In this document: one piece after another, positions 1 to 46,714 of the stretch
How the letters are laid out: every line of letters begins with the position of its first letter
Position numbering within the stretch: position 1 is the first letter of the stretch
Assembly: GCF_001428025.1 (NCBI RefSeq)
Contig: NZ_LMSC01000006.1
Coordinates: 304,269-350,982 of the forward strand
From: Phycicoccus sp. Soil748
GTDB lineage: Bacteria > Actinomycetota > Actinomycetes > Actinomycetales > Dermatophilaceae
Direction of reading: 5' to 3'
DNA length: 46,714 nt
The notes under the pieces: generated by a model
The model's input: the letters and a program-made list of their open reading frames with translations, nothing else
Database searches by the model: none
Told to the model about the DNA's origin: nothing
Program-made: the position numbers and the translations under genes

Positions 1-2
1 AC

Positions 3-1466
3 GCGCCCGTCAAGGTGCCGCTGGCGACGCTCAACCGGCACGGCCTGGTCGCCGGAGCCACCGGCACGGGCAAGACGAAGACGTTGCAGCTCATGGCCGA
101 GCAGCTCTCCGGCCAGGGCGTGCCGGTCTTCCTCGCCGACATCAAGGGCGACCTGTCCGGGATGGCGACCGCGGGGGTCAGCAACGACCGGATCGCGAGC
201 CGGGCGACCGACGTCGGGCAGCAGTGGGTGGGCACCGCGTACCCCACCGAGTTCCTGTCACTCGGCGGTCTCGGGCAGGGCATCCCCGTCCGCGCCACCG
301 TGACGTCGTTCGGCCCGACGCTGCTGTCGAAGGTGTTGGGGCTCAACGACACCCAGGAGTCCAGCCTCGGCCTGGTCTTCCACTACGCCGACAAGAACGG
401 CCTGGCGCTGCTCGACATCAAGGACCTGCGCGAGGTCGTCTCCTACCTCACCTCCGACGAGGGCAAGGCCGACCTCAAGTCGCTCGGCGGCCTGTCGTCG
501 GCGACGGCAGGTGTCATCCTGCGGGAGCTCGTGGCGTTCTCCGACCAGGGCGCCGACGCGTTCTTCGGTGAACCCGAGTTCGACACCGCGGACTTGCTCC
601 GCACGGCTGCCGACGGCAAGGGCCTGGTCACCTGCCTGGAGCTGCCCGCCGTGCAGGACCGGCCGGCGCTGTTCTCGACGTTCCTCATGTGGCTGCTCGC
701 GGACCTGTTCCACGACCTCCCCGAGATCGGCGACGCCGACAAGCCCAAGCTGGTGTTCTTCTTCGACGAGGCCCACCTGTTGTTCAAGGACGCGAGCAAG
801 GCGTTCCTGTCGGCGATCGAGCAGACCGTGCGACTCATCCGGTCCAAGGGCGTCGGCGTCTTCTTCGTGACCCAGAGCCCCAAGGACGTGCCCAGCGGGG
901 TGCTGGCCCAGCTCGGCAACCGGGTGCAGCACGCGTTGCGCGCCTACACGCCCGAGGACGCCAAGGCGCTCAAGGCCGCGGTGTCGACCTACCCCCGCAG
1001 CGACTACGACCTCGAGGAGCTGCTCACCTCCCTCGGCACCGGCGAGGCCGTCGTCACGGTGCTGTCGGAGAAGGGTGCGCCGACCCCGGTCGCGTGGACC
1101 CGCATGATCGCCCCGCAGTCGCTGATGGCGCCCTCCGACGCGGCGACCGTCACCGCGCTCATCGCGGGGTCACCGCTGGCGGCGGAGTACGCCACTGCCG
1201 TCGACCGCGAGTCCGCCTACGAGAAGCTGCGCGCCCGCCTCGAGGCGGCACCCGCCGCGCCGCCGGCCGCTCCCGCTCCCGCTCCCCAGTCCGCTCAGTC
1301 CCCGGCGCCGGCCCCGCACGCCCCGAAGCCGGCGAAGGAGCAGCCCGGCATCGTCGAGCAGGTGGTGACGTCGAGCGCGTTCAAGTCGGCCCTGCGCTCG
1401 GCCGGCACCGTCCTCGGCCGCGAGATCACCCGCTCGATCTTCGGCACCGCCCGCCGCTCCCGCTGA
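3..1466 (+). CDS. HerA-like ATPase, DUF853 (YjgR) family, 5' truncated by window edge
   Basis: The reading frame is open from the first bases of the window, so the true start lies upstream. A GTG at 15 is only an internal codon. The visible part has a Walker A motif (GATGTGKT, about 20 codons in) and a Walker B motif (FFFDEAH, near codon 255), as in the HerA/FtsK-like DUF853 family. A Pro/Ala-rich linker and a short basic C-terminus follow. Family members are cytoplasmic P-loop ATPases of poorly defined role, related to the DNA-pumping HerA helicases. The visible length of about 488 codons is close to full family size, so little is missing. The gene converges on the AEC permease gene, with a strong hairpin between them. 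The family call is secure; the function is not. Confidence 0.85.
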   Translation, partial: APVKVPLATLNRHGLVAGATGTGKTKTLQLMAEQLSGQGVPVFLADIKGDLSGMATAGVSNDRIASRATDVGQQWVGTAYPTEFLSLGGLGQGIPVRATVTSFGPTLLSKVLGLNDTQESSLGLVFHYADKNGLALLDIKDLREVVSYLTSDEGKADLKSLGGLSSATAGVILRELVAFSDQGADAFFGEPEFDTADLLRTAADGKGLVTCLELPAVQDRPALFSTFLMWLLADLFHDLPEIGDADKPKLVFFFDEAHLLFKDASKAFLSAIEQTVRLIRSKGVGVFFVTQSPKDVPSGVLAQLGNRVQHALRAYTPEDAKALKAAVSTYPRSDYDLEELLTSLGTGEAVVTVLSEKGAPTPVAWTRMIAPQSLMAPSDAATVTALIAGSPLAAEYATAVDRESAYEKLRARLEAAPAAPPAAPAPAPQSAQSPAPAPHAPKPAKEQPGIVEQVVTSSAFKSALRSAGTVLGREITRSIFGTARRSR

Positions 1467-1516
1467 CCCGTCCGCCGACTCCGACCGCACCCATACCCGG
1501 CCGCCCTCCGACGCCG

Positions 1517-1563
1517 GTTCGAGGTATTCGGCGACCGGATCCCGGCGGCGGAATACCTCGAAC
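1517..1563. terminator. Perfect 13-bp inverted repeat between convergent genes
   Basis: GTTCGAGGTATTC at 1517-1529 is repeated as its exact reverse complement at 1551-1563. The 21-nt loop holds a smaller CCGG/CCGG hairpin. It lies midway in the 128-bp gap between two convergent stop codons (1466 on +, 1595 on -). A bidirectional terminator is the simplest reading. There is no T-run on either side, and the stem is more AT-rich than its surroundings, so a REP-like element is an alternative. Confidence 0.5.
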
Positions 1564-1594
1564 GGCGAGGGCTCGCCAGGCGAACGCGGGGCGG

Positions 1595-2518
1595 TCAGCC
1601 GAGGACGGTGGCGACGAACAGGATGACGGGGACGGCGCCGACCGTCGTGATGAGGATCGTGTCGCGTGCCAGGACCGTGGCGCGGCCGTAGCGCGTGGCG
1701 TGGACGAAGATGTTCTGCGCGGTCGGCAGGGCCGAGGTGACCACGATGGCGAGCAGGGCGTGCCCCTCGACGCCGATGAGCTGTGAGGCGACGAACCACG
1801 CCACGAGCGGCTGCAGGACCAGCTTGAGAGCGGACGTCGCGGCCAGCTCCGTGACCGACCCGGCGCGGCCGAGCCCGGGCCCGAGGCGCAGCGCGATGCC
1901 GTAGGCGATGAGCATGCTGGGCACCGCCATGTTGCCGATCAGCCCGAGTGGACTGGCCAGCGGTGCCGGGAGCGTCCATCCGGTCACCGACAGCAGCACG
2001 CCGGCGAGCGAGCCCACGGTCAGCGGGTTCCTCAGCGGTCGGGACAGCACCTGCCACACCGAGCCCGAGCGTCCCCGGGCGTCGACGTCGAGGACGGCCA
2101 GGGCCAGGGGCTGCAGGACGAGCAGCTGCAGCAGGAGCGTCGGCGCGACCAGGGCTGCGTCGCCGAGGACATAGCTGGCGACGGGGATGCCGAGGTTGCC
2201 GGCGTTGACGTATGACGCGGAGAGCGCGCCGATGGTGGCGTCACCGAGGCGACGGTGCCAGACCCAGCGGGCGAGGGCGCAGTACGGCCCGGCGGTGGCG
2301 ACCACGCCCGCACTGGTGGCGAGCAGGTTGGCCGACAGCACCGAGTGGACGTCGGCACGGCTGAGGGTGATGACCATGAGGGCCGGGCTGGCCACGAAGA
2401 ACGCGAGCTTCGACAGGAGCCGCTGCGCCTGGAGGTCGAGCACGCGCAGGTGGGCGAGCAGCGCACCGACGCCGATGACGACGGCGATCGTGGCGAAACC
2501 GGTGAAGACCCCCTGCAC
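1595..2518 (-). CDS. AEC family transporter (auxin efflux carrier-type permease)
   Basis: 307 residues, almost wholly hydrophobic. Roughly ten membrane segments are arranged as two repeats joined by a more polar middle, as in the AEC/PIN-like family (MdcF/YfdV type). Bacterial members move small organic acids such as malonate or malate; the substrate here cannot be told. The start is GTG, preceded not by a ribosome site but by TAGCCT six bases upstream, which predicts a leaderless transcript. That hexamer overlaps the stop codon of the acyl-CoA synthetase gene just upstream on the same strand. The proximity suggests an organic-acid link with that enzyme, but this is only inference. Confidence 0.85.
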   Translation of the reverse strand: MQGVFTGFATIAVVIGVGALLAHLRVLDLQAQRLLSKLAFFVASPALMVITLSRADVHSVLSANLLATSAGVVATAGPYCALARWVWHRRLGDATIGALSASYVNAGNLGIPVASYVLGDAALVAPTLLLQLLVLQPLALAVLDVDARGRSGSVWQVLSRPLRNPLTVGSLAGVLLSVTGWTLPAPLASPLGLIGNMAVPSMLIAYGIALRLGPGLGRAGSVTELAATSALKLVLQPLVAWFVASQLIGVEGHALLAIVVTSALPTAQNIFVHATRYGRATVLARDTILITTVGAVPVILFVATVLG

Positions 2519-2524
2519 GCCGTC

Positions 2525-2530
2525 AGGCTA
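2525..2530 (-). promoter_or_regulatory. Predicted -10 element of the AEC gene, overlapping the upstream stop codon
   Basis: TAGCCT on the minus strand ends six bases before the GTG start of the AEC gene. Its first three bases are the TAG stop of the synthetase gene. No -35 match is evident. The placement fits a leaderless start. Confidence 0.45.
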
Positions 2531-4435
2531 GACGGGAGGGCGCAGCACAGGTGCGAGGGTCTCGAGAAGGCCGGCGTCCTCGATGGTGCCCGGCACGACC
2601 GGCGTGTGCCCGTCGGCCATCTCGCGCATCGTCTTGCGCAGGATCTTGCCCGAGCGCGTCTTCGGCAGGGCCGGCACGATGTCGACGCGGTGCAGGGAGG
2701 CGACGGCCCCGACCTCGTCGCGCACCCGCTGCACGAGCTCGGCCCGGATGCGCTCGCCGTCGGTCGCGCCGTCGACACCGGCCTTGAGCACCACCAGCCC
2801 GCGCGGCACCTGGCCCTTGAGGTCGTCGGCGACCCCGATGACCGCGCACTCGGCGACGGCCTCGTGCCCGGCGAGGGCGGCCTCGATGGAGCCGGTCGAC
2901 AGCCGGTGCCCCGCGACGTTGAGGACGTCGTCGGTGCGGCCCATGACGTGCAGGTAGCCGTCCTCGTCGACGAACCCGCCGTCGCCGGTGAGGTAGTAGC
3001 CGTCGAAGGCCGACAGGTAGCCCGCGACGTAGCGCTCGTCGTCGCCCCACAGGGTCGGCAGCGTGCCGGGTGGCAGTGGCAGCTTGATGCAGATGGACCC
3101 CTCCCGACCCGCGGGCACCCGCTCACCACGCTCGTCCAGGACGTGCACGTCGTACCCCGGGCAGGGCACGCTCGGCGAGCCGGCCTTGATGGGCATGGGC
3201 TCGAGGCCGCGCAGGTTGGCGGCGACCGGCCAGCCGGTCTCGGTCTGCCACCAGTTGTCGACGACGGGCACCCCGAGCCGATCGCAGGCCCACGCATACG
3301 TGTCGGGGTCGAGCCGTTCGCCAGCCAGGAACACCGTCTGGAGCGACGAGAGGTCGTGCCCCTGCATGAGCCGCCCCTCGGGGTCGTCGCGCTTGATGGC
3401 GCGGTAGGCGGTGGGGGCGGTGAACATCGCCTTCACGCCGTACTCCGCGATGACGCGCCAGAACGCGCCGGCGTCCGGGGTGCCGACCGGCTTCCCTTCG
3501 TAGAGAACGGTGGTCGCGCCGGTGAGCAGCGGCGCGTAGACGATGTAGGAGTGGCCGACGACCCAGCCGACGTCGCTGGCGGTGAACCACGGGTCGCCGG
3601 GCCCGATGCCGAACACGTTCTCCATCGACCAGCGCAACGCCACCGCGTGCCCGCCGTTGTCGCGGACGATGCCCTTGGGCCGGCCGGTCGTGCCGGAGGT
3701 GTAGAGGATGTAGAGCGGGTCGGTGGCGGCCACCTCGACGCAGTCGGCCGGCTCGGCGTCGGCGACGAGCTCGTCCCAGTCGAGCTCCTCCCAGTCGGTG
3801 TCGCGCTCACCGACGGCGGCGCGGGCCTGCGGGCGCTGGAGCACGATGACGGTCTCGGGCTTGTGGCTGCTGCGGTCGAGCGCGTCGTCGAGCATCGGCT
3901 TGTACTCGACGACGCGGCTCGGCTCGATGCCGCAGCTGGCCGCGACGACCACGGTCGGACGCGCGTCCTCGATGCGGGCCGCGAGCTCGGCCGGCGCGAA
4001 GCCCCCGAACACGACGGAGTGGACGGCACCGAGGCGGGCGCAGGCCAGCATGGCGACCACTGCCTCCGGGACCATCGGCATGTAGATGACGACCCGGTCG
4101 CCCTTGGTCACCCCGAGCGAGTCCAGCGCCCCGGCGAAGGTGGCGACCTGTGCCAACAGCTCGGCATAGGTGAGCGTCTGCTTCGTGCCGGTCACCGGGG
4201 AGTCGTAGAGGAGCGCGGCCTGGGGACCGCGTCCGGCCGCGACGTGGCGGTCGAGCGCGTTGAAACAGGTGTTGAGGGTGCCGCCGGTGAACCAGCGGTA
4301 GAACGGCGGCCGGTCGTCGTCGAGCACCCGCGGGGGAGGGGTGACCCAGTCGACGAGCCGGGCGGCCCGCCCCCAGAAGGCATCCGGGTCGGCCAGGCTC
4401 TCGTCGTACGCCGCGCGGTAGGCACCGTTGCTCAT
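2528..4435 (-). CDS. Acyl-CoA synthetase, propionyl-CoA synthetase (PrpE)-like
   Basis: 635 residues, the size of acetyl/propionyl-CoA synthetases. It should form acyl-AMP from a short carboxylic acid and ATP, then acyl-CoA, in the cytoplasm. Visible features are an N-terminal ACAS_N region (about 5-60), the phosphate loop YTSGTTGRPKG (245-255) followed by the VRDNGGHAVAL signature typical of PrpE/ACSS3 enzymes, NWWQTETGWP in the middle, and the C-terminal KTRSGK motif with the acetylatable lysine near residue 600. The VRDNGG signature favours propionate over acetate, although acetate cannot be excluded. It starts at ATG 4435. The next gene, an AEC permease, begins 9 bases after its stop and may supply an acid substrate. 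Confidence 0.87.
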   Translation of the reverse strand: MSNGAYRAAYDESLADPDAFWGRAARLVDWVTPPPRVLDDDRPPFYRWFTGGTLNTCFNALDRHVAAGRGPQAALLYDSPVTGTKQTLTYAELLAQVATFAGALDSLGVTKGDRVVIYMPMVPEAVVAMLACARLGAVHSVVFGGFAPAELAARIEDARPTVVVAASCGIEPSRVVEYKPMLDDALDRSSHKPETVIVLQRPQARAAVGERDTDWEELDWDELVADAEPADCVEVAATDPLYILYTSGTTGRPKGIVRDNGGHAVALRWSMENVFGIGPGDPWFTASDVGWVVGHSYIVYAPLLTGATTVLYEGKPVGTPDAGAFWRVIAEYGVKAMFTAPTAYRAIKRDDPEGRLMQGHDLSSLQTVFLAGERLDPDTYAWACDRLGVPVVDNWWQTETGWPVAANLRGLEPMPIKAGSPSVPCPGYDVHVLDERGERVPAGREGSICIKLPLPPGTLPTLWGDDERYVAGYLSAFDGYYLTGDGGFVDEDGYLHVMGRTDDVLNVAGHRLSTGSIEAALAGHEAVAECAVIGVADDLKGQVPRGLVVLKAGVDGATDGERIRAELVQRVRDEVGAVASLHRVDIVPALPKTRSGKILRKTMREMADGHTPVVPGTIEDAGLLETLAPVLRPPV

Positions 4436-4556
4436 GGGTCCATCGTGCGGCGCGACCCCTGACCGCGCCAGAGGCGTGGACGGCCGGCGCGACGGGAGCG
4501 CGGCTCGCTGCGGCGAGCGGTACCCGGTGCGCCCTTCCCGTGACGCGGACCGGTCG

Positions 4557-4937
4557 TCAGGTGGGGGTGACCGGGGGTGCCCAGCCCGGGCGCGGGATCA
4601 GGCAGAAGGGGTGGCCGGCCGGGTCGGCATACACGTGCTCACCCGGCGGGCTGAGCAGCCGCGCCCCGAGGGCGACCGCCTCGGCGCCCAGCACGACGGG
4701 GTCGTCGGCCATGACGTCGAGGTGCACCTGCTGCGGCCGGGCGGGGTCGCCCCAGACGGGTGGCTGGTGGTCGGGCGCGAGCTGGAACGCCAGTCCCGAC
4801 GTGGTGTCGTCGACGGACACCACGACCCAGGTGTCGCTGGTGCAGGTCACGGGCAGGTCCAGGAGCGCCGACCAGAACGCGGCCACCGCGTGCGGGTCGC
4901 GGCAGTCGAGGACGACGTGGTGCAGGCGCCCGGGCAC
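4557..4937 (-). CDS. VOC family (glyoxalase/bleomycin-resistance fold) protein
   Basis: 126 residues with a GTG start. The pattern LHHVVLDCRDPHAVAAFW at the N-terminus and VYADPAGHPFCLI near the C-terminus are the two beta-alpha-beta-beta-beta halves of a vicinal-oxygen-chelate fold, of the Glyoxalase_6 type common in actinomycetes. Such proteins may bind a metal or a hydrophobic ligand; the substrate is unknown. It starts 7 bases after the stop of the membrane protein gene and is probably co-transcribed with it. Confidence 0.8.
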   Translation of the reverse strand: MPGRLHHVVLDCRDPHAVAAFWSALLDLPVTCTSDTWVVVSVDDTTSGLAFQLAPDHQPPVWGDPARPQQVHLDVMADDPVVLGAEAVALGARLLSPPGEHVYADPAGHPFCLIPRPGWAPPVTPT

Positions 4938-4944
4938 GAGCGGC

Positions 4945-5502
4945 CTAGTCGACCGGGCGGTTGCTGTAGCGGATCCAGGCCGAGGAGTCGCGGTGCCACC
5001 ACCGGACCAGCGTCCAGGCGCCGATGAGCAGCAGGGACAGCGCGAGCGTCCTCGCGAAGAGCCCGGCGGTGGGCAGCAGGCCGCCGAAGAAGACGACCAG
5101 CGCGATGGCGAACAGCGCGCAGCCGAGCCACCGGGCCCACGACGACCCGCGCGAGGCCGCCTGCGCCAGGCTGAACCAGGCGACGGCCGACACCACGGCC
5201 CAGGCGATCGAGATGGTCAGGCTGAGGGCGACGATGCTGTCGAGGTCGCTGGCGTTGACGCGGGCTCCCTGCGACCTGGCCTCGGCGGCGAACGCGGTGT
5301 GGAGGGCGCCGCGGGTGAAGAAGGCGCGCGGGACCTCGAGCAGGCTGAGTACGGCGCCGACCTGCAGGAGGCGCACGGTCTCGAGGATCGACTGCGGCGG
5401 CACCACCGGGGAGCCGGGGCGCCACGTGGTGCGCTCGGCAGCCCGCCCGTCGCCCGCGGTGTCGGGGCTGAGGGCTCCGCGCCAGCGGATCTGTCGCGCC
5501 AT
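4945..5502 (-). CDS. Hypothetical four-helix membrane protein
   Basis: 185 residues. A polar N-terminus of about 40 residues precedes four hydrophobic segments (about 42-62, 88-115, 125-145 and 150-168), and the C-terminal tail is short and basic. No family was recognised. It begins at ATG 5502, and TAGGGT lies exactly six bases upstream on the minus strand, so the transcript is probably leaderless. The VOC protein gene follows 7 bases after its stop. Nothing in the sequence points to a function beyond residence in the cytoplasmic membrane. Confidence 0.65.
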   Translation of the reverse strand: MARQIRWRGALSPDTAGDGRAAERTTWRPGSPVVPPQSILETVRLLQVGAVLSLLEVPRAFFTRGALHTAFAAEARSQGARVNASDLDSIVALSLTISIAWAVVSAVAWFSLAQAASRGSSWARWLGCALFAIALVVFFGGLLPTAGLFARTLALSLLLIGAWTLVRWWHRDSSAWIRYSNRPVD

Positions 5503-5508
5503 GGGTCG

Positions 5509-5514
5509 ACCCTA
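5509..5514 (-). promoter_or_regulatory. Predicted leaderless -10 (TAGGGT) for the membrane protein gene
   Basis: TAGGGT on the minus strand ends six bases before ATG 5502. There is no ribosome site and no clear -35. Confidence 0.45.
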
Positions 5515-5582
5515 ATCCGCGAAGGGGTGCTGGTCACCGGGTGACCTGACGAAATCCTGACCAAACCGGACACCTGAACCCC

Positions 5583-5612
5583 TTGTCCCGTCTCTGCAAA
5601 CGTAGGTAAGTT
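5583..5612 (+). promoter_or_regulatory. Predicted promoter of the nagZ-namZ-amidase genes
   Basis: TTGTCC (5583-5588) and TAAGTT (5607-5612) are separated by 18 bases. This predicts transcription from about 5619, leaving a leader of about 43 nt that contains the operator-like repeat and a GGAGGAG ribosome site. CGTAGGTAAGT at 5601-5611 closely matches CGTAGGAAAGT at 11561-11571, in the murQ promoter. Confidence 0.5.
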
Positions 5613-5624
5613 CCGCAGGAAGTC

Positions 5625-5645
5625 ATTCAATGGTGAATCGTTCAC
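5625..5645 (+). promoter_or_regulatory. Operator-like element, copy 1 (nagZ leader)
   Basis: Two overlapping inverted repeats are present: ATTCA-4-TGAAT (5625-5638) and GTGAA-3-TTCAC (5633-5645). The sequence from 5627 to 5645 is nearly repeated, inverted, at 11531-11551 beside the murQ promoter. The likely ligand-responsive repressor is the RpiR/MurR-like protein encoded at 10641, by analogy with MurR. Its position just downstream of the predicted transcription start fits repression. Confidence 0.6.
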
Positions 5646-5661
5646 TTCCTTGGAGGAGCCC

Positions 5662-7482
5662 ATGTCCGGGTCTGTCCTGTCCCGTCGTTCCGTTGTCGCC
5701 GGGGCCGCCGGCATCGCCCTCCTCGGCGCCGGGCTGTCCACCGCAGCCGCCGCGCCGACCACGGCGCCACCCCTTCCCCCCGCGGCGGAGAACGGCTGGG
5801 TGACCTCGACCCTCGCGCGGATGACGCTCGAGGAGAAGGTCGGGCAGCTGTTCATCCAGAACGTCTACGGCAAGGACGCCACCACCCCGGACGCACGCAA
5901 CATCCCGCTGTACGGCGTCGCGAGCCCGGCGGAGGTCGTGCGCAAGTACCACCTCGGCGGGGTCATCTACTTCGCCTGGACCGACAGCGTCCAGAACCCG
6001 CAGCAGATCACCGGGCTGTCCAACGGCCTCCAGCAGGCCGCGCTCAGCCAGGACTCGAAGGTCCACATCCCACTGCAGGTGGCGACCGACCAGGAGCAGG
6101 GGGTGGTCACCCGCATCGGCCCTCCGGCGACGCAGTTCCCCGGGTCGATGGCGCTCGGCGCCGGCCGCAGCACCGACGACGCCCGCACCGCGGCGCGGAT
6201 CACCGGTGAGGAGCTCAAGGCCATGGGCGTCAACACCGACTTCGCGCCCGACTCCGACGTCAACGTCAACGCCCTCAACCCCGTCATCGGCACCCGGTCG
6301 TTCTCCTCCGACCCGGCGCTCGCAGCCAGCATGGTCGGCGCCCAGGTGCGCGGCTACCAGGACGACGCCGGCATCTCCTCCTCCGCCAAGCACTTCCCAG
6401 GGCACGGCGACACCGCGACCGACAGCCACGTCGCCTTCCCGGTCATCACGCACAGCCGCCAGCAGTGGGAGCAGATCGACGCCCCGCCGTTCAAGCAGGC
6501 CATCGCCGACGGCATCGACATGATCATGACGGCGCACCTGAGCTTCCCGGCGCTCGACGACTCCGGCAACCCCGCGACGCTCAGCCGGCCCATCCTCACC
6601 GGCCTGCTGCGGGGCGAGCTCGGCTACAAGGGGGTCATCGTCACCGACTCGCTGGCGATGCAGGGTGTGCGCGACCTCTACGGCGACCCCGAGGTCGCCG
6701 TCCGAGCCCTGTCCGCCGGTGCCGACCAGCTGCTCATGACGCCGGCCATGGACGACGCGTACGCCGCCGTGGTCGACGCCGTGCGCACCGGCCGGATCAG
6801 CCGGGCGGAACTCGACGCCAAGGTGCGCCGCGTCCTGGAGCTGAAGTACTCGCGCGGCATCGTCGCCCACCCGTACGCAGACCCGGCCGCCCTCGACTCG
6901 GTCGTCGGCACCCCGGAGCACCTCGCTGCGGCCGACGCCATCACCGACCGCACGACGACGCTCGTGAAGAACGACGCCGGCACCCTTCCGCTCGCCACGT
7001 CCGGCCGCAAGGTCCTCGTCACCGGGTACGGCGTCACGACCACCCAGACCCTCGCCGGCGGGCTGGCGGAGCAGGGTGCGGTCACCACGGTCAAGCAGAC
7101 CGGCACCTCGCCGACCGACGCCCAGGTCGCCAGCGCAGTCGCTGCCGCGGCGGGCCAGGACGCCGTCGTCGTGACCACCATGAAGGCCTGGGACACCTCG
7201 GCCACCGACCCGCGCGGTGGCCAGCAGAAGCTGGTCCAGGCGCTGCTCGCGACCGGCAAGCCGGTCATCGTGGTCGCCACCCGCGACCCCTACGACATCG
7301 CCTACATGACGCAGGCGCCGACCTACCTCGCGACCTACTCCTACAGCCCGGTCGCCATCGAGGCGGTCGCCCGCGTCATCGCCGGCAAGGTCACCCCGAC
7401 CGGCAAGCTGCCGGTCGACATCCCGGTCGCCGGCGACCCGTCGACGGTCCTCTACCCCTTCGGCCACGGCCTCACCTACTGA
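5662..7482 (+). CDS. nagZ: Exported beta-N-acetylglucosaminidase, glycoside hydrolase family 3 (NagZ-like)
   Basis: 606 residues. It removes non-reducing terminal GlcNAc from muropeptides or GlcNAc-MurNAc. The N-terminus has a Tat-type signal (SRRSVV followed by a hydrophobic stretch and AAA), so it acts outside the cytoplasm. The barrel carries KHFPGHGD at 243-250 followed by D254-S-H256, the Asp-His acid/base dyad that marks NagZ-type GH3 enzymes. The likely nucleophile is D329 in VTDSLAM. A C-terminal GH3_C domain (about 400-606) makes it two-domain, like Bacillus NagZ. The start is ATG 5662, behind GGAGGAG at 5652-5658; an upstream in-frame TTG at 5650 lies within the ribosome site and is rejected. 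It leads the salvage island, with namZ 18 bases downstream. Confidence 0.9.
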   Translation: MSGSVLSRRSVVAGAAGIALLGAGLSTAAAAPTTAPPLPPAAENGWVTSTLARMTLEEKVGQLFIQNVYGKDATTPDARNIPLYGVASPAEVVRKYHLGGVIYFAWTDSVQNPQQITGLSNGLQQAALSQDSKVHIPLQVATDQEQGVVTRIGPPATQFPGSMALGAGRSTDDARTAARITGEELKAMGVNTDFAPDSDVNVNALNPVIGTRSFSSDPALAASMVGAQVRGYQDDAGISSSAKHFPGHGDTATDSHVAFPVITHSRQQWEQIDAPPFKQAIADGIDMIMTAHLSFPALDDSGNPATLSRPILTGLLRGELGYKGVIVTDSLAMQGVRDLYGDPEVAVRALSAGADQLLMTPAMDDAYAAVVDAVRTGRISRAELDAKVRRVLELKYSRGIVAHPYADPAALDSVVGTPEHLAAADAITDRTTTLVKNDAGTLPLATSGRKVLVTGYGVTTTQTLAGGLAEQGAVTTVKQTGTSPTDAQVASAVAAAAGQDAVVVTTMKAWDTSATDPRGGQQKLVQALLATGKPVIVVATRDPYDIAYMTQAPTYLATYSYSPVAIEAVARVIAGKVTPTGKLPVDIPVAGDPSTVLYPFGHGLTY

Positions 7483-7500
7483 GGCGCAAGGAGAGCTCCC

Positions 7501-8868
7501 ATGGGCAACCTCGACCGACGACAGCTCCTCACCGCAGCGGGTGCGGGGGCACTGGCCCTTCCGCTGGGTATCGCGTCCGCGACCACCGCGGGCGCCTCCA
7601 CCACCGCCCGGGTACCCGGTGGGGCCGGGCCGGCGGGCGCCCCCGCCGGCCCGGCTGCGGGCTCCTTCCCGCGGCGGCCGGTCACCACCGGCGCGGAACG
7701 TGCAGCAGCGGACCGGTGGTCGACGCTCGCGGGGCAGAAGGTCGGCGTCATCACCAACCCGACCGGGATCCTCGGCAACCTGCGGACGAACGTCGACGAG
7801 ATGCACGAGGCGGGCACTGTCGACATCGTCGGGGTCTTCGGCCCGGAGCACGGCTTCCGCGGCACCGCACAGGCCGGCGGCTCCGAGGGGACCTCGACCG
7901 ACCCGCGCACCGGCCTGACCGTCTACGACGCCTACGGTGCCGGGGTCTCCAAGCTCACCGAGCTGTTCCGGACCGCCGGGGTCGAGACCGTGGTCTTCGA
8001 CATCCAGGACGCGGGCGCCCGCTTCTACACCTACATCTGGACCATGTACACGGCCATGCGCGCGGCCGTCGCCACCGGGGCGAGGTTCGTCGTCCTCGAC
8101 CGCCCGAACCCGTTGGGCGGCAAGGCCTACGGGCCCATGATGACCACCGCGTACACCTCGGGCGTGGGTGCGAAGGAGATCGTGCAGGCGCACGGCATGA
8201 CCGTCGGCGAGCTCGCGCGCTACTTCGACGGGGAGTTCCTCACCGCCGACGCCGGGAGCCGCCTCGAGGAGCTGTCGGTCGTGGAGGTCGGCGGCTGGCG
8301 CCGTGACGTGACCTTCGCGGCCACGGGCCTGCCGTGGGTCATGCCCAGCCCCAACATGCCGACGCCCGACACCGCCCTCGTCTACCCCGGCACCGGGATG
8401 TTCGAGGGGACCAACCTCTCGGAGGGCCGCGGCACGACCCGCCCGTTCGAGCTGGTCGGCGCCCCCTACGTCGACTACCGGTGGGCCGAACGCCTTGCGG
8501 CACTGGACCTCCCGGGCGTCGGCTTCCGTGAGGCCTACTTCACGCCGACCTTCAGCAAGCACGTCAACACCGTGTGTGGCGGCGTGCAGGTCCACGTCAC
8601 GGACCCGTCCGCAATCGACCCCATGCGCGTGGGCGTGGAGATGCTCGTGGCCGCGAAGAAGCTCTACCCCGAGTTCGCCTGGCGCTACGACAGCTACGAC
8701 CCGGCGCGCCCCTACTGGGTCGACAAGCTGTCCGGCTCGACCCGTCTGCGCGAGCAGGTGACCGCGGGTGCCTCCGCCGACGAGGTCGTGGGCGCCTGGC
8801 GCGACGAGCTCGCGGCGTTCGACCGTCGCCGGCAGCAGTACCTCCTCTACCGCGGCCCCGCCGCCTGA
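7501..8868 (+). CDS. namZ: Exo-beta-N-acetylmuramidase NamZ (DUF1343, GH171)
   Basis: 455 residues. Proteins of this family (formerly DUF1343; Bacillus YbbC/NamZ) release MurNAc from the non-reducing end of peptidoglycan fragments, complementing NagZ. Family signatures visible are FGPEHGFRG, VFDIQDAGARFYTYI, DRPNPLGG and EGTNLSEGRGTTRPFE. The N-terminus is a Tat signal (DRRQLL, then a hydrophobic core). A Gly/Pro/Ala-rich stretch of about 30 residues links it to the catalytic part. It has ATG 7501 with AAGGAGAG upstream, and 18 bases separate it from nagZ. NagZ and NamZ both seem to be exported folded. Confidence 0.9.
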   Translation: MGNLDRRQLLTAAGAGALALPLGIASATTAGASTTARVPGGAGPAGAPAGPAAGSFPRRPVTTGAERAAADRWSTLAGQKVGVITNPTGILGNLRTNVDEMHEAGTVDIVGVFGPEHGFRGTAQAGGSEGTSTDPRTGLTVYDAYGAGVSKLTELFRTAGVETVVFDIQDAGARFYTYIWTMYTAMRAAVATGARFVVLDRPNPLGGKAYGPMMTTAYTSGVGAKEIVQAHGMTVGELARYFDGEFLTADAGSRLEELSVVEVGGWRRDVTFAATGLPWVMPSPNMPTPDTALVYPGTGMFEGTNLSEGRGTTRPFELVGAPYVDYRWAERLAALDLPGVGFREAYFTPTFSKHVNTVCGGVQVHVTDPSAIDPMRVGVEMLVAAKKLYPEFAWRYDSYDPARPYWVDKLSGSTRLREQVTAGASADEVVGAWRDELAAFDRRRQQYLLYRGPAA

Positions 8869-8886
8869 CCCGATCGGTGCCCCTCC

Positions 8887-10611
8887 ATGCGCCTGCGCCC
8901 AGCCCTGTCCGCGACCGTCGCCGCGTGCGCCCTCGTGGCCACCGGTGCCCTCGTGCCCACGCCCGCCGTGGCTGAGGACTTCAGCAAGCCGTTCCACGGC
9001 TTCGCCCCGCCCAGCACGGTGCTCGCCGACGCCTCACCGGCGTCCGTGGGCCTCGACCCGGCGCCGATCGCGACCGCGGTCGAGCAGATCCGGGGGCACG
9101 AGACGGCTCCCGCTGGCGGACACCCCATGTACGCAGGAGCGGTTGGGCTCATGGGCCACGACGGCAAGGTCGTCGAGCGTGACGCCAGCGGCTACGCCCT
9201 GAAGTACGCGGACGCGACGACCAAGCTGCCGCGCGACCAGTGGGTGCCGATGCGGGACGACACGGTCTTCGACCTGGCCTCGGTGTCCAAGCTGTTCACC
9301 TCGCTCGCCGTCGTGCAGCTCATCGAGGAGGGCAAGGTCGCCCTCGACGCACCCGTGGCGACCTACCTGCCGGAGTTCGCCGCCGCGGGCAAGGAAGCCG
9401 TCACCATCGGGCAGCTGCTCACGCACACCTCCGGGTTCACCTCGTGGCTGCCGCTGTGGAGCAAGTACCCGGACAAGGCGTCACGCATCAAGGCGGTCAT
9501 GGACCAGCCGCTGACCAACCGGCCCGGGTCGACCTACCTCTACAGCGACCTCAACATGATCACCCTCGGTGTCGTCGTGGAGAGGCTGCGCGGCAAGTCC
9601 CTCGACCAGGTCGTCGCGGAGCGCATCACCGGTCCGCTCGGGATGAAGGACACCGGCTACAACCCGACCGACCGGACGCGCACCGCCGCCACGGAGTACC
9701 AGACCGCACCGGCCCGCGGCATGGTCTGGGGCGAGGTCCACGACGAGAACGCCTGGTCGCTCGGCGGAGTCGCCGGCCACGCCGGGGTCTTCTCCACCGC
9801 CGACGACCTCGCGGTGCTCATCCAGGCGCTGCTCAACGGCGGCACCTACCGCGGTCACCGGATCCTCAGCCGTGCCAGCGTCACCCAGCTCATCACCGAC
9901 TTCAACGGCGACTTCCCTGGCGACGCCCACGGCCTGGGCTTCGAGCTGGACCAGCGGTGGTACATGGACGCCCTCTCCGGGCCGCGCACCGCCGGCCACA
10001 CCGGGTACACGGGCACGTCGATCGTCATCGACTTCGCGTCGCGCTCGTTCGCGATCCTGCTCACCAACCGCGTGCACCCCTCGCGCAGCTGGGGCAGCAA
10101 CAACCTGGCCCGGCGCGAGTGGGCCGGCGGCCTGGCCCAAGCGATGCGCGTGCGGCCGAAGCACGGTGACACCGCGTGGTTCTCCGGTGCTCGCGACGGC
10201 TCCACGTCGACCCTCGCCACCGCGCCGCTGCCGGTGCCCGCTGCGGGTGCGCACCTGGGGTTCGACCTCTTCCTCGACACGGAGGAGACCGACCTGCTGG
10301 TGCTGGAGCGGTCGACCGACGGTGGTGCGACCTGGGCGAAGGTGCCGTTCACGGTGCGTGACCGCGGCGAGACGACCGCCAGTGACGGGGTCGTCTCGGG
10401 CAGCGGCGACCGTCGCTGGGCCCAGGCGCGGGCCGACCTCCCGCCGGGCACGCAGTCGCTGCGCTGGCGCTACACCACCGACGGCTCCTACCTCGGGCGT
10501 GGCGTGTACGTCGACGACGTCAGGGTCGCGGGGCCCGGCGGGGCGCTGCTCGACGGTGAGTCCCACCCGGACGCCTTCACCGCCGACGGCTGGAGCCTGC
10601 AGTCACGCTGA
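8887..10611 (+). CDS. Exported serine beta-lactamase-fold hydrolase, AmiE-like, with extra C-terminal domain
   Basis: 574 residues. A Sec signal peptide (about 1-30, ending near AVA) is followed by a penicillin-binding-protein-like serine hydrolase domain (about 45-430). It has S132-V-S-K135 as the SxxK motif, Y219-S-D as the YxN-like motif and H371-T-G as the third motif. In Bacillus the homologue beside nagZ and namZ is AmiE, which cuts the bond between MurNAc and the stem peptide; that role is likely here by context. Residues from about 430 form an added beta-rich domain (LERSTDGGATW ... YVDDVRV), resembling the MAM-like or immune-inhibitor-A C-terminal domains, possibly for substrate or surface binding. 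A beta-lactamase or esterase role cannot be excluded from sequence alone. Confidence 0.8.
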   Translation: MRLRPALSATVAACALVATGALVPTPAVAEDFSKPFHGFAPPSTVLADASPASVGLDPAPIATAVEQIRGHETAPAGGHPMYAGAVGLMGHDGKVVERDASGYALKYADATTKLPRDQWVPMRDDTVFDLASVSKLFTSLAVVQLIEEGKVALDAPVATYLPEFAAAGKEAVTIGQLLTHTSGFTSWLPLWSKYPDKASRIKAVMDQPLTNRPGSTYLYSDLNMITLGVVVERLRGKSLDQVVAERITGPLGMKDTGYNPTDRTRTAATEYQTAPARGMVWGEVHDENAWSLGGVAGHAGVFSTADDLAVLIQALLNGGTYRGHRILSRASVTQLITDFNGDFPGDAHGLGFELDQRWYMDALSGPRTAGHTGYTGTSIVIDFASRSFAILLTNRVHPSRSWGSNNLARREWAGGLAQAMRVRPKHGDTAWFSGARDGSTSTLATAPLPVPAAGAHLGFDLFLDTEETDLLVLERSTDGGATWAKVPFTVRDRGETTASDGVVSGSGDRRWAQARADLPPGTQSLRWRYTTDGSYLGRGVYVDDVRVAGPGGALLDGESHPDAFTADGWSLQSR

Positions 10612-10628
10612 GGCGGGCGGCCACGCCG

Positions 10629-10634
10629 TACGGT
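10629..10634 (+). promoter_or_regulatory. Possible -10 (TACGGT) for the RpiR regulator gene
   Basis: TACGGT ends six bases before ATG 10641, the spacing seen at several other genes here. No -35 is evident, so the gene may also be read through from the upstream operon. Confidence 0.35.
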
Positions 10635-10640
10635 AAGCGC

Positions 10641-11534
10641 ATGTCCACCCGCGCCTCCGACGCCACCGCGCCGCCCGTGCCCCTCCTGCTGCGGCTGCGG
10701 GGGATCCGCCCGTCGCTGTCGCCCGCCGAGGACCGGGTGGCCGAGCAGGTGCTCGCCGACCCGCGCGCGGCCGCGGCCCTGACCATCAGCGAGCTCGCGG
10801 CGACGGCGCGGACCTCGGAGACGACGGTGCTGCGGTTCTGCCGCCGGCTGGGGCTGCCCGGGTACCCCCAGCTGCGCCTGGGCCTGGCCGAGGAGAGCGC
10901 CCACCCGCGGTCCGCCGCCGCGGCCGACACCGACATCAGCGCCAAGGACTCGATCGACGACATCATCGCCAAGGTCGCCTGGGTCGACGCGAGCGCGGTC
11001 GAGGAGACCGCCCAGCAGCTCGACCGGCAGGCCCTCGCGGCCACCGCCGCTGCGGTGGCCGCGGCCAAGCGGGTCGACATCTACGGCATCGGCGCCAGCG
11101 CGATCGTCGGCACCGACCTCCAGCAGAAGCTGCACCGCATCGGTGTGGTGGCCTTCGTGTGGAACGACCCGCACATCGCCCTCACCAGCGCCACGCTGCT
11201 GTCGGCCGGTGACGTCGCGATCGGCATCTCGCACTCCGGCACGACGAGCGAGACCATCGCCGCCCTCGACGCAGCGCGGGGCAGGGGGGCCACGACGGTC
11301 GCCGTGACCAACTTCCCGGTCTCGCCGCTCGCGGGGGAGGCCGACCTGGTGCTGACCACGGCGGCCAGGGAGACCAGCCTGCGGTCGGGCGCGACGGCCA
11401 GCCGCATCGCGGCCCTGACGGTCGTCGACTGCCTGTACATCGCTGTGGCACAACGGAACCTGCCCCGGGCGCGCAAGGCGGTCAAGGAGACGCGCCAAGC
11501 TGTCGCGAGCCGTCACGTCGACCCGCAGACGTGA
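10641..11534 (+). CDS. RpiR/MurR-family transcriptional regulator
   Basis: 297 residues. An N-terminal RpiR helix-turn-helix (about 20-90, with ISELAATARTSETTVLRFCRRLG) is followed by a SIS sugar-phosphate-binding domain (about 135-270, with YGIGASA and ISHSGTTSETI). MurR, its best-studied relative next to murQ, represses MurNAc genes and is released by MurNAc-6-phosphate. That fits here, where the regulator lies between the extracellular hydrolases and murQ. Its final codons overlap operator copy 2 (11531-11551), which flanks the murQ promoter. Binding is inferred. Confidence 0.85.
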   Translation: MSTRASDATAPPVPLLLRLRGIRPSLSPAEDRVAEQVLADPRAAAALTISELAATARTSETTVLRFCRRLGLPGYPQLRLGLAEESAHPRSAAAADTDISAKDSIDDIIAKVAWVDASAVEETAQQLDRQALAATAAAVAAAKRVDIYGIGASAIVGTDLQQKLHRIGVVAFVWNDPHIALTSATLLSAGDVAIGISHSGTTSETIAALDAARGRGATTVAVTNFPVSPLAGEADLVLTTAARETSLRSGATASRIAALTVVDCLYIAVAQRNLPRARKAVKETRQAVASRHVDPQT

Positions 11535-11551
11535 CTGATTCACACCATTGA
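11531..11551 (-). promoter_or_regulatory. Operator-like element, copy 2 (murQ promoter)
   Basis: Read on the minus strand, this is TCAATGGTG, TG, AATC, AG, TCAC. Copy 1 at 5627-5645 reads TCAATGGTG, AATC, GT, TCAC. Apart from a 2-base insertion, 17 of 19 bases match. Its inner end covers the predicted -35 of murQ, and its outer end covers the rpiR stop codon. Confidence 0.6.
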
Positions 11552-11576
11552 CGCATACGGCGTAGGAAAGTAACCT
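11548..11576 (+). promoter_or_regulatory. Predicted murQ promoter, leaderless
   Basis: TTGACG (11548-11553), a 17-base spacer and TAACCT (11571-11576) make the best sigma-70-type match in the window. The GTG start lies seven bases after the -10, so transcription should begin at or next to the start codon. The -35 overlaps operator copy 2. Confidence 0.65.
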
Positions 11577-11583
11577 CGGCCGC

Positions 11584-12537
11584 GTGACCAGCCACGTGAG
11601 CGTCAGCGCGCCCACCGAGGAACGCCATCCCGGGACCACCGCGATCGACACGCGGTCGACCCTGGACATCCTGCGGCTCCTCAACGACGACGACGCCAAG
11701 GTGGCCCCGGCGGTCGCGGGGGTGCTGCCAGAGCTGGCGGTGCTCGTCGACCGCGCCGTGGCCTCGATCCGGGCCGGCGGGACCGTGCACTACTTCGGCG
11801 CCGGCACGTCGGGGCGGCTGGCCGTCCTCGACGCCGCCGAGCTGCTGCCGACCTTCAACGCCCCCGAAGGCCTGTTCGTCGCCCACCACGCTGGCGGCCT
11901 CGGTGCCCTCCTGCGCGCCGTCGAGAACGTCGAGGACGACGTCGAGGCCGGGCGCCGCGAGGCAGAGAGCCTGCGCGCCGGCGACCTGGCGATCGGGCTC
12001 ACGGCCTCGGGCCGTACGCCGTTCGTCGGCGGGGCGCTGGCCAGGGCCCGCGAGCTCGGCGCCGTCACCGCGCTCGTGACCTCCAACCCCGAGGCCGCCC
12101 TTGCCCGGCACGTCGACCACCTGCTGGCCGCACAGACCGGGCCCGAGGTCCTCACCGGCTCGACCCGCCTCAAGGCGGGGACGGCGCAGAAGCTCATCCT
12201 CAACTCGTTCTCGACGGCGGTGATGATCCGCCTCGGCCGGACCTGGTCCAACCTCATGGTCGACGTCGTCGCCACCAACGCCAAGCTCCGCGGCCGCGTG
12301 CTGCGGATCCTGCAGGAGGCCAGCGGCGCGAGCGAGGGCGACGCCCGGCTGGCGCTCGAGCAGGCCGACGGCGAGCTCAAGCCAGCCCTGCTGTCGCTGC
12401 TCGCCGGCACCGACGCGGCCACCGCCCGGGCCGCGATCGTCCAGCACGACGGCTCGGTCGCCCAGGCCCTGGCCGCCCTCGCTCCCACGACAACCCCGAC
12501 CACCCCACCGCAGTCCCTGACAGGAGACCGTTCATGA
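11584..12537 (+). CDS. murQ: N-acetylmuramic acid 6-phosphate etherase
   Basis: 317 residues, normal for MurQ. It cleaves the D-lactyl ether of MurNAc-6-phosphate to give GlcNAc-6-phosphate and lactate in the cytoplasm. The SIS fold is clear: FGAGTSGRLAVLDAAE at 71-86, where E86 corresponds to the catalytic glutamate, and the family signature LTGSTRLKAGTAQK followed by MVDVVATNAKL. GTG 11584 is chosen because it sits at the predicted transcription start. The stop overlaps the start of the binding-protein gene (ATGA), which implies translational coupling between etherase and importer. Confidence 0.95.
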   Translation: MTSHVSVSAPTEERHPGTTAIDTRSTLDILRLLNDDDAKVAPAVAGVLPELAVLVDRAVASIRAGGTVHYFGAGTSGRLAVLDAAELLPTFNAPEGLFVAHHAGGLGALLRAVENVEDDVEAGRREAESLRAGDLAIGLTASGRTPFVGGALARARELGAVTALVTSNPEAALARHVDHLLAAQTGPEVLTGSTRLKAGTAQKLILNSFSTAVMIRLGRTWSNLMVDVVATNAKLRGRVLRILQEASGASEGDARLALEQADGELKPALLSLLAGTDAATARAAIVQHDGSVAQALAALAPTTTPTTPPQSLTGDRS

Positions 12538-13826
12538 CTCGTCCAGCGCGCAGGTCCACCGCCCTCGTGGCCGTCCTCGGCGCCACCGCCGCCCTCGCCG
12601 CCTGTGCTCCTTCCGGCGGAGGCTCGGACTCCGGCAGCGGTGACAAGGGCACGACCCTGACGGTCTGGTCGTGGCGAGTCGAGGACGAGGCCGCCTACAC
12701 CAAGATCTTCGACGCGTACGAGAAGGCCCACCCGGGCGTCACGGTGGACTTCAAGGCGTTCAAGGCCACCGAATACAACAAGATCCTCGCGACCGGCCTC
12801 GCCGGGTCGGACGGCCCCGACGTGCCGCAGGTCCGCTCCTACGGGCAGCTGCAGACCACTGTCGCGTCCGACGCGCTCGTCCCGCTCGACGGCAAGGTCG
12901 ACCTGGCCGGCTGGGACGACAACGTCGTCGCCAGCGCCAAGGGCAAGGAGGACGGCAAGATCTACTCGGTGCCGCTCGCCCGCCAGACGACCGTGATGTT
13001 CTACAACGAGGACGCGTTCGCCAAGAACGGCCTCAAGGCACCCACGACGTGGGACGAGTTCATGGCCGCGAACACCAAGCTCGCCTCGGCCGGCATGACG
13101 CCGATCGCGGTCGGGGCCAAGGACGACTGGACCCTGCCGATCGTGCACGAGGTCCTGGCGGCACCGCGGTTCGGCGGCAAGGCGTTCCAGGACCAGGTCG
13201 CCAGCGGCAGCAAGGACTTCACCGACCCCGACTGGGTCGCCTCGGTCAAGGTCGTGAAGGACCTCGAGAAGTTCATGCCCAAGAACGTCACCGGCGTGGC
13301 CGTGACCGACGCCCAGACGCTGTTCACCGCCGGCAAGGCGGCCATGCTGCCCGGCGGCTCCTACGACCTCGCGGTGCTGCAGAAGGCCAACCCGCAGATG
13401 AAGATCGGCGTCATGCAGGTCCCGCCGCCGCCCGGCTCGCCGAGCGGCTCCGAGGCCACCACAGCCGGCTGGGCCGACGGCAACTTCGCCGTCTCCAAGA
13501 AGTCGACGCACCAGGCGCAGGCCATGGACCTCGTGAAGTGGATGTCCACCAAGGAGTTCGGCCAGATGGTCGCCGACGACGTCAAGCAGATCTCCGCGGT
13601 CCCCGGCGTCGAGTACAAGGACCCGCTGCTCAAGTCGATGAGTGACAACTACCAGAAGGCGGGCTCGCCCTACCTGCTGCTCACCGACTTCCGCTACGGC
13701 GCTCCCTCGGGCACCGACCTGCTCGGCAAGGGGATCCAGCAGCTGCTCCTCGGCAGCAAGGACGCCTCGGCGGTGAGCAAGGACCTCGACACCGGCGTCA
13801 AGACCTGGTTCAAGCCGGCCTCGTGA
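12534..13826 (+). CDS. ABC transporter sugar-binding lipoprotein (probable MurNAc or muropeptide importer)
   Basis: 430 residues. A lipoprotein signal peptide with lipobox LAAC (C24) is followed by a short Gly/Ser linker and a family 1 extracellular solute-binding fold (TLTVWSWRVEDEAAY; EKAHPGVTV; YSVPLARQTTVMFYN). Such proteins bind mono- or oligosaccharides at the outer membrane face and pass them to MalFG-type permeases. It overlaps murQ by 4 bases and the next permease gene by 4 bases. Its place between murQ and a sugar kinase makes MurNAc, or a MurNAc-containing saccharide, the best substrate guess. Confidence 0.88.
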   Translation: MTRPARRSTALVAVLGATAALAACAPSGGGSDSGSGDKGTTLTVWSWRVEDEAAYTKIFDAYEKAHPGVTVDFKAFKATEYNKILATGLAGSDGPDVPQVRSYGQLQTTVASDALVPLDGKVDLAGWDDNVVASAKGKEDGKIYSVPLARQTTVMFYNEDAFAKNGLKAPTTWDEFMAANTKLASAGMTPIAVGAKDDWTLPIVHEVLAAPRFGGKAFQDQVASGSKDFTDPDWVASVKVVKDLEKFMPKNVTGVAVTDAQTLFTAGKAAMLPGGSYDLAVLQKANPQMKIGVMQVPPPPGSPSGSEATTAGWADGNFAVSKKSTHQAQAMDLVKWMSTKEFGQMVADDVKQISAVPGVEYKDPLLKSMSDNYQKAGSPYLLLTDFRYGAPSGTDLLGKGIQQLLLGSKDASAVSKDLDTGVKTWFKPAS

Positions 13827-14722
13827 CCCGTCGCACCGGACTGCTGTTCGTCCTGCCGGCCCTGCTGCTCTTCGGGATCTTCGTGCTCTACCCCATGGGC
13901 ACGGCGTTCTCGTACGCGTTCTTCGAGTGGCGGGGCACGGCACGGGGCGCGTTCGCGGGCCTGGACAACTTCCACACCCTGTTCACCCGCGCGCCGTTCA
14001 CCACCGACCTGCCCCGCGCGCTGCTGCACAACATCCTGTTCTTCGTCGGGACGATGGCGTTCCAGAACACCATCGGCCTCGGGGTGGCGTTCCTGCTGCA
14101 CCGCCGGGCCCGCACCCGGCGGCTGCTGCAGACGCTCTACGCGATGCCCTACCTCGTGAGCCCGATCGTCATCGGCTACCTGTGGACGCTGCTGCTGTCG
14201 CCGACCTTCGGCCCGGTCAACCAGCTGCTCACCAAGGTCGGCCTCGACTCGTGGGCGCTGCCGTGGCTGGGTGACCCGAAGACGGCCCTGTGGGTCGTGG
14301 TGCTCGTGAGCGTGTGGCAGTGGATCGGCTTCCCGGTCCTGCTGTACGGCGCCGCGCTCGGTGGGGTGCCCGATGAGCTGACCGAGGCCGCCCGCGTCGA
14401 CGGCGCCAGCAACCGGCAGGCCTTCCAGAAGGTGACGCTGCCGCTGCTGGTCCCCGCGATCGGCACGGTCTCGGTGCTGACCTTCATCTTCGCGATGGAG
14501 GCGTTCGCCCTGCCCTACGCGTTCGGTGGTTCGACCGGAAACCCCGCTGGGTCAACGGACTTCGTGTCGCTGCTGTTCTACCGCACCGCCTTCGACTCCG
14601 GCTCGGTCGACGCGATCGGCAGCTCGTCGGCACTGGCGACCCTGCTGTTCATCGTCATCTTCGGCGGGGCCGTGGCGGCCACGTCGGTGCTGCGACGCCA
14701 CGAGCGGAGGATCACCGCATGA
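13823..14722 (+). CDS. Sugar ABC transporter permease, MalF/UgpA type
   Basis: 299 residues with six membrane segments. The cytoplasmic loop has the EAA motif (EAARVDGASNRQAFQKVTLPLL), which contacts the ATPase. It starts with GTG, overlapping the stop of the binding-protein gene, and ends in an ATGA overlap with the next permease gene. It pairs with that permease to form the import channel of the salvage island. Confidence in the family is high; the substrate is inferred from context. Confidence 0.9.
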   Translation: MTRRTGLLFVLPALLLFGIFVLYPMGTAFSYAFFEWRGTARGAFAGLDNFHTLFTRAPFTTDLPRALLHNILFFVGTMAFQNTIGLGVAFLLHRRARTRRLLQTLYAMPYLVSPIVIGYLWTLLLSPTFGPVNQLLTKVGLDSWALPWLGDPKTALWVVVLVSVWQWIGFPVLLYGAALGGVPDELTEAARVDGASNRQAFQKVTLPLLVPAIGTVSVLTFIFAMEAFALPYAFGGSTGNPAGSTDFVSLLFYRTAFDSGSVDAIGSSSALATLLFIVIFGGAVAATSVLRRHERRITA

Positions 14723-15621
14723 GCGTCGTCGCGCCGGCAGCCACGGCGGCCCCTGACGCCCCGGTCCTCGCGCAGCCGAAGGGGCCACGGCGCCGTACCG
14801 GTCAGAAGCCCGTCGGCGGCGTCGCGGCGAGCATCGTGCTGTGGGGGTACGCGGCCATCGCGCTGGTCCCGCTGCTGCTCATGGTCGTCAGCTCGTTCCG
14901 CACCAACGCCGACCTCATCACCGACCCGCTCGGGCTGCCGTCGCCGGTGTCGACCCAGAGCTACCGCGAGGCGTGGACGACCGGCAGCTTCGCCACCTAC
15001 TTCGGCAACTCCCTGCTCGTCACCGTCGGAGCCGTCGCCCTCTCCACGGTCGTCTCGACGATGGCTGCCTACGCGCTGGCGCGGGTGCACTCGAGGGCGT
15101 TCCGCGCGCTGGAGTCGCTGTTCCTGTCGGGCCTGATGCTGCCCATCCACCTGGCGATCCTGCCGATCTTCTACCTGTTCGACGGCCTCGGCCTGATCGA
15201 CTCCCGGTTCGGCCTGGCTCTCATGTACGGCGCGTCCGGGGTGCCGTTCTCGATCTTCGTCCTCACGACGTTCTTCCGGCAGCTGCCCGGGGAGCTCGAG
15301 GAGGCCGCGGCGCTCGACGGCGCGTCGCCGTGGCAGACGTTCTGGCGGATCATGGTGCCGCTGGTGCGTCCTGCGCTGGCGACCGTGGCCGTCTTCAGGT
15401 TCGTGCCGATCTGGAACGACTTCCTCTTCCCGCTCGTCCTGCTGCGGCGCGAGGAGAAGTACACGTTGCCCGTCGGCCTGACGACGTTCTTCGGCGAGAA
15501 CGCGACCAACTACTCGGCCGTGTTCGCGGGCCTGGTCATCACCACCATCCCGCTCATCGTGCTGTTCCTGGTCGCCACGAAGCAGATCGTCGCGGGATTG
15601 ACCGCCGGCATGTCCAAGTGA
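14719..15621 (+). CDS. Sugar ABC transporter permease, MalG/UgpE type
   Basis: 300 residues. A polar N-terminus of about 35 residues precedes six membrane segments and the EAA loop (EEAAALDGASPWQTFWRIMVPL). It overlaps the MalF-type gene by 4 bases. No ATP-binding subunit is encoded in the cluster, so the importer must borrow an ATPase from elsewhere, as with MsiK-type shared ATPases in actinomycetes. The kinase gene follows after 13 bases. Confidence 0.9.
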   Translation: MSVVAPAATAAPDAPVLAQPKGPRRRTGQKPVGGVAASIVLWGYAAIALVPLLLMVVSSFRTNADLITDPLGLPSPVSTQSYREAWTTGSFATYFGNSLLVTVGAVALSTVVSTMAAYALARVHSRAFRALESLFLSGLMLPIHLAILPIFYLFDGLGLIDSRFGLALMYGASGVPFSIFVLTTFFRQLPGELEEAAALDGASPWQTFWRIMVPLVRPALATVAVFRFVPIWNDFLFPLVLLRREEKYTLPVGLTTFFGENATNYSAVFAGLVITTIPLIVLFLVATKQIVAGLTAGMSK

Positions 15622-15634
15622 TCCCATCGCCCGC

Positions 15635-16591
15635 GTGAGCAACGGGGCCTGGGTCGCGGCCGTCGACGCCTGTGTCGCCGCGGTCGACATCGGCGGCTCC
15701 GGCCTGCGGGTGCAGGTGCTGCGCGGTGGGCAGACCGGCCCGGTGCGCACTGCCCCCGGGGTGCGTATCCAGCCCGGCGGGATCGACGTGCCGACCCTGG
15801 CGCTCGCGGCCCGGGGTCTGCTCGCGCAAGAGCTGGAGGACAGAGCCCCCGACGTCGTGGTGTGGTCGATGCGTGGGCTGCTCTTCCTCGCCGACCGAGA
15901 CGAGGTGCTGCGTACGGTGCGGTCGACCCTCAGAGCCGCGCGCACCGTCGTCGTCAGCGACGCCGTCGCCAACCTCGTGGGCGCCCTCGGCGGCCTGCGC
16001 CCCGGAGCCGTGGTTGCGGCCGGGACCGGGGCGGTCGCGTTCGGCACGGACTTCGCCGAGACCTGGCGTCGGGTCGACGGCTGGGGCCACGTGCTCGGCG
16101 ACGTGGGTTCGGCTGCCTGGCTCGGCCTCGAGGGACTGCGGGCGGCCCTGCGCGCACACGACGGACTGCCTTCGGGTTCGCGGGCGCTGCTGCGGTCGAG
16201 TACGGCGGCGTTCGGTGAGCCGGCGACGTGGCCGCGGCAGGTGATGAACGCGCCCGACGCCCCCGAGCGGCTGGCAGAATTCGCCCCCGCCGTCGCGGAC
16301 GCGGCAGCCACCGACCCGGTCTGCGCCGACCTGTGCACCCGAGGGGGAGAGGGACTGGGCGACGCGCTGCTCGCCGCGGCGGCGGGCCTGCCCGACCCCG
16401 TACTGGCCGCGACCGGAGGGGTGCTCGGTGCCACACCCGTGCGGGAAGCGTTGGAGCAGCGGCTCGCTCGCGACGGGCGGGCGCTCACCGCGGCCGAGGG
16501 CAGCGCGCTCGACGGCGCCCGGCTGCTGGGTGCCCACCTCGTGGAGACGGGCGGCCTCCCCACGCACGCGTCATACCTGCTCATCGGCTGA
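15635..16591 (+). CDS. BadF/BadG-type amino-sugar kinase (probable MurNAc/GlcNAc kinase)
   Basis: 318 residues of the BadF/BadG/BcrA/BcrD ATPase family, which includes GlcNAc kinase and clostridial MurK. Visible motifs are the phosphate-1 loop AAVDIGGSG (about 14-22), VSDAVANLVG, the second phosphate loop VVAAGTGAVAFG, and GWGHVLGDVGSAAWLG. It should phosphorylate the imported sugar at O6, making MurQ's substrate. A separate kinase is needed because an ABC importer, unlike the PTS permease MurP, does not phosphorylate its cargo. The GTG start gives an N-terminus in which VAAVD occurs twice; a start closer to the second copy is possible. It is the last gene of the operon and is followed by a hairpin. 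Confidence 0.85.
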   Translation: MSNGAWVAAVDACVAAVDIGGSGLRVQVLRGGQTGPVRTAPGVRIQPGGIDVPTLALAARGLLAQELEDRAPDVVVWSMRGLLFLADRDEVLRTVRSTLRAARTVVVSDAVANLVGALGGLRPGAVVAAGTGAVAFGTDFAETWRRVDGWGHVLGDVGSAAWLGLEGLRAALRAHDGLPSGSRALLRSSTAAFGEPATWPRQVMNAPDAPERLAEFAPAVADAAATDPVCADLCTRGGEGLGDALLAAAAGLPDPVLAATGGVLGATPVREALEQRLARDGRALTAAEGSALDGARLLGAHLVETGGLPTHASYLLIG

Positions 16592-16593
16592 CA

Positions 16594-16614
16594 CCCCACG
16601 AACGGCCCGTGGGG
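16594..16614 (+). terminator. Hairpin after the kinase gene
   Basis: CCCCACG (16594-16600) and CGTGGGG (16608-16614) form a 7-bp stem with a 7-nt loop, starting 2 bases after the kinase stop. There is no T-run, so it may be a weak or factor-assisted terminator of the salvage operon. Confidence 0.5.
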
Positions 16615-16631
16615 CGAGCAAGAAGGGCAAG

Positions 16632-16686
16632 GAGAAAGGCCCCCGCGCAAGCTTGGGGGCCATCTCGTGTGGCGGAGGACAGGGGA
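16632..16686. repeat. 55-bp direct repeat, copy 1 (tRNA-Ser 3' end plus terminator)
   Basis: This matches 16755-16809 at 54 of 55 bases (C/T at 16680/16803). It carries the last 13 or so bases of a tRNA-Ser (minus strand, including CCA) and the downstream terminator hairpin (GGCCCCC at 16638-16644, GGGGGCC at 16655-16661). The body of a tRNA is not recognisable beyond it. Confidence 0.9.
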
Positions 16687-16754
16687 CCCGCCTTCGCGGC
16701 CGGCTCGTTCCTCGCCGCCCGCTCAGGCTCCCGTCACCACCTACCTCCGCACAT

Positions 16755-16784
16755 GAGAAAGGCCCCCGCGCAAGCTTGGGGGCC
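16755..16784 (-). terminator. Intrinsic terminator of tRNA-Ser
   Basis: On the minus strand, a GGCCCCC/GGGGGCC stem with a 10-nt loop is followed by TTTCTC. It begins 8 bases after the encoded CCA. This is a good factor-independent terminator. Confidence 0.75.
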
Positions 16785-16809
16785 ATCTCGTGTGGCGGAG
16801 GATAGGGGA
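16755..16809. repeat. 55-bp direct repeat, copy 2 (overlaps the intact tRNA-Ser 3' end)
   Basis: This second copy spans the 3' end of the working tRNA-Ser gene and its terminator. It lies 123 bases from copy 1, and 68 bases of unrelated sequence lie between the copies. Confidence 0.9.
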
Positions 16810-16880
16810 TTCGAACCCCTGAGAGCTTTCACTCAACACGCTTTCCAAGCGTGCGCACTAGGCCACTATGCGAATCCTCC
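16793..16880 (-). tRNA. serT: tRNA-Ser (GGA), CCA encoded
   Basis: On the minus strand the gene starts GGAGGATTCG and ends TCCTCCG then CCA. The acceptor stem GGAGGAT pairs perfectly with ATCCTCC. The anticodon arm CACGC-TTGGAAA-GCGTG has anticodon GGA (serine UCC/UCU). A long variable arm (GAG/CTC stem) confirms a class II serine tRNA, and the T arm contains GGGGTTCGAATCCCC. The 3' end is part of a 55-bp repeat whose other copy lies 123 bases away. Confidence 0.96.
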
Positions 16881-16887
16881 GCGGGCG

Positions 16888-16893
16888 AGGCTA
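16888..16893 (-). promoter_or_regulatory. Possible -10 of tRNA-Ser (TAGCCT)
   Basis: TAGCCT lies seven bases before the mature 5' end of tRNA-Ser on the minus strand. This would put transcription start at or beside tRNA base 1. No convincing -35 is seen. Confidence 0.35.
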
Positions 16894-16921
16894 CACGGGC
16901 GGGGGCCCCGTCCTGAAATCG

Positions 16922-17383
16922 TCAGCTGGGGGAGCCTGCCGGGGGTCCCACGAGCAGCGCGAGAGTGGTCAGCGCAGCCACCGCGAGGAGCGCCACGGCG
17001 GCCGCGGCGAGGGGTCGGGCGAGCATGCGCGCCTGCACCCTCTCGGGCAGCGAACGCGGGGTCTCGCCCCCGACGGAGAGCCGCCAGCCGCCCTCGAGCA
17101 GGTGGCGGCGCTCGGCCCGCCAGTCGAACCACACGGTCATGAACGGCGGTACGGCGCTGGCGAGCCCGAGCAGCGTCACGCCCGCCGACCAGCGCTGGTT
17201 CACGGCGACGAACAGCGTGCCGAGGCAGTAGGCGATGAACACGATGCCGTGCAGCATGCCGAACACCTGCACGCCCAGCTCGGTGGTGCGGGTGGCGTAC
17301 TTGAGCACCATCCCGAGCAACAGCAGGGCCCAGGTCGTGGCCTCGGCGACGGCGAGGCGGCGGAAGAGGACGAGCGGTGACAT
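16922..17383 (-). CDS. DUF3817 domain membrane protein
   Basis: 153 residues from ATG 17383, chosen because GGAG sits five bases upstream. A longer frame to 17431 adds a non-conserved, proline-rich N-terminus. Three hydrophobic segments make up the DUF3817 module (LFRRLAVAEATTWALLLLG; VFGMLHGIVFIAYC; SAGVTLLGLASAVPPF), and a fourth helix lies near the C-terminus. DUF3817 proteins are small actinobacterial membrane proteins of unknown function. The gene ends about 40 bases from tRNA-Ser on the same strand. Confidence 0.8.
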   Translation of the reverse strand: MSPLVLFRRLAVAEATTWALLLLGMVLKYATRTTELGVQVFGMLHGIVFIAYCLGTLFVAVNQRWSAGVTLLGLASAVPPFMTVWFDWRAERRHLLEGGWRLSVGGETPRSLPERVQARMLARPLAAAAVALLAVAALTTLALLVGPPAGSPS

Positions 17384-17446
17384 GGGGGCTCCGGGGTCGG
17401 TGCGGACGACGTGCGGGGGATGTCGGCCCATTGTCTCAAGAGGGGA

Positions 17447-17477
17447 TTGGCTGCCACGGCACGGCCCCGTCTACACT
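17447..17477 (+). promoter_or_regulatory. Predicted promoter of SRP RNA
   Basis: TTGGCT (17447-17452) and TACACT (17472-17477) are separated by 19 bases. The -10 lies seven bases before the predicted 5' end of the SRP RNA. Confidence 0.5.
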
Positions 17478-17484
17478 GGCGACC

Positions 17485-17574
17485 GGCACCCCGCGTGGTG
17501 GTACCTCTCCGAACTCCCCCAGGGCAGGAATGCAGCAAGGGTAGGAGAGCTCTTCCAGGTACGCGGGGTGTCCC
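17485..17574 (+). ncRNA. ffs: Signal recognition particle RNA, small bacterial (4.5S) type
   Basis: The outer arms GGCACCCCGCGT (17485-17496) and ACGCGGGGTGTCC (17561-17573) pair. An inner stem follows (GGTACCTCTCC with GGAGAGCTCTTCCAGGTAC, imperfect), and the apex holds the conserved symmetric and asymmetric loops (CCAGGGCAGGAA, then GCAGCAAGGG). This is the Ffh-binding domain of bacterial 4.5S RNA. The length of about 90 nt is typical of actinomycetes. The neighbourhood (tRNA-Ser, dnaX, recR) is the usual one for ffs in this phylum. The ends are good to a few bases. Confidence 0.93.
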
Positions 17575-17582
17575 TGTGTCTG

Positions 17583-17623
17583 CGGGGCTTCAGGCCGGGG
17601 TTGGCTCACGCCCTGAGCCCGCG
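17583..17623 (+). terminator. Hairpin after SRP RNA
   Basis: GGGCT-T-CAGGC pairs with GCCCTG-AGCCC with one bulge. It begins about 10 bases after the SRP RNA and lies just before the convergent membrane-protein gene. Confidence 0.5.
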
Positions 17624-17629
17624 CGGAGG

Positions 17630-19036
17630 TCAGGCGCGGTGGGCCTCGTCGAGGCGGCGTACGCGGCGCATCCCGAAGATCGCGGTGCCGGCGGTGAAGA
17701 GCACCAGCACCACGAGCCCGTGGCCGACCCCCGAACGCCCCAGGGCCGCGGTCGCCGCGACGACACCGACGACGGCGAGCAGCAGCGGCCGTGAGTACCA
17801 GAACACGACCGAGATGACGGCCGAGCCACCCGAGAACAGCGACACCGGCGGCAGCCCGCGGAACGCCGCCATGAGGTGCGCCGCGGCGACGAGCCCGGTC
17901 ACGGCCAGCGGCCACCAGATCGCGGTGGTCCCTGCCGACGGGGACGTGATCGTGGTGACCGCCCCGGTGAGGAGGGCCACGACGGCGTACAGGGCCGACG
18001 GCACGAGCAGGTGGGCCCTGGCCTCGTCGCGGAACGGCAGCCCGATGAGCGCCGGCGTCCCGGCGTTGTCGCCCTGCAGGCGCACACCCTCCGACCACGC
18101 GCCATACCCGAGGTAGGCGGCGAGGATGCCCACGAAGGCGACGATGCTGGGTACGCCCGGGGTCGTGGAGTGGGCCAGCGCCCAGGAGCCTCCGACGGTG
18201 AGGACCAGGCCGGCCACGACCGCCCCGGGGGAGCGGCGCAGGCCCAGGGCGTCGCGCGCGGCGACGACGCCGACCGGCCCGTGGGCGCGAAGGCGGGTGT
18301 GGCGCAAGCGGGTGTTGGGCGCCGCGACGTCGAGTCGTGCGGCGCGCAGGTCGCCGGCGAGGACGGCGCCACCGACGGTGACCGCCCGGGCCGACTGGGT
18401 GCGCAGGCCGACGTGGTGCAGGGCGCGCAGCGACCGCCGTTCGCGCAGGACCGTCGAGGGCCCCCGCATGCCGGTCGGCCACGAGCGCACCTGGCCCCAC
18501 AGCCACGCGCCGGCGACGGCGAGGCCGAGCAGGATTCCGCCCAGCGTGGAGGGCAGCAGCGCGAGCGGCGAGGCGACCTTGGCCACGACCATGCCGGTGC
18601 CGACCACCGCGCCGGTGAGCAGCCCGCCGAGCAGGCAGGCCAGGAAGCTGAGGCGCCACCAGCGCCGCAGGACCACCGCGCGGTCGAGCGCGCTCGTCGC
18701 GACGTGGTCGAGGTAGGGCAGGTCGGGCACCACCGGTCCGCGGATCGACCCGACGCGGAACGCGAGCAGCACCAGGGCGAGCACGACGGCGCCGATGACC
18801 AGCACCCCCTGCACCCCCGTGAGGTGGCGCGACAGCCAGGCCGGGTCGACGAAGATGAAGAACGCGCGCGAGGCCGGGACCCCGTAGACCAGGGAGGCGA
18901 TGACGGCGACGTAGGCGGCGTACACCGCGTTGCCCGCGCTCCGGTCGGCCTCGCCGCCGTGGATCACCTCGCGCGCCTGCGCGAGGCGCTCGCGGTCGGT
19001 GGTGGGCGCGCTGGCCGGGGTGGTGGTCGCGCTCAT
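17630..19036 (-). CDS. Multi-spanning ABC exporter membrane subunit (DUF6297-like)
   Basis: 468 residues from ATG 19036, which overlaps the stop of the ATPase gene (ATGA). There are about ten membrane segments in two groups of four to six (about 35-185 and 270-455), separated by a polar, Arg-rich loop of roughly 90 residues. It does not look like a standard ABC-2 permease. It resembles the large actinobacterial membrane proteins annotated DUF6297 that accompany an ATPase, although that family name is from memory. It very likely forms an exporter with the adjacent ATPase; no cargo is suggested. Longer open frames upstream of 19036 are shadows of the ATPase gene. Confidence 0.75.
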   Translation of the reverse strand: MSATTTPASAPTTDRERLAQAREVIHGGEADRSAGNAVYAAYVAVIASLVYGVPASRAFFIFVDPAWLSRHLTGVQGVLVIGAVVLALVLLAFRVGSIRGPVVPDLPYLDHVATSALDRAVVLRRWWRLSFLACLLGGLLTGAVVGTGMVVAKVASPLALLPSTLGGILLGLAVAGAWLWGQVRSWPTGMRGPSTVLRERRSLRALHHVGLRTQSARAVTVGGAVLAGDLRAARLDVAAPNTRLRHTRLRAHGPVGVVAARDALGLRRSPGAVVAGLVLTVGGSWALAHSTTPGVPSIVAFVGILAAYLGYGAWSEGVRLQGDNAGTPALIGLPFRDEARAHLLVPSALYAVVALLTGAVTTITSPSAGTTAIWWPLAVTGLVAAAHLMAAFRGLPPVSLFSGGSAVISVVFWYSRPLLLAVVGVVAATAALGRSGVGHGLVVLVLFTAGTAIFGMRRVRRLDEAHRA

Positions 19037-19731
19037 GCGCCGGTGATGTCGAGGACCTTGTCGGCCAGCGCCGAGGTCATCACCGGGTCGTGGCAGGCGA
19101 CGACGAGCGCCGTGCCGGAGGCCTTGCGCGCGCGCAGGATCTCGGTGAGCAGCTCGCGCTTGTGGGTGTCGAGGCGCTGCTCGGGCTCGTCGAGCAGCAG
19201 CACCTGGGACGGCCGGAACAGCACCATCGCGAGGTGGAAGAGCTGCTGCTGCCCGGAGGAGAGCTCGTGGGGGAACCGCTCGGAGAGGTGGTCGATCTCG
19301 AGGGTGGCCAGCATCGCGTCGGCCCGCTCGTCGGCGGTGTCGATCGCCCCGCCCCACGTCGAGTCGATGAGCACGAGGTGGTCGATGAGCGTGAGGTCGC
19401 GGTATGCCGTGGGCGAGCCGACCAGCGCCGCGACCCGCGCGCGGGTCGCCGCGTCGCGTTCGTCGAGGGGTCCGTCGTCGAGGGTGGCGGTGCCGGTGGA
19501 GGGCTCGAGGGCGCCGGCGAGGACCTTGAGCAGGGTCGTCTTGCCGCTGCCGTTGGCGCCGCGCAGCACGACGCACCGGCCCGAGCGGACGGTGAGGCTG
19601 ACCGGCGCCAGCAGCACCGCCCCCTCGATGTCCTTGCCGGCCTTGGACACCTTGATGGTGACCGGTGCGGCAGGGGTGCCGTCACCCGTGGCGGTGACCG
19701 CGTCGCCGGCCTGAGCTCGTCGTCCGAACAT
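19033..19731 (-). CDS. ABC transporter ATP-binding protein
   Basis: 232 residues. Walker A is GANGSGKTT, the signature is LSSGQQQLFHLA and Walker B is VLLLDEPEQRLD. The Q-rich signature and the EQRLD after Walker B differ from drug-export ATPases (usually SGLD). GGGAGG lies upstream of ATG 19731. It overlaps the membrane subunit gene by 4 bases, so the two form one operon. Its N-terminal 25 residues are poorly conserved. Confidence 0.88.
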   Translation of the reverse strand: MFGRRAQAGDAVTATGDGTPAAPVTIKVSKAGKDIEGAVLLAPVSLTVRSGRCVVLRGANGSGKTTLLKVLAGALEPSTGTATLDDGPLDERDAATRARVAALVGSPTAYRDLTLIDHLVLIDSTWGGAIDTADERADAMLATLEIDHLSERFPHELSSGQQQLFHLAMVLFRPSQVLLLDEPEQRLDTHKRELLTEILRARKASGTALVVACHDPVMTSALADKVLDITGA

Positions 19732-19891
19732 GGACCTCCCTCGTCACCGGCCAGTGTGTCACCGGGTCGCGGGCGGCCGTGCCGGCAGCCTCAGGAACGG
19801 TTCAGGGAGCCCGGGGTTGGCGCGGGGACGAGTCCGGCACGGGCCCCTGCGGAGCCCTCGGCGGCGGGTGCCTCGTGTCAGGCGCGGCGAC

Positions 19892-19897
19892 TAGGGT
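19892..19897 (+). promoter_or_regulatory. Predicted leaderless -10 (TAGGGT) of dnaX
   Basis: TAGGGT ends seven bases before GTG 19905. There is no ribosome site or -35. It also supports choosing this start for dnaX. Confidence 0.5.
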
Positions 19898-19904
19898 TCC
19901 CCTC

Positions 19905-22268
19905 GTGAGCACCGCCCTGTACCGCCGCTACCGGCCCGAGTCCTTCGCCGACGTCATCGGGCAGGAGCACGTCACCGAGCCGCTCATGCAGGCGCTGCGC
20001 ACCGGCCGCGTCAACCACGCCTACCTGTTCTCCGGCCCCCGCGGCTGCGGCAAGACCACCAGCGCCCGCATCCTGGCGCGCTGCCTCAACTGCGAGCATG
20101 GCCCGACCCCCGACCCGTGTGGCGTGTGCGAGTCGTGCGTGGCGCTGGCCCGAGGCGGCTCCGGCTCGGTCGACGTCATCGAGATCGACGCCGCCAGCCA
20201 CGGTGGTGTCGACGACGCCCGCGACCTGCGCGAGCGCGCGTCCTACGGCCCGGCGCAGAGCCGCTTCAAGATCTACATCATCGACGAGGCCCACATGGTC
20301 ACCCCGCAGGGCTTCAACGCCCTGCTCAAGATCGTCGAGGAGCCGCCGGAGCACGTGAAGTTCGTCTTCGCGACGACCGAGCCCGAGAAGGTCATCGGCA
20401 CCATCCGCAGCCGCACGCACCACTACCCCTTCCGCCTCGTGCCGCCGGGCCAGCTGTCCGACTACATGCAGCGGCTGTGCGAGCAGGAGGGCGTCGCCGT
20501 GGCGCCGGGGGTGCTGTCGTTCGTCACCCGCGCCGGCGGCGGCTCGGTCCGTGACTCCCTGTCCGTGCTCGACCAGCTCATCGCCGGGTCCACCGACGAG
20601 GGCCTCACCTACGAGAGCGCCGCGGCCCTGCTCGGGTTCACCGACGGCGAGCTGCTCGACGCCACCATCGACGCCTTCGCCGTGGGTGACGCCGCCGGGG
20701 TGTTCCACCAGGTCGACCGGGTCATCGAGACCGGGCTCGACCCCCGCCGGTTCGTCGAGGACCTGCTCGAGCGGCTGCGTGACCTCATCGTCGTCGCGGC
20801 CGTGCCCGACGGTGCCTCCTCGGTCCTGCGCGGCCTGCCGGAGGACCAGCTCGAGCGGATGCGCGAGCAGGCGGCGGCGTTCGGCAACGGCGCCCTGTCG
20901 CGGGCCGCCGACATCGTCAACGCCGGCCTCACCGAGATGTTCGGCGCCACGGCGCCCCGCCTGCAGCTCGAGCTCATCTGCGCCCGTGTCCTGCTCCCGG
21001 GTGCGTCCGGCGAGAGCGGGTACGCCGCACGCCTCGACCGCCTCGAGCGTCGCCTCGACGTCGAGGGCGTGCCCACCGTGGCCGCCCGCGCTCAGGCGCC
21101 GGTCCAGCCGGTCGCGTCCGCCGCCGCCCCGGAGCCCGTACCCGCCACCCCGCTGTCCGCGCCCTCGAGCGTCCGGGTGCCGGAGTCGTCCTCGCCGGAA
21201 CCCGCAGCCGTGCCGAAGTCGTCCCCAGCGCCGGAGACCGCCGCGGTGCCGGAGCCGGCCGCGGCGACCTCGGCGGCCGAGCAGTCCCAGCAGTCCCGAC
21301 CCGAGCCGGTTCAGCAGTCCCGTCCCGGGCCGGTCGCGTCAGTGGAGCCCGAGCGCGTCCCGCAGGCAACGGTCCAGCACGCACCGGTCCAGCAGACGCC
21401 GGCCAAGCCTGAGCCGCAGGAGGCCGGTCGGCCGCAGGCCGGTGGCCTCGACACTGCTGCCATCCGTCGCGCGTGGCCGGACATCCTGGCCTGGATCTTC
21501 AAGCACAAGCGCACGACCTGGACGCTGCTGTCGGAGCACGCGACCGTCCACGAGTTCGACGGTCGCCGGGTCATCCTCGGCATCTCGACCGTCGGCATCG
21601 CCAACACCTTCCGGCACGGCCCCCACGCCGACCTCGTCCGCCAGGCACTCATCGACGTGCTCGGCGTCGACGCCCGTGTCGAGGGCATCCCGGTCCCCGA
21701 CGCCCGCCTGTCGGCCCCCAGCGGCGAGTCCCACCCGGTGGTCGGTCGCGAGGAGACCTCCCAAGGCTTCCACGAGCCGGGTTCCGGAGCGTCGTCCTCG
21801 GGACCCGAGGCGGGAGGCGGACCCATGGCCGGGGCCGGTGCCTCCGGTCCGGCAAGCAGCGGGCACTCCAGCGGCGGGGCATCCTCCTCCGGTGACGCAG
21901 GCGGACGCGCAGCCGCCGCCTACGCAGCCACCGGTGCGGTGGCGCCCACGCCCGAGTCCGGAGACGGAGGCTGGGCCGGCGCCGCCTCCGCGCCGGGAAG
22001 CGGCCCCTCGTGGGCGACCGAGCCCGGCCCCGGCGCACCGGGTTCCCAGGGAGCGCCGGCCGTCGCCGTGGCCCCCGCCCCGCCCGGCTCCCTGCTGGCC
22101 CGAGCCAAGGCCGAGGTCGCCGCCGAGGAGCCCGAGCGCAAGCCGGAGACCTACGTGGCCGACGACAGCGCGGCCAGCGACGACGACGAGGACATCGAGG
22201 CGGTCGGCGACGTGGGTCGCCCCGTCATCGAGCGCATCCTCGGCGGCAGGGTCATCGACGAGGGCTGA
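19905..22268 (+). CDS. dnaX: DNA polymerase III subunit gamma/tau
   Basis: 787 residues. This is the clamp-loader ATPase that loads the sliding clamp and bridges polymerase and helicase. GTG 19905 gives the conserved N-terminus VSTALYRRYRPESFADVIGQ; a frame open to 19779 adds non-conserved residues. Walker A is GPRGCGKT at 44-51, the zinc module includes C63, C72, C75 and C78, and DEAHMVT and the SRC-like sensor region follow. After about residue 380 come a Pro/Ala/Glu/Val linker, a tau-like domain (WPDILAWIFKHKRTTWTLLSE) and a long Gly/Ser tail. No slippery AAAAAAG heptamer is seen, so a frameshifted gamma product is not evident. Confidence 0.95.
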   Translation: MSTALYRRYRPESFADVIGQEHVTEPLMQALRTGRVNHAYLFSGPRGCGKTTSARILARCLNCEHGPTPDPCGVCESCVALARGGSGSVDVIEIDAASHGGVDDARDLRERASYGPAQSRFKIYIIDEAHMVTPQGFNALLKIVEEPPEHVKFVFATTEPEKVIGTIRSRTHHYPFRLVPPGQLSDYMQRLCEQEGVAVAPGVLSFVTRAGGGSVRDSLSVLDQLIAGSTDEGLTYESAAALLGFTDGELLDATIDAFAVGDAAGVFHQVDRVIETGLDPRRFVEDLLERLRDLIVVAAVPDGASSVLRGLPEDQLERMREQAAAFGNGALSRAADIVNAGLTEMFGATAPRLQLELICARVLLPGASGESGYAARLDRLERRLDVEGVPTVAARAQAPVQPVASAAAPEPVPATPLSAPSSVRVPESSSPEPAAVPKSSPAPETAAVPEPAAATSAAEQSQQSRPEPVQQSRPGPVASVEPERVPQATVQHAPVQQTPAKPEPQEAGRPQAGGLDTAAIRRAWPDILAWIFKHKRTTWTLLSEHATVHEFDGRRVILGISTVGIANTFRHGPHADLVRQALIDVLGVDARVEGIPVPDARLSAPSGESHPVVGREETSQGFHEPGSGASSSGPEAGGGPMAGAGASGPASSGHSSGGASSSGDAGGRAAAAYAATGAVAPTPESGDGGWAGAASAPGSGPSWATEPGPGAPGSQGAPAVAVAPAPPGSLLARAKAEVAAEEPERKPETYVADDSAASDDDEDIEAVGDVGRPVIERILGGRVIDEG

Positions 22269-22272
22269 GCCC

Positions 22273-22827
22273 GTGTTGACCCGGCCGACCGCCGCCGAAC
22301 GAGCCGCCGCCCTCCCCGGTGACGGGCTCGTGGCCCCGGCGGACGTGGTCATGGACCGCGCGTTCAGCCTGCCGGCACCCCCGGATGCGGTCTGGCCGTG
22401 GCTGGTGCAGCTCGGCAAGCGGAGGGCCGGCTGGTACCTGCCGGGTTTCCTCGAGCGGGTCGTCCCGCCGTCGCGCAGGGGCCTGCGGCACCTCGACGAC
22501 CGGCTCGGGCACCTGGCGGTGGGTGACGTCATCCCCGACTGGGGCGGCCGCGACGCCACGTTCACGGTGGCCTCGCTCGAGCCGTCGCAGCACCTGCTCC
22601 ACACCTCCACCCGGGGACACACCCGCCTGACCTGGTGCCTGCGCCTCCGGCCCGAGGACGGCGGGGGCACCCGCCTGCACCTGCGGCTGCGCATGGCACC
22701 GGTGCGGCACCCGCTGCTCGCCGCGCGGTTCGGCGGCCTCGTCGACCAGCTGACGGTGATGGGCCTCGCGGCCGGGCTGCGCGAGCGCGTCCGGTCGGTG
22801 TCCGAGGCCCCACCGGCCGGTGGCTGA
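22273..22827 (+). CDS. SRPBCC-fold (START/polyketide cyclase-like) protein
   Basis: 184 residues with GTG 22273, 4 bases after the dnaX stop. The sequence runs from an N-terminal [20 protein letters not shown] strand-helix through [10 protein letters not shown] and a central [10 protein letters not shown] to a C-terminal amphipathic helix. This is the layout of SRPBCC hydrophobic-ligand-binding proteins. The ligand and role are unknown. The context suggests co-transcription with dnaX rather than a shared function. Confidence 0.75.
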
Positions 22828-22840
22828 CACCGTCAGGGCA

Positions 22841-22846
22841 TAGGCT
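22841..22846 (+). promoter_or_regulatory. Predicted leaderless -10 (TAGGCT) of recR
   Basis: TAGGCT ends seven bases before GTG 22854. There is no ribosome site. Confidence 0.5.
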
Positions 22847-22853
22847 CACCCGT

Positions 22854-23453
22854 GTGTACGAAGGCGTGGTCCAGGACCTGATCGACGAGCTCGGGCGGCT
22901 GCCCGGGGTCGGCCCCAAGAGCGCCCAGCGCATCGCCTTCCACCTCCTGCAGTCCGACGCCGTCGACGTGAAGCGGCTGGTCGACGCGCTGACCGAGGTC
23001 AAGGCCAAGGTCCGCTTCTGCGCCACGTGCGGCAACGTCGCCGAGGGTGAGCAGTGCAAGATCTGCGCCGACCCCCGCCGCGACGCCAGCTCGATCTGTG
23101 TCGTCGAGGAGCCGAAGGACGTCGTCGCCATCGAGCGGACGCGCGAGTTCCGCGGTCGCTACCACGTGCTCGGCGGCGCGATCAGCCCCATCGAGGGCGT
23201 CGGCCCCGACGACCTGCGCATCAAGGAGCTCATGACCCGGCTCGCGTCCGGCGAGGTCACCGAGGTCATCATTGCCACCGACCCCAACCTCGAGGGCGAG
23301 GCCACGGCGAGCTACCTCGCCCGGTTCCTGCGGCCCATGGGGCTCAAGGTCACCCGGCTCGCCTCGGGCCTGCCGGTGGGTGGAGACCTGGAGTACGCGG
23401 ACGAGGTCACCCTCGGCCGCGCGTTCGAAGGAAGGCGGTTGCTCGATGTCTGA
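22854..23453 (+). CDS. recR: Recombination mediator RecR
   Basis: 199 residues, the standard length. RecR with RecF and RecO loads RecA on single-stranded gaps. The helix-hairpin-helix is [20 protein letters not shown] (about 11-30), the zinc finger uses C56, C59, C68 and C71, and the Toprim domain follows ([30 protein letters not shown]). GTG 22854 gives the conserved [13 protein letters not shown] start. The open frame upstream is out of context. The end overlaps the DUF5063 gene by 8 bases. Confidence 0.95.
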
Positions 23454-23997
23454 GGACCTCAAGGTGCTGGCCGACGAGTCCGCCGGCGACGCGCGGCACT
23501 ACCTGGCCACCGTGACGGAGGTGGCGTCAGGGTCGGCGCCCGACGCGGCCATCCCCATGACGCTGCTGGCGCTCTCGCAGGCCCTGGTCATGGGCACACG
23601 GCTCGCAGCGATCCAGGACATCGTGCCCGCGGAGCGCTTCGAGGCCGACACCACCGAGGCCGAGCTAGACCCGCTGCGCACCGGGTTCGCCAACCTGTTC
23701 GAGGGCCTCGACGAGTACGCCGACGTCGTCGACCCGGTGACCTCGCCCGAGCTGACCACCGGTTCCCTGTCCAACGACGTCGCCGTGGTCGCCGGCGCGC
23801 TGTCGCACGGGCTGCGCCACTTCGACGAGGGGCGGCTGTCCGAGGCCCTGTGGTGGTGGCAGTTCAGCTACCTGTCCGACTGGGGCGAGCGTGCCGCCTC
23901 AGCCCTGCGCGTGCTCCAGTCGCTGCTCAGCCACATCCGCCTCGACGCCGACGCGGAGACCATCTCCGAGGCGGAGTTCGACGCGCTGCACCCCTGA
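23446..23997 (+). CDS. DUF5063 domain protein
   Basis: 183 residues, mostly helical and acidic, with a [21 protein letters not shown] segment characteristic of this family. GGAAGG lies about 10 bases before ATG 23446, and the gene overlaps recR by 8 bases. DUF5063 genes routinely follow recR in actinomycetes. The biochemical role is unknown. Translational coupling suggests a link to recombination repair, but that is inference. Confidence 0.85.
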
Positions 23998-24022
23998 CGC
24001 TGGGTGGCTCGACCGCGCCTCC

Positions 24023-25162
24023 TCAGGCGATCCGGGTCCCGTTCGGCAGCCGGCGGACCGGGGTGCGCAGCCGGCGCCCGGCCACGGTCGCGGCGCCGGT
24101 GCCTGCGAGGAGCAGGAAGGCCAGCCCGTAGGGCCAGACCGGGGCGGTGCCCAGCGCCTTCTCGATGGGGTCCTGGTTGCTGGAGCTGCTCGCCTCGTCC
24201 ACCCAGCACTCGTCGCTGACGCCGCCGGGGCCGTTGCGCGCCAGCCTCGCCCCGCCGCTGATCCAGCGCATCGGTGTGAAGCCGGCGGAGGTGGACACCT
24301 CGTTCCGCTGCGGCGGGCGGGGCTTGGACGGGGCCGCGTCGGCGACGACGACGAACGGGTTGAGCGGGAGCATCCACCAGATCCGCTCGGTGTGGGCCAC
24401 GTCGGTGGTCCGCGTGAAGGTCGTGCAGTCGGCCCGGGTGGGCTGGCCGGCCTTCATGAGCTGGTCGATCTGCTCCTGCGTCAGCGTCGGGTCGGAGGGG
24501 TCGACGTTCGGCGGCTGGTGCGTGTCGTACCAGTTGTCGGGGATCCCGAAGACCGTCTGCTGCTCCTTGTCGGTGACGAGGAACGCCGACAGGGCGAAGC
24601 CGATGGTCGTCCCGAAGACGAGCGCACCCATGGCCAGGTAGGTCAGCACCGCCGACGCGATGGGCCGGGCCGTCAGGGTCGAGAACATCAACCCGACCGT
24701 GCAGATGACGGCGAGCACGAGCACGAGCACCAGCAGTGACAGCAGGATCCGGCCGAACGAGACGCCGCCCTCGAAGAAGGCCCAGGCCATGAACGGCAGC
24801 GCGCTGACGAGGAACGCCATCGACAGCGCCCAGGCGGCCACCAGCTTGCCGAGCACGATGTCCCAGTGCGTGAGCAGCGTGGTCTGCAGCGTGGCGAGCA
24901 CCCCGTGCTCGCGGTCCCCGTTGACCGAGGTCGCGGTGAGCGAGGGCACGATGAGCATGGCCAGGCCGAGGACGAAGAAGACGACGACGTCGTACATCGC
25001 CTCGCCGGAGCGCAGCTGCTCGTCGTTGGTGGCGTAGTAGGCGAGGAACGCCACGAGAGCGATCACCGCGACCCAGATGCCGAGGACCACCGGCCACTTG
25101 GAGGTGCGCACCCGCTGGCGCAGCTCGAGGGCGGCGACCGTCCTGATCCCGTGCCAGCTCAT
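24023..25162 (-). CDS. ABC-2 type exporter permease with large extracellular loop
   Basis: 379 residues. A short cytoplasmic N-terminus and first helix (about 27-45) are followed by four helices to about 215. A roughly 130-residue polar loop with two cysteines (DCTTF, DECWV), likely outside, comes next, then a final helix and a basic C-terminus. The motif NGDREHGVLATLQTTLLTHWDIVLGK is typical of ABC-2 permeases next to a DrrA/CcmA-like ATPase. The start ATG 25162 overlaps the stop of the ATPase gene. Its cargo is unknown. Confidence 0.83.
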   Translation of the reverse strand: MSWHGIRTVAALELRQRVRTSKWPVVLGIWVAVIALVAFLAYYATNDEQLRSGEAMYDVVVFFVLGLAMLIVPSLTATSVNGDREHGVLATLQTTLLTHWDIVLGKLVAAWALSMAFLVSALPFMAWAFFEGGVSFGRILLSLLVLVLVLAVICTVGLMFSTLTARPIASAVLTYLAMGALVFGTTIGFALSAFLVTDKEQQTVFGIPDNWYDTHQPPNVDPSDPTLTQEQIDQLMKAGQPTRADCTTFTRTTDVAHTERIWWMLPLNPFVVVADAAPSKPRPPQRNEVSTSAGFTPMRWISGGARLARNGPGGVSDECWVDEASSSSNQDPIEKALGTAPVWPYGLAFLLLAGTGAATVAGRRLRTPVRRLPNGTRIA

Positions 25163-26073
25163 CGCCGGTCCTCCGTCGCTGCGAGGTAGGCCGACTCGAG
25201 GGCGCCCTGGCTGCGCGCGTAGCCGGTGACGCGGATGCCGTCGCGGACGAGGTCGGCGAGCAGCCGGGCGGCGTTCTCCTCGCCGGCCACCTCCACCTCG
25301 GTGAGCCCGCCGCCGACGCGACGCGCGGGCACGTGGTGGTCGGCCAGCCAGGCCGTGAGGCCCTCGAGGTCGAGGGAGTCGATGCGCCACGACGCCGTGG
25401 CCGTCAGCGCGTGCTCGTCGTCGAGGCGCTGGGTCTCCAGGCTGCGGCCGCGCGCGACGATGACGGCGCGGTCGGCCACCTCCTGCAGCTCGGTGAGGAT
25501 GTGGCTGGACACCAGGACGGTCTTGCCCTGGGCGGCGAGGCCGCGCAGGACGTCGCGCAGCTCGATACGGCTGCGGGGGTCGAGGCCGGAGGCCGGCTCG
25601 TCGAGCAGGAGGACGCTCGGGTCGTTGATGAGCGCCCGGGCCAGGCCGAGGCGCTGCTTCTGGCCGCGCGACAGGACGCGCGCCCGGCGGTCGGCGAGGT
25701 CCTCGAGGTGCACGGTGGCCAGGAGCGCGTCGGTGCGGGTGCGCGCCCGGTCGGGCGCGATCCGGTACGCCGCAGCGACGGTGAGCAGCACCTCCCTCAC
25801 CGTGAGCGCGTCCCACGTGCCGAACCCGTCGGGCATCCACCCGATCCGCGCACGCACCTCGGTGGGCTGCGTGACGGGGTCGAGCCCGTCGATGCGGATC
25901 GCACCCTGGTCCGGGACCAGGAGGGTCGCGAGCATGAGCAGCAGCGTGGTCTTGCCGGAGCCGTTGGGACCGATCAGCGCAGTGACCTCACCGGGGTTGG
26001 CGGTGAGGCTGATGCTGTCGACCGCGAGGACGTCGCCGAACGCGCGGCGGACCCCCTGTACCTCGATGGTCAT
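25159..26073 (-). CDS. ABC transporter ATP-binding protein, CcmA/DrrA type
   Basis: 304 residues. Walker A is GPNGSGKTT (35-43), the signature is LSRGQKQRLGLARAL (from 134) and Walker B is VLLLDEPASGLD (154-165). A C-terminal extension of about 90 residues is typical of exporters of this class. ATG 26073 is preferred over the frame open to 26148, because it gives the conserved MTIEVQGVRRAFGD start and has TACCTT six bases upstream, which predicts a leaderless message. It is coupled to the permease gene by a 4-base overlap. Confidence 0.88.
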   Translation of the reverse strand: MTIEVQGVRRAFGDVLAVDSISLTANPGEVTALIGPNGSGKTTLLLMLATLLVPDQGAIRIDGLDPVTQPTEVRARIGWMPDGFGTWDALTVREVLLTVAAAYRIAPDRARTRTDALLATVHLEDLADRRARVLSRGQKQRLGLARALINDPSVLLLDEPASGLDPRSRIELRDVLRGLAAQGKTVLVSSHILTELQEVADRAVIVARGRSLETQRLDDEHALTATASWRIDSLDLEGLTAWLADHHVPARRVGGGLTEVEVAGEENAARLLADLVRDGIRVTGYARSQGALESAYLAATEDRR

Positions 26074-26079
26074 GGGGGG

Positions 26080-26085
26080 AAGGTA
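26080..26085 (-). promoter_or_regulatory. Predicted leaderless -10 (TACCTT) of the ABC exporter operon
   Basis: TACCTT on the minus strand ends six bases before ATG 26073. Only a run of C separates it from the start. Confidence 0.45.
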
Positions 26086-26172
26086 GTGCCTGGGCGCGGC
26101 CCCGACGCGGCTTTCGGCGAAGTGGTGCCGAACCGGCGACCGCCCCACCGACCGGCCCAGCCCGGCCGGCGT

Positions 26173-27783
26173 CTACCGGTGGACCGGCGGCGCGGGGGCG
26201 GGGGACAGGGGGGTCGCCTCCGCGAGGTCCGGCCGGTCGTTCCACCGCGCGATGAGGTCGACGGACTTCAGGAGCCGGGTCGAGACCGGCCCCGCTGTGC
26301 TCGCGACGTCGACGACCTCACGCACCCAGGTGTCGACGTCGACGCCGGCCGCGACCAGACGGTAGGCGACCGCGATGACGCCGGTGCTCTTCCAGATGCT
26401 CTCGCCCGAGGGGATGCCGTGGACGTTGGGACGGCCGCCGAGCAGCTCGTTGAGCCGGCGGCCCACCGCCCGCGGCGGGCCGAGCGGGCAGTAGAGGCTG
26501 GGCTCCTCGAAGCTCGGCCCCGCGCCGGCATACACGTGCTGGGGCTCGACCGCGGCGATCCTGGACACGGGCAGGCCGGGCAGGATCCGCACCCCGACGC
26601 CCCACGTCACCTGCACCGCCTCGGGCACCTGGCGGGCCCAGGCGACCGTCTCCAGCGCGGTCTCCCAGGTCTCGCCGGGCATGCCGAACATGATGTTGAG
26701 CACGGAGGTGACCTCGTGCCGCACCAGGACGTCGACGAGCTGGTCGAGGTGGCGCCGTCGCACCGGTCGGCGGTTGGCCACCAGGACGCTGTCGACCGCC
26801 GAGTCGACCGTGATCTCCGGGAAGCCGTTGGTGGCCTTGACGAGCTCGGCCAACCGGTCGGAGAACGGGCGCGGGTTGAGGTATCCGGACCACCGCAGGT
26901 CGGGTGCGTAGCCGCGGTCGACGATGCCCTGCAGCACCGCGACGGCGTGGTCCTCGGTGGGCAGGTTGAGCTCCTCGTCGGCGAAGTGGATGTCGCCGAC
27001 GACCCCGATCTCCCGGGACCGGTCGACGACCTCGCCGATCTCGTCGAGGACGAGGTCGAGGGAGTAGTTGGCGTTGACGCCGGAGGTGTTGGACGAGGTG
27101 CAGTAGGAGCAGAACATCCCGCAGCCGGTGCGGGTGCGGACCGGGGCCGAGAAGACCGGGGCGAACAACGGGTCGCGCCGCGTGGTCGTCGCCAGGGCGG
27201 CGGTTGCGGGGCGCACCGGCAGCGTGCAGCCCCGGTGGACCAGGCCGTCGACCCCCGACAGGGGTGCCGACGTCCGGATCCGGTGCGCGAGGTCGACGAC
27301 CGCGGCCTCGCCGTTGCCGAGGATGCCGAGGTCGACGCCGAGCGCGTCGAGGAGCATCTGCGGTGCCGTCGGGAACGCCGCGCCGCCCACGACGAAGGTG
27401 GCGTCCGGGGCGCCGCGCCTCGCGGCGTCCACGAGGCCCCGGATCTGGCGCAGGAGCGGGGTGCTGTCGCTGGAGGTGTCGGCGCCGTCCGTGGTCTCCA
27501 CCGGGACCAGGGTGTCGACGACGCGCAGCGAGAAGCCGACGAGGTCGGGGGCCAGCTCGCGCAGGCGGGTGGTGAGGTGCCCCTCGGCCTCGTCCTCGGG
27601 CCGTTCGAGGTACGGGTCCACGATCGTCACGACCGCGCCGGAGTCCTCGAGGGCGGTGCGGAGCCGGTACAGGCCGTACGGGGGCACCGGCCGCCAGGTC
27701 TGCCAGGGGTTGGCGTGCACCAGGGCGACCCGCATCCCGCCGAGGTCGGCCCGCATCACCGGGGCCGGCGTCTGGCTGCGCAT
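26173..27783 (-). CDS. Cobalamin-binding-domain radical SAM protein
   Basis: 536 residues. The N-terminal 200 or so residues (MRVALVHANPWQTWRPVPPYGLYRLRTAL; FVVGGAAFPTAPQMLLDALGVDLGILGNGEAAV) form a B12-binding-like domain of the BchE/class B type. A radical SAM barrel follows with C221-x3-C225-x2-C228 (TGCGMFCSYCTSS) for the 4Fe-4S cluster. A C-terminal region of about 130 residues is not recognised. Such enzymes often methylate or rearrange carbon centres in natural-product or cofactor pathways; the substrate here is unknown. ATG 27783 has only a distant GGAGG, and ATG at residue 17 is an alternative start. It lies 84 bases downstream of the MFS gene on the same strand. Confidence 0.8.
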   Translation of the reverse strand: MRSQTPAPVMRADLGGMRVALVHANPWQTWRPVPPYGLYRLRTALEDSGAVVTIVDPYLERPEDEAEGHLTTRLRELAPDLVGFSLRVVDTLVPVETTDGADTSSDSTPLLRQIRGLVDAARRGAPDATFVVGGAAFPTAPQMLLDALGVDLGILGNGEAAVVDLAHRIRTSAPLSGVDGLVHRGCTLPVRPATAALATTTRRDPLFAPVFSAPVRTRTGCGMFCSYCTSSNTSGVNANYSLDLVLDEIGEVVDRSREIGVVGDIHFADEELNLPTEDHAVAVLQGIVDRGYAPDLRWSGYLNPRPFSDRLAELVKATNGFPEITVDSAVDSVLVANRRPVRRRHLDQLVDVLVRHEVTSVLNIMFGMPGETWETALETVAWARQVPEAVQVTWGVGVRILPGLPVSRIAAVEPQHVYAGAGPSFEEPSLYCPLGPPRAVGRRLNELLGGRPNVHGIPSGESIWKSTGVIAVAYRLVAAGVDVDTWVREVVDVASTAGPVSTRLLKSVDLIARWNDRPDLAEATPLSPAPAPPVHR

Positions 27784-27867
27784 GGCTCGGGCTCGTCCTC
27801 CCTGTCGGGTTCGGTCAGCGGTGGTGTCGGGCGGGCGCCCGGGTGGTGCGCCCGGATCGTCGCACGT

Positions 27868-29181
27868 TCACTCCGTACGGCGGTCCGACCACTCCGCAGG
27901 CCGGTCCGGCCGGGCTTCGGCGCCGGCGTCGCGGGGGATGTCGGTGCGGGCGTCGGTGGGCGTCGCCGCACCGGCCAGCAGCACGACGTCGAGGTGGTGC
28001 CAGCTGCGCGCGGCCACCGCGAGGGCGGTGAGCCCGGCGAGCGCGAACGACCACCGGGGGCCGAGGTAGCCACCGGCGAGCGCGCCCAGGCCGAGGGCGA
28101 CCATCGACGCGAGGCGGCTGGCGCCGTTCGCCGCGGCACTGACCTTGCCCCGGTCGGCCTCGACGGTGCGCGTGAGCAGCACCGGCCAGAGGCACACCGT
28201 CGAGGCCATCACGAACACCCCGATCCCCGCGAAGGAGAGGGCGAGCACCAGCTCGTCGGGAGCGGCGCCCGCCACGAGCATGGACGCGCCGGCCCCCGCC
28301 ACGCCGCCGATCGCCAGGCGCACGCGTGAGCGCTCGGTGCGCATCTGGGAGGCCCAGGCGGCGCCGGCCACGGTGCCGGCGGCGCTCGCGGCCTGGACCA
28401 GGCCGAAGACGGTCGTCGACGCGTCGAGGCTGTCCCGGACGAGGAAGACCTCGAGCACGTTGGCCGTCTCCAGGGCCAGCACGAAGGGCACCATCGACGA
28501 CAGCAGGGTCCAGCTGACGGGGTCGGCGTGCAGCACCCGGAAGCCCGCCGCCGACCAGACCTGGGCGGCGAGGGTGAGCGGGGCGGCGTGCCGGTCACCG
28601 CGCCGCCGGGTCCGCACGGCGGCTGCGGCGGCGGCGAGGGCCACGAAGGCGCCGAGGGCGATCCACAGGGGTGCGTCGTGACCGAAGTGACCGGCGCTCA
28701 CGCCGGCCACCGCGGCACCGACCACGCCGGTGACGGCGAGCGCCCCCTGCTGGACGGCCGTGGCCCGGCCCAGGTTGTGCTCGCCGACGGCTCGCGGCAG
28801 CAGCGCGGCCCAGGTCGGGTTGGCGAAGGACTGGCCGAGCTGCAGGGCGATGACGAAGAGGTACATCTGCGGTCCGGTGCCGGTCAGCACGAGGCCGGCC
28901 AGGGCGGCGGCCTGCACGAGCGAGGCGGTGACCAGGACCCGCCGGGAGTCGCAGCGGTCGGCGACGTGCCCGGCGATCCCCACGGTGAGCGCCATCGGCA
29001 GGGCGAAGGCGGCGAGGAGCAGTGCCATACCGCTGGCGCCGCCCCCCTCGTCGTGCACCCGGAGGGTCAGCGCGAACAGCGTGAGGGTGTCGCCGGTGTA
29101 GGACAGGACCCGGGCCGGGAGGATGACGCGCAGGTCGCGGATGCGCCAGAGCGCGCCACGGCCTCGGCTCCTGGCACCCAT
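27868..29181 (-). CDS. MFS transporter, DHA3-like exporter
   Basis: 437 residues with twelve predicted membrane segments and a polar C-terminal tail. A GHVADRCDSRRVL loop between helices 2 and 3 matches the MFS loop signature, and the sequence resembles macrolide/DHA3-type exporters. ATG 29181 is chosen for AGGGG about 9 bases upstream; ATG 29199 is an alternative. Frames further upstream are not conserved. Its partner is the radical SAM gene, so export of that enzyme's product is a reasonable guess. Confidence 0.83.
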   Translation of the reverse strand: MGARSRGRGALWRIRDLRVILPARVLSYTGDTLTLFALTLRVHDEGGGASGMALLLAAFALPMALTVGIAGHVADRCDSRRVLVTASLVQAAALAGLVLTGTGPQMYLFVIALQLGQSFANPTWAALLPRAVGEHNLGRATAVQQGALAVTGVVGAAVAGVSAGHFGHDAPLWIALGAFVALAAAAAAVRTRRRGDRHAAPLTLAAQVWSAAGFRVLHADPVSWTLLSSMVPFVLALETANVLEVFLVRDSLDASTTVFGLVQAASAAGTVAGAAWASQMRTERSRVRLAIGGVAGAGASMLVAGAAPDELVLALSFAGIGVFVMASTVCLWPVLLTRTVEADRGKVSAAANGASRLASMVALGLGALAGGYLGPRWSFALAGLTALAVAARSWHHLDVVLLAGAATPTDARTDIPRDAGAEARPDRPAEWSDRRTE

Positions 29182-29293
29182 GGTCACAACCCCTGACATG
29201 TCCAACCCGCTGCGTGCGCGATGGCATCGGCGGGGCCCCTGCTTGACCCGCGGCGCCTCGACGCGAAGCCGGAGGAGCCACATTCCGCCTACG

Positions 29294-29309
29294 GTGCAGC
29301 AGGTTGCAC
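29294..29309. promoter_or_regulatory. Palindrome upstream of the MFS/radical SAM genes, possible operator
   Basis: GTGCA-GCAGGT-TGCAC has perfect 5-bp arms with a 6-base spacer and lies about 115 bases upstream of the MFS start. No regulator gene is adjacent. Confidence 0.3.
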
Positions 29310-29478
29310 TGTAAACGGCACGGGGGCCTCGTGCCGCTCGAACGAGCAGGTGAATCCGTGGACCGCGGCCCACCCCGGCTGGGTACGGCGTCCGCGTGGC
29401 TGCCGCCCGCGCGGCCCGACGCCCGTGGGGTCCGGCGTCCGGTATGCGGCGGCCGCGTCCCACCATGAGGACGGTCGT

Positions 29479-29484
29479 TAGACT
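29479..29484 (+). promoter_or_regulatory. Possible -10 (TAGACT) of aspartokinase
   Basis: TAGACT lies about 70 bases before GTG 29555. It would give a leader of about 64 nt with an AGGAG ribosome site. No good -35 is seen. Confidence 0.35.
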
Positions 29485-29554
29485 GGCCGCTCCGCGCGGA
29501 CGTGGACCCCACGTGCGCCCCCTGCACCGTCGTCTGGTCCCCAGGAGTCCCACC

Positions 29555-30835
29555 GTGCCGATCGTCGTCCAGAAGTACGGCGGCTCATCGCTGGCTGACG
29601 CCGCCAGCATCAAGAGGGTCGCCCGCCGGATCGCCGAGGCGAAGAAGGCCGGCAACGACGTCTGCGTGGCCGTGTCGGCCATGGGTGACAGCACCGACGA
29701 GCTGCTCGACCTCGCCAACGAGGTCAGCCCCCAGCCCCCGCCGCGCGAGATGGACATGCTGCTCACCGCGGGTGAGCGCATCTCGATGGCGCTGGTCGCC
29801 ATGGCCATCGCCGACCTCGGCTACACCGTGCGCTCCTTCACCGGCAGCCAGGCAGGCGTCATCACCGACTCCTCGCACGGCAAGGCGCGCATCATCGACG
29901 TGACGCCGGGCCGGGTGACCGACGCCCTCGACAAGGGCCACATCGTCATCGTCGCCGGGTTCCAGGGCGTCAGCCAGGACACCAAGGAGATCACCACGCT
30001 GGGCCGTGGTGGCACCGACACCACCGCCGTCGCGCTGGCCGCCGCCCTCGGCGCCGACGTGTGCGAGATCTACACCGACGTCGACGGCGTGTTCACCGCC
30101 GACCCGCGCATCGTCCCCGCGGCCCGCAAGATCGCCCGCATCTCCAACGAGGAGATGCTCGAGCTCGCCGCCTCCGGCTCCAAGGTGCTGCACCTGCGCA
30201 GCGTCGAGTACGCCCGCCGCTTCGGCATCCCGATCCACGTCCGCAGCTCCTTCTCCGCGAAGGAGGGCACCATCGTCACGGACACCCCCACCACCACCAC
30301 CGCAGGAGAGACCGTGGAAGCCCCCATCATCGCCGGTGTCGCCCACGACCGGAGCGAAGCGAAGATCACGGTCGTCGGCGTCCCCGACCACCCCGGCAAG
30401 GCCGCCGAGATCTTCCAGACCTGCGCCGACGCCGAGATCAACATCGACATGATCGTCCAGAACGTGTCGGCGACCGAGACCGGCCTGACCGACATCTCGT
30501 TCACCTGCCCCAAGACCGACGGGCAGACCGGCGTGCAGGCCCTGCGCAAGGTGCAGGACTCGGTGGGGTTCAGCTCGATCCAGTACGACGACCAGATCGG
30601 CAAGCTGTCGCTCGTGGGTGCCGGCATGCGGTCCCACCCGGGCGTCTCGGCCACCTTCTTCAAGGCGCTGGCCGACACCGGCGTCAACATCGAGATGATC
30701 TCCACCTCCGAGATCCGCATCTCCGTCGTCACCCGTGCGGAGGTGCTCGACGACGCCGTCCGTGCGGTCCACACGGCGTTCGGGCTCGACTCCGCCGACG
30801 GGGAAGCCGTCGTCTACGGGGGCAGCGGCCGGTGA
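29555..30835 (+). CDS. lysC: Aspartate kinase, alpha subunit
   Basis: 426 residues, close to the 421 of Corynebacterium LysC. It phosphorylates aspartate in the first step to lysine, threonine, methionine and diaminopimelate. The amino-acid kinase domain (1 to about 250) starts [11 protein letters not shown]. Two ACT domains (about 260-335 and 345-420) serve lysine/threonine feedback. GTG 29555 with AGGAG eight bases upstream gives the conserved [10 protein letters not shown] start; the frame open to 29396 is not conserved. An in-frame internal start encodes a beta subunit. It overlaps asd by 4 bases. Confidence 0.95.
30314..30835 (+). CDS. Aspartate kinase, beta subunit (internal in-frame start)
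   Basis: GTG at codon 254 of the aspartokinase gene is preceded by AGGAG (30304-30308) at good spacing. Translation would give 173 residues starting [17 protein letters not shown] and containing only the two ACT domains. The Corynebacterium lysC beta subunit (172 residues) starts at the equivalent place, and the alpha2-beta2 enzyme is feedback-inhibited. The match in position and length makes a true internal start likely. Confidence 0.7.
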
Positions 30836-31923
30836 GCTCACTCGCCTCGAGGGCCCCCAGGCCGACCCTGGCCCTGGTGGGTGCGACGGGCGCGGTGGGC
30901 TCGGTCACCCAGCAGGTGCTTGCGATGCGGGCCGACATCTGGGGGGAGATCCGGGCTGCCGCCGCGCCCGAGGACGCCGGCACCGAGCTGACCGTCTGCG
31001 GTCGCGACGTCGTCGTCCAGCACCTCACGCCGGAGTTCTTCGACGGGGTCGACATCGCCCTCGTGGACCTGCCCGCACCGGTCGCCGCCCACTGGGCCCC
31101 GGTCGCGGCGGCCCGTGGCGCGGTCGTCATCGACAACAGCTCGGCGCTGCGCGGCGACCCCGACATCCCGCTGGTGGTGCCGGAGGTCAACCCGCTCCAG
31201 GTCCGCAACCGCCCCAAGGGCATCATCGCCAACCCTGGTGCCACGACGCTCACGATGATCGACGCGCTCGGCGTGCTGCACACCGGGTGGGAGCTCACCG
31301 AGCTCGTCGTCGCCACCTACCAGGCGGCCTCTGGTGCAGGACGCGCCGGTATGGCGCGCCTGCACGACGAGCTCGAGGTGGTGGCCGGCCACCGCGAGCT
31401 GGGCCAGCAGCCCGGCGACGTGCGCCGCCTCATCGAGTTCGAGCTCGGCACCGAGTCGCCCTTCCCGGCTCCGCTGGCCCTCAACGTGCTGCCCTGGATC
31501 GGGACCGCGGCCGAGGATGGCTGGACCACCGAGGAGCTCAAGATCCGCAACGAGACCCGCAAGGTGCTCGGCCTCCCTGACCTGCGCGTGTCGGCGACCT
31601 GCGTCCGCGTCCCGGTCGTCTCGACGCACTCGGTGGCGGTGCACGCGACGTTCGCCCGGCCGATCGACGTCGACGAGGCCCGGCAGGCGCTCATCGAGGC
31701 GCCGGCCGTCGTCGTGCTCGACGACCCGGAGACGACCGAGTTCCCCACGCCCAACGACACCGTGGGCTCGGACCCCCGGTTCGCGGGGCGGCTGCGCCAG
31801 GCGCTCGACTTCCCCAACACGCTCGACTTCTTCATCTGCGGCGACAACCTGCGCAAGGGCGGGGCGCTCAACATGGTGCAGGTCGCCGAGCTCGTCGCCC
31901 GAGACCTCGCCGTCGCCGCCTGA
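30832..31923 (+). CDS. asd: Aspartate-semialdehyde dehydrogenase homologue lacking the catalytic cysteine
   Basis: 363 residues with a GTG start overlapping the aspartokinase stop. The whole family frame is present: LVGATGAVG for [59 protein letters not shown] with a following THS that carries the base histidine, and [12 protein letters not shown]. Where the family has N-C in IIANPNCTT, this protein reads IIANPGATT (A137, codon GCC). The cysteine that forms the acyl-enzyme is therefore absent, and no other cysteine lies nearby. The frame is intact on both sides. Either the enzyme is inactive (regulatory or structural) or chemistry differs; a second, normal asd would then be needed. Confidence 0.85.
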
Positions 31924-31933
31924 GCAGGCCGGT

Positions 31934-31953
31934 CCCACCCGCTGAGCGGTGGG
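31934..31953 (+). terminator. Hairpin after asd
   Basis: CCCACC-C-GCT pairs with AGC-GGTGGG with one bulge, 11 bases after the asd stop. There is no T-run. Confidence 0.45.
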
Positions 31954-32005
31954 GTCCCACCGGCTGGGCACCGACCCTGGGCCCGGTGCGCATGCCGGAC
32001 ACTGT

Positions 32006-32029
32006 CCGTGGGGTCGGCCGTGGGGTCGG
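32006..32029. repeat. Perfect 12-bp tandem duplication
   Basis: CCGTGGGGTCGG occurs twice in a row in the non-coding stretch between asd and the LytR_C gene. It is probably slippage, and no function is evident. Confidence 0.8.
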
Positions 32030-32083
32030 TTCGTCGGATGCTTCGTCACGGCTCGGTGACGAACGCGCCGGCGGGCGTGTCGC

Positions 32084-32113
32084 TTGACATGTGACTCGTG
32101 TGACTGATGTGAC
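32084..32113 (+). promoter_or_regulatory. TTGACA followed by three GTGAC repeats, 9-base period
   Basis: A consensus -35 (TTGACA, 32084-32089) is followed by GTGAC at 32091, 32100 and 32109. No good -10 was found at 16-19 bases. The repeats could be operator half-sites, or could be translated if the gene starts at GTG 32091. Confidence 0.4.
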
Positions 32114-32153
32114 GATTGGGGCTCCACCGTTGATGAGCCAGGGGGCAGAAGAC

Positions 32154-33014
32154 ATGGACGACGAGGACCGCACTCCGACCCGCGTCTGGCGGCGGCACCG
32201 GCTGCGCCAGATCATGCTGTTCGTCACCGTCCCGGGGGTGCTGCTCGGCACCGCGAGCATCACCGCTGCCTACTCCAGCGGGTGGATGACGCCGGCCCCG
32301 CCCAAGGCGGCCTGCCAGCCCACCATCGTGCCGGCGCCGGCCCGTGGGTCCTTCACGGTCAACGTCATGAACGCCACCGGGGTCAGCGGCACCGCGGCCC
32401 AGGTCGCGGCCGGCCTCGGCAAGCGCAAGTTCACCGTCGGCGGCATCAGCAACGCCCCGGACTCCTGGTACGTGACCCCGCCGGCCGTGATCCACCACGG
32501 GCCGCAGGGGCTCGACCAGGCGCTGCTCACGGCGACCCAGATCCCCGGCGCCAAGCTCTTCGAGGACACCCGCACCGGCACCACCGTCGACGTCGTCGTC
32601 GGCCTGGGCTACAAGGACCTCGTGCCGCTGCCCGCACGGCTCAAGCCGATCCCGTCCGAGGTGGCGGTCAACGTCTACAACACGACCTACAAGACCGGTC
32701 TGGCCAAGACCGTCGCCGACGAGGTCGCGGCCCGCGGCTTCAAGGTCAAGGACGTCTCCAACGACCCCCTGCGCACCATGCAGCTCGGCACCGCCGTGAT
32801 CCGCTACGGCGAGGACGGCGACCTCGCCGCGGCCCTGCTCAAGCAGCACGTCCCCGGCGCGCAGCTCGTCAAGGACGACCGCCGGGGCGCCGGCCTCGAC
32901 CTGGTCATCGGCAACGCCTACACCGGCCTCACCCCCGCGGCCGACGTGCCGCCGCTGCCCGCGCGACCCAAGCTGCCGACGCCCACGGTCGCCCGCCCCT
33001 GCTCCGACAGCTGA
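32154..33014 (+). CDS. Membrane-anchored protein with tandem LytR_C domains
   Basis: 286 residues from ATG 32154, chosen for AGGGGGC about 8 bases upstream. ATG 32133 and GTG 32091 are in-frame alternatives. A basic cytoplasmic N-terminus and one helix (about 20-45) are followed by an extracellular part with two LytR_C domains: FTVNVMNATGVSGTAAQVAAGL (about 64-85) and VAVNVYNTTYKTGLAKTVADEV (about 170-190). LytR_C occurs in actinobacterial envelope proteins, often beside LytR-CpsA-Psr ligases, but no catalytic domain is present. It probably acts at the cell wall; the ligand is unknown. Confidence 0.82.
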   Translation: MDDEDRTPTRVWRRHRLRQIMLFVTVPGVLLGTASITAAYSSGWMTPAPPKAACQPTIVPAPARGSFTVNVMNATGVSGTAAQVAAGLGKRKFTVGGISNAPDSWYVTPPAVIHHGPQGLDQALLTATQIPGAKLFEDTRTGTTVDVVVGLGYKDLVPLPARLKPIPSEVAVNVYNTTYKTGLAKTVADEVAARGFKVKDVSNDPLRTMQLGTAVIRYGEDGDLAAALLKQHVPGAQLVKDDRRGAGLDLVIGNAYTGLTPAADVPPLPARPKLPTPTVARPCSDS

Positions 33015-33082
33015 GCTGAGCCGTCGCCCGGCGGCGGACCGTGGTTGTCCGGAGGGGACGAACCGGGCACAGTGGTGGCCCG

Positions 33083-34042
33083 ATGCGCCTCCCACACCGG
33101 TATGCCGTGCCCCTCCTGGTGCTGCCCCTCGCCCTGGTCGCCGGGTGCGGAGGCGACCCCGCGTCCCCCGCGGCGGACGTCACCGGGGCGATGACGAACA
33201 CCACGACACCGCCATTCCCCACGACCCCTCCTGGTAGGACCACGACCGCCACGAAGGCCCCGACGAAGGTCACCAAGGCCACCAAGGCGGCCACCGCATC
33301 GACCAGGACCACGCGCCGTACCGCGTCGCCGTTGCCCACCCGGGCGGCCGCTCAGCCACCGAAGCCGGTGACCTCCCTCGCGCCCGTGCCGCGCGCCGGT
33401 GCCGAGCCCACCACCCGCTTCCCCGCCAACGAGCCGGCGGTCGGTTCCGGGGCCAACGCCACCGTCGGGCCGGTTCCCGACTCGGAGTGGTCGCGGATGG
33501 CCGGGTACTCGTGGACCCCGGGCTGCCCGGTGGGGCGTACGCAGCTGAGGTGGGTGCGCGTGAACTTCTGGGGGTTCGACGGCAAGCGCTCCCGCGGGTC
33601 CCTGGTGGTCAACGCCTCCATCGCCGACGAGGCCGCGGCAGCCTTCACGAGCCTCTACGGGGAGCGCTTCCGGATCCGCCAGATGAAGCCGATGGACTCG
33701 CGCTGGGGCCACAACCCCAAGGGGCCCGGTGCCGACGACTACGCCGCGATGGAGGCCGACAACACCTCGGCCTTCAACTGCCGCTACGTCGGTGGCCAGG
33801 AGGCGAGCAAGGTCTACAGCAAGCACGCCTACGGCACGGCCATCGACGTCAACGACTTCGAGAACCCGTATGTCGCCGACGACGGCACCGTGTACCCCGA
33901 CCGCTACTGGCTGACCCGGCGCGGACCCGCCGCCGGGGTGTTCTCCTCCAGCGGCAGCGCAGCCGTCCGCGCGTTCACCTCCCAGGGCCTGCACTGGGGC
34001 GGCCTGTGGAGCAACCCCGACCTGCAGCACTTCGACCGATGA
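33083..34042 (+). CDS. Lipoprotein M15-family peptidase (VanY/L,D-endopeptidase-like)
   Basis: 319 residues. A lipobox (LVAGC, C22) is followed by a Thr/Pro/Lys-rich linker of about 90 residues and an M15-type catalytic domain (about 190-319). Zinc ligand motifs visible are SKHAYGTAIDVND (H and D) and GLHWGGLW near the end. The enzyme should cut a peptide bond in peptidoglycan stems or cross-links from the outer face of the membrane. ATG 33083 is supported by the signal peptide. It overlaps the L,D-transpeptidase gene by 4 bases. Confidence 0.82.
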   Translation: MRLPHRYAVPLLVLPLALVAGCGGDPASPAADVTGAMTNTTTPPFPTTPPGRTTTATKAPTKVTKATKAATASTRTTRRTASPLPTRAAAQPPKPVTSLAPVPRAGAEPTTRFPANEPAVGSGANATVGPVPDSEWSRMAGYSWTPGCPVGRTQLRWVRVNFWGFDGKRSRGSLVVNASIADEAAAAFTSLYGERFRIRQMKPMDSRWGHNPKGPGADDYAAMEADNTSAFNCRYVGGQEASKVYSKHAYGTAIDVNDFENPYVADDGTVYPDRYWLTRRGPAAGVFSSSGSAAVRAFTSQGLHWGGLWSNPDLQHFDR

Positions 34043-34914
34043 GCCGCATCCGTCCGGTGCTCGTCTCGGCCACCGTCGCGCTCGCGGTCCTCGGCGCCGC
34101 AGGCTGTGGGGGCGAACGACAGGCCGCCGCGCCGACGACCTCTGCTCCCAGCGCCACCTCGAGCACGACTACCGTCGCGCCGGCACCGACGTCGCCGACC
34201 ACCCCCACGACGACCCGGGCGAAACCCGCACCCAAACCCAAACCCAAACCCGAGCCGAAGCCCAGGCCCAAGCCGTCGCACCGCCCGACGACGACGAGGC
34301 CGAGCGCGCAGCCATCCAGCAGGCCCGCACCCAAGCCGTCCCCAACTCCCGCGGCCGCGACCTGCCAGGTGCCGTCAGGCGTCACGGCGTCGCAGGTCGT
34401 CCTCGTCACCTCGGCCGGGTCCTCGGCGACCGTCCGCGCGTGCCGACGGTCCGGCGGCCGCTACCTGCTGTCCCTGGGCCCCTACTCGGGACACGTCGGC
34501 CGCAACGGGGTGAGCTCGGCCAAGAGGGAGGGCGACCTGCGCACGCCGGTCGGCACGTTCCCGCTGCGCGGCGGCTTCGGCGTGCGCGCCAACCCGGGCC
34601 TGGCCATGGGCTGGTTCCGTGTCGACAGCCAGGACGTCTGGGTCGACGACAGCGGGTCCTCGCTCTACAACACCCACCAGCGCACGCCCACCAACGGCCG
34701 GTGGGACTCGGCCGAGGAGCTGCTCAACAGCCCGGCCTACGACTACGCCCAGGTCGTCGGCTACAACGAGTCGCGCACGCCCGGCCGGGGTTCGGCGATC
34801 TTCTTCCACGTCGACCTCGGCCACGGCACCGCGGGCTGCATCTCGCTGCCGGCGGGCCCGCTCCTCGCGGTGATGCAGTGGGAGCGGCCCGGCGCCGTCA
34901 TGTCCATCCGCTGA
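34039..34914 (+). CDS. Lipoprotein L,D-transpeptidase (YkuD-like fold)
   Basis: 291 residues. A lipobox (LGAAGC, C23) precedes a long Thr/Pro/Ser linker containing a Lys-Pro repeat coded by CCCAAA-type hexamers, and then a YkuD-like domain. The active-site signature is FFHVDLGHGTAGCISLP, with His, Gly and the catalytic Cys. It likely forms 3-3 cross-links or attaches proteins to stem peptides. It is coupled to the M15 peptidase gene (ATGA overlap), so a cutter and a joiner of stem peptides are made together. Activity on polymers other than peptidoglycan is possible. Confidence 0.8.
   Translation: MSRIRPVLVSATVALAVLGAAGCGGERQAAAPTTSAPSATSSTTTVAPAPTSPTTPTTTRAKPAPKPKPKPEPKPRPKPSHRPTTTRPSAQPSSRPAPKPSPTPAAATCQVPSGVTASQVVLVTSAGSSATVRACRRSGGRYLLSLGPYSGHVGRNGVSSAKREGDLRTPVGTFPLRGGFGVRANPGLAMGWFRVDSQDVWVDDSGSSLYNTHQRTPTNGRWDSAEELLNSPAYDYAQVVGYNESRTPGRGSAIFFHVDLGHGTAGCISLPAGPLLAVMQWERPGAVMSIR
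34231..34272 (+). repeat. Hexanucleotide repeat coding for Pro-Lys linker
   Basis: There are three exact CCCAAA units (34231-34248), then four diverged units. They code alternating Pro and Lys, Glu or Arg in the wall-spanning linker of the L,D-transpeptidase. Length variation between strains would not shift the frame. Confidence 0.75.
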
Positions 34915-34958
34915 GTGGCGCTCTGGCCGGACCCGCGAACACGCGGCAGAGTGGACCC

Positions 34959-36158
34959 ATGCCAGTGCAGACCGTCGCCATGCTCACCGCGGGCGGACTC
35001 GCCCCCTGTCTGTCCTCGGCCGTCGGTGGCCTCATCGAGCGCTACACCGAGATCGCCCCCGACGTGCGGATCATCGCCTACCGCAACGGGTATGCCGGGC
35101 TGCTCACCGGTCACTCGGTCGAGGTCACCGAGGAGGTGCGCGCCCACGCCCACCGGCTGCACGCCTTCGGTGGCAGCCCGATCGGCAACAGCCGGGTCAA
35201 GCTCACCAACGTCAAGGACTGCGTGAAGCGAGGGCTCGTGCGGGAGGGGCAGGACCCGTTGCACGTCGCTGCCGAGCAGCTGACGAGGGACGGCGTGGAC
35301 GTGCTGCACACCATCGGCGGCGACGACACCAACGGCACGGCCGCCGACCTCGCCGCCTACCTGCACTCCAACGGCTACGAGCTCACGGTCGTCGGCCTCC
35401 CGAAGACCATCGACAACGACGTGGTCCCCATCCGTCAGTCGCTCGGGGCCTGGACCGCAGCGGAGCAGGGCGCGGTCTACGCCCGCAACATCGTCGCCGA
35501 GCACTCCTCCAACCCCCGCATGCTCATCGTCCACGAGGTCATGGGGCGCAACTGCGGCTGGCTGACGGCAGCGACCGCCCTCGAGCACCACCGCTGGGTT
35601 CAGCAGGCCGACTTCGCCGGCTGGCTGGAGAACGCGCCGGAGCGCTGGGACGTGCACGGCGTCTTCCTGCCCGAGCGGCCCTTCGACATCGAGGAGGAGG
35701 CCAGGCGCCTGCGCGGCGTGATGGACGAGCTCGACGGGGTCAACCTCTTCGTCTCCGAGGGGGCCGGGCTGTCCGAGATCGTGGCGTCGATGGAGCAGTC
35801 CGGCGCGGAGGTGCCGCGGGACCCCTTCGGCCACGTGCAGATCGACAAGGTCAACCCCGGGCAGTGGTTCGCCAAGCAGTTCGCCGAGCTGCTCGGCGCC
35901 GACAAGGTGCTCGTGCAGAAGAGCGGCTACTTCTCGCGGTCGGCGGCCCCGAACGCCGCCGACCTCAGCCTCATCCGGGAGTGCACCGACCACGCCGTCG
36001 ACGCGGCCCTGCGCGGCGAGTCCGGGGTCGTCGGGCACGACGAGGAGCGCGGCGACGAGCTGCGGGCCATCGAGTTCTCGCGCATCAAGGGTGGCAAGGC
36101 CTTCGACCCCTCGGTCGAGTGGTTCACGACGCTGCTTGCCGACCTCGGCCAGTCGTAG
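34959..36158 (+). CDS. pfp: 6-phosphofructokinase, pyrophosphate-dependent type
   Basis: 399 residues. It interconverts fructose-6-phosphate and fructose-1,6-bisphosphate in glycolysis. The residues that choose the phosphoryl donor are visible: G120-G-D-D123 (Asp after GGD, where ATP enzymes have Gly) and PK149-TIDND (Lys, where ATP enzymes have Gly). Both indicate PPi. Catalytic D152 lies in TIDND, and MGRNCGW binds the sugar phosphate. ATG 34959 has CAGAGT six bases upstream, so it may be leaderless. Actinomycetes are known to carry PPi-PFKs (Amycolatopsis). The donor should be tested, since a few enzymes with these residues are bifunctional. Confidence 0.9.
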   Translation: MPVQTVAMLTAGGLAPCLSSAVGGLIERYTEIAPDVRIIAYRNGYAGLLTGHSVEVTEEVRAHAHRLHAFGGSPIGNSRVKLTNVKDCVKRGLVREGQDPLHVAAEQLTRDGVDVLHTIGGDDTNGTAADLAAYLHSNGYELTVVGLPKTIDNDVVPIRQSLGAWTAAEQGAVYARNIVAEHSSNPRMLIVHEVMGRNCGWLTAATALEHHRWVQQADFAGWLENAPERWDVHGVFLPERPFDIEEEARRLRGVMDELDGVNLFVSEGAGLSEIVASMEQSGAEVPRDPFGHVQIDKVNPGQWFAKQFAELLGADKVLVQKSGYFSRSAAPNAADLSLIRECTDHAVDAALRGESGVVGHDEERGDELRAIEFSRIKGGKAFDPSVEWFTTLLADLGQS

Positions 36159-36170
36159 CAGGGTCGGGGC

Positions 36171-37895
36171 ATGACGACGACGTCCACCCCGTCCTCCGGC
36201 ACCGCTGCCTACCGCGAGGCGCGCGACACCCTGCTGCGCCTCGCCGGCCAGCACGACCGTGCGCTCACCGAGTTCCGTTGGCCCGACGTGGGCGAGCGGT
36301 TCAGCTGGGCCGTCGACTGGTTCGACGCCGTGGCGCGCGGCAACGACCGCCTCGCGCTGTGGATCGTCGAGGAGGACGGGTCGCAGACCAAGGTCACCTA
36401 CGACGAGATGGCTGGCCGGTCCGACCAGGTTGCAGCGTGGCTCGAGGGGCTGGGCGTCGGGAAGGGTGACCGGGTCCTGCTCATGCTCGGCAACCAGGTC
36501 GAGCTCTGGGAGACGATGCTCGCGGTGGCCAAGCTGGGGGCGGTCATCATGCCCACCACCGCCGCCCTCGGACCGGCCGACCTGCGCGACCGGGTCGACC
36601 GTGGCGGTGCCCGCGTCGTCGTGGCCAACGCCGCCGACGCACCCAAGTTCGAGGAGGTGCCGGGCGACTATCTCCGCGTCGCCGTGGGCGATGTCGACGG
36701 CTGGCACTCCTACGCCGACTCGTATGCAGCGCAAGGACATCCGTTCGACGGCGTCACCGCCGCGACCGACCCGCTGCTCGTCTACTTCACCTCCGGGACG
36801 ACCAGCAAGCCCAAGCTCGTCGAGCACACGCAGGTCTCCTACCCCGTCGGGCACCTGTCGACGATGTACTGGATCGGCGGCCGGCCCGGCGACGTGCACC
36901 TCGCGATCAGCTCACCCGGCTGGGCCAAGCACGCCTGGTCGTGCTTCTTCGCGCCCTGGATCGCGGAGGCGACGATCTTCGTCTACAACTACACGCGGTT
37001 CGACGCGGCCGCACTGCTTGACCAGATCCGCCGGGCCGGGGTGACGACCTTCTGCGCGCCGCCGACGGTGTGGCGCATGCTGATCCAGGCTGACCTCGGG
37101 GGCGGCAGCGGGTCGCTGCGCGAGCTGCTCGCCGCGGGGGAGCCGCTCAACCCCGAGGTCATCAGCCAGGTCGAGAAGGCCTGGGGCCTGACGATCCGTG
37201 ACGGCTACGGCCAGACCGAGACCACCCTGCAGATCGGCAACATCGCCGGCGACCGCGTGAAGCCGGGGTCGATGGGCCGGCCCATGCCCGGCGTCCCGGT
37301 GGCGCTCGTCGACCCCCTCACCGGCGAGGTCGGCGACGAGGGCGAGATCGTCCTGGACCTGTCCAAGCACCCGGTCAACCTCATGACCGGCTACCTCGGC
37401 GACCCCGAGCGCCAGGCCGACGCGATGGCCGGCGGTTTCTACCACACCGGCGACGTGGCCCAGCGGGACGCGGACGGCTACATCACCTACATCGGCCGCA
37501 CCGACGACGTGTTCAAGGCCAGCGACTACAAGATCTCGCCGTTCGAGCTCGAGAGCGTGCTCATCGAGCACCCGGCCGTGGCCGAGGCGGCCGTCGTGCC
37601 GGCGCCGGACCCGACGCGGCTCGCCGTGCCCAAGGCCTACGTCGCGCTGGCGGCAGGGTGGGAGCCTGACGCCGAGACGGCCAAGCAGATCCTGGCGTAC
37701 GCGCGCGAGCACCTCGCGCCGTACCTGCGCGTGCGTCGGGTCGAGTTCTTCGAGCTGCCCAAGACGATCTCCGGGAAGATCCGCCGGGTGGAGCTGCGCG
37801 ACCGCGAGCAGCGGGCCTTCGACGGGGGGAGGTCGCTGTCGGAGGAGTTCCGGGACGACCAGTTCCCCGAGCTGAAGGGCGCTCCCCGCTCCTGA
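36171..37895 (+). CDS. AMP-forming acyl-CoA synthetase, medium-chain-like
   Basis: 574 residues. It activates a carboxylic acid to acyl-AMP and then acyl-CoA. Motifs are YFTSGTTSKPK (phosphate loop, near residue 205), DGYGQTETT, GGFYHTGDVAQRD, GRTDDVFKASDYKISPFELES and the C-terminal KTISGKIRR lysine. The gating and hinge sequences look like the MACS group (medium-chain or aromatic acids) rather than acetate enzymes. It begins 12 bases after the phosphofructokinase gene and is probably co-transcribed. The acid is not predictable. Confidence 0.87.
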   Translation: MTTTSTPSSGTAAYREARDTLLRLAGQHDRALTEFRWPDVGERFSWAVDWFDAVARGNDRLALWIVEEDGSQTKVTYDEMAGRSDQVAAWLEGLGVGKGDRVLLMLGNQVELWETMLAVAKLGAVIMPTTAALGPADLRDRVDRGGARVVVANAADAPKFEEVPGDYLRVAVGDVDGWHSYADSYAAQGHPFDGVTAATDPLLVYFTSGTTSKPKLVEHTQVSYPVGHLSTMYWIGGRPGDVHLAISSPGWAKHAWSCFFAPWIAEATIFVYNYTRFDAAALLDQIRRAGVTTFCAPPTVWRMLIQADLGGGSGSLRELLAAGEPLNPEVISQVEKAWGLTIRDGYGQTETTLQIGNIAGDRVKPGSMGRPMPGVPVALVDPLTGEVGDEGEIVLDLSKHPVNLMTGYLGDPERQADAMAGGFYHTGDVAQRDADGYITYIGRTDDVFKASDYKISPFELESVLIEHPAVAEAAVVPAPDPTRLAVPKAYVALAAGWEPDAETAKQILAYAREHLAPYLRVRRVEFFELPKTISGKIRRVELRDREQRAFDGGRSLSEEFRDDQFPELKGAPRS

Positions 37896-37948
37896 CCGTG
37901 GGGTCTCGCGCACCGCGCGCAGCCCTCGCCAGCGCTGTGGGCCGGTGC

Positions 37949-37954
37949 GATAGT
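37949..37954 (+). promoter_or_regulatory. Possible leaderless -10 (GATAGT) of the DUF2630 gene
   Basis: GATAGT ends six bases before ATG 37961, matching the spacing of the other leaderless candidates. Its first base departs from TAnnnT. Confidence 0.35.
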
Positions 37955-37960
37955 GGGCGG

Positions 37961-38209
37961 ATGGCCGACGACATCGACATCCAGCAGCAGATCAGGGGCC
38001 TCCTCGACGAGGAGCACGGGCTGCGCACGCAGCTCGGCGCCGGCAAGATCAGTGTCGAGGAGGAGAACCAGCGGCTGCGGACCATCGAGGTCGAGCTCGA
38101 CCAGTGCTGGGACCTGCTGCGCCAGCGGCGGGCGCGGCGCGAGTTCGGTGAGGACCCGACCGGTGCACAGGTGCGGGACGCCAAGGTCGTGGAGAGCTAC
38201 CAGGGCTGA
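37961..38209 (+). CDS. DUF2630 family protein
   Basis: 82 residues, from MADDIDIQQQIRGLL to ESYQG. It is helical, highly charged and probably a two-helix coiled coil (DEEHGLRTQL; EENQRLRTIEVELDQCWDLLRQRRARR). ATG 37961 is chosen over the frame open to 37898, whose first 21 residues are not conserved. DUF2630 proteins are widespread small actinobacterial proteins of unknown function. Confidence 0.82.
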   Translation: MADDIDIQQQIRGLLDEEHGLRTQLGAGKISVEEENQRLRTIEVELDQCWDLLRQRRARREFGEDPTGAQVRDAKVVESYQG

Positions 38210-38293
38210 TGCCCGCGGCGTGGCGCGGCGTCGTCCGGCGCCCTCGGCGTACGCTCGAGGTGGCCGGGTACCCGAGGTGAGGGGGTGCGCACC

Positions 38294-38449
38294 ATGCGCA
38301 CGATGTCCACGACACACGACCGTCTCCACGTGACCCACCACTCCTCGCGGTGGTGGGTGGGCCACACCGCCGCCTACGTCGCGGGCACGGTCGTCATGGT
38401 CTACCTCGCAGCCGTCGCCGTGACGCTGCTCGCCGTCTACGTCCTGTAG
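38294..38449 (+). CDS. Small single-pass membrane peptide, hypothetical
   Basis: 51 residues. The N-terminus is His/Arg-rich (VTHHSSRWWVGH), followed by one long hydrophobic helix (TAAYVAGTVVMVYLAAVAVTL and onward). GAGGTGAGGGGG lies upstream of ATG 38294; GTG 38285 is in frame. No family was recognised. A clean frame with a ribosome site and a membrane helix favours a real gene, but length and isolation keep confidence moderate. Confidence 0.5.
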   Translation: MRTMSTTHDRLHVTHHSSRWWVGHTAAYVAGTVVMVYLAAVAVTLLAVYVL

Positions 38450-38479
38450 CCGGGTCTGACGGCAGGTCGGCAGCCTCGG

Positions 38480-39157
38480 TCAGTGGCCGCGGTCGAGCCA
38501 CTCCTGGAGGTGCGGCGCCTCCGCAGCGATGACCGTCGAGTCGCCGTGCCCGGTCAGCACGACCGTCTCGTCGGGCAGGGTGAGGACCTTGTCGCGGATC
38601 GACTCGATGATGGTCCCGAAGTCGCTGTAGGACCGCCCCGTGGCGCCGGGGCCACCGTTGAACAGGGTGTCGCCGGTGAAGAGGACGCCGAGCGCCGGCG
38701 CGTAGAGGCAGCACGAGCCCGGGGTGTGGCCGGGGGTGTGGATGACGTGCAGGTCGACGTCGCCGACCCGGATGACCTGGCCGTCGGCCAGCTCGTGGTC
38801 GGGGGTGACGGGGTAGAGCTCGTCCCACAGCATCCGGTCCGCGGGATGCAGGTAGGCCGGGGCGCGCGTGCCGTCGCAGACCTCGCCGACCGCGTTGATG
38901 TGGTCGTTGTGGGCGTGGGTGGAGATGACCCCCACGACCTTGCGCTGCCGGTCGATCGACTTCACGATGGCGCGGCCGTCGTGCGCGGCGTCGATGATGA
39001 CGCACTCCTTGTCGTCACCGACGACCCAGACGTTGTTGTCGACGTCCCAGCTGCCGCCGTCCAGCTCGAACTGGCCCGACGTCACCAGCCGCTCGACCCG
39101 CACGCCGCCCGCGGAGGGAGCGATCGACGGCATACCGGAGTCGCTGGAGTCGCTCAC
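38480..39157 (-). CDS. MBL-fold hydrolase, probable S-formylmycothiol hydrolase
   Basis: 225 residues of the metallo-beta-lactamase fold: THAHNDH at 80-86 (H81, H83, D85 and H86 bind metal), then [10 protein letters not shown] and GDTLFNGG, and TGHGDST near the end. The start overlaps the stop of the formaldehyde dehydrogenase gene by 4 bases. In actinomycetes such a hydrolase routinely follows that gene and is thought to split S-formylmycothiol to formate and mycothiol. A glyoxalase II-like role is the alternative. Confidence 0.83.
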
Positions 39158-40239
39158 AGCACCACCACCGACCGCAGCACCTCGCCGCGCTCCATCTTGT
39201 GGAAGGCCGCCTCGACGTCACCGAGGCCGATGCGCTCGCTCACGAAGGCGTCGAGGTCGAACCGTCCCTGCCGGTAGAGGTCGACGAGCATCGGGAAGTC
39301 GCGCGAGGGGAGGCAGTCGCCGTACCAGCTGGACTTGAGCGCGCCGCCTCGACCGAAGACCTCGATCATCGGGAGGGTGACCTCCTTGTCCGGGGTGGGG
39401 ACGCCGACGAGGACCACCGTGCCGGCGAGGTCGCGGGCGTAGAACGCCTGCTCGTAGGTCTCGGGGCGGCCGACAGCCTCCACGACGACGTCGGCGCCGA
39501 ACCCGCCGGTCAGCTCGCGGATCCGCTCGACGACGTCCTCGTCCTTGCCGTTGACCGTATGGGTCGCGCCGAACGACCTCGCGCCCTCGAGCTTGCGGTC
39601 GTCCACGTCCACGGCGACGACGGTCGTCGCGCCTGCGAGCACCGCGCCGGCGATGGCGGCATTGCCGACGCCTCCGCAGCCGATGACGGCGACCGAGTCG
39701 CCGCGCCCGACGCCACCGGTGTTGACGGCCGCACCGAACCCGGCCATCACCCCGCACCCGAGCAGGCCGACGGCGGCCGCGTCGGCCCCGGGGTCGACCT
39801 TCGTGCACTGCCCGGCGGCCACCAGGGTCTTCTCGATGAACGCGCCGATGCCCAGCGCGGGCGAGAGCTCGGTGCCGTCCTCGAGCGTCATCCTCTGCTT
39901 GGCGTTGTGGGTGTTGAAGCAGTACCAGGGCTTGCCCTTGGCGCAGGCGCGGCACTGCCCGCACACGGCACGCCAGTTGAGGATGACGAAGTCGCCGGGG
40001 GCCACCTCGGTGACGCCCTCGCCGACCGCCTCCACGACCCCGGCGGCCTCGTGGCCCAGCAGGAAGGGGTACTCGTCGTTGATGCCGCCCTCGCGGTAGT
40101 GCAGGTCGGTGTGGCAGACGCCGCACGACTGCACCTGCACGACGGCCTCTCCGGGGCCCGGGTCCGGCACGACGACGTCGACGAGCTCGACCTCGGCGCC
40201 CTTGCTGCGGGCGATGACGCCCTTGACGGTCTGTGGCAT
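39154..40239 (-). CDS. mscR: S-(hydroxymethyl)mycothiol dehydrogenase (NAD, zinc)
   Basis: 361 residues of the zinc alcohol dehydrogenase class III type. It oxidises the spontaneous adduct of formaldehyde with mycothiol. Catalytic zinc ligands are C39 and H63-E64, and structural zinc ligands are C93, C96, C99 and C107 ([15 protein letters not shown]). The NAD site is GCGGVG. It closely resembles actinobacterial MscR/AdhE2-type enzymes. TAGGGT lies six bases before ATG 40239. It is co-transcribed with the MBL hydrolase gene and supports placement in a mycothiol-making actinomycete. Confidence 0.92.
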
Positions 40240-40245
40240 GGGACG

Positions 40246-40251
40246 ACCCTA
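40246..40251 (-). promoter_or_regulatory. Predicted leaderless -10 (TAGGGT) of the formaldehyde detoxification operon
   Basis: TAGGGT on the minus strand ends six bases before ATG 40239. No -35 match is seen. Confidence 0.5.
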
Positions 40252-40294
40252 TGCGCGGCCCCCGGGCCCTGCCACAGTGCAGCAACGGTGCAGC

Positions 40295-40318
40295 GCATCG
40301 GCCGATCGGTCCGGATGC
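40295..40318. promoter_or_regulatory. Imperfect inverted repeat in the divergent intergenic region
   Basis: GCATC (40295-40299) and GATGC (40314-40318) flank an inner GGCCGATCGGTCC. It lies between mscR (minus) and the 2H-like gene (plus) and could be an operator. The evidence is weak. Confidence 0.25.
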
Positions 40319-40434
40319 GGGGCAGCGCGCGGCAAGAGACCGCGAAGGCATACAGACCGCACATATCATCCTCCACACCACGCAGGGTGCCTCCCGCACC
40401 AGGCACGCGTGACCGAGCCGCTGGAAGGAGCACC

Positions 40435-41019
40435 ATGCTGTTGCACGCTGCGTTCTTCCCGCCGCACGAGGCGGTGGCCGAGCTGGCCGACGTGGTCCGA
40501 TCCGTCGCGGGGAACCAGCGGGAGTTCACGCCCGTGTCCGTGGATGACATGCACGTGCACGTGACCAGCTTCGGCAACCTCGCCCGGGCCGACGCGGCCG
40601 GGCTGGCCGACCGCCTCGTGGCGGCGGCCGCCGACTGGGCCCCTGCGCCGCGACTGTCGATGGCCGGCTGCTCGGCCCTGGCGGGGGAGGGGGACCTCAC
40701 GGTGTGCGCCCCGCTCGCCGGCCAGGTGGACCAGCTGCGCAGCATCGCCCGGGCGATCCCCGAGGTGGTCCAGACCATGGGCCTGCACGTGGACCGCCGC
40801 CGCTTCAAGCCGCAGGTCCCGGTGGGGGAGGTGACTGCCGACACGAGCCTGCCCTACCTCGAGCGGCTCGTGGGCGCCCTCGAGGGCTACCGCGGCCCGG
40901 AGTGGGTGCTGCCCGACCTCGTGCTGCTGAAGCCGAGCTGGGCCAGCGCGGACCACGAGACGTCGACGGCCGACATCTACGCGGTCATCCCGCTCGGCGC
41001 GCCCCAGGCGTCGGCGTGA
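40435..41019 (+). CDS. 2'-5' RNA ligase/2H-phosphoesterase-like protein, second motif degenerate
   Basis: 194 residues, with GGAAGGAG eight bases before ATG. The first 2H motif is intact (MHVHVTSFG, H-x-T). At the expected second motif, usually PHxTL, the sequence reads RRRFKPQVPVG, so His and Thr are replaced by Gln and Pro. The 2H superfamily acts on 2'-5' or cyclic phosphodiesters; losing one histidine should cripple catalysis, so a ligand-binding role is possible. The stop overlaps the GTG of the GGDEF-EAL gene, so the two proteins are translationally coupled. Confidence 0.72.
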   Translation: MLLHAAFFPPHEAVAELADVVRSVAGNQREFTPVSVDDMHVHVTSFGNLARADAAGLADRLVAAAADWAPAPRLSMAGCSALAGEGDLTVCAPLAGQVDQLRSIARAIPEVVQTMGLHVDRRRFKPQVPVGEVTADTSLPYLERLVGALEGYRGPEWVLPDLVLLKPSWASADHETSTADIYAVIPLGAPQASA

Positions 41020-44000
41020 CGACCGGGACGACGCGCCCGCGCAAGCACGCCGTGGTCGTCCGGGTCGCCAGCACCTTCACGCGAGCCGCGACCGGTGCAC
41101 GCCCCACCGAGCAGGACGTCGTGCCCTTCGCCGTGCTGCTCCTCGGTGCGGTCGGGGCCATCCTGGCGCCCTCCCGGCAGCAGCTGTCACCACAGGCGGG
41201 GTCGGCGCTCGCCGTGCTCGGCATCGCCCTGGTGGCGATCTGGGTGGCGGCGCGGGGACGGCGTCGGACCTGGGTGGACCCCGTCGGGCCGTGGCTCGTC
41301 CTGCTGTGCGTGGGCCTGCTCCGTGACGCGCTGGGAGGTGCGGCCTCGGGCGTGGGCTCGCTCGTCGGCGTACCGATCGTGTGGCTGGCCCTGTTCGGGA
41401 CGTTCGGTGACCTCGCCGTGGCCGCGCTGCTGGCGGCGCTGGCCTTCCTCGGCCCGGCCCTGCTGGCCGGGGACGCCCGCGACGCCGGGCTGGAATGGCG
41501 TCCAGCCCTGGTGTGGGCGGGCGTCGCGCTGCTCGCCGCCCCGGTCGTGCAGTCCGTCGTACGCCGCTTCGCCCGCGAGAGCACGACCGAGCGGGAGGCC
41601 GCAGCCCAGCTGCGCGGCATCATGGGCGGCGCGACGCTGACCAGCATCATCGCCACCGACCCGCAGGGCCGGATCACCGACTTCAACCTCGGCGCCGAGC
41701 AGATGCTGCGATACACCGCCGTCGAGGCCGTCGGGCGTCCCGTGCACGAGCTCATCCACGACGCCGAGGAGCTCGCCGCCGCCGCTGGACAGCTCGGTGT
41801 GGCGCCCGGGATCGAGGTGTTCGCGACGCTTGCCGAGCACCAGATGCCCAGCCGCGAGTGGACCTACATCCGCCGGGACGGCCGACGGATCTCGGTGCGG
41901 CTCGCCGTGACCGAGATCCGCAGCGACGACGGTGACCTCGTCGGGTACCTGGGCGTGGCCGTGGACACCACCGCTGCCGTCGAGCTGCGCCGGGAGCTCA
42001 AGGAGGCCCAGGCCCTCTGGCGGCTCTCGATGGACCACCTCCCCGACACCAGCGTGCTCGTGCTCGACCGCACCCTGGAGGTGTCGCTGTCCACCGGAGG
42101 CGGGGCGCGGCGGCAGGGCCTGGCCCACGCCGCCGGCCGCCAGGTGGACGAGGTGTTCAGCCCGCGCAACGCCGCTCTGCTCCAGCCGCTGATCGAGGCG
42201 GCCATCGAGGGACGTGAGGGTGTCGTCGAGCTCACGGCCGTGGAGACCGGTGACGAGCACGAGGTCTGGGTCAGCCCCCTGCCGGGCACCTCGACCACCT
42301 CCGGCGCGGCCCTCATCATGGCGCGCGACGTCAGTCGCGACCGTGCCCGCGAGCGCGAGCTCCGGGCCAGCCACGACCGCGTGCAGCGCCTGTTCGTCGA
42401 CGCGCCCCACGGCATCGCCGTCCTCGGCCGCGACGGCGTCATCCGCCAGGTCAACCCCTCGCTGTGCGTCCTCCTCGGCCGCGACGAGGACGACCTGGTG
42501 GGTATGCCGCTTGCCGGGCTCGGCGCCGCCCAGGACGAGACCGTCGCCGAGCTGCTCGCCGGCGCGACCGACGGTGACGCGGCCGCCGGCCGGGCGGACT
42601 GGACCGTCGTCACCCCCGCCGGGGGCCAGGTGCACCTCAGCCTCTCCAGCACGGTCCTGGCCGGCGCCGAGGACGAGGTACTCGTGAACTTCGCCGACGT
42701 GTCCGAGCGCTTCGTCTACGAGCAGCAGCTGGCGCACCTCGCCGACCACGACGTCCTCACCGGGCTGGCCAACCGGCGCAAGTTCTCGGCCGAGCTCGAC
42801 CGCCACCTGGCCTACTGCCGCCGCTACGGCGCCCGCGGTGCGCTGCTCCTCATCGACCTCGACCACTTCAAGGAGGTCAACGACACCCTCGGCCACGGCG
42901 CCGGCGACGAGCTGCTCGTCGGGCTGGCCGGGGTGCTGCGGCGCAGCGTCCGGGCCAGCGACGTCGTGGCCCGGCTCGGTGGTGACGAGTTCGCGGTCCT
43001 GCTCATCGAGACCGACCTCGCCGGCACCGAGCTCGTCGCCGCGAACCTCGTGGCGGCGGTCCGTGCCCACGAGACGACGCTCGGGCCGGCAGCCGACGCG
43101 GTGACCGCCAGTGTCGGTGCCGTCGTCATCGAGGGCGACAGCCAGTCGGCCGAGGAGCTGATGTCCAGCGCCGACGCCCTGATGTACCAGGCCAAGAACA
43201 CCGGTCGCGACGGCTGGGCCGTCCTGCCGACCGGTGCCGAGTGCCCGCCGGAGGCCGGCGCGGCCGCCGACGCCCCCGTCCTCACGCTGACCGAGCGGCT
43301 CGAGCAGGCGCTCGCCGAGGGAGGCTTCCGGCTCCAGCTGCAGCCGATCTGGGACGTGCGTGCCGGACGGGTCATCGGCGCCGAGGCGCTGCTGCGTCTC
43401 GGTGAAGGAGACACCGCCGTGTCCCCGGCGCAGTTCCTGCCCCACGCGGAGCTCTCCGACCTCATCCTCGACGTCGACCGGTGGGTCGTGGAGCACGCGG
43501 TGCCCCTGCTGGCCCGGTGCCGGGCCGTGCAGCCCGACTTCGAGCTGGCGGTCAACCTGTCAGGGCGCAGCGTCGGTGACGCGGTCCTGGAGCGCGTCGT
43601 CCTCGACACGCTCGACCAGCACGGGGTCGACCCCTCCGGGCTCGTCCTGGAGGTCACCGAGACCGCCGCGGTGGCCGACCTCGAGGCTGCCCGGGGGTTC
43701 GTCGAGCGGCTGAGTGCCGAGGGGTGCCGGTTCGCGCTCGACGACTTCGGCGCCGGGTTCGGGTCCTTCCACTACCTCAAGAACCTGCCGTTCGACTACG
43801 TCAAGATCGACGGCGAGTTCGTGACGGCCTGCGACGTCAACGCCACCGACCGCGCCATCGTCAGCTCCGTCGTCGCCATCGCGCACCGGCTCGGCAAGCA
43901 GGCAGTGGCCGAGTTCGTCGGCTCTCCCGAGATCCTGCACGTGCTCGAGGAGGAAGGCGTCGACTTCGCGCAGGGCCACCACATCGGCCGCCCCGCCGAC

Positions 44001-44045
44001 CCCGACGCCTTCCTCGAGGCCCTGGCCGAGCCCGCCCGGGCCTAG
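41016..44045 (+). CDS. Membrane PAS-GGDEF-EAL protein (cyclic di-GMP synthesis/breakdown)
   Basis: 1009 residues, with a GTG start overlapping the preceding stop. Five or six membrane helices (about 30-185) are followed by three PAS-like domains (about 205-320, 330-440 and 450-570), a GGDEF domain with G655-G-D-E-F659 intact and an inhibitory site R646-x-x-D649 five residues before it, and an EAL domain with E790-A-L-L-R, D909-D-F-G-A-G and K930-I-D-G. All main catalytic motifs of both enzymes look intact, so the protein could make and degrade c-di-GMP, perhaps with one activity dominant. The PAS domains suggest control by a small ligand or redox state. Confidence 0.92.
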   Translation: MTTGTTRPRKHAVVVRVASTFTRAATGARPTEQDVVPFAVLLLGAVGAILAPSRQQLSPQAGSALAVLGIALVAIWVAARGRRRTWVDPVGPWLVLLCVGLLRDALGGAASGVGSLVGVPIVWLALFGTFGDLAVAALLAALAFLGPALLAGDARDAGLEWRPALVWAGVALLAAPVVQSVVRRFARESTTEREAAAQLRGIMGGATLTSIIATDPQGRITDFNLGAEQMLRYTAVEAVGRPVHELIHDAEELAAAAGQLGVAPGIEVFATLAEHQMPSREWTYIRRDGRRISVRLAVTEIRSDDGDLVGYLGVAVDTTAAVELRRELKEAQALWRLSMDHLPDTSVLVLDRTLEVSLSTGGGARRQGLAHAAGRQVDEVFSPRNAALLQPLIEAAIEGREGVVELTAVETGDEHEVWVSPLPGTSTTSGAALIMARDVSRDRARERELRASHDRVQRLFVDAPHGIAVLGRDGVIRQVNPSLCVLLGRDEDDLVGMPLAGLGAAQDETVAELLAGATDGDAAAGRADWTVVTPAGGQVHLSLSSTVLAGAEDEVLVNFADVSERFVYEQQLAHLADHDVLTGLANRRKFSAELDRHLAYCRRYGARGALLLIDLDHFKEVNDTLGHGAGDELLVGLAGVLRRSVRASDVVARLGGDEFAVLLIETDLAGTELVAANLVAAVRAHETTLGPAADAVTASVGAVVIEGDSQSAEELMSSADALMYQAKNTGRDGWAVLPTGAECPPEAGAAADAPVLTLTERLEQALAEGGFRLQLQPIWDVRAGRVIGAEALLRLGEGDTAVSPAQFLPHAELSDLILDVDRWVVEHAVPLLARCRAVQPDFELAVNLSGRSVGDAVLERVVLDTLDQHGVDPSGLVLEVTETAAVADLEAARGFVERLSAEGCRFALDDFGAGFGSFHYLKNLPFDYVKIDGEFVTACDVNATDRAIVSSVVAIAHRLGKQAVAEFVGSPEILHVLEEEGVDFAQGHHIGRPADPDAFLEALAEPARA

Positions 44046-44143
44046 AACCAGCCGAACCCGCCGGCGCCTGGAACCAGCCCGTTGGGGACTGCTCCCTCTC
44101 GACCCGCAACCGTGCCCACCGACCTCGCCACCGAAGGACCTGG

Positions 44144-44641
44144 TCACGACCGTCCGACGTGGAACAGGATCGCGTCGACGACGTGGTCGAGCGGCGCCGT
44201 GGCGTCGATCGTGGTCGCGCCCCTCGGTGTGTCCTCCTTCGTGCGGTGGAGTCGGAGGACCAGTTCACGCTCGGACTGGGTGCCGCCGAACTCGTCCTCG
44301 GGTCGTTCGTCGAGCCTCAGCTGCAGGGTGTCGAGGTCGACCTCCAGGACGAAGACGCCGTCGAAGAGGTCGAGGAACGCCTCGACGTTGCGGGAGCCCC
44401 CGCAGAAGAAGGTCACCGGCTCGCGCCGGTCGGCGACCAGCGCACGGACGCGGTCGACGGCCCAGATGTGGTGCCAGTGCGAGGGCGGGCCGTCGGTCGG
44501 TCGACCGGTCGCGGGGTCACCCTGGTAGGCGAGGTCGGTGTCGCCGTTGACGGCCTCGAAACCCCGGCGTCGCAGCTCGTGGCACACCGAGGTCTTGCCG
44601 GTGCCGGAGACGCCCTCGACAAGGTAGTTGCGCACGCCCAT
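44144..44641 (-). CDS. P-loop nucleotide kinase-like protein (AAA_18/adenylate-kinase-like)
   Basis: 165 residues. Walker A is GVSGTGKTS (10-18) at the N-terminus. FCGGSRN, VFVLEVDL and LRLDERPEDEFGG follow, resembling shikimate/adenylate-kinase-like small-molecule kinases. The substrate is unknown. TAGCGT lies six bases before ATG 44641, so the mRNA is probably leaderless. It converges on the GGDEF-EAL gene across 98 bases, which contain a diverged repeat of CCTRGAACCAGCC but no clear terminator. Confidence 0.75.
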   Translation of the reverse strand: MGVRNYLVEGVSGTGKTSVCHELRRRGFEAVNGDTDLAYQGDPATGRPTDGPPSHWHHIWAVDRVRALVADRREPVTFFCGGSRNVEAFLDLFDGVFVLEVDLDTLQLRLDERPEDEFGGTQSERELVLRLHRTKEDTPRGATTIDATAPLDHVVDAILFHVGRS

Positions 44642-44647
44642 CCGTGG

Positions 44648-44653
44648 ACGCTA
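44648..44653 (-). promoter_or_regulatory. Predicted leaderless -10 (TAGCGT) of the kinase-like gene
   Basis: TAGCGT on the minus strand ends six bases before ATG 44641. Confidence 0.45.
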
Positions 44654-44823
44654 TCCGACGGGCGCTCAGAGACCGGTCCGGCTCGTGAGCGGAGCGGTTC
44701 AAGGTCCTGTGCCGTGACGGACTCGTGTTACATGGGCCGGGAGACCGTGTCGGAATCGCCGCTCGCCGTTCGTGGAGTGGGTGAAGGCGGGCCACCGGGC
44801 CTGCTCGAGCCGAAGGAGCAGTC

Positions 44824-45180
44824 ATGACGGAGTACCTCCTGCACTTCAACCAGCAGTGGGTGGGCGACCACACCGAGGAGTGGTTCGGGTCGCGTGCGCC
44901 GCTCGCGATGGCGGTCGTCGAGGAGATGAAGGCCGCCGGGGTCTACGTCTTCGCCGGGGGCCTGGAGGAAGACGGTCCCGTCTTCAACGTCGACCCCACC
45001 GGTGGGACGCCCATCGTGAGCGACGGCCCCTACGTGGAGACCAAGGAGTTCCTGGGCGGGTTCGCCGTCGTGGACGTCGAGACGGAGGAGGACGCCAAGT
45101 ACTGGGGGGCCAGGATCGCCGAGGGGTGCGGCTGGCCGCACGAGATCCGCCGCTTCGGGAGGCACCCGCAGCTCGACTGA
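44824..45180 (+). CDS. YCII-related (DGPF) domain protein
   Basis: 118 residues, with AAGGAG nine bases before ATG. The motif SDGPYVETKEFLGGF with a preceding ALAMAVVEEMKAAG helix is that of YCII/DGPF-domain proteins. These adopt a ferredoxin-like fold and often accompany ECF sigma factors, but none is adjacent here. The biochemical role is unknown. It converges on the sortase gene with only 16 bases between stops. Confidence 0.82.
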   Translation: MTEYLLHFNQQWVGDHTEEWFGSRAPLAMAVVEEMKAAGVYVFAGGLEEDGPVFNVDPTGGTPIVSDGPYVETKEFLGGFAVVDVETEEDAKYWGARIAEGCGWPHEIRRFGRHPQLD

Positions 45181-45196
45181 CCCCGCGGCCCGCTGG

Positions 45197-45910
45197 TCAG
45201 GACGTCAGGTGGGCGAAGGCGACGATGTTGTCGACGTAGTGTCCGGTGGCGTGGTCGAAGGCGCCGCCACAGGTGATGAGGCGCAGCTCGGCGCGTCCCT
45301 TGGTGTCGCCGTAGACCATGGCCGTGGGGAAGTCGGCCTTGGAGTAGCGGGCCACCCGGTCGACGACGAACCTGGCGGTCGAGCCGTCCTTGCGGTGCAC
45401 GGACACCTGCGCGCCCTTCCGCAGGGCGCCGAGGCGGTAGAAGACTGCGGGGCCGGACTTGCTGTCGACGTGGGCGCCGATCACGGCCGGGCCGAACTCG
45501 CCTGGGGTGGGACCCGCGGCGTACCAGCCAGCCTTGGCGAAGTCGGTCGGCGCCTGGAGCTTGCCGTCCTTGTCCAGTGCGAGGTCGACGATGCCCTTGG
45601 TGCCGACCCCGATGGAGGGGATGTCGAGTGACACGGGCGGGCTGGGCTCCATGATCGGCCCGAAGTCCGGGCTGGAGGCCGACGAGGGCTTGGCCGGGCC
45701 GGCGCCGGGCCTCGTCGTAGGAGTCGTCGCCTGCGGTGCGACGGGTGGGGCGGTGGTCGGTGCCACGGCCTCAGCGGCAGGAGGCTGCGCCGGCGCCTCG
45801 GGCCGGGTCAGCGCCTTGGCGACCAGGCCGCCACCGAGGAGGAGGAGCAGCACGGTGACCGCCGCGGCAATGCTGCCGCGGCGGTCACCGAACCGTGTGA
45901 GGTGGGCCAT
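45197..45910 (-). CDS. Class F sortase
   Basis: 237 residues. A short cytoplasmic N-terminus and one helix (about 15-33) are followed by a Pro/Ala/Thr linker and the sortase barrel (SLDIPSIGV onward). Catalytic residues are H147 (IGAHVDS) and C214 (LITCGG), with FDHATGHYVDNIVAFA after it. Class F sortases are actinobacterial transpeptidases that join surface proteins to peptidoglycan. Its ATG shares one base with the stop of the CHRD gene, so the CHRD protein is the obvious candidate partner. Confidence 0.88.
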   Translation of the reverse strand: MAHLTRFGDRRGSIAAAVTVLLLLLGGGLVAKALTRPEAPAQPPAAEAVAPTTAPPVAPQATTPTTRPGAGPAKPSSASSPDFGPIMEPSPPVSLDIPSIGVGTKGIVDLALDKDGKLQAPTDFAKAGWYAAGPTPGEFGPAVIGAHVDSKSGPAVFYRLGALRKGAQVSVHRKDGSTARFVVDRVARYSKADFPTAMVYGDTKGRAELRLITCGGAFDHATGHYVDNIVAFAHLTS

Positions 45911-46671
45911 CAGGCGCGGTTGCGAGCCTTGCGAGCGGTGAACGTGCCCGTGCCGGCAGCGGCGAGGAGCAGGCCGCCACCGAGGGCGAGCATGCCCGTG
46001 CTGCTGTCGGACGTGCCCCCCGCGCCGGTGTCCATGCCGCCTGCCGGAGCAGCCGCCAGGACGCCGCAGATGGCCGGGTCGGTGGCCTCGGTGGGCAGGC
46101 TGGGGTCGAGGTCGCTCTTGGTGTTGCCGTCGTACTTGCCGTCGTTGTTGTGGTCGACGCCGTGCACCACGACGACCGACTTGCCGTCGACGATGGCCTG
46201 GGCCACGTCGGAGGAGACGTTGATCGAGCCGCGCTCGTACTGGATCTTGCCGCCGGGAGCGGTGTCGAAGCGGTCGACCGCGAGACCGCTCTTCGGGGAG
46301 GTGTCACCGGTCTTGGTCAGGGAGACGACGATGTCGCCGTAGGCGGGGCCGCCCTCGGTGGTGTTCAGGGTGCCGTCGCCGCTGGTGTCGTCGCTGGCGG
46401 TCGGGCACTCGTGACGCGCGGAGGCGCCGAAGTGGATGTGGGCCGCGTGGGGGTTGTCGGGCAGCAGGCCGGAGGCGGCCATCGTGACGTTGATGCGGTT
46501 GCCGGTGACGGTGACCATCGCGGTGCCGTTGGCCGGAACCCCGTTGAGCGCGACCGGGCGCAGGGTGGCCATGGTGCTGCCGTCCGCAGCCTGGGCGACG
46601 CCCGCGCCGAGGAACGGGACCAAGGCTGTGGTGCCGAGTGCTACGGCGGCGATCTTGGAGGTGGTGCGCAT
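45910..46671 (-). CDS. Exported CHRD-domain protein with C-terminal membrane tail
   Basis: 253 residues. A Sec signal peptide (cleavage near AQAA) precedes a CHRD-type domain (about 35-205; TMAASGLLPDNPHAAHIHFG, VVVVHGVDHNNDGKYDG). The end has a Gly/Ser stretch, a hydrophobic helix (MLALGGGLLLAAAGTG) and a basic tail (ARKARNRA). This tail has the layout of a cell-wall sorting signal, but no LPxTG is visible before the helix. AAAGGAG (46679-46685 on the minus strand) precedes ATG 46671. It is coupled to the class F sortase gene. It may be a sortase substrate with an atypical motif, or simply membrane-anchored. Confidence 0.83.
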   Translation of the reverse strand: MRTTSKIAAVALGTTALVPFLGAGVAQAADGSTMATLRPVALNGVPANGTAMVTVTGNRINVTMAASGLLPDNPHAAHIHFGASARHECPTASDDTSGDGTLNTTEGGPAYGDIVVSLTKTGDTSPKSGLAVDRFDTAPGGKIQYERGSINVSSDVAQAIVDGKSVVVVHGVDHNNDGKYDGNTKSDLDPSLPTEATDPAICGVLAAAPAGGMDTGAGGTSDSSTGMLALGGGLLLAAAGTGTFTARKARNRA

Positions 46672-46714
46672 GCGTGGACTCCTTTGTCGGGCGACCCGAG
46701 CCGCCGTCGTGTGG

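What the first reader, a model, noticed from the sequence alone, without database searches (positions are those of the whole stretch)
30832..31923. Aspartate-semialdehyde dehydrogenase homologue without its catalytic cysteine
The highly conserved N-C of the active site (ANPNCTT) reads G136-A137 (ANPGATT), while every other family signature is kept and the frame is continuous. Two adjacent residues differ, so a single-base error does not explain it. It is coupled to aspartokinase, where normal asd lies. The protein may be a pseudoenzyme that regulates or channels aspartyl phosphate, with a true asd elsewhere, or may use other chemistry.
Basis: partly seen in the sequence, partly recalled or inferred. 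Interest (0 to 1): 0.75.

Follow-up and report, generated by a model that had tools for sequence, protein, structure and literature searches.

The report
Aspartokinase-coupled dead semialdehyde dehydrogenase twin
Next to the gene that starts lysine, threonine and methionine synthesis, this soil bacterium and its relatives keep a well preserved but apparently non-working copy of the next enzyme in the pathway, while a working copy sits elsewhere in the genome, which suggests that the dead copy has taken on a new, probably helper or sensing, role.

Summary
Window 30832-31923 (+) encodes a full-length aspartate-semialdehyde dehydrogenase (Asd) homologue whose GTG start overlaps the aspartokinase stop, with G136-A137 where Asn-Cys belongs. 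The genome has a second, NPNCTT-bearing asd elsewhere. It is no sequencing error: of 99 ask-linked homologues read in the family, 48 carry GA and 81 lack Cys at the catalytic position; all 99 have ask upstream. A separate Asn-Cys Asd was read in 76 of the 81; the other five are fragmented assemblies. Sixteen family genomes showed only this copy: 12 keep Asn-Cys, four (fragmented) do not. Median omega is 0.13, against 0.12 for the active copy. Best reading: a retained, substrate-binding pseudoenzyme coupled to aspartokinase, with catalysis moved to the second Asd. Ligand and partner are inferred, not shown. Ten literature searches found no paper on it. NCBI's Asd models still accept it, so annotation will call it an enzyme.

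The parts
30832..31923 (+). Asd paralogue without the catalytic Cys (here called Asd2), GTG start, 363 aa plus stop
   Evidence: Open frame; Pfam PF01118 and PF02774; NF011456 364.2 bits against cut-off 223; AlphaFold model pLDDT 81.9, best PDB matches ASADH
31237..31242 (+). GGT GCC = G136-A137 in place of the catalytic Asn-Cys
   Evidence: Sequence; alignment to EcAsd N134-C135; GA in 48 distinct homologues
30964..30975 (+). A45-P46-E47-D48 in place of S-x-R-S, directly after strand 40-44; NADP side of the cleft
   Evidence: An STS motif is named as NADP-binding in passages of PMC9385607; that it is EcAsd S36-T37-S38, which aligns to 44-46 here, is my reading of the sequence
31150..31152 (+). 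R107, retained; aligns with S. pneumoniae Arg99, said to bind the substrate phosphate
   Evidence: Alignment; role from a passage of PMC9385607; kept in 46 of 48 GA sequences
31321..31323 (+). Q164, retained (EcAsd Gln162)
   Evidence: (48 of 48)
31531..31542 (+). E234 to K237, both retained (EcAsd Glu241, Lys244)
   Evidence: (47 of 48 each)
31606..31608 (+). R259, retained; aligns with S. pneumoniae Arg245, said to bind the substrate carboxylate
   Evidence: (47 of 48)
31627..31629 (+). H266, retained (EcAsd His274)
   Evidence: (48 of 48)
29555..30835 (+). Aspartokinase (ask); start GTG 29555 inferred; its TGA stop overlaps the Asd2 start by 4 bp (GTGA)
   Evidence: ORF, sequence; start offset -4 in 10 of 11 same-genus genomes

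Best explanation
The protein is a conserved pseudoenzyme. Shown by sequence: an ask-linked Asd that is the only Asd found in many actinomycetes has, in genomes with a second Asd, lost the Asn-Cys dyad, and in this clade also the S-x-R-S motif of the NADP side, while the domains, the substrate residues and the place after ask stay under purifying selection. Follows from known chemistry: without the thiol no thioester forms, so it should not run the ordinary Asd reaction; the second copy does that. Inferred: it is made in step with aspartokinase and works as a non-catalytic partner that binds beta-aspartyl phosphate or aspartate semialdehyde, either on aspartokinase (stabilising it, regulating it or holding its labile product) or as the inactive half of a mixed dimer with the active Asd. 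My odds: not a working NADP-dependent Asd 0.93; a functional protein rather than a relic 0.9; binds the old substrate or a close analogue 0.55; acts through aspartokinase 0.4, through a mixed dimer with Asd1 0.25.
For: Second NPNCTT asd in the same genome. 22 representative GA rows, the window's included, on one starred branch, all GA (quick tree, SH-aLRT 99). 99 of 99 family Asd2 genes read have ask on the same strand upstream. R107 46, Q164 48, E234 47, K237 47, R259 47, H266 48 of 48 GA sequences. S-x-R-S lost throughout the GA clade, with acidic residues at 47 and/or nearby. Residues fixed in 21 clade representatives where active relatives have another (R316 20/21, M348 19/21) or vary (E202, E204, R176 21/21). 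Median omega 0.131 (asd2), 0.116 (asd1), 0.078 (ask) in the window's genus; 0.11-0.26 for asd2 in the six GA genera with three or more sequences. At least 5 changes between Cys and no Cys on the tree, read as losses.
Against: No experiment, expression or interaction data. 74 of 186 family genomes have no Asd2-type match (3 of these gave no match at all and are 58-75% complete); one, G179, 99% complete, belongs to genus g2, where 11 other genomes carry the GA form: the function is dispensable. Four Cys-less genomes showed no second Asd (G075, G084, G094, G112; 79-94% complete, 210-550 contigs); incompleteness is my explanation, not shown. A second copy does not force the loss: 6 two-copy family genomes keep Cys, as do 15 of 16 f34 genomes read (13 NC). 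The independent-pairs test of Cys loss against a second copy has about one informative pair and says nothing. Other Cys-less sequences mostly lose substrate residues instead, so substrate binding is not common to all dead copies, and in genera g7, g65 and g66 asd2 has a clearly higher omega than asd1 (0.30/0.17, 0.23/0.15, 0.31/0.20). The model is weak at residues 161-220 and 301-320, which takes in Q164.
Confidence: 0.6

Rival explanations
1. Neofunctionalised enzyme: the cofactor site switched from NADP to NAD and the pocket does other, thiol-free chemistry on an aspartyl or related substrate.
For: Acidic residues right after strand beta-2 (E47, D48; strand 40-44 in the model) are the textbook NAD-type pattern (recalled); glycine motif G17, G20, G23 kept; Gln, His and both Arg kept; clade-specific residues on what is probably the cofactor side.
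Against: I know of no member of this family that works without the thiol (recalled). The dyad changes in many directions on the tree (SA, SG, GP, TG and more), which looks like loss rather than a new active site. No gene beside it suggests a new reaction.
Confidence: 0.18
2. Kept mainly for ask: the coupled frame persists because its translation or mRNA protects ask expression, and the protein itself does little.
For: 4-bp start-stop overlap in 10 of 11 same-genus genomes and ask upstream in 99 of 99.
Against: Asd2 lies downstream of ask, so ask does not need it for coupling; constraint on its amino acids in GA genera is about that on Asd1; outside the genus only few GA loci have the -4 offset (L040/L091, L086).
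Confidence: 0.07
3. Slowly decaying relic after the second Asd made it redundant.
For: 74 of 186 family genomes lack it; one same-genus copy has a broken N-terminal frame (L014); raised omega in some non-GA genera.
Against: GA fixed in 48 distinct sequences with substrate residues kept in 46-48 of 48; omega 0.11-0.26 in GA genera.
Confidence: 0.07
4. Still a slow Asd that uses another residue (for example C257) or water in place of the cysteine.
For: Other substrate-site residues kept; C257 present in 48 of 48 GA sequences.
Against: C257 is as invariant in active enzymes (129 of 129), so it is probably structural; the NADP-side motif is lost too; the genome keeps a normal Asd.
Confidence: 0.04

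Closest known systems
Bacterial-type aspartate-semialdehyde dehydrogenase, asd_B (TIGR01296, NF011456)
   Same: Both Pfam domains, fold, substrate residues, gene order after ask; above both NCBIfam cut-offs
   Different: No catalytic Cys or its Asn; S-x-R-S gone; a second, complete Asd in the genome
E. coli Usg / USG-1 family (NF005957, NF004224)
   Same: Asd paralogue without the catalytic Cys (P-D-S at the dyad), true asd elsewhere; Usg too has Glu at the R47 position
   Different: Window protein scores far below the Usg models (151.5 and 159.1 bits against 273 and 284); Usg has lost both substrate arginines (A, Q), the Gln (I) and the Lys (R), and sits between pdxB and truA, not at ask
Other Cys-less ask-linked Asd2 (36 distinct sequences; many from tandem ask-asd1-asd2 loci such as L032, L103, L107)
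   Same: Same Asd2 lineage on the tree, dead dyad, active Asd1 in the genome
   Different: Mostly keep S-x-R-S (R47 25 of 36) but lose substrate residues (R259 kept in 9, K237 in 4, Q164 in 23 of 36): the opposite decay mode
HisZ of ATP phosphoribosyltransferase (recalled, not tested)
   Same: Dead enzyme paralogue kept as a partner at the first step of an amino-acid pathway
   Different: Unrelated fold; partner function established there, inferred here

Membership tests
Aspartate-semialdehyde dehydrogenase (asd_B) | Profile score above the curated cut-off | tested here: met
   NF011456 364.2 against 223; TIGR01296 328.2 against 324.2, barely
Aspartate-semialdehyde dehydrogenase (asd_B) | Catalytic Cys preceded by Asn | tested here: not met
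   G136-A137
Aspartate-semialdehyde dehydrogenase (asd_B) | S-x-R-S motif on the NADP side | tested here: not met
   A-P-E-D instead
Aspartate-semialdehyde dehydrogenase (asd_B) | Substrate residues: two Arg, Gln, Glu, Lys, His | tested here: met
   R107, Q164, E234, K237, R259, H266
Aspartate-semialdehyde dehydrogenase (asd_B) | Dimerisation domain and ASADH fold | tested here: met
   PF02774 147.1 bits; Foldseek best hit 8juo, TM 0.78 by query and 0.85 by target; the dimer was not modelled
Aspartate-semialdehyde dehydrogenase (asd_B) | Enzyme activity | not testable with these tools
   -
Usg / USG-1 | Profile score above the curated cut-off | tested here: not met
   NF005957 151.5 against 273; NF004224 159.1 against 284
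Usg / USG-1 | Catalytic Cys absent beside a true asd | tested here: met
   for the window genome; 21, 59, 62 for E. coli
Usg / USG-1 | Substrate arginines replaced; pdxB-usg-truA setting | tested here: not met
   R107 and R259 kept; ask-linked

The most novel reading that the evidence does not exclude
The clade has turned an Asd into a ligand-sensing subunit: a dead, NADP-blind (possibly NAD-reading) protein, made in step with aspartokinase, that binds beta-aspartyl phosphate or aspartate semialdehyde and tunes or protects the first committed step, so that entry into the pathway is set by a former second-step enzyme. The repeated loss of the cysteine would then be repeated recruitment of the redundant copy.
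Probability: 0.25. Interest if true: 0.8.

Novelty: new variant of a known kind. Interest (0 to 1): 0.6.

Why it matters
Within one bacterial family the same gene is found as the only Asd (dyad kept), as a redundant copy (dyad kept or eroding), as a conserved dead copy in two different decay modes, and as a lost gene. That makes the question of how an enzyme becomes something else directly testable, in a pathway that feeds lysine, threonine, methionine and cell-wall diaminopimelate. It is also an annotation trap: curated Asd models accept the dead copy, so metabolic models may give the reaction to the wrong gene.

Tried and rejected
Sequencing error: rejected, GA recurs in 48 distinct sequences. 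No second asd: rejected. Relic: disfavoured by omega and conservation in GA genera. Usg orthologue: rejected by scores and residues. Independent-pairs test of Cys loss against a second copy: run, uninformative. Literature: the ten searches listed no paper on a Cys-less ask-linked Asd; most subscription journals are not held. Papers seen: PMC4751538 (passages, sections 8 and 9), PMC9385607 (passages), PMC6358828 (passages); all others only as search listings.

Full report
What is there. The frame at 30832-31923 is open and 363 aa long. Its GTG start overlaps the TGA of the aspartokinase gene as GTGA. It matches both Asd domains of Pfam and passes NCBI's Asd models NF011456 (364.2 bits, cut-off 223) and, barely, TIGR01296 (328.2, cut-off 324.2). 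The dyad that is Asn134-Cys135 in E. coli Asd is Gly136-Ala137.

The genome has a working-type copy. A search of the whole genome with the dimerisation domain gave three places: this gene, an argC, and an Asd of 344 aa with ANPNCTT (L001 1447-2481 -), 44% identical to the window protein. No ask lies beside it in the 3.6 kb held.

The family picture. In the window's family, 112 of 186 genomes examined have a match of this ask-linked type ('Asd2'; counted from the list). Of these, 99 were read. All 99 have ask upstream on the same strand, at most about 1.4 kb away. 17 have NC, one has AC, and 81 in 27 genera have no Cys at the catalytic position: GA 48, SA 7, GP 7, SG 6, TG 2, NA 2 and nine pairs seen once each; two of those nine, CA and CG, have a Cys one place earlier. 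Of the 18 with Cys, 12 gave no other Asd match, all 12 NC (three of these assemblies are under 90% complete); the other 6 do have a second Asd. Of the 81, 76 have an Asd1 whose dyad was read, NC every time. In G076 the Asd1 match is cut short of the dyad. In G075, G084, G094 and G112 none was found; these assemblies have 210-550 contigs and are 79-94% complete. All 98 genomes in which an Asd1 dyad was read have NC. A further 74 Asd2 genes from outside the family (two of them from genomes of untold family) were read, all with ask: 70 NC, one SC, one GC, and two without Cys (G051, GS; G330, GG), both in genomes with an NC Asd1. In many genomes of the class sample an Asd2-type match is the only one, so Asd2 is an ordinary active enzyme by origin. 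A second copy is not enough for loss: 13 of 16 f34 genomes read have NC, and one each SC, GC and GG. Two named Streptomyces have DC and GC in genomes with an NC Asd1. So in some lineages the Asn goes first; in others (NS, NA, NG) the Cys.

The tree. On 121 representatives, built without the dyad and motif columns (44-49, 135-139), Asd1 is one side of a branch with support 100; 22 of 23 GA rows, the window's among them, form one starred clade (quick tree, SH-aLRT 99); the 23rd (G014) lies elsewhere. Cys against no Cys needs at least 5 changes, and NC against any other dyad at least 7, among the Asd2 rows. That these are losses follows from NC in Asd1 and in the complete single-copy genomes (inference). 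The independent-pairs test against presence of a second copy is uninformative, because most pairs have the second copy on both sides; this fits 'second copy first, loss later' but does not test it.

Two ways of dying. In 129 active sequences S45, R47 and S48 are invariant or nearly so. In the 48 GA sequences S45 is kept in 5; R47 is E in 38 and D in 6; S48 is D in 44 and E in 2. Three GA-clade representatives without an acid at 47 have acids at 45, 46 and 48; the GA row outside the clade (G014) keeps S-D-R-S. These positions directly follow strand 40-44 of the model. PMC9385607 names an STS motif as NADP-binding (passages); by my reading it is EcAsd 36-38, which aligns with 44-46 here. That this spot meets the 2'-phosphate is recalled. 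In contrast R107 and R259, which align with the S. pneumoniae arginines said there to bind the substrate's phosphate and carboxylate, and Q164, E234, K237 and H266, are kept in 46-48 of 48. The 36 other Cys-less sequences mostly do the opposite: R47 kept in 25, but R259 in 9 (Q in 24), K237 in 4, Q164 in 23. E. coli Usg lies between: it has lost the substrate residues (A, I, R, Q at 107, 164, 237, 259) but also has Glu at 47.

Selection. Pairwise Nei-Gojobori omega (my own script) in the window's genus, 11 genomes and 55 pairs: Asd2 median 0.131, Asd1 0.116, ask 0.078. In the six GA genera with at least three sequences the Asd2 median runs from 0.109 to 0.256, and Asd1 in the four of these with enough sequences from 0.116 to 0.320. 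Elsewhere it is not always so: in g7 (NC/NS), g65 (NA/NG) and g66 (GP/GD) Asd2 is at 0.300, 0.233 and 0.308 against 0.166, 0.146 and 0.198 for Asd1. In the GA clade new residues are fixed (R316, M348, E202, E204, R176), which speaks for a gained constraint. The same call shows changes at 45-48, 80-86, 104-108, 163, 169 and 348-351; that these lie on the cofactor side is partly recalled from ASADH structures.

Structure. AlphaFold2 on 15 sequences gave pLDDT 81.9 and pTM 0.78, weak at 161-220 and 301-320. Of the 50 PDB matches listed by Foldseek, 49 are titled Asd; the other, 2ep5, is called a hypothetical Asd.

Reading. The protein should not run the ordinary Asd reaction, is not a plain relic, and sits where an Asd partner of aspartokinase would be. 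I take it as a conserved pseudoenzyme that still holds the old substrate or a relative of it and acts on aspartokinase or on the active Asd. Partner and ligand are inference. The NAD reading of the acidic motif is the main rival and the more novel one.

Names. Loci whose coordinates fit those of G008, G009, G006, G010 and G002 are Phycicoccus sp. Root101 and Soil802, Pedococcus bigeumensis, Pedococcus sp. 5OH_020 and Knoellia koreensis, so the window's genus is Pedococcus or its close kin (inference).

Noticed in passing
L014 (genome G005, same genus): The GA homologue there matches in two frames near its N-terminus with a stop inside: a broken or mis-assembled copy, the only one with an internal stop among the 219 distinct sequences extracted.
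   Followed up: partly
L172, L182, L185 (G493, G433, G330) and L043, L044: Streptomyces-type genomes with two Asd show erosion of the dyad in the ask-linked copy (SC, GC, GG, DC, GC) while 13 of 16 f34 genomes read keep NC: possible intermediates.
   Followed up: partly
L119-L124 (genera g62, g66), L101 and L113: A more divergent ask-linked Cys-less branch with P-G-P or P-G-D at the dyad, Gln at 259 and a changed glycine motif (GATGRFA or GAKGRFA): a third style of dead copy.
   Followed up: partly
L047 3573-4565 (alphaproteobacterial MAG): An Asd homologue with SVPSAD at the dyad, 28% identical to the query, no ask found in the 7.2 kb held: another Cys-less Asd-like protein outside actinobacteria.
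   Followed up: no
L236 and L240 (G188): The same Asd1 appears twice in one genome at identical score, perhaps an assembly duplicate (contamination 5%).
   Followed up: no
window 26173-27783 (-): A long open frame that looks like a B12-binding radical SAM protein (CxxxCxxC; judged by eye).
   Followed up: no
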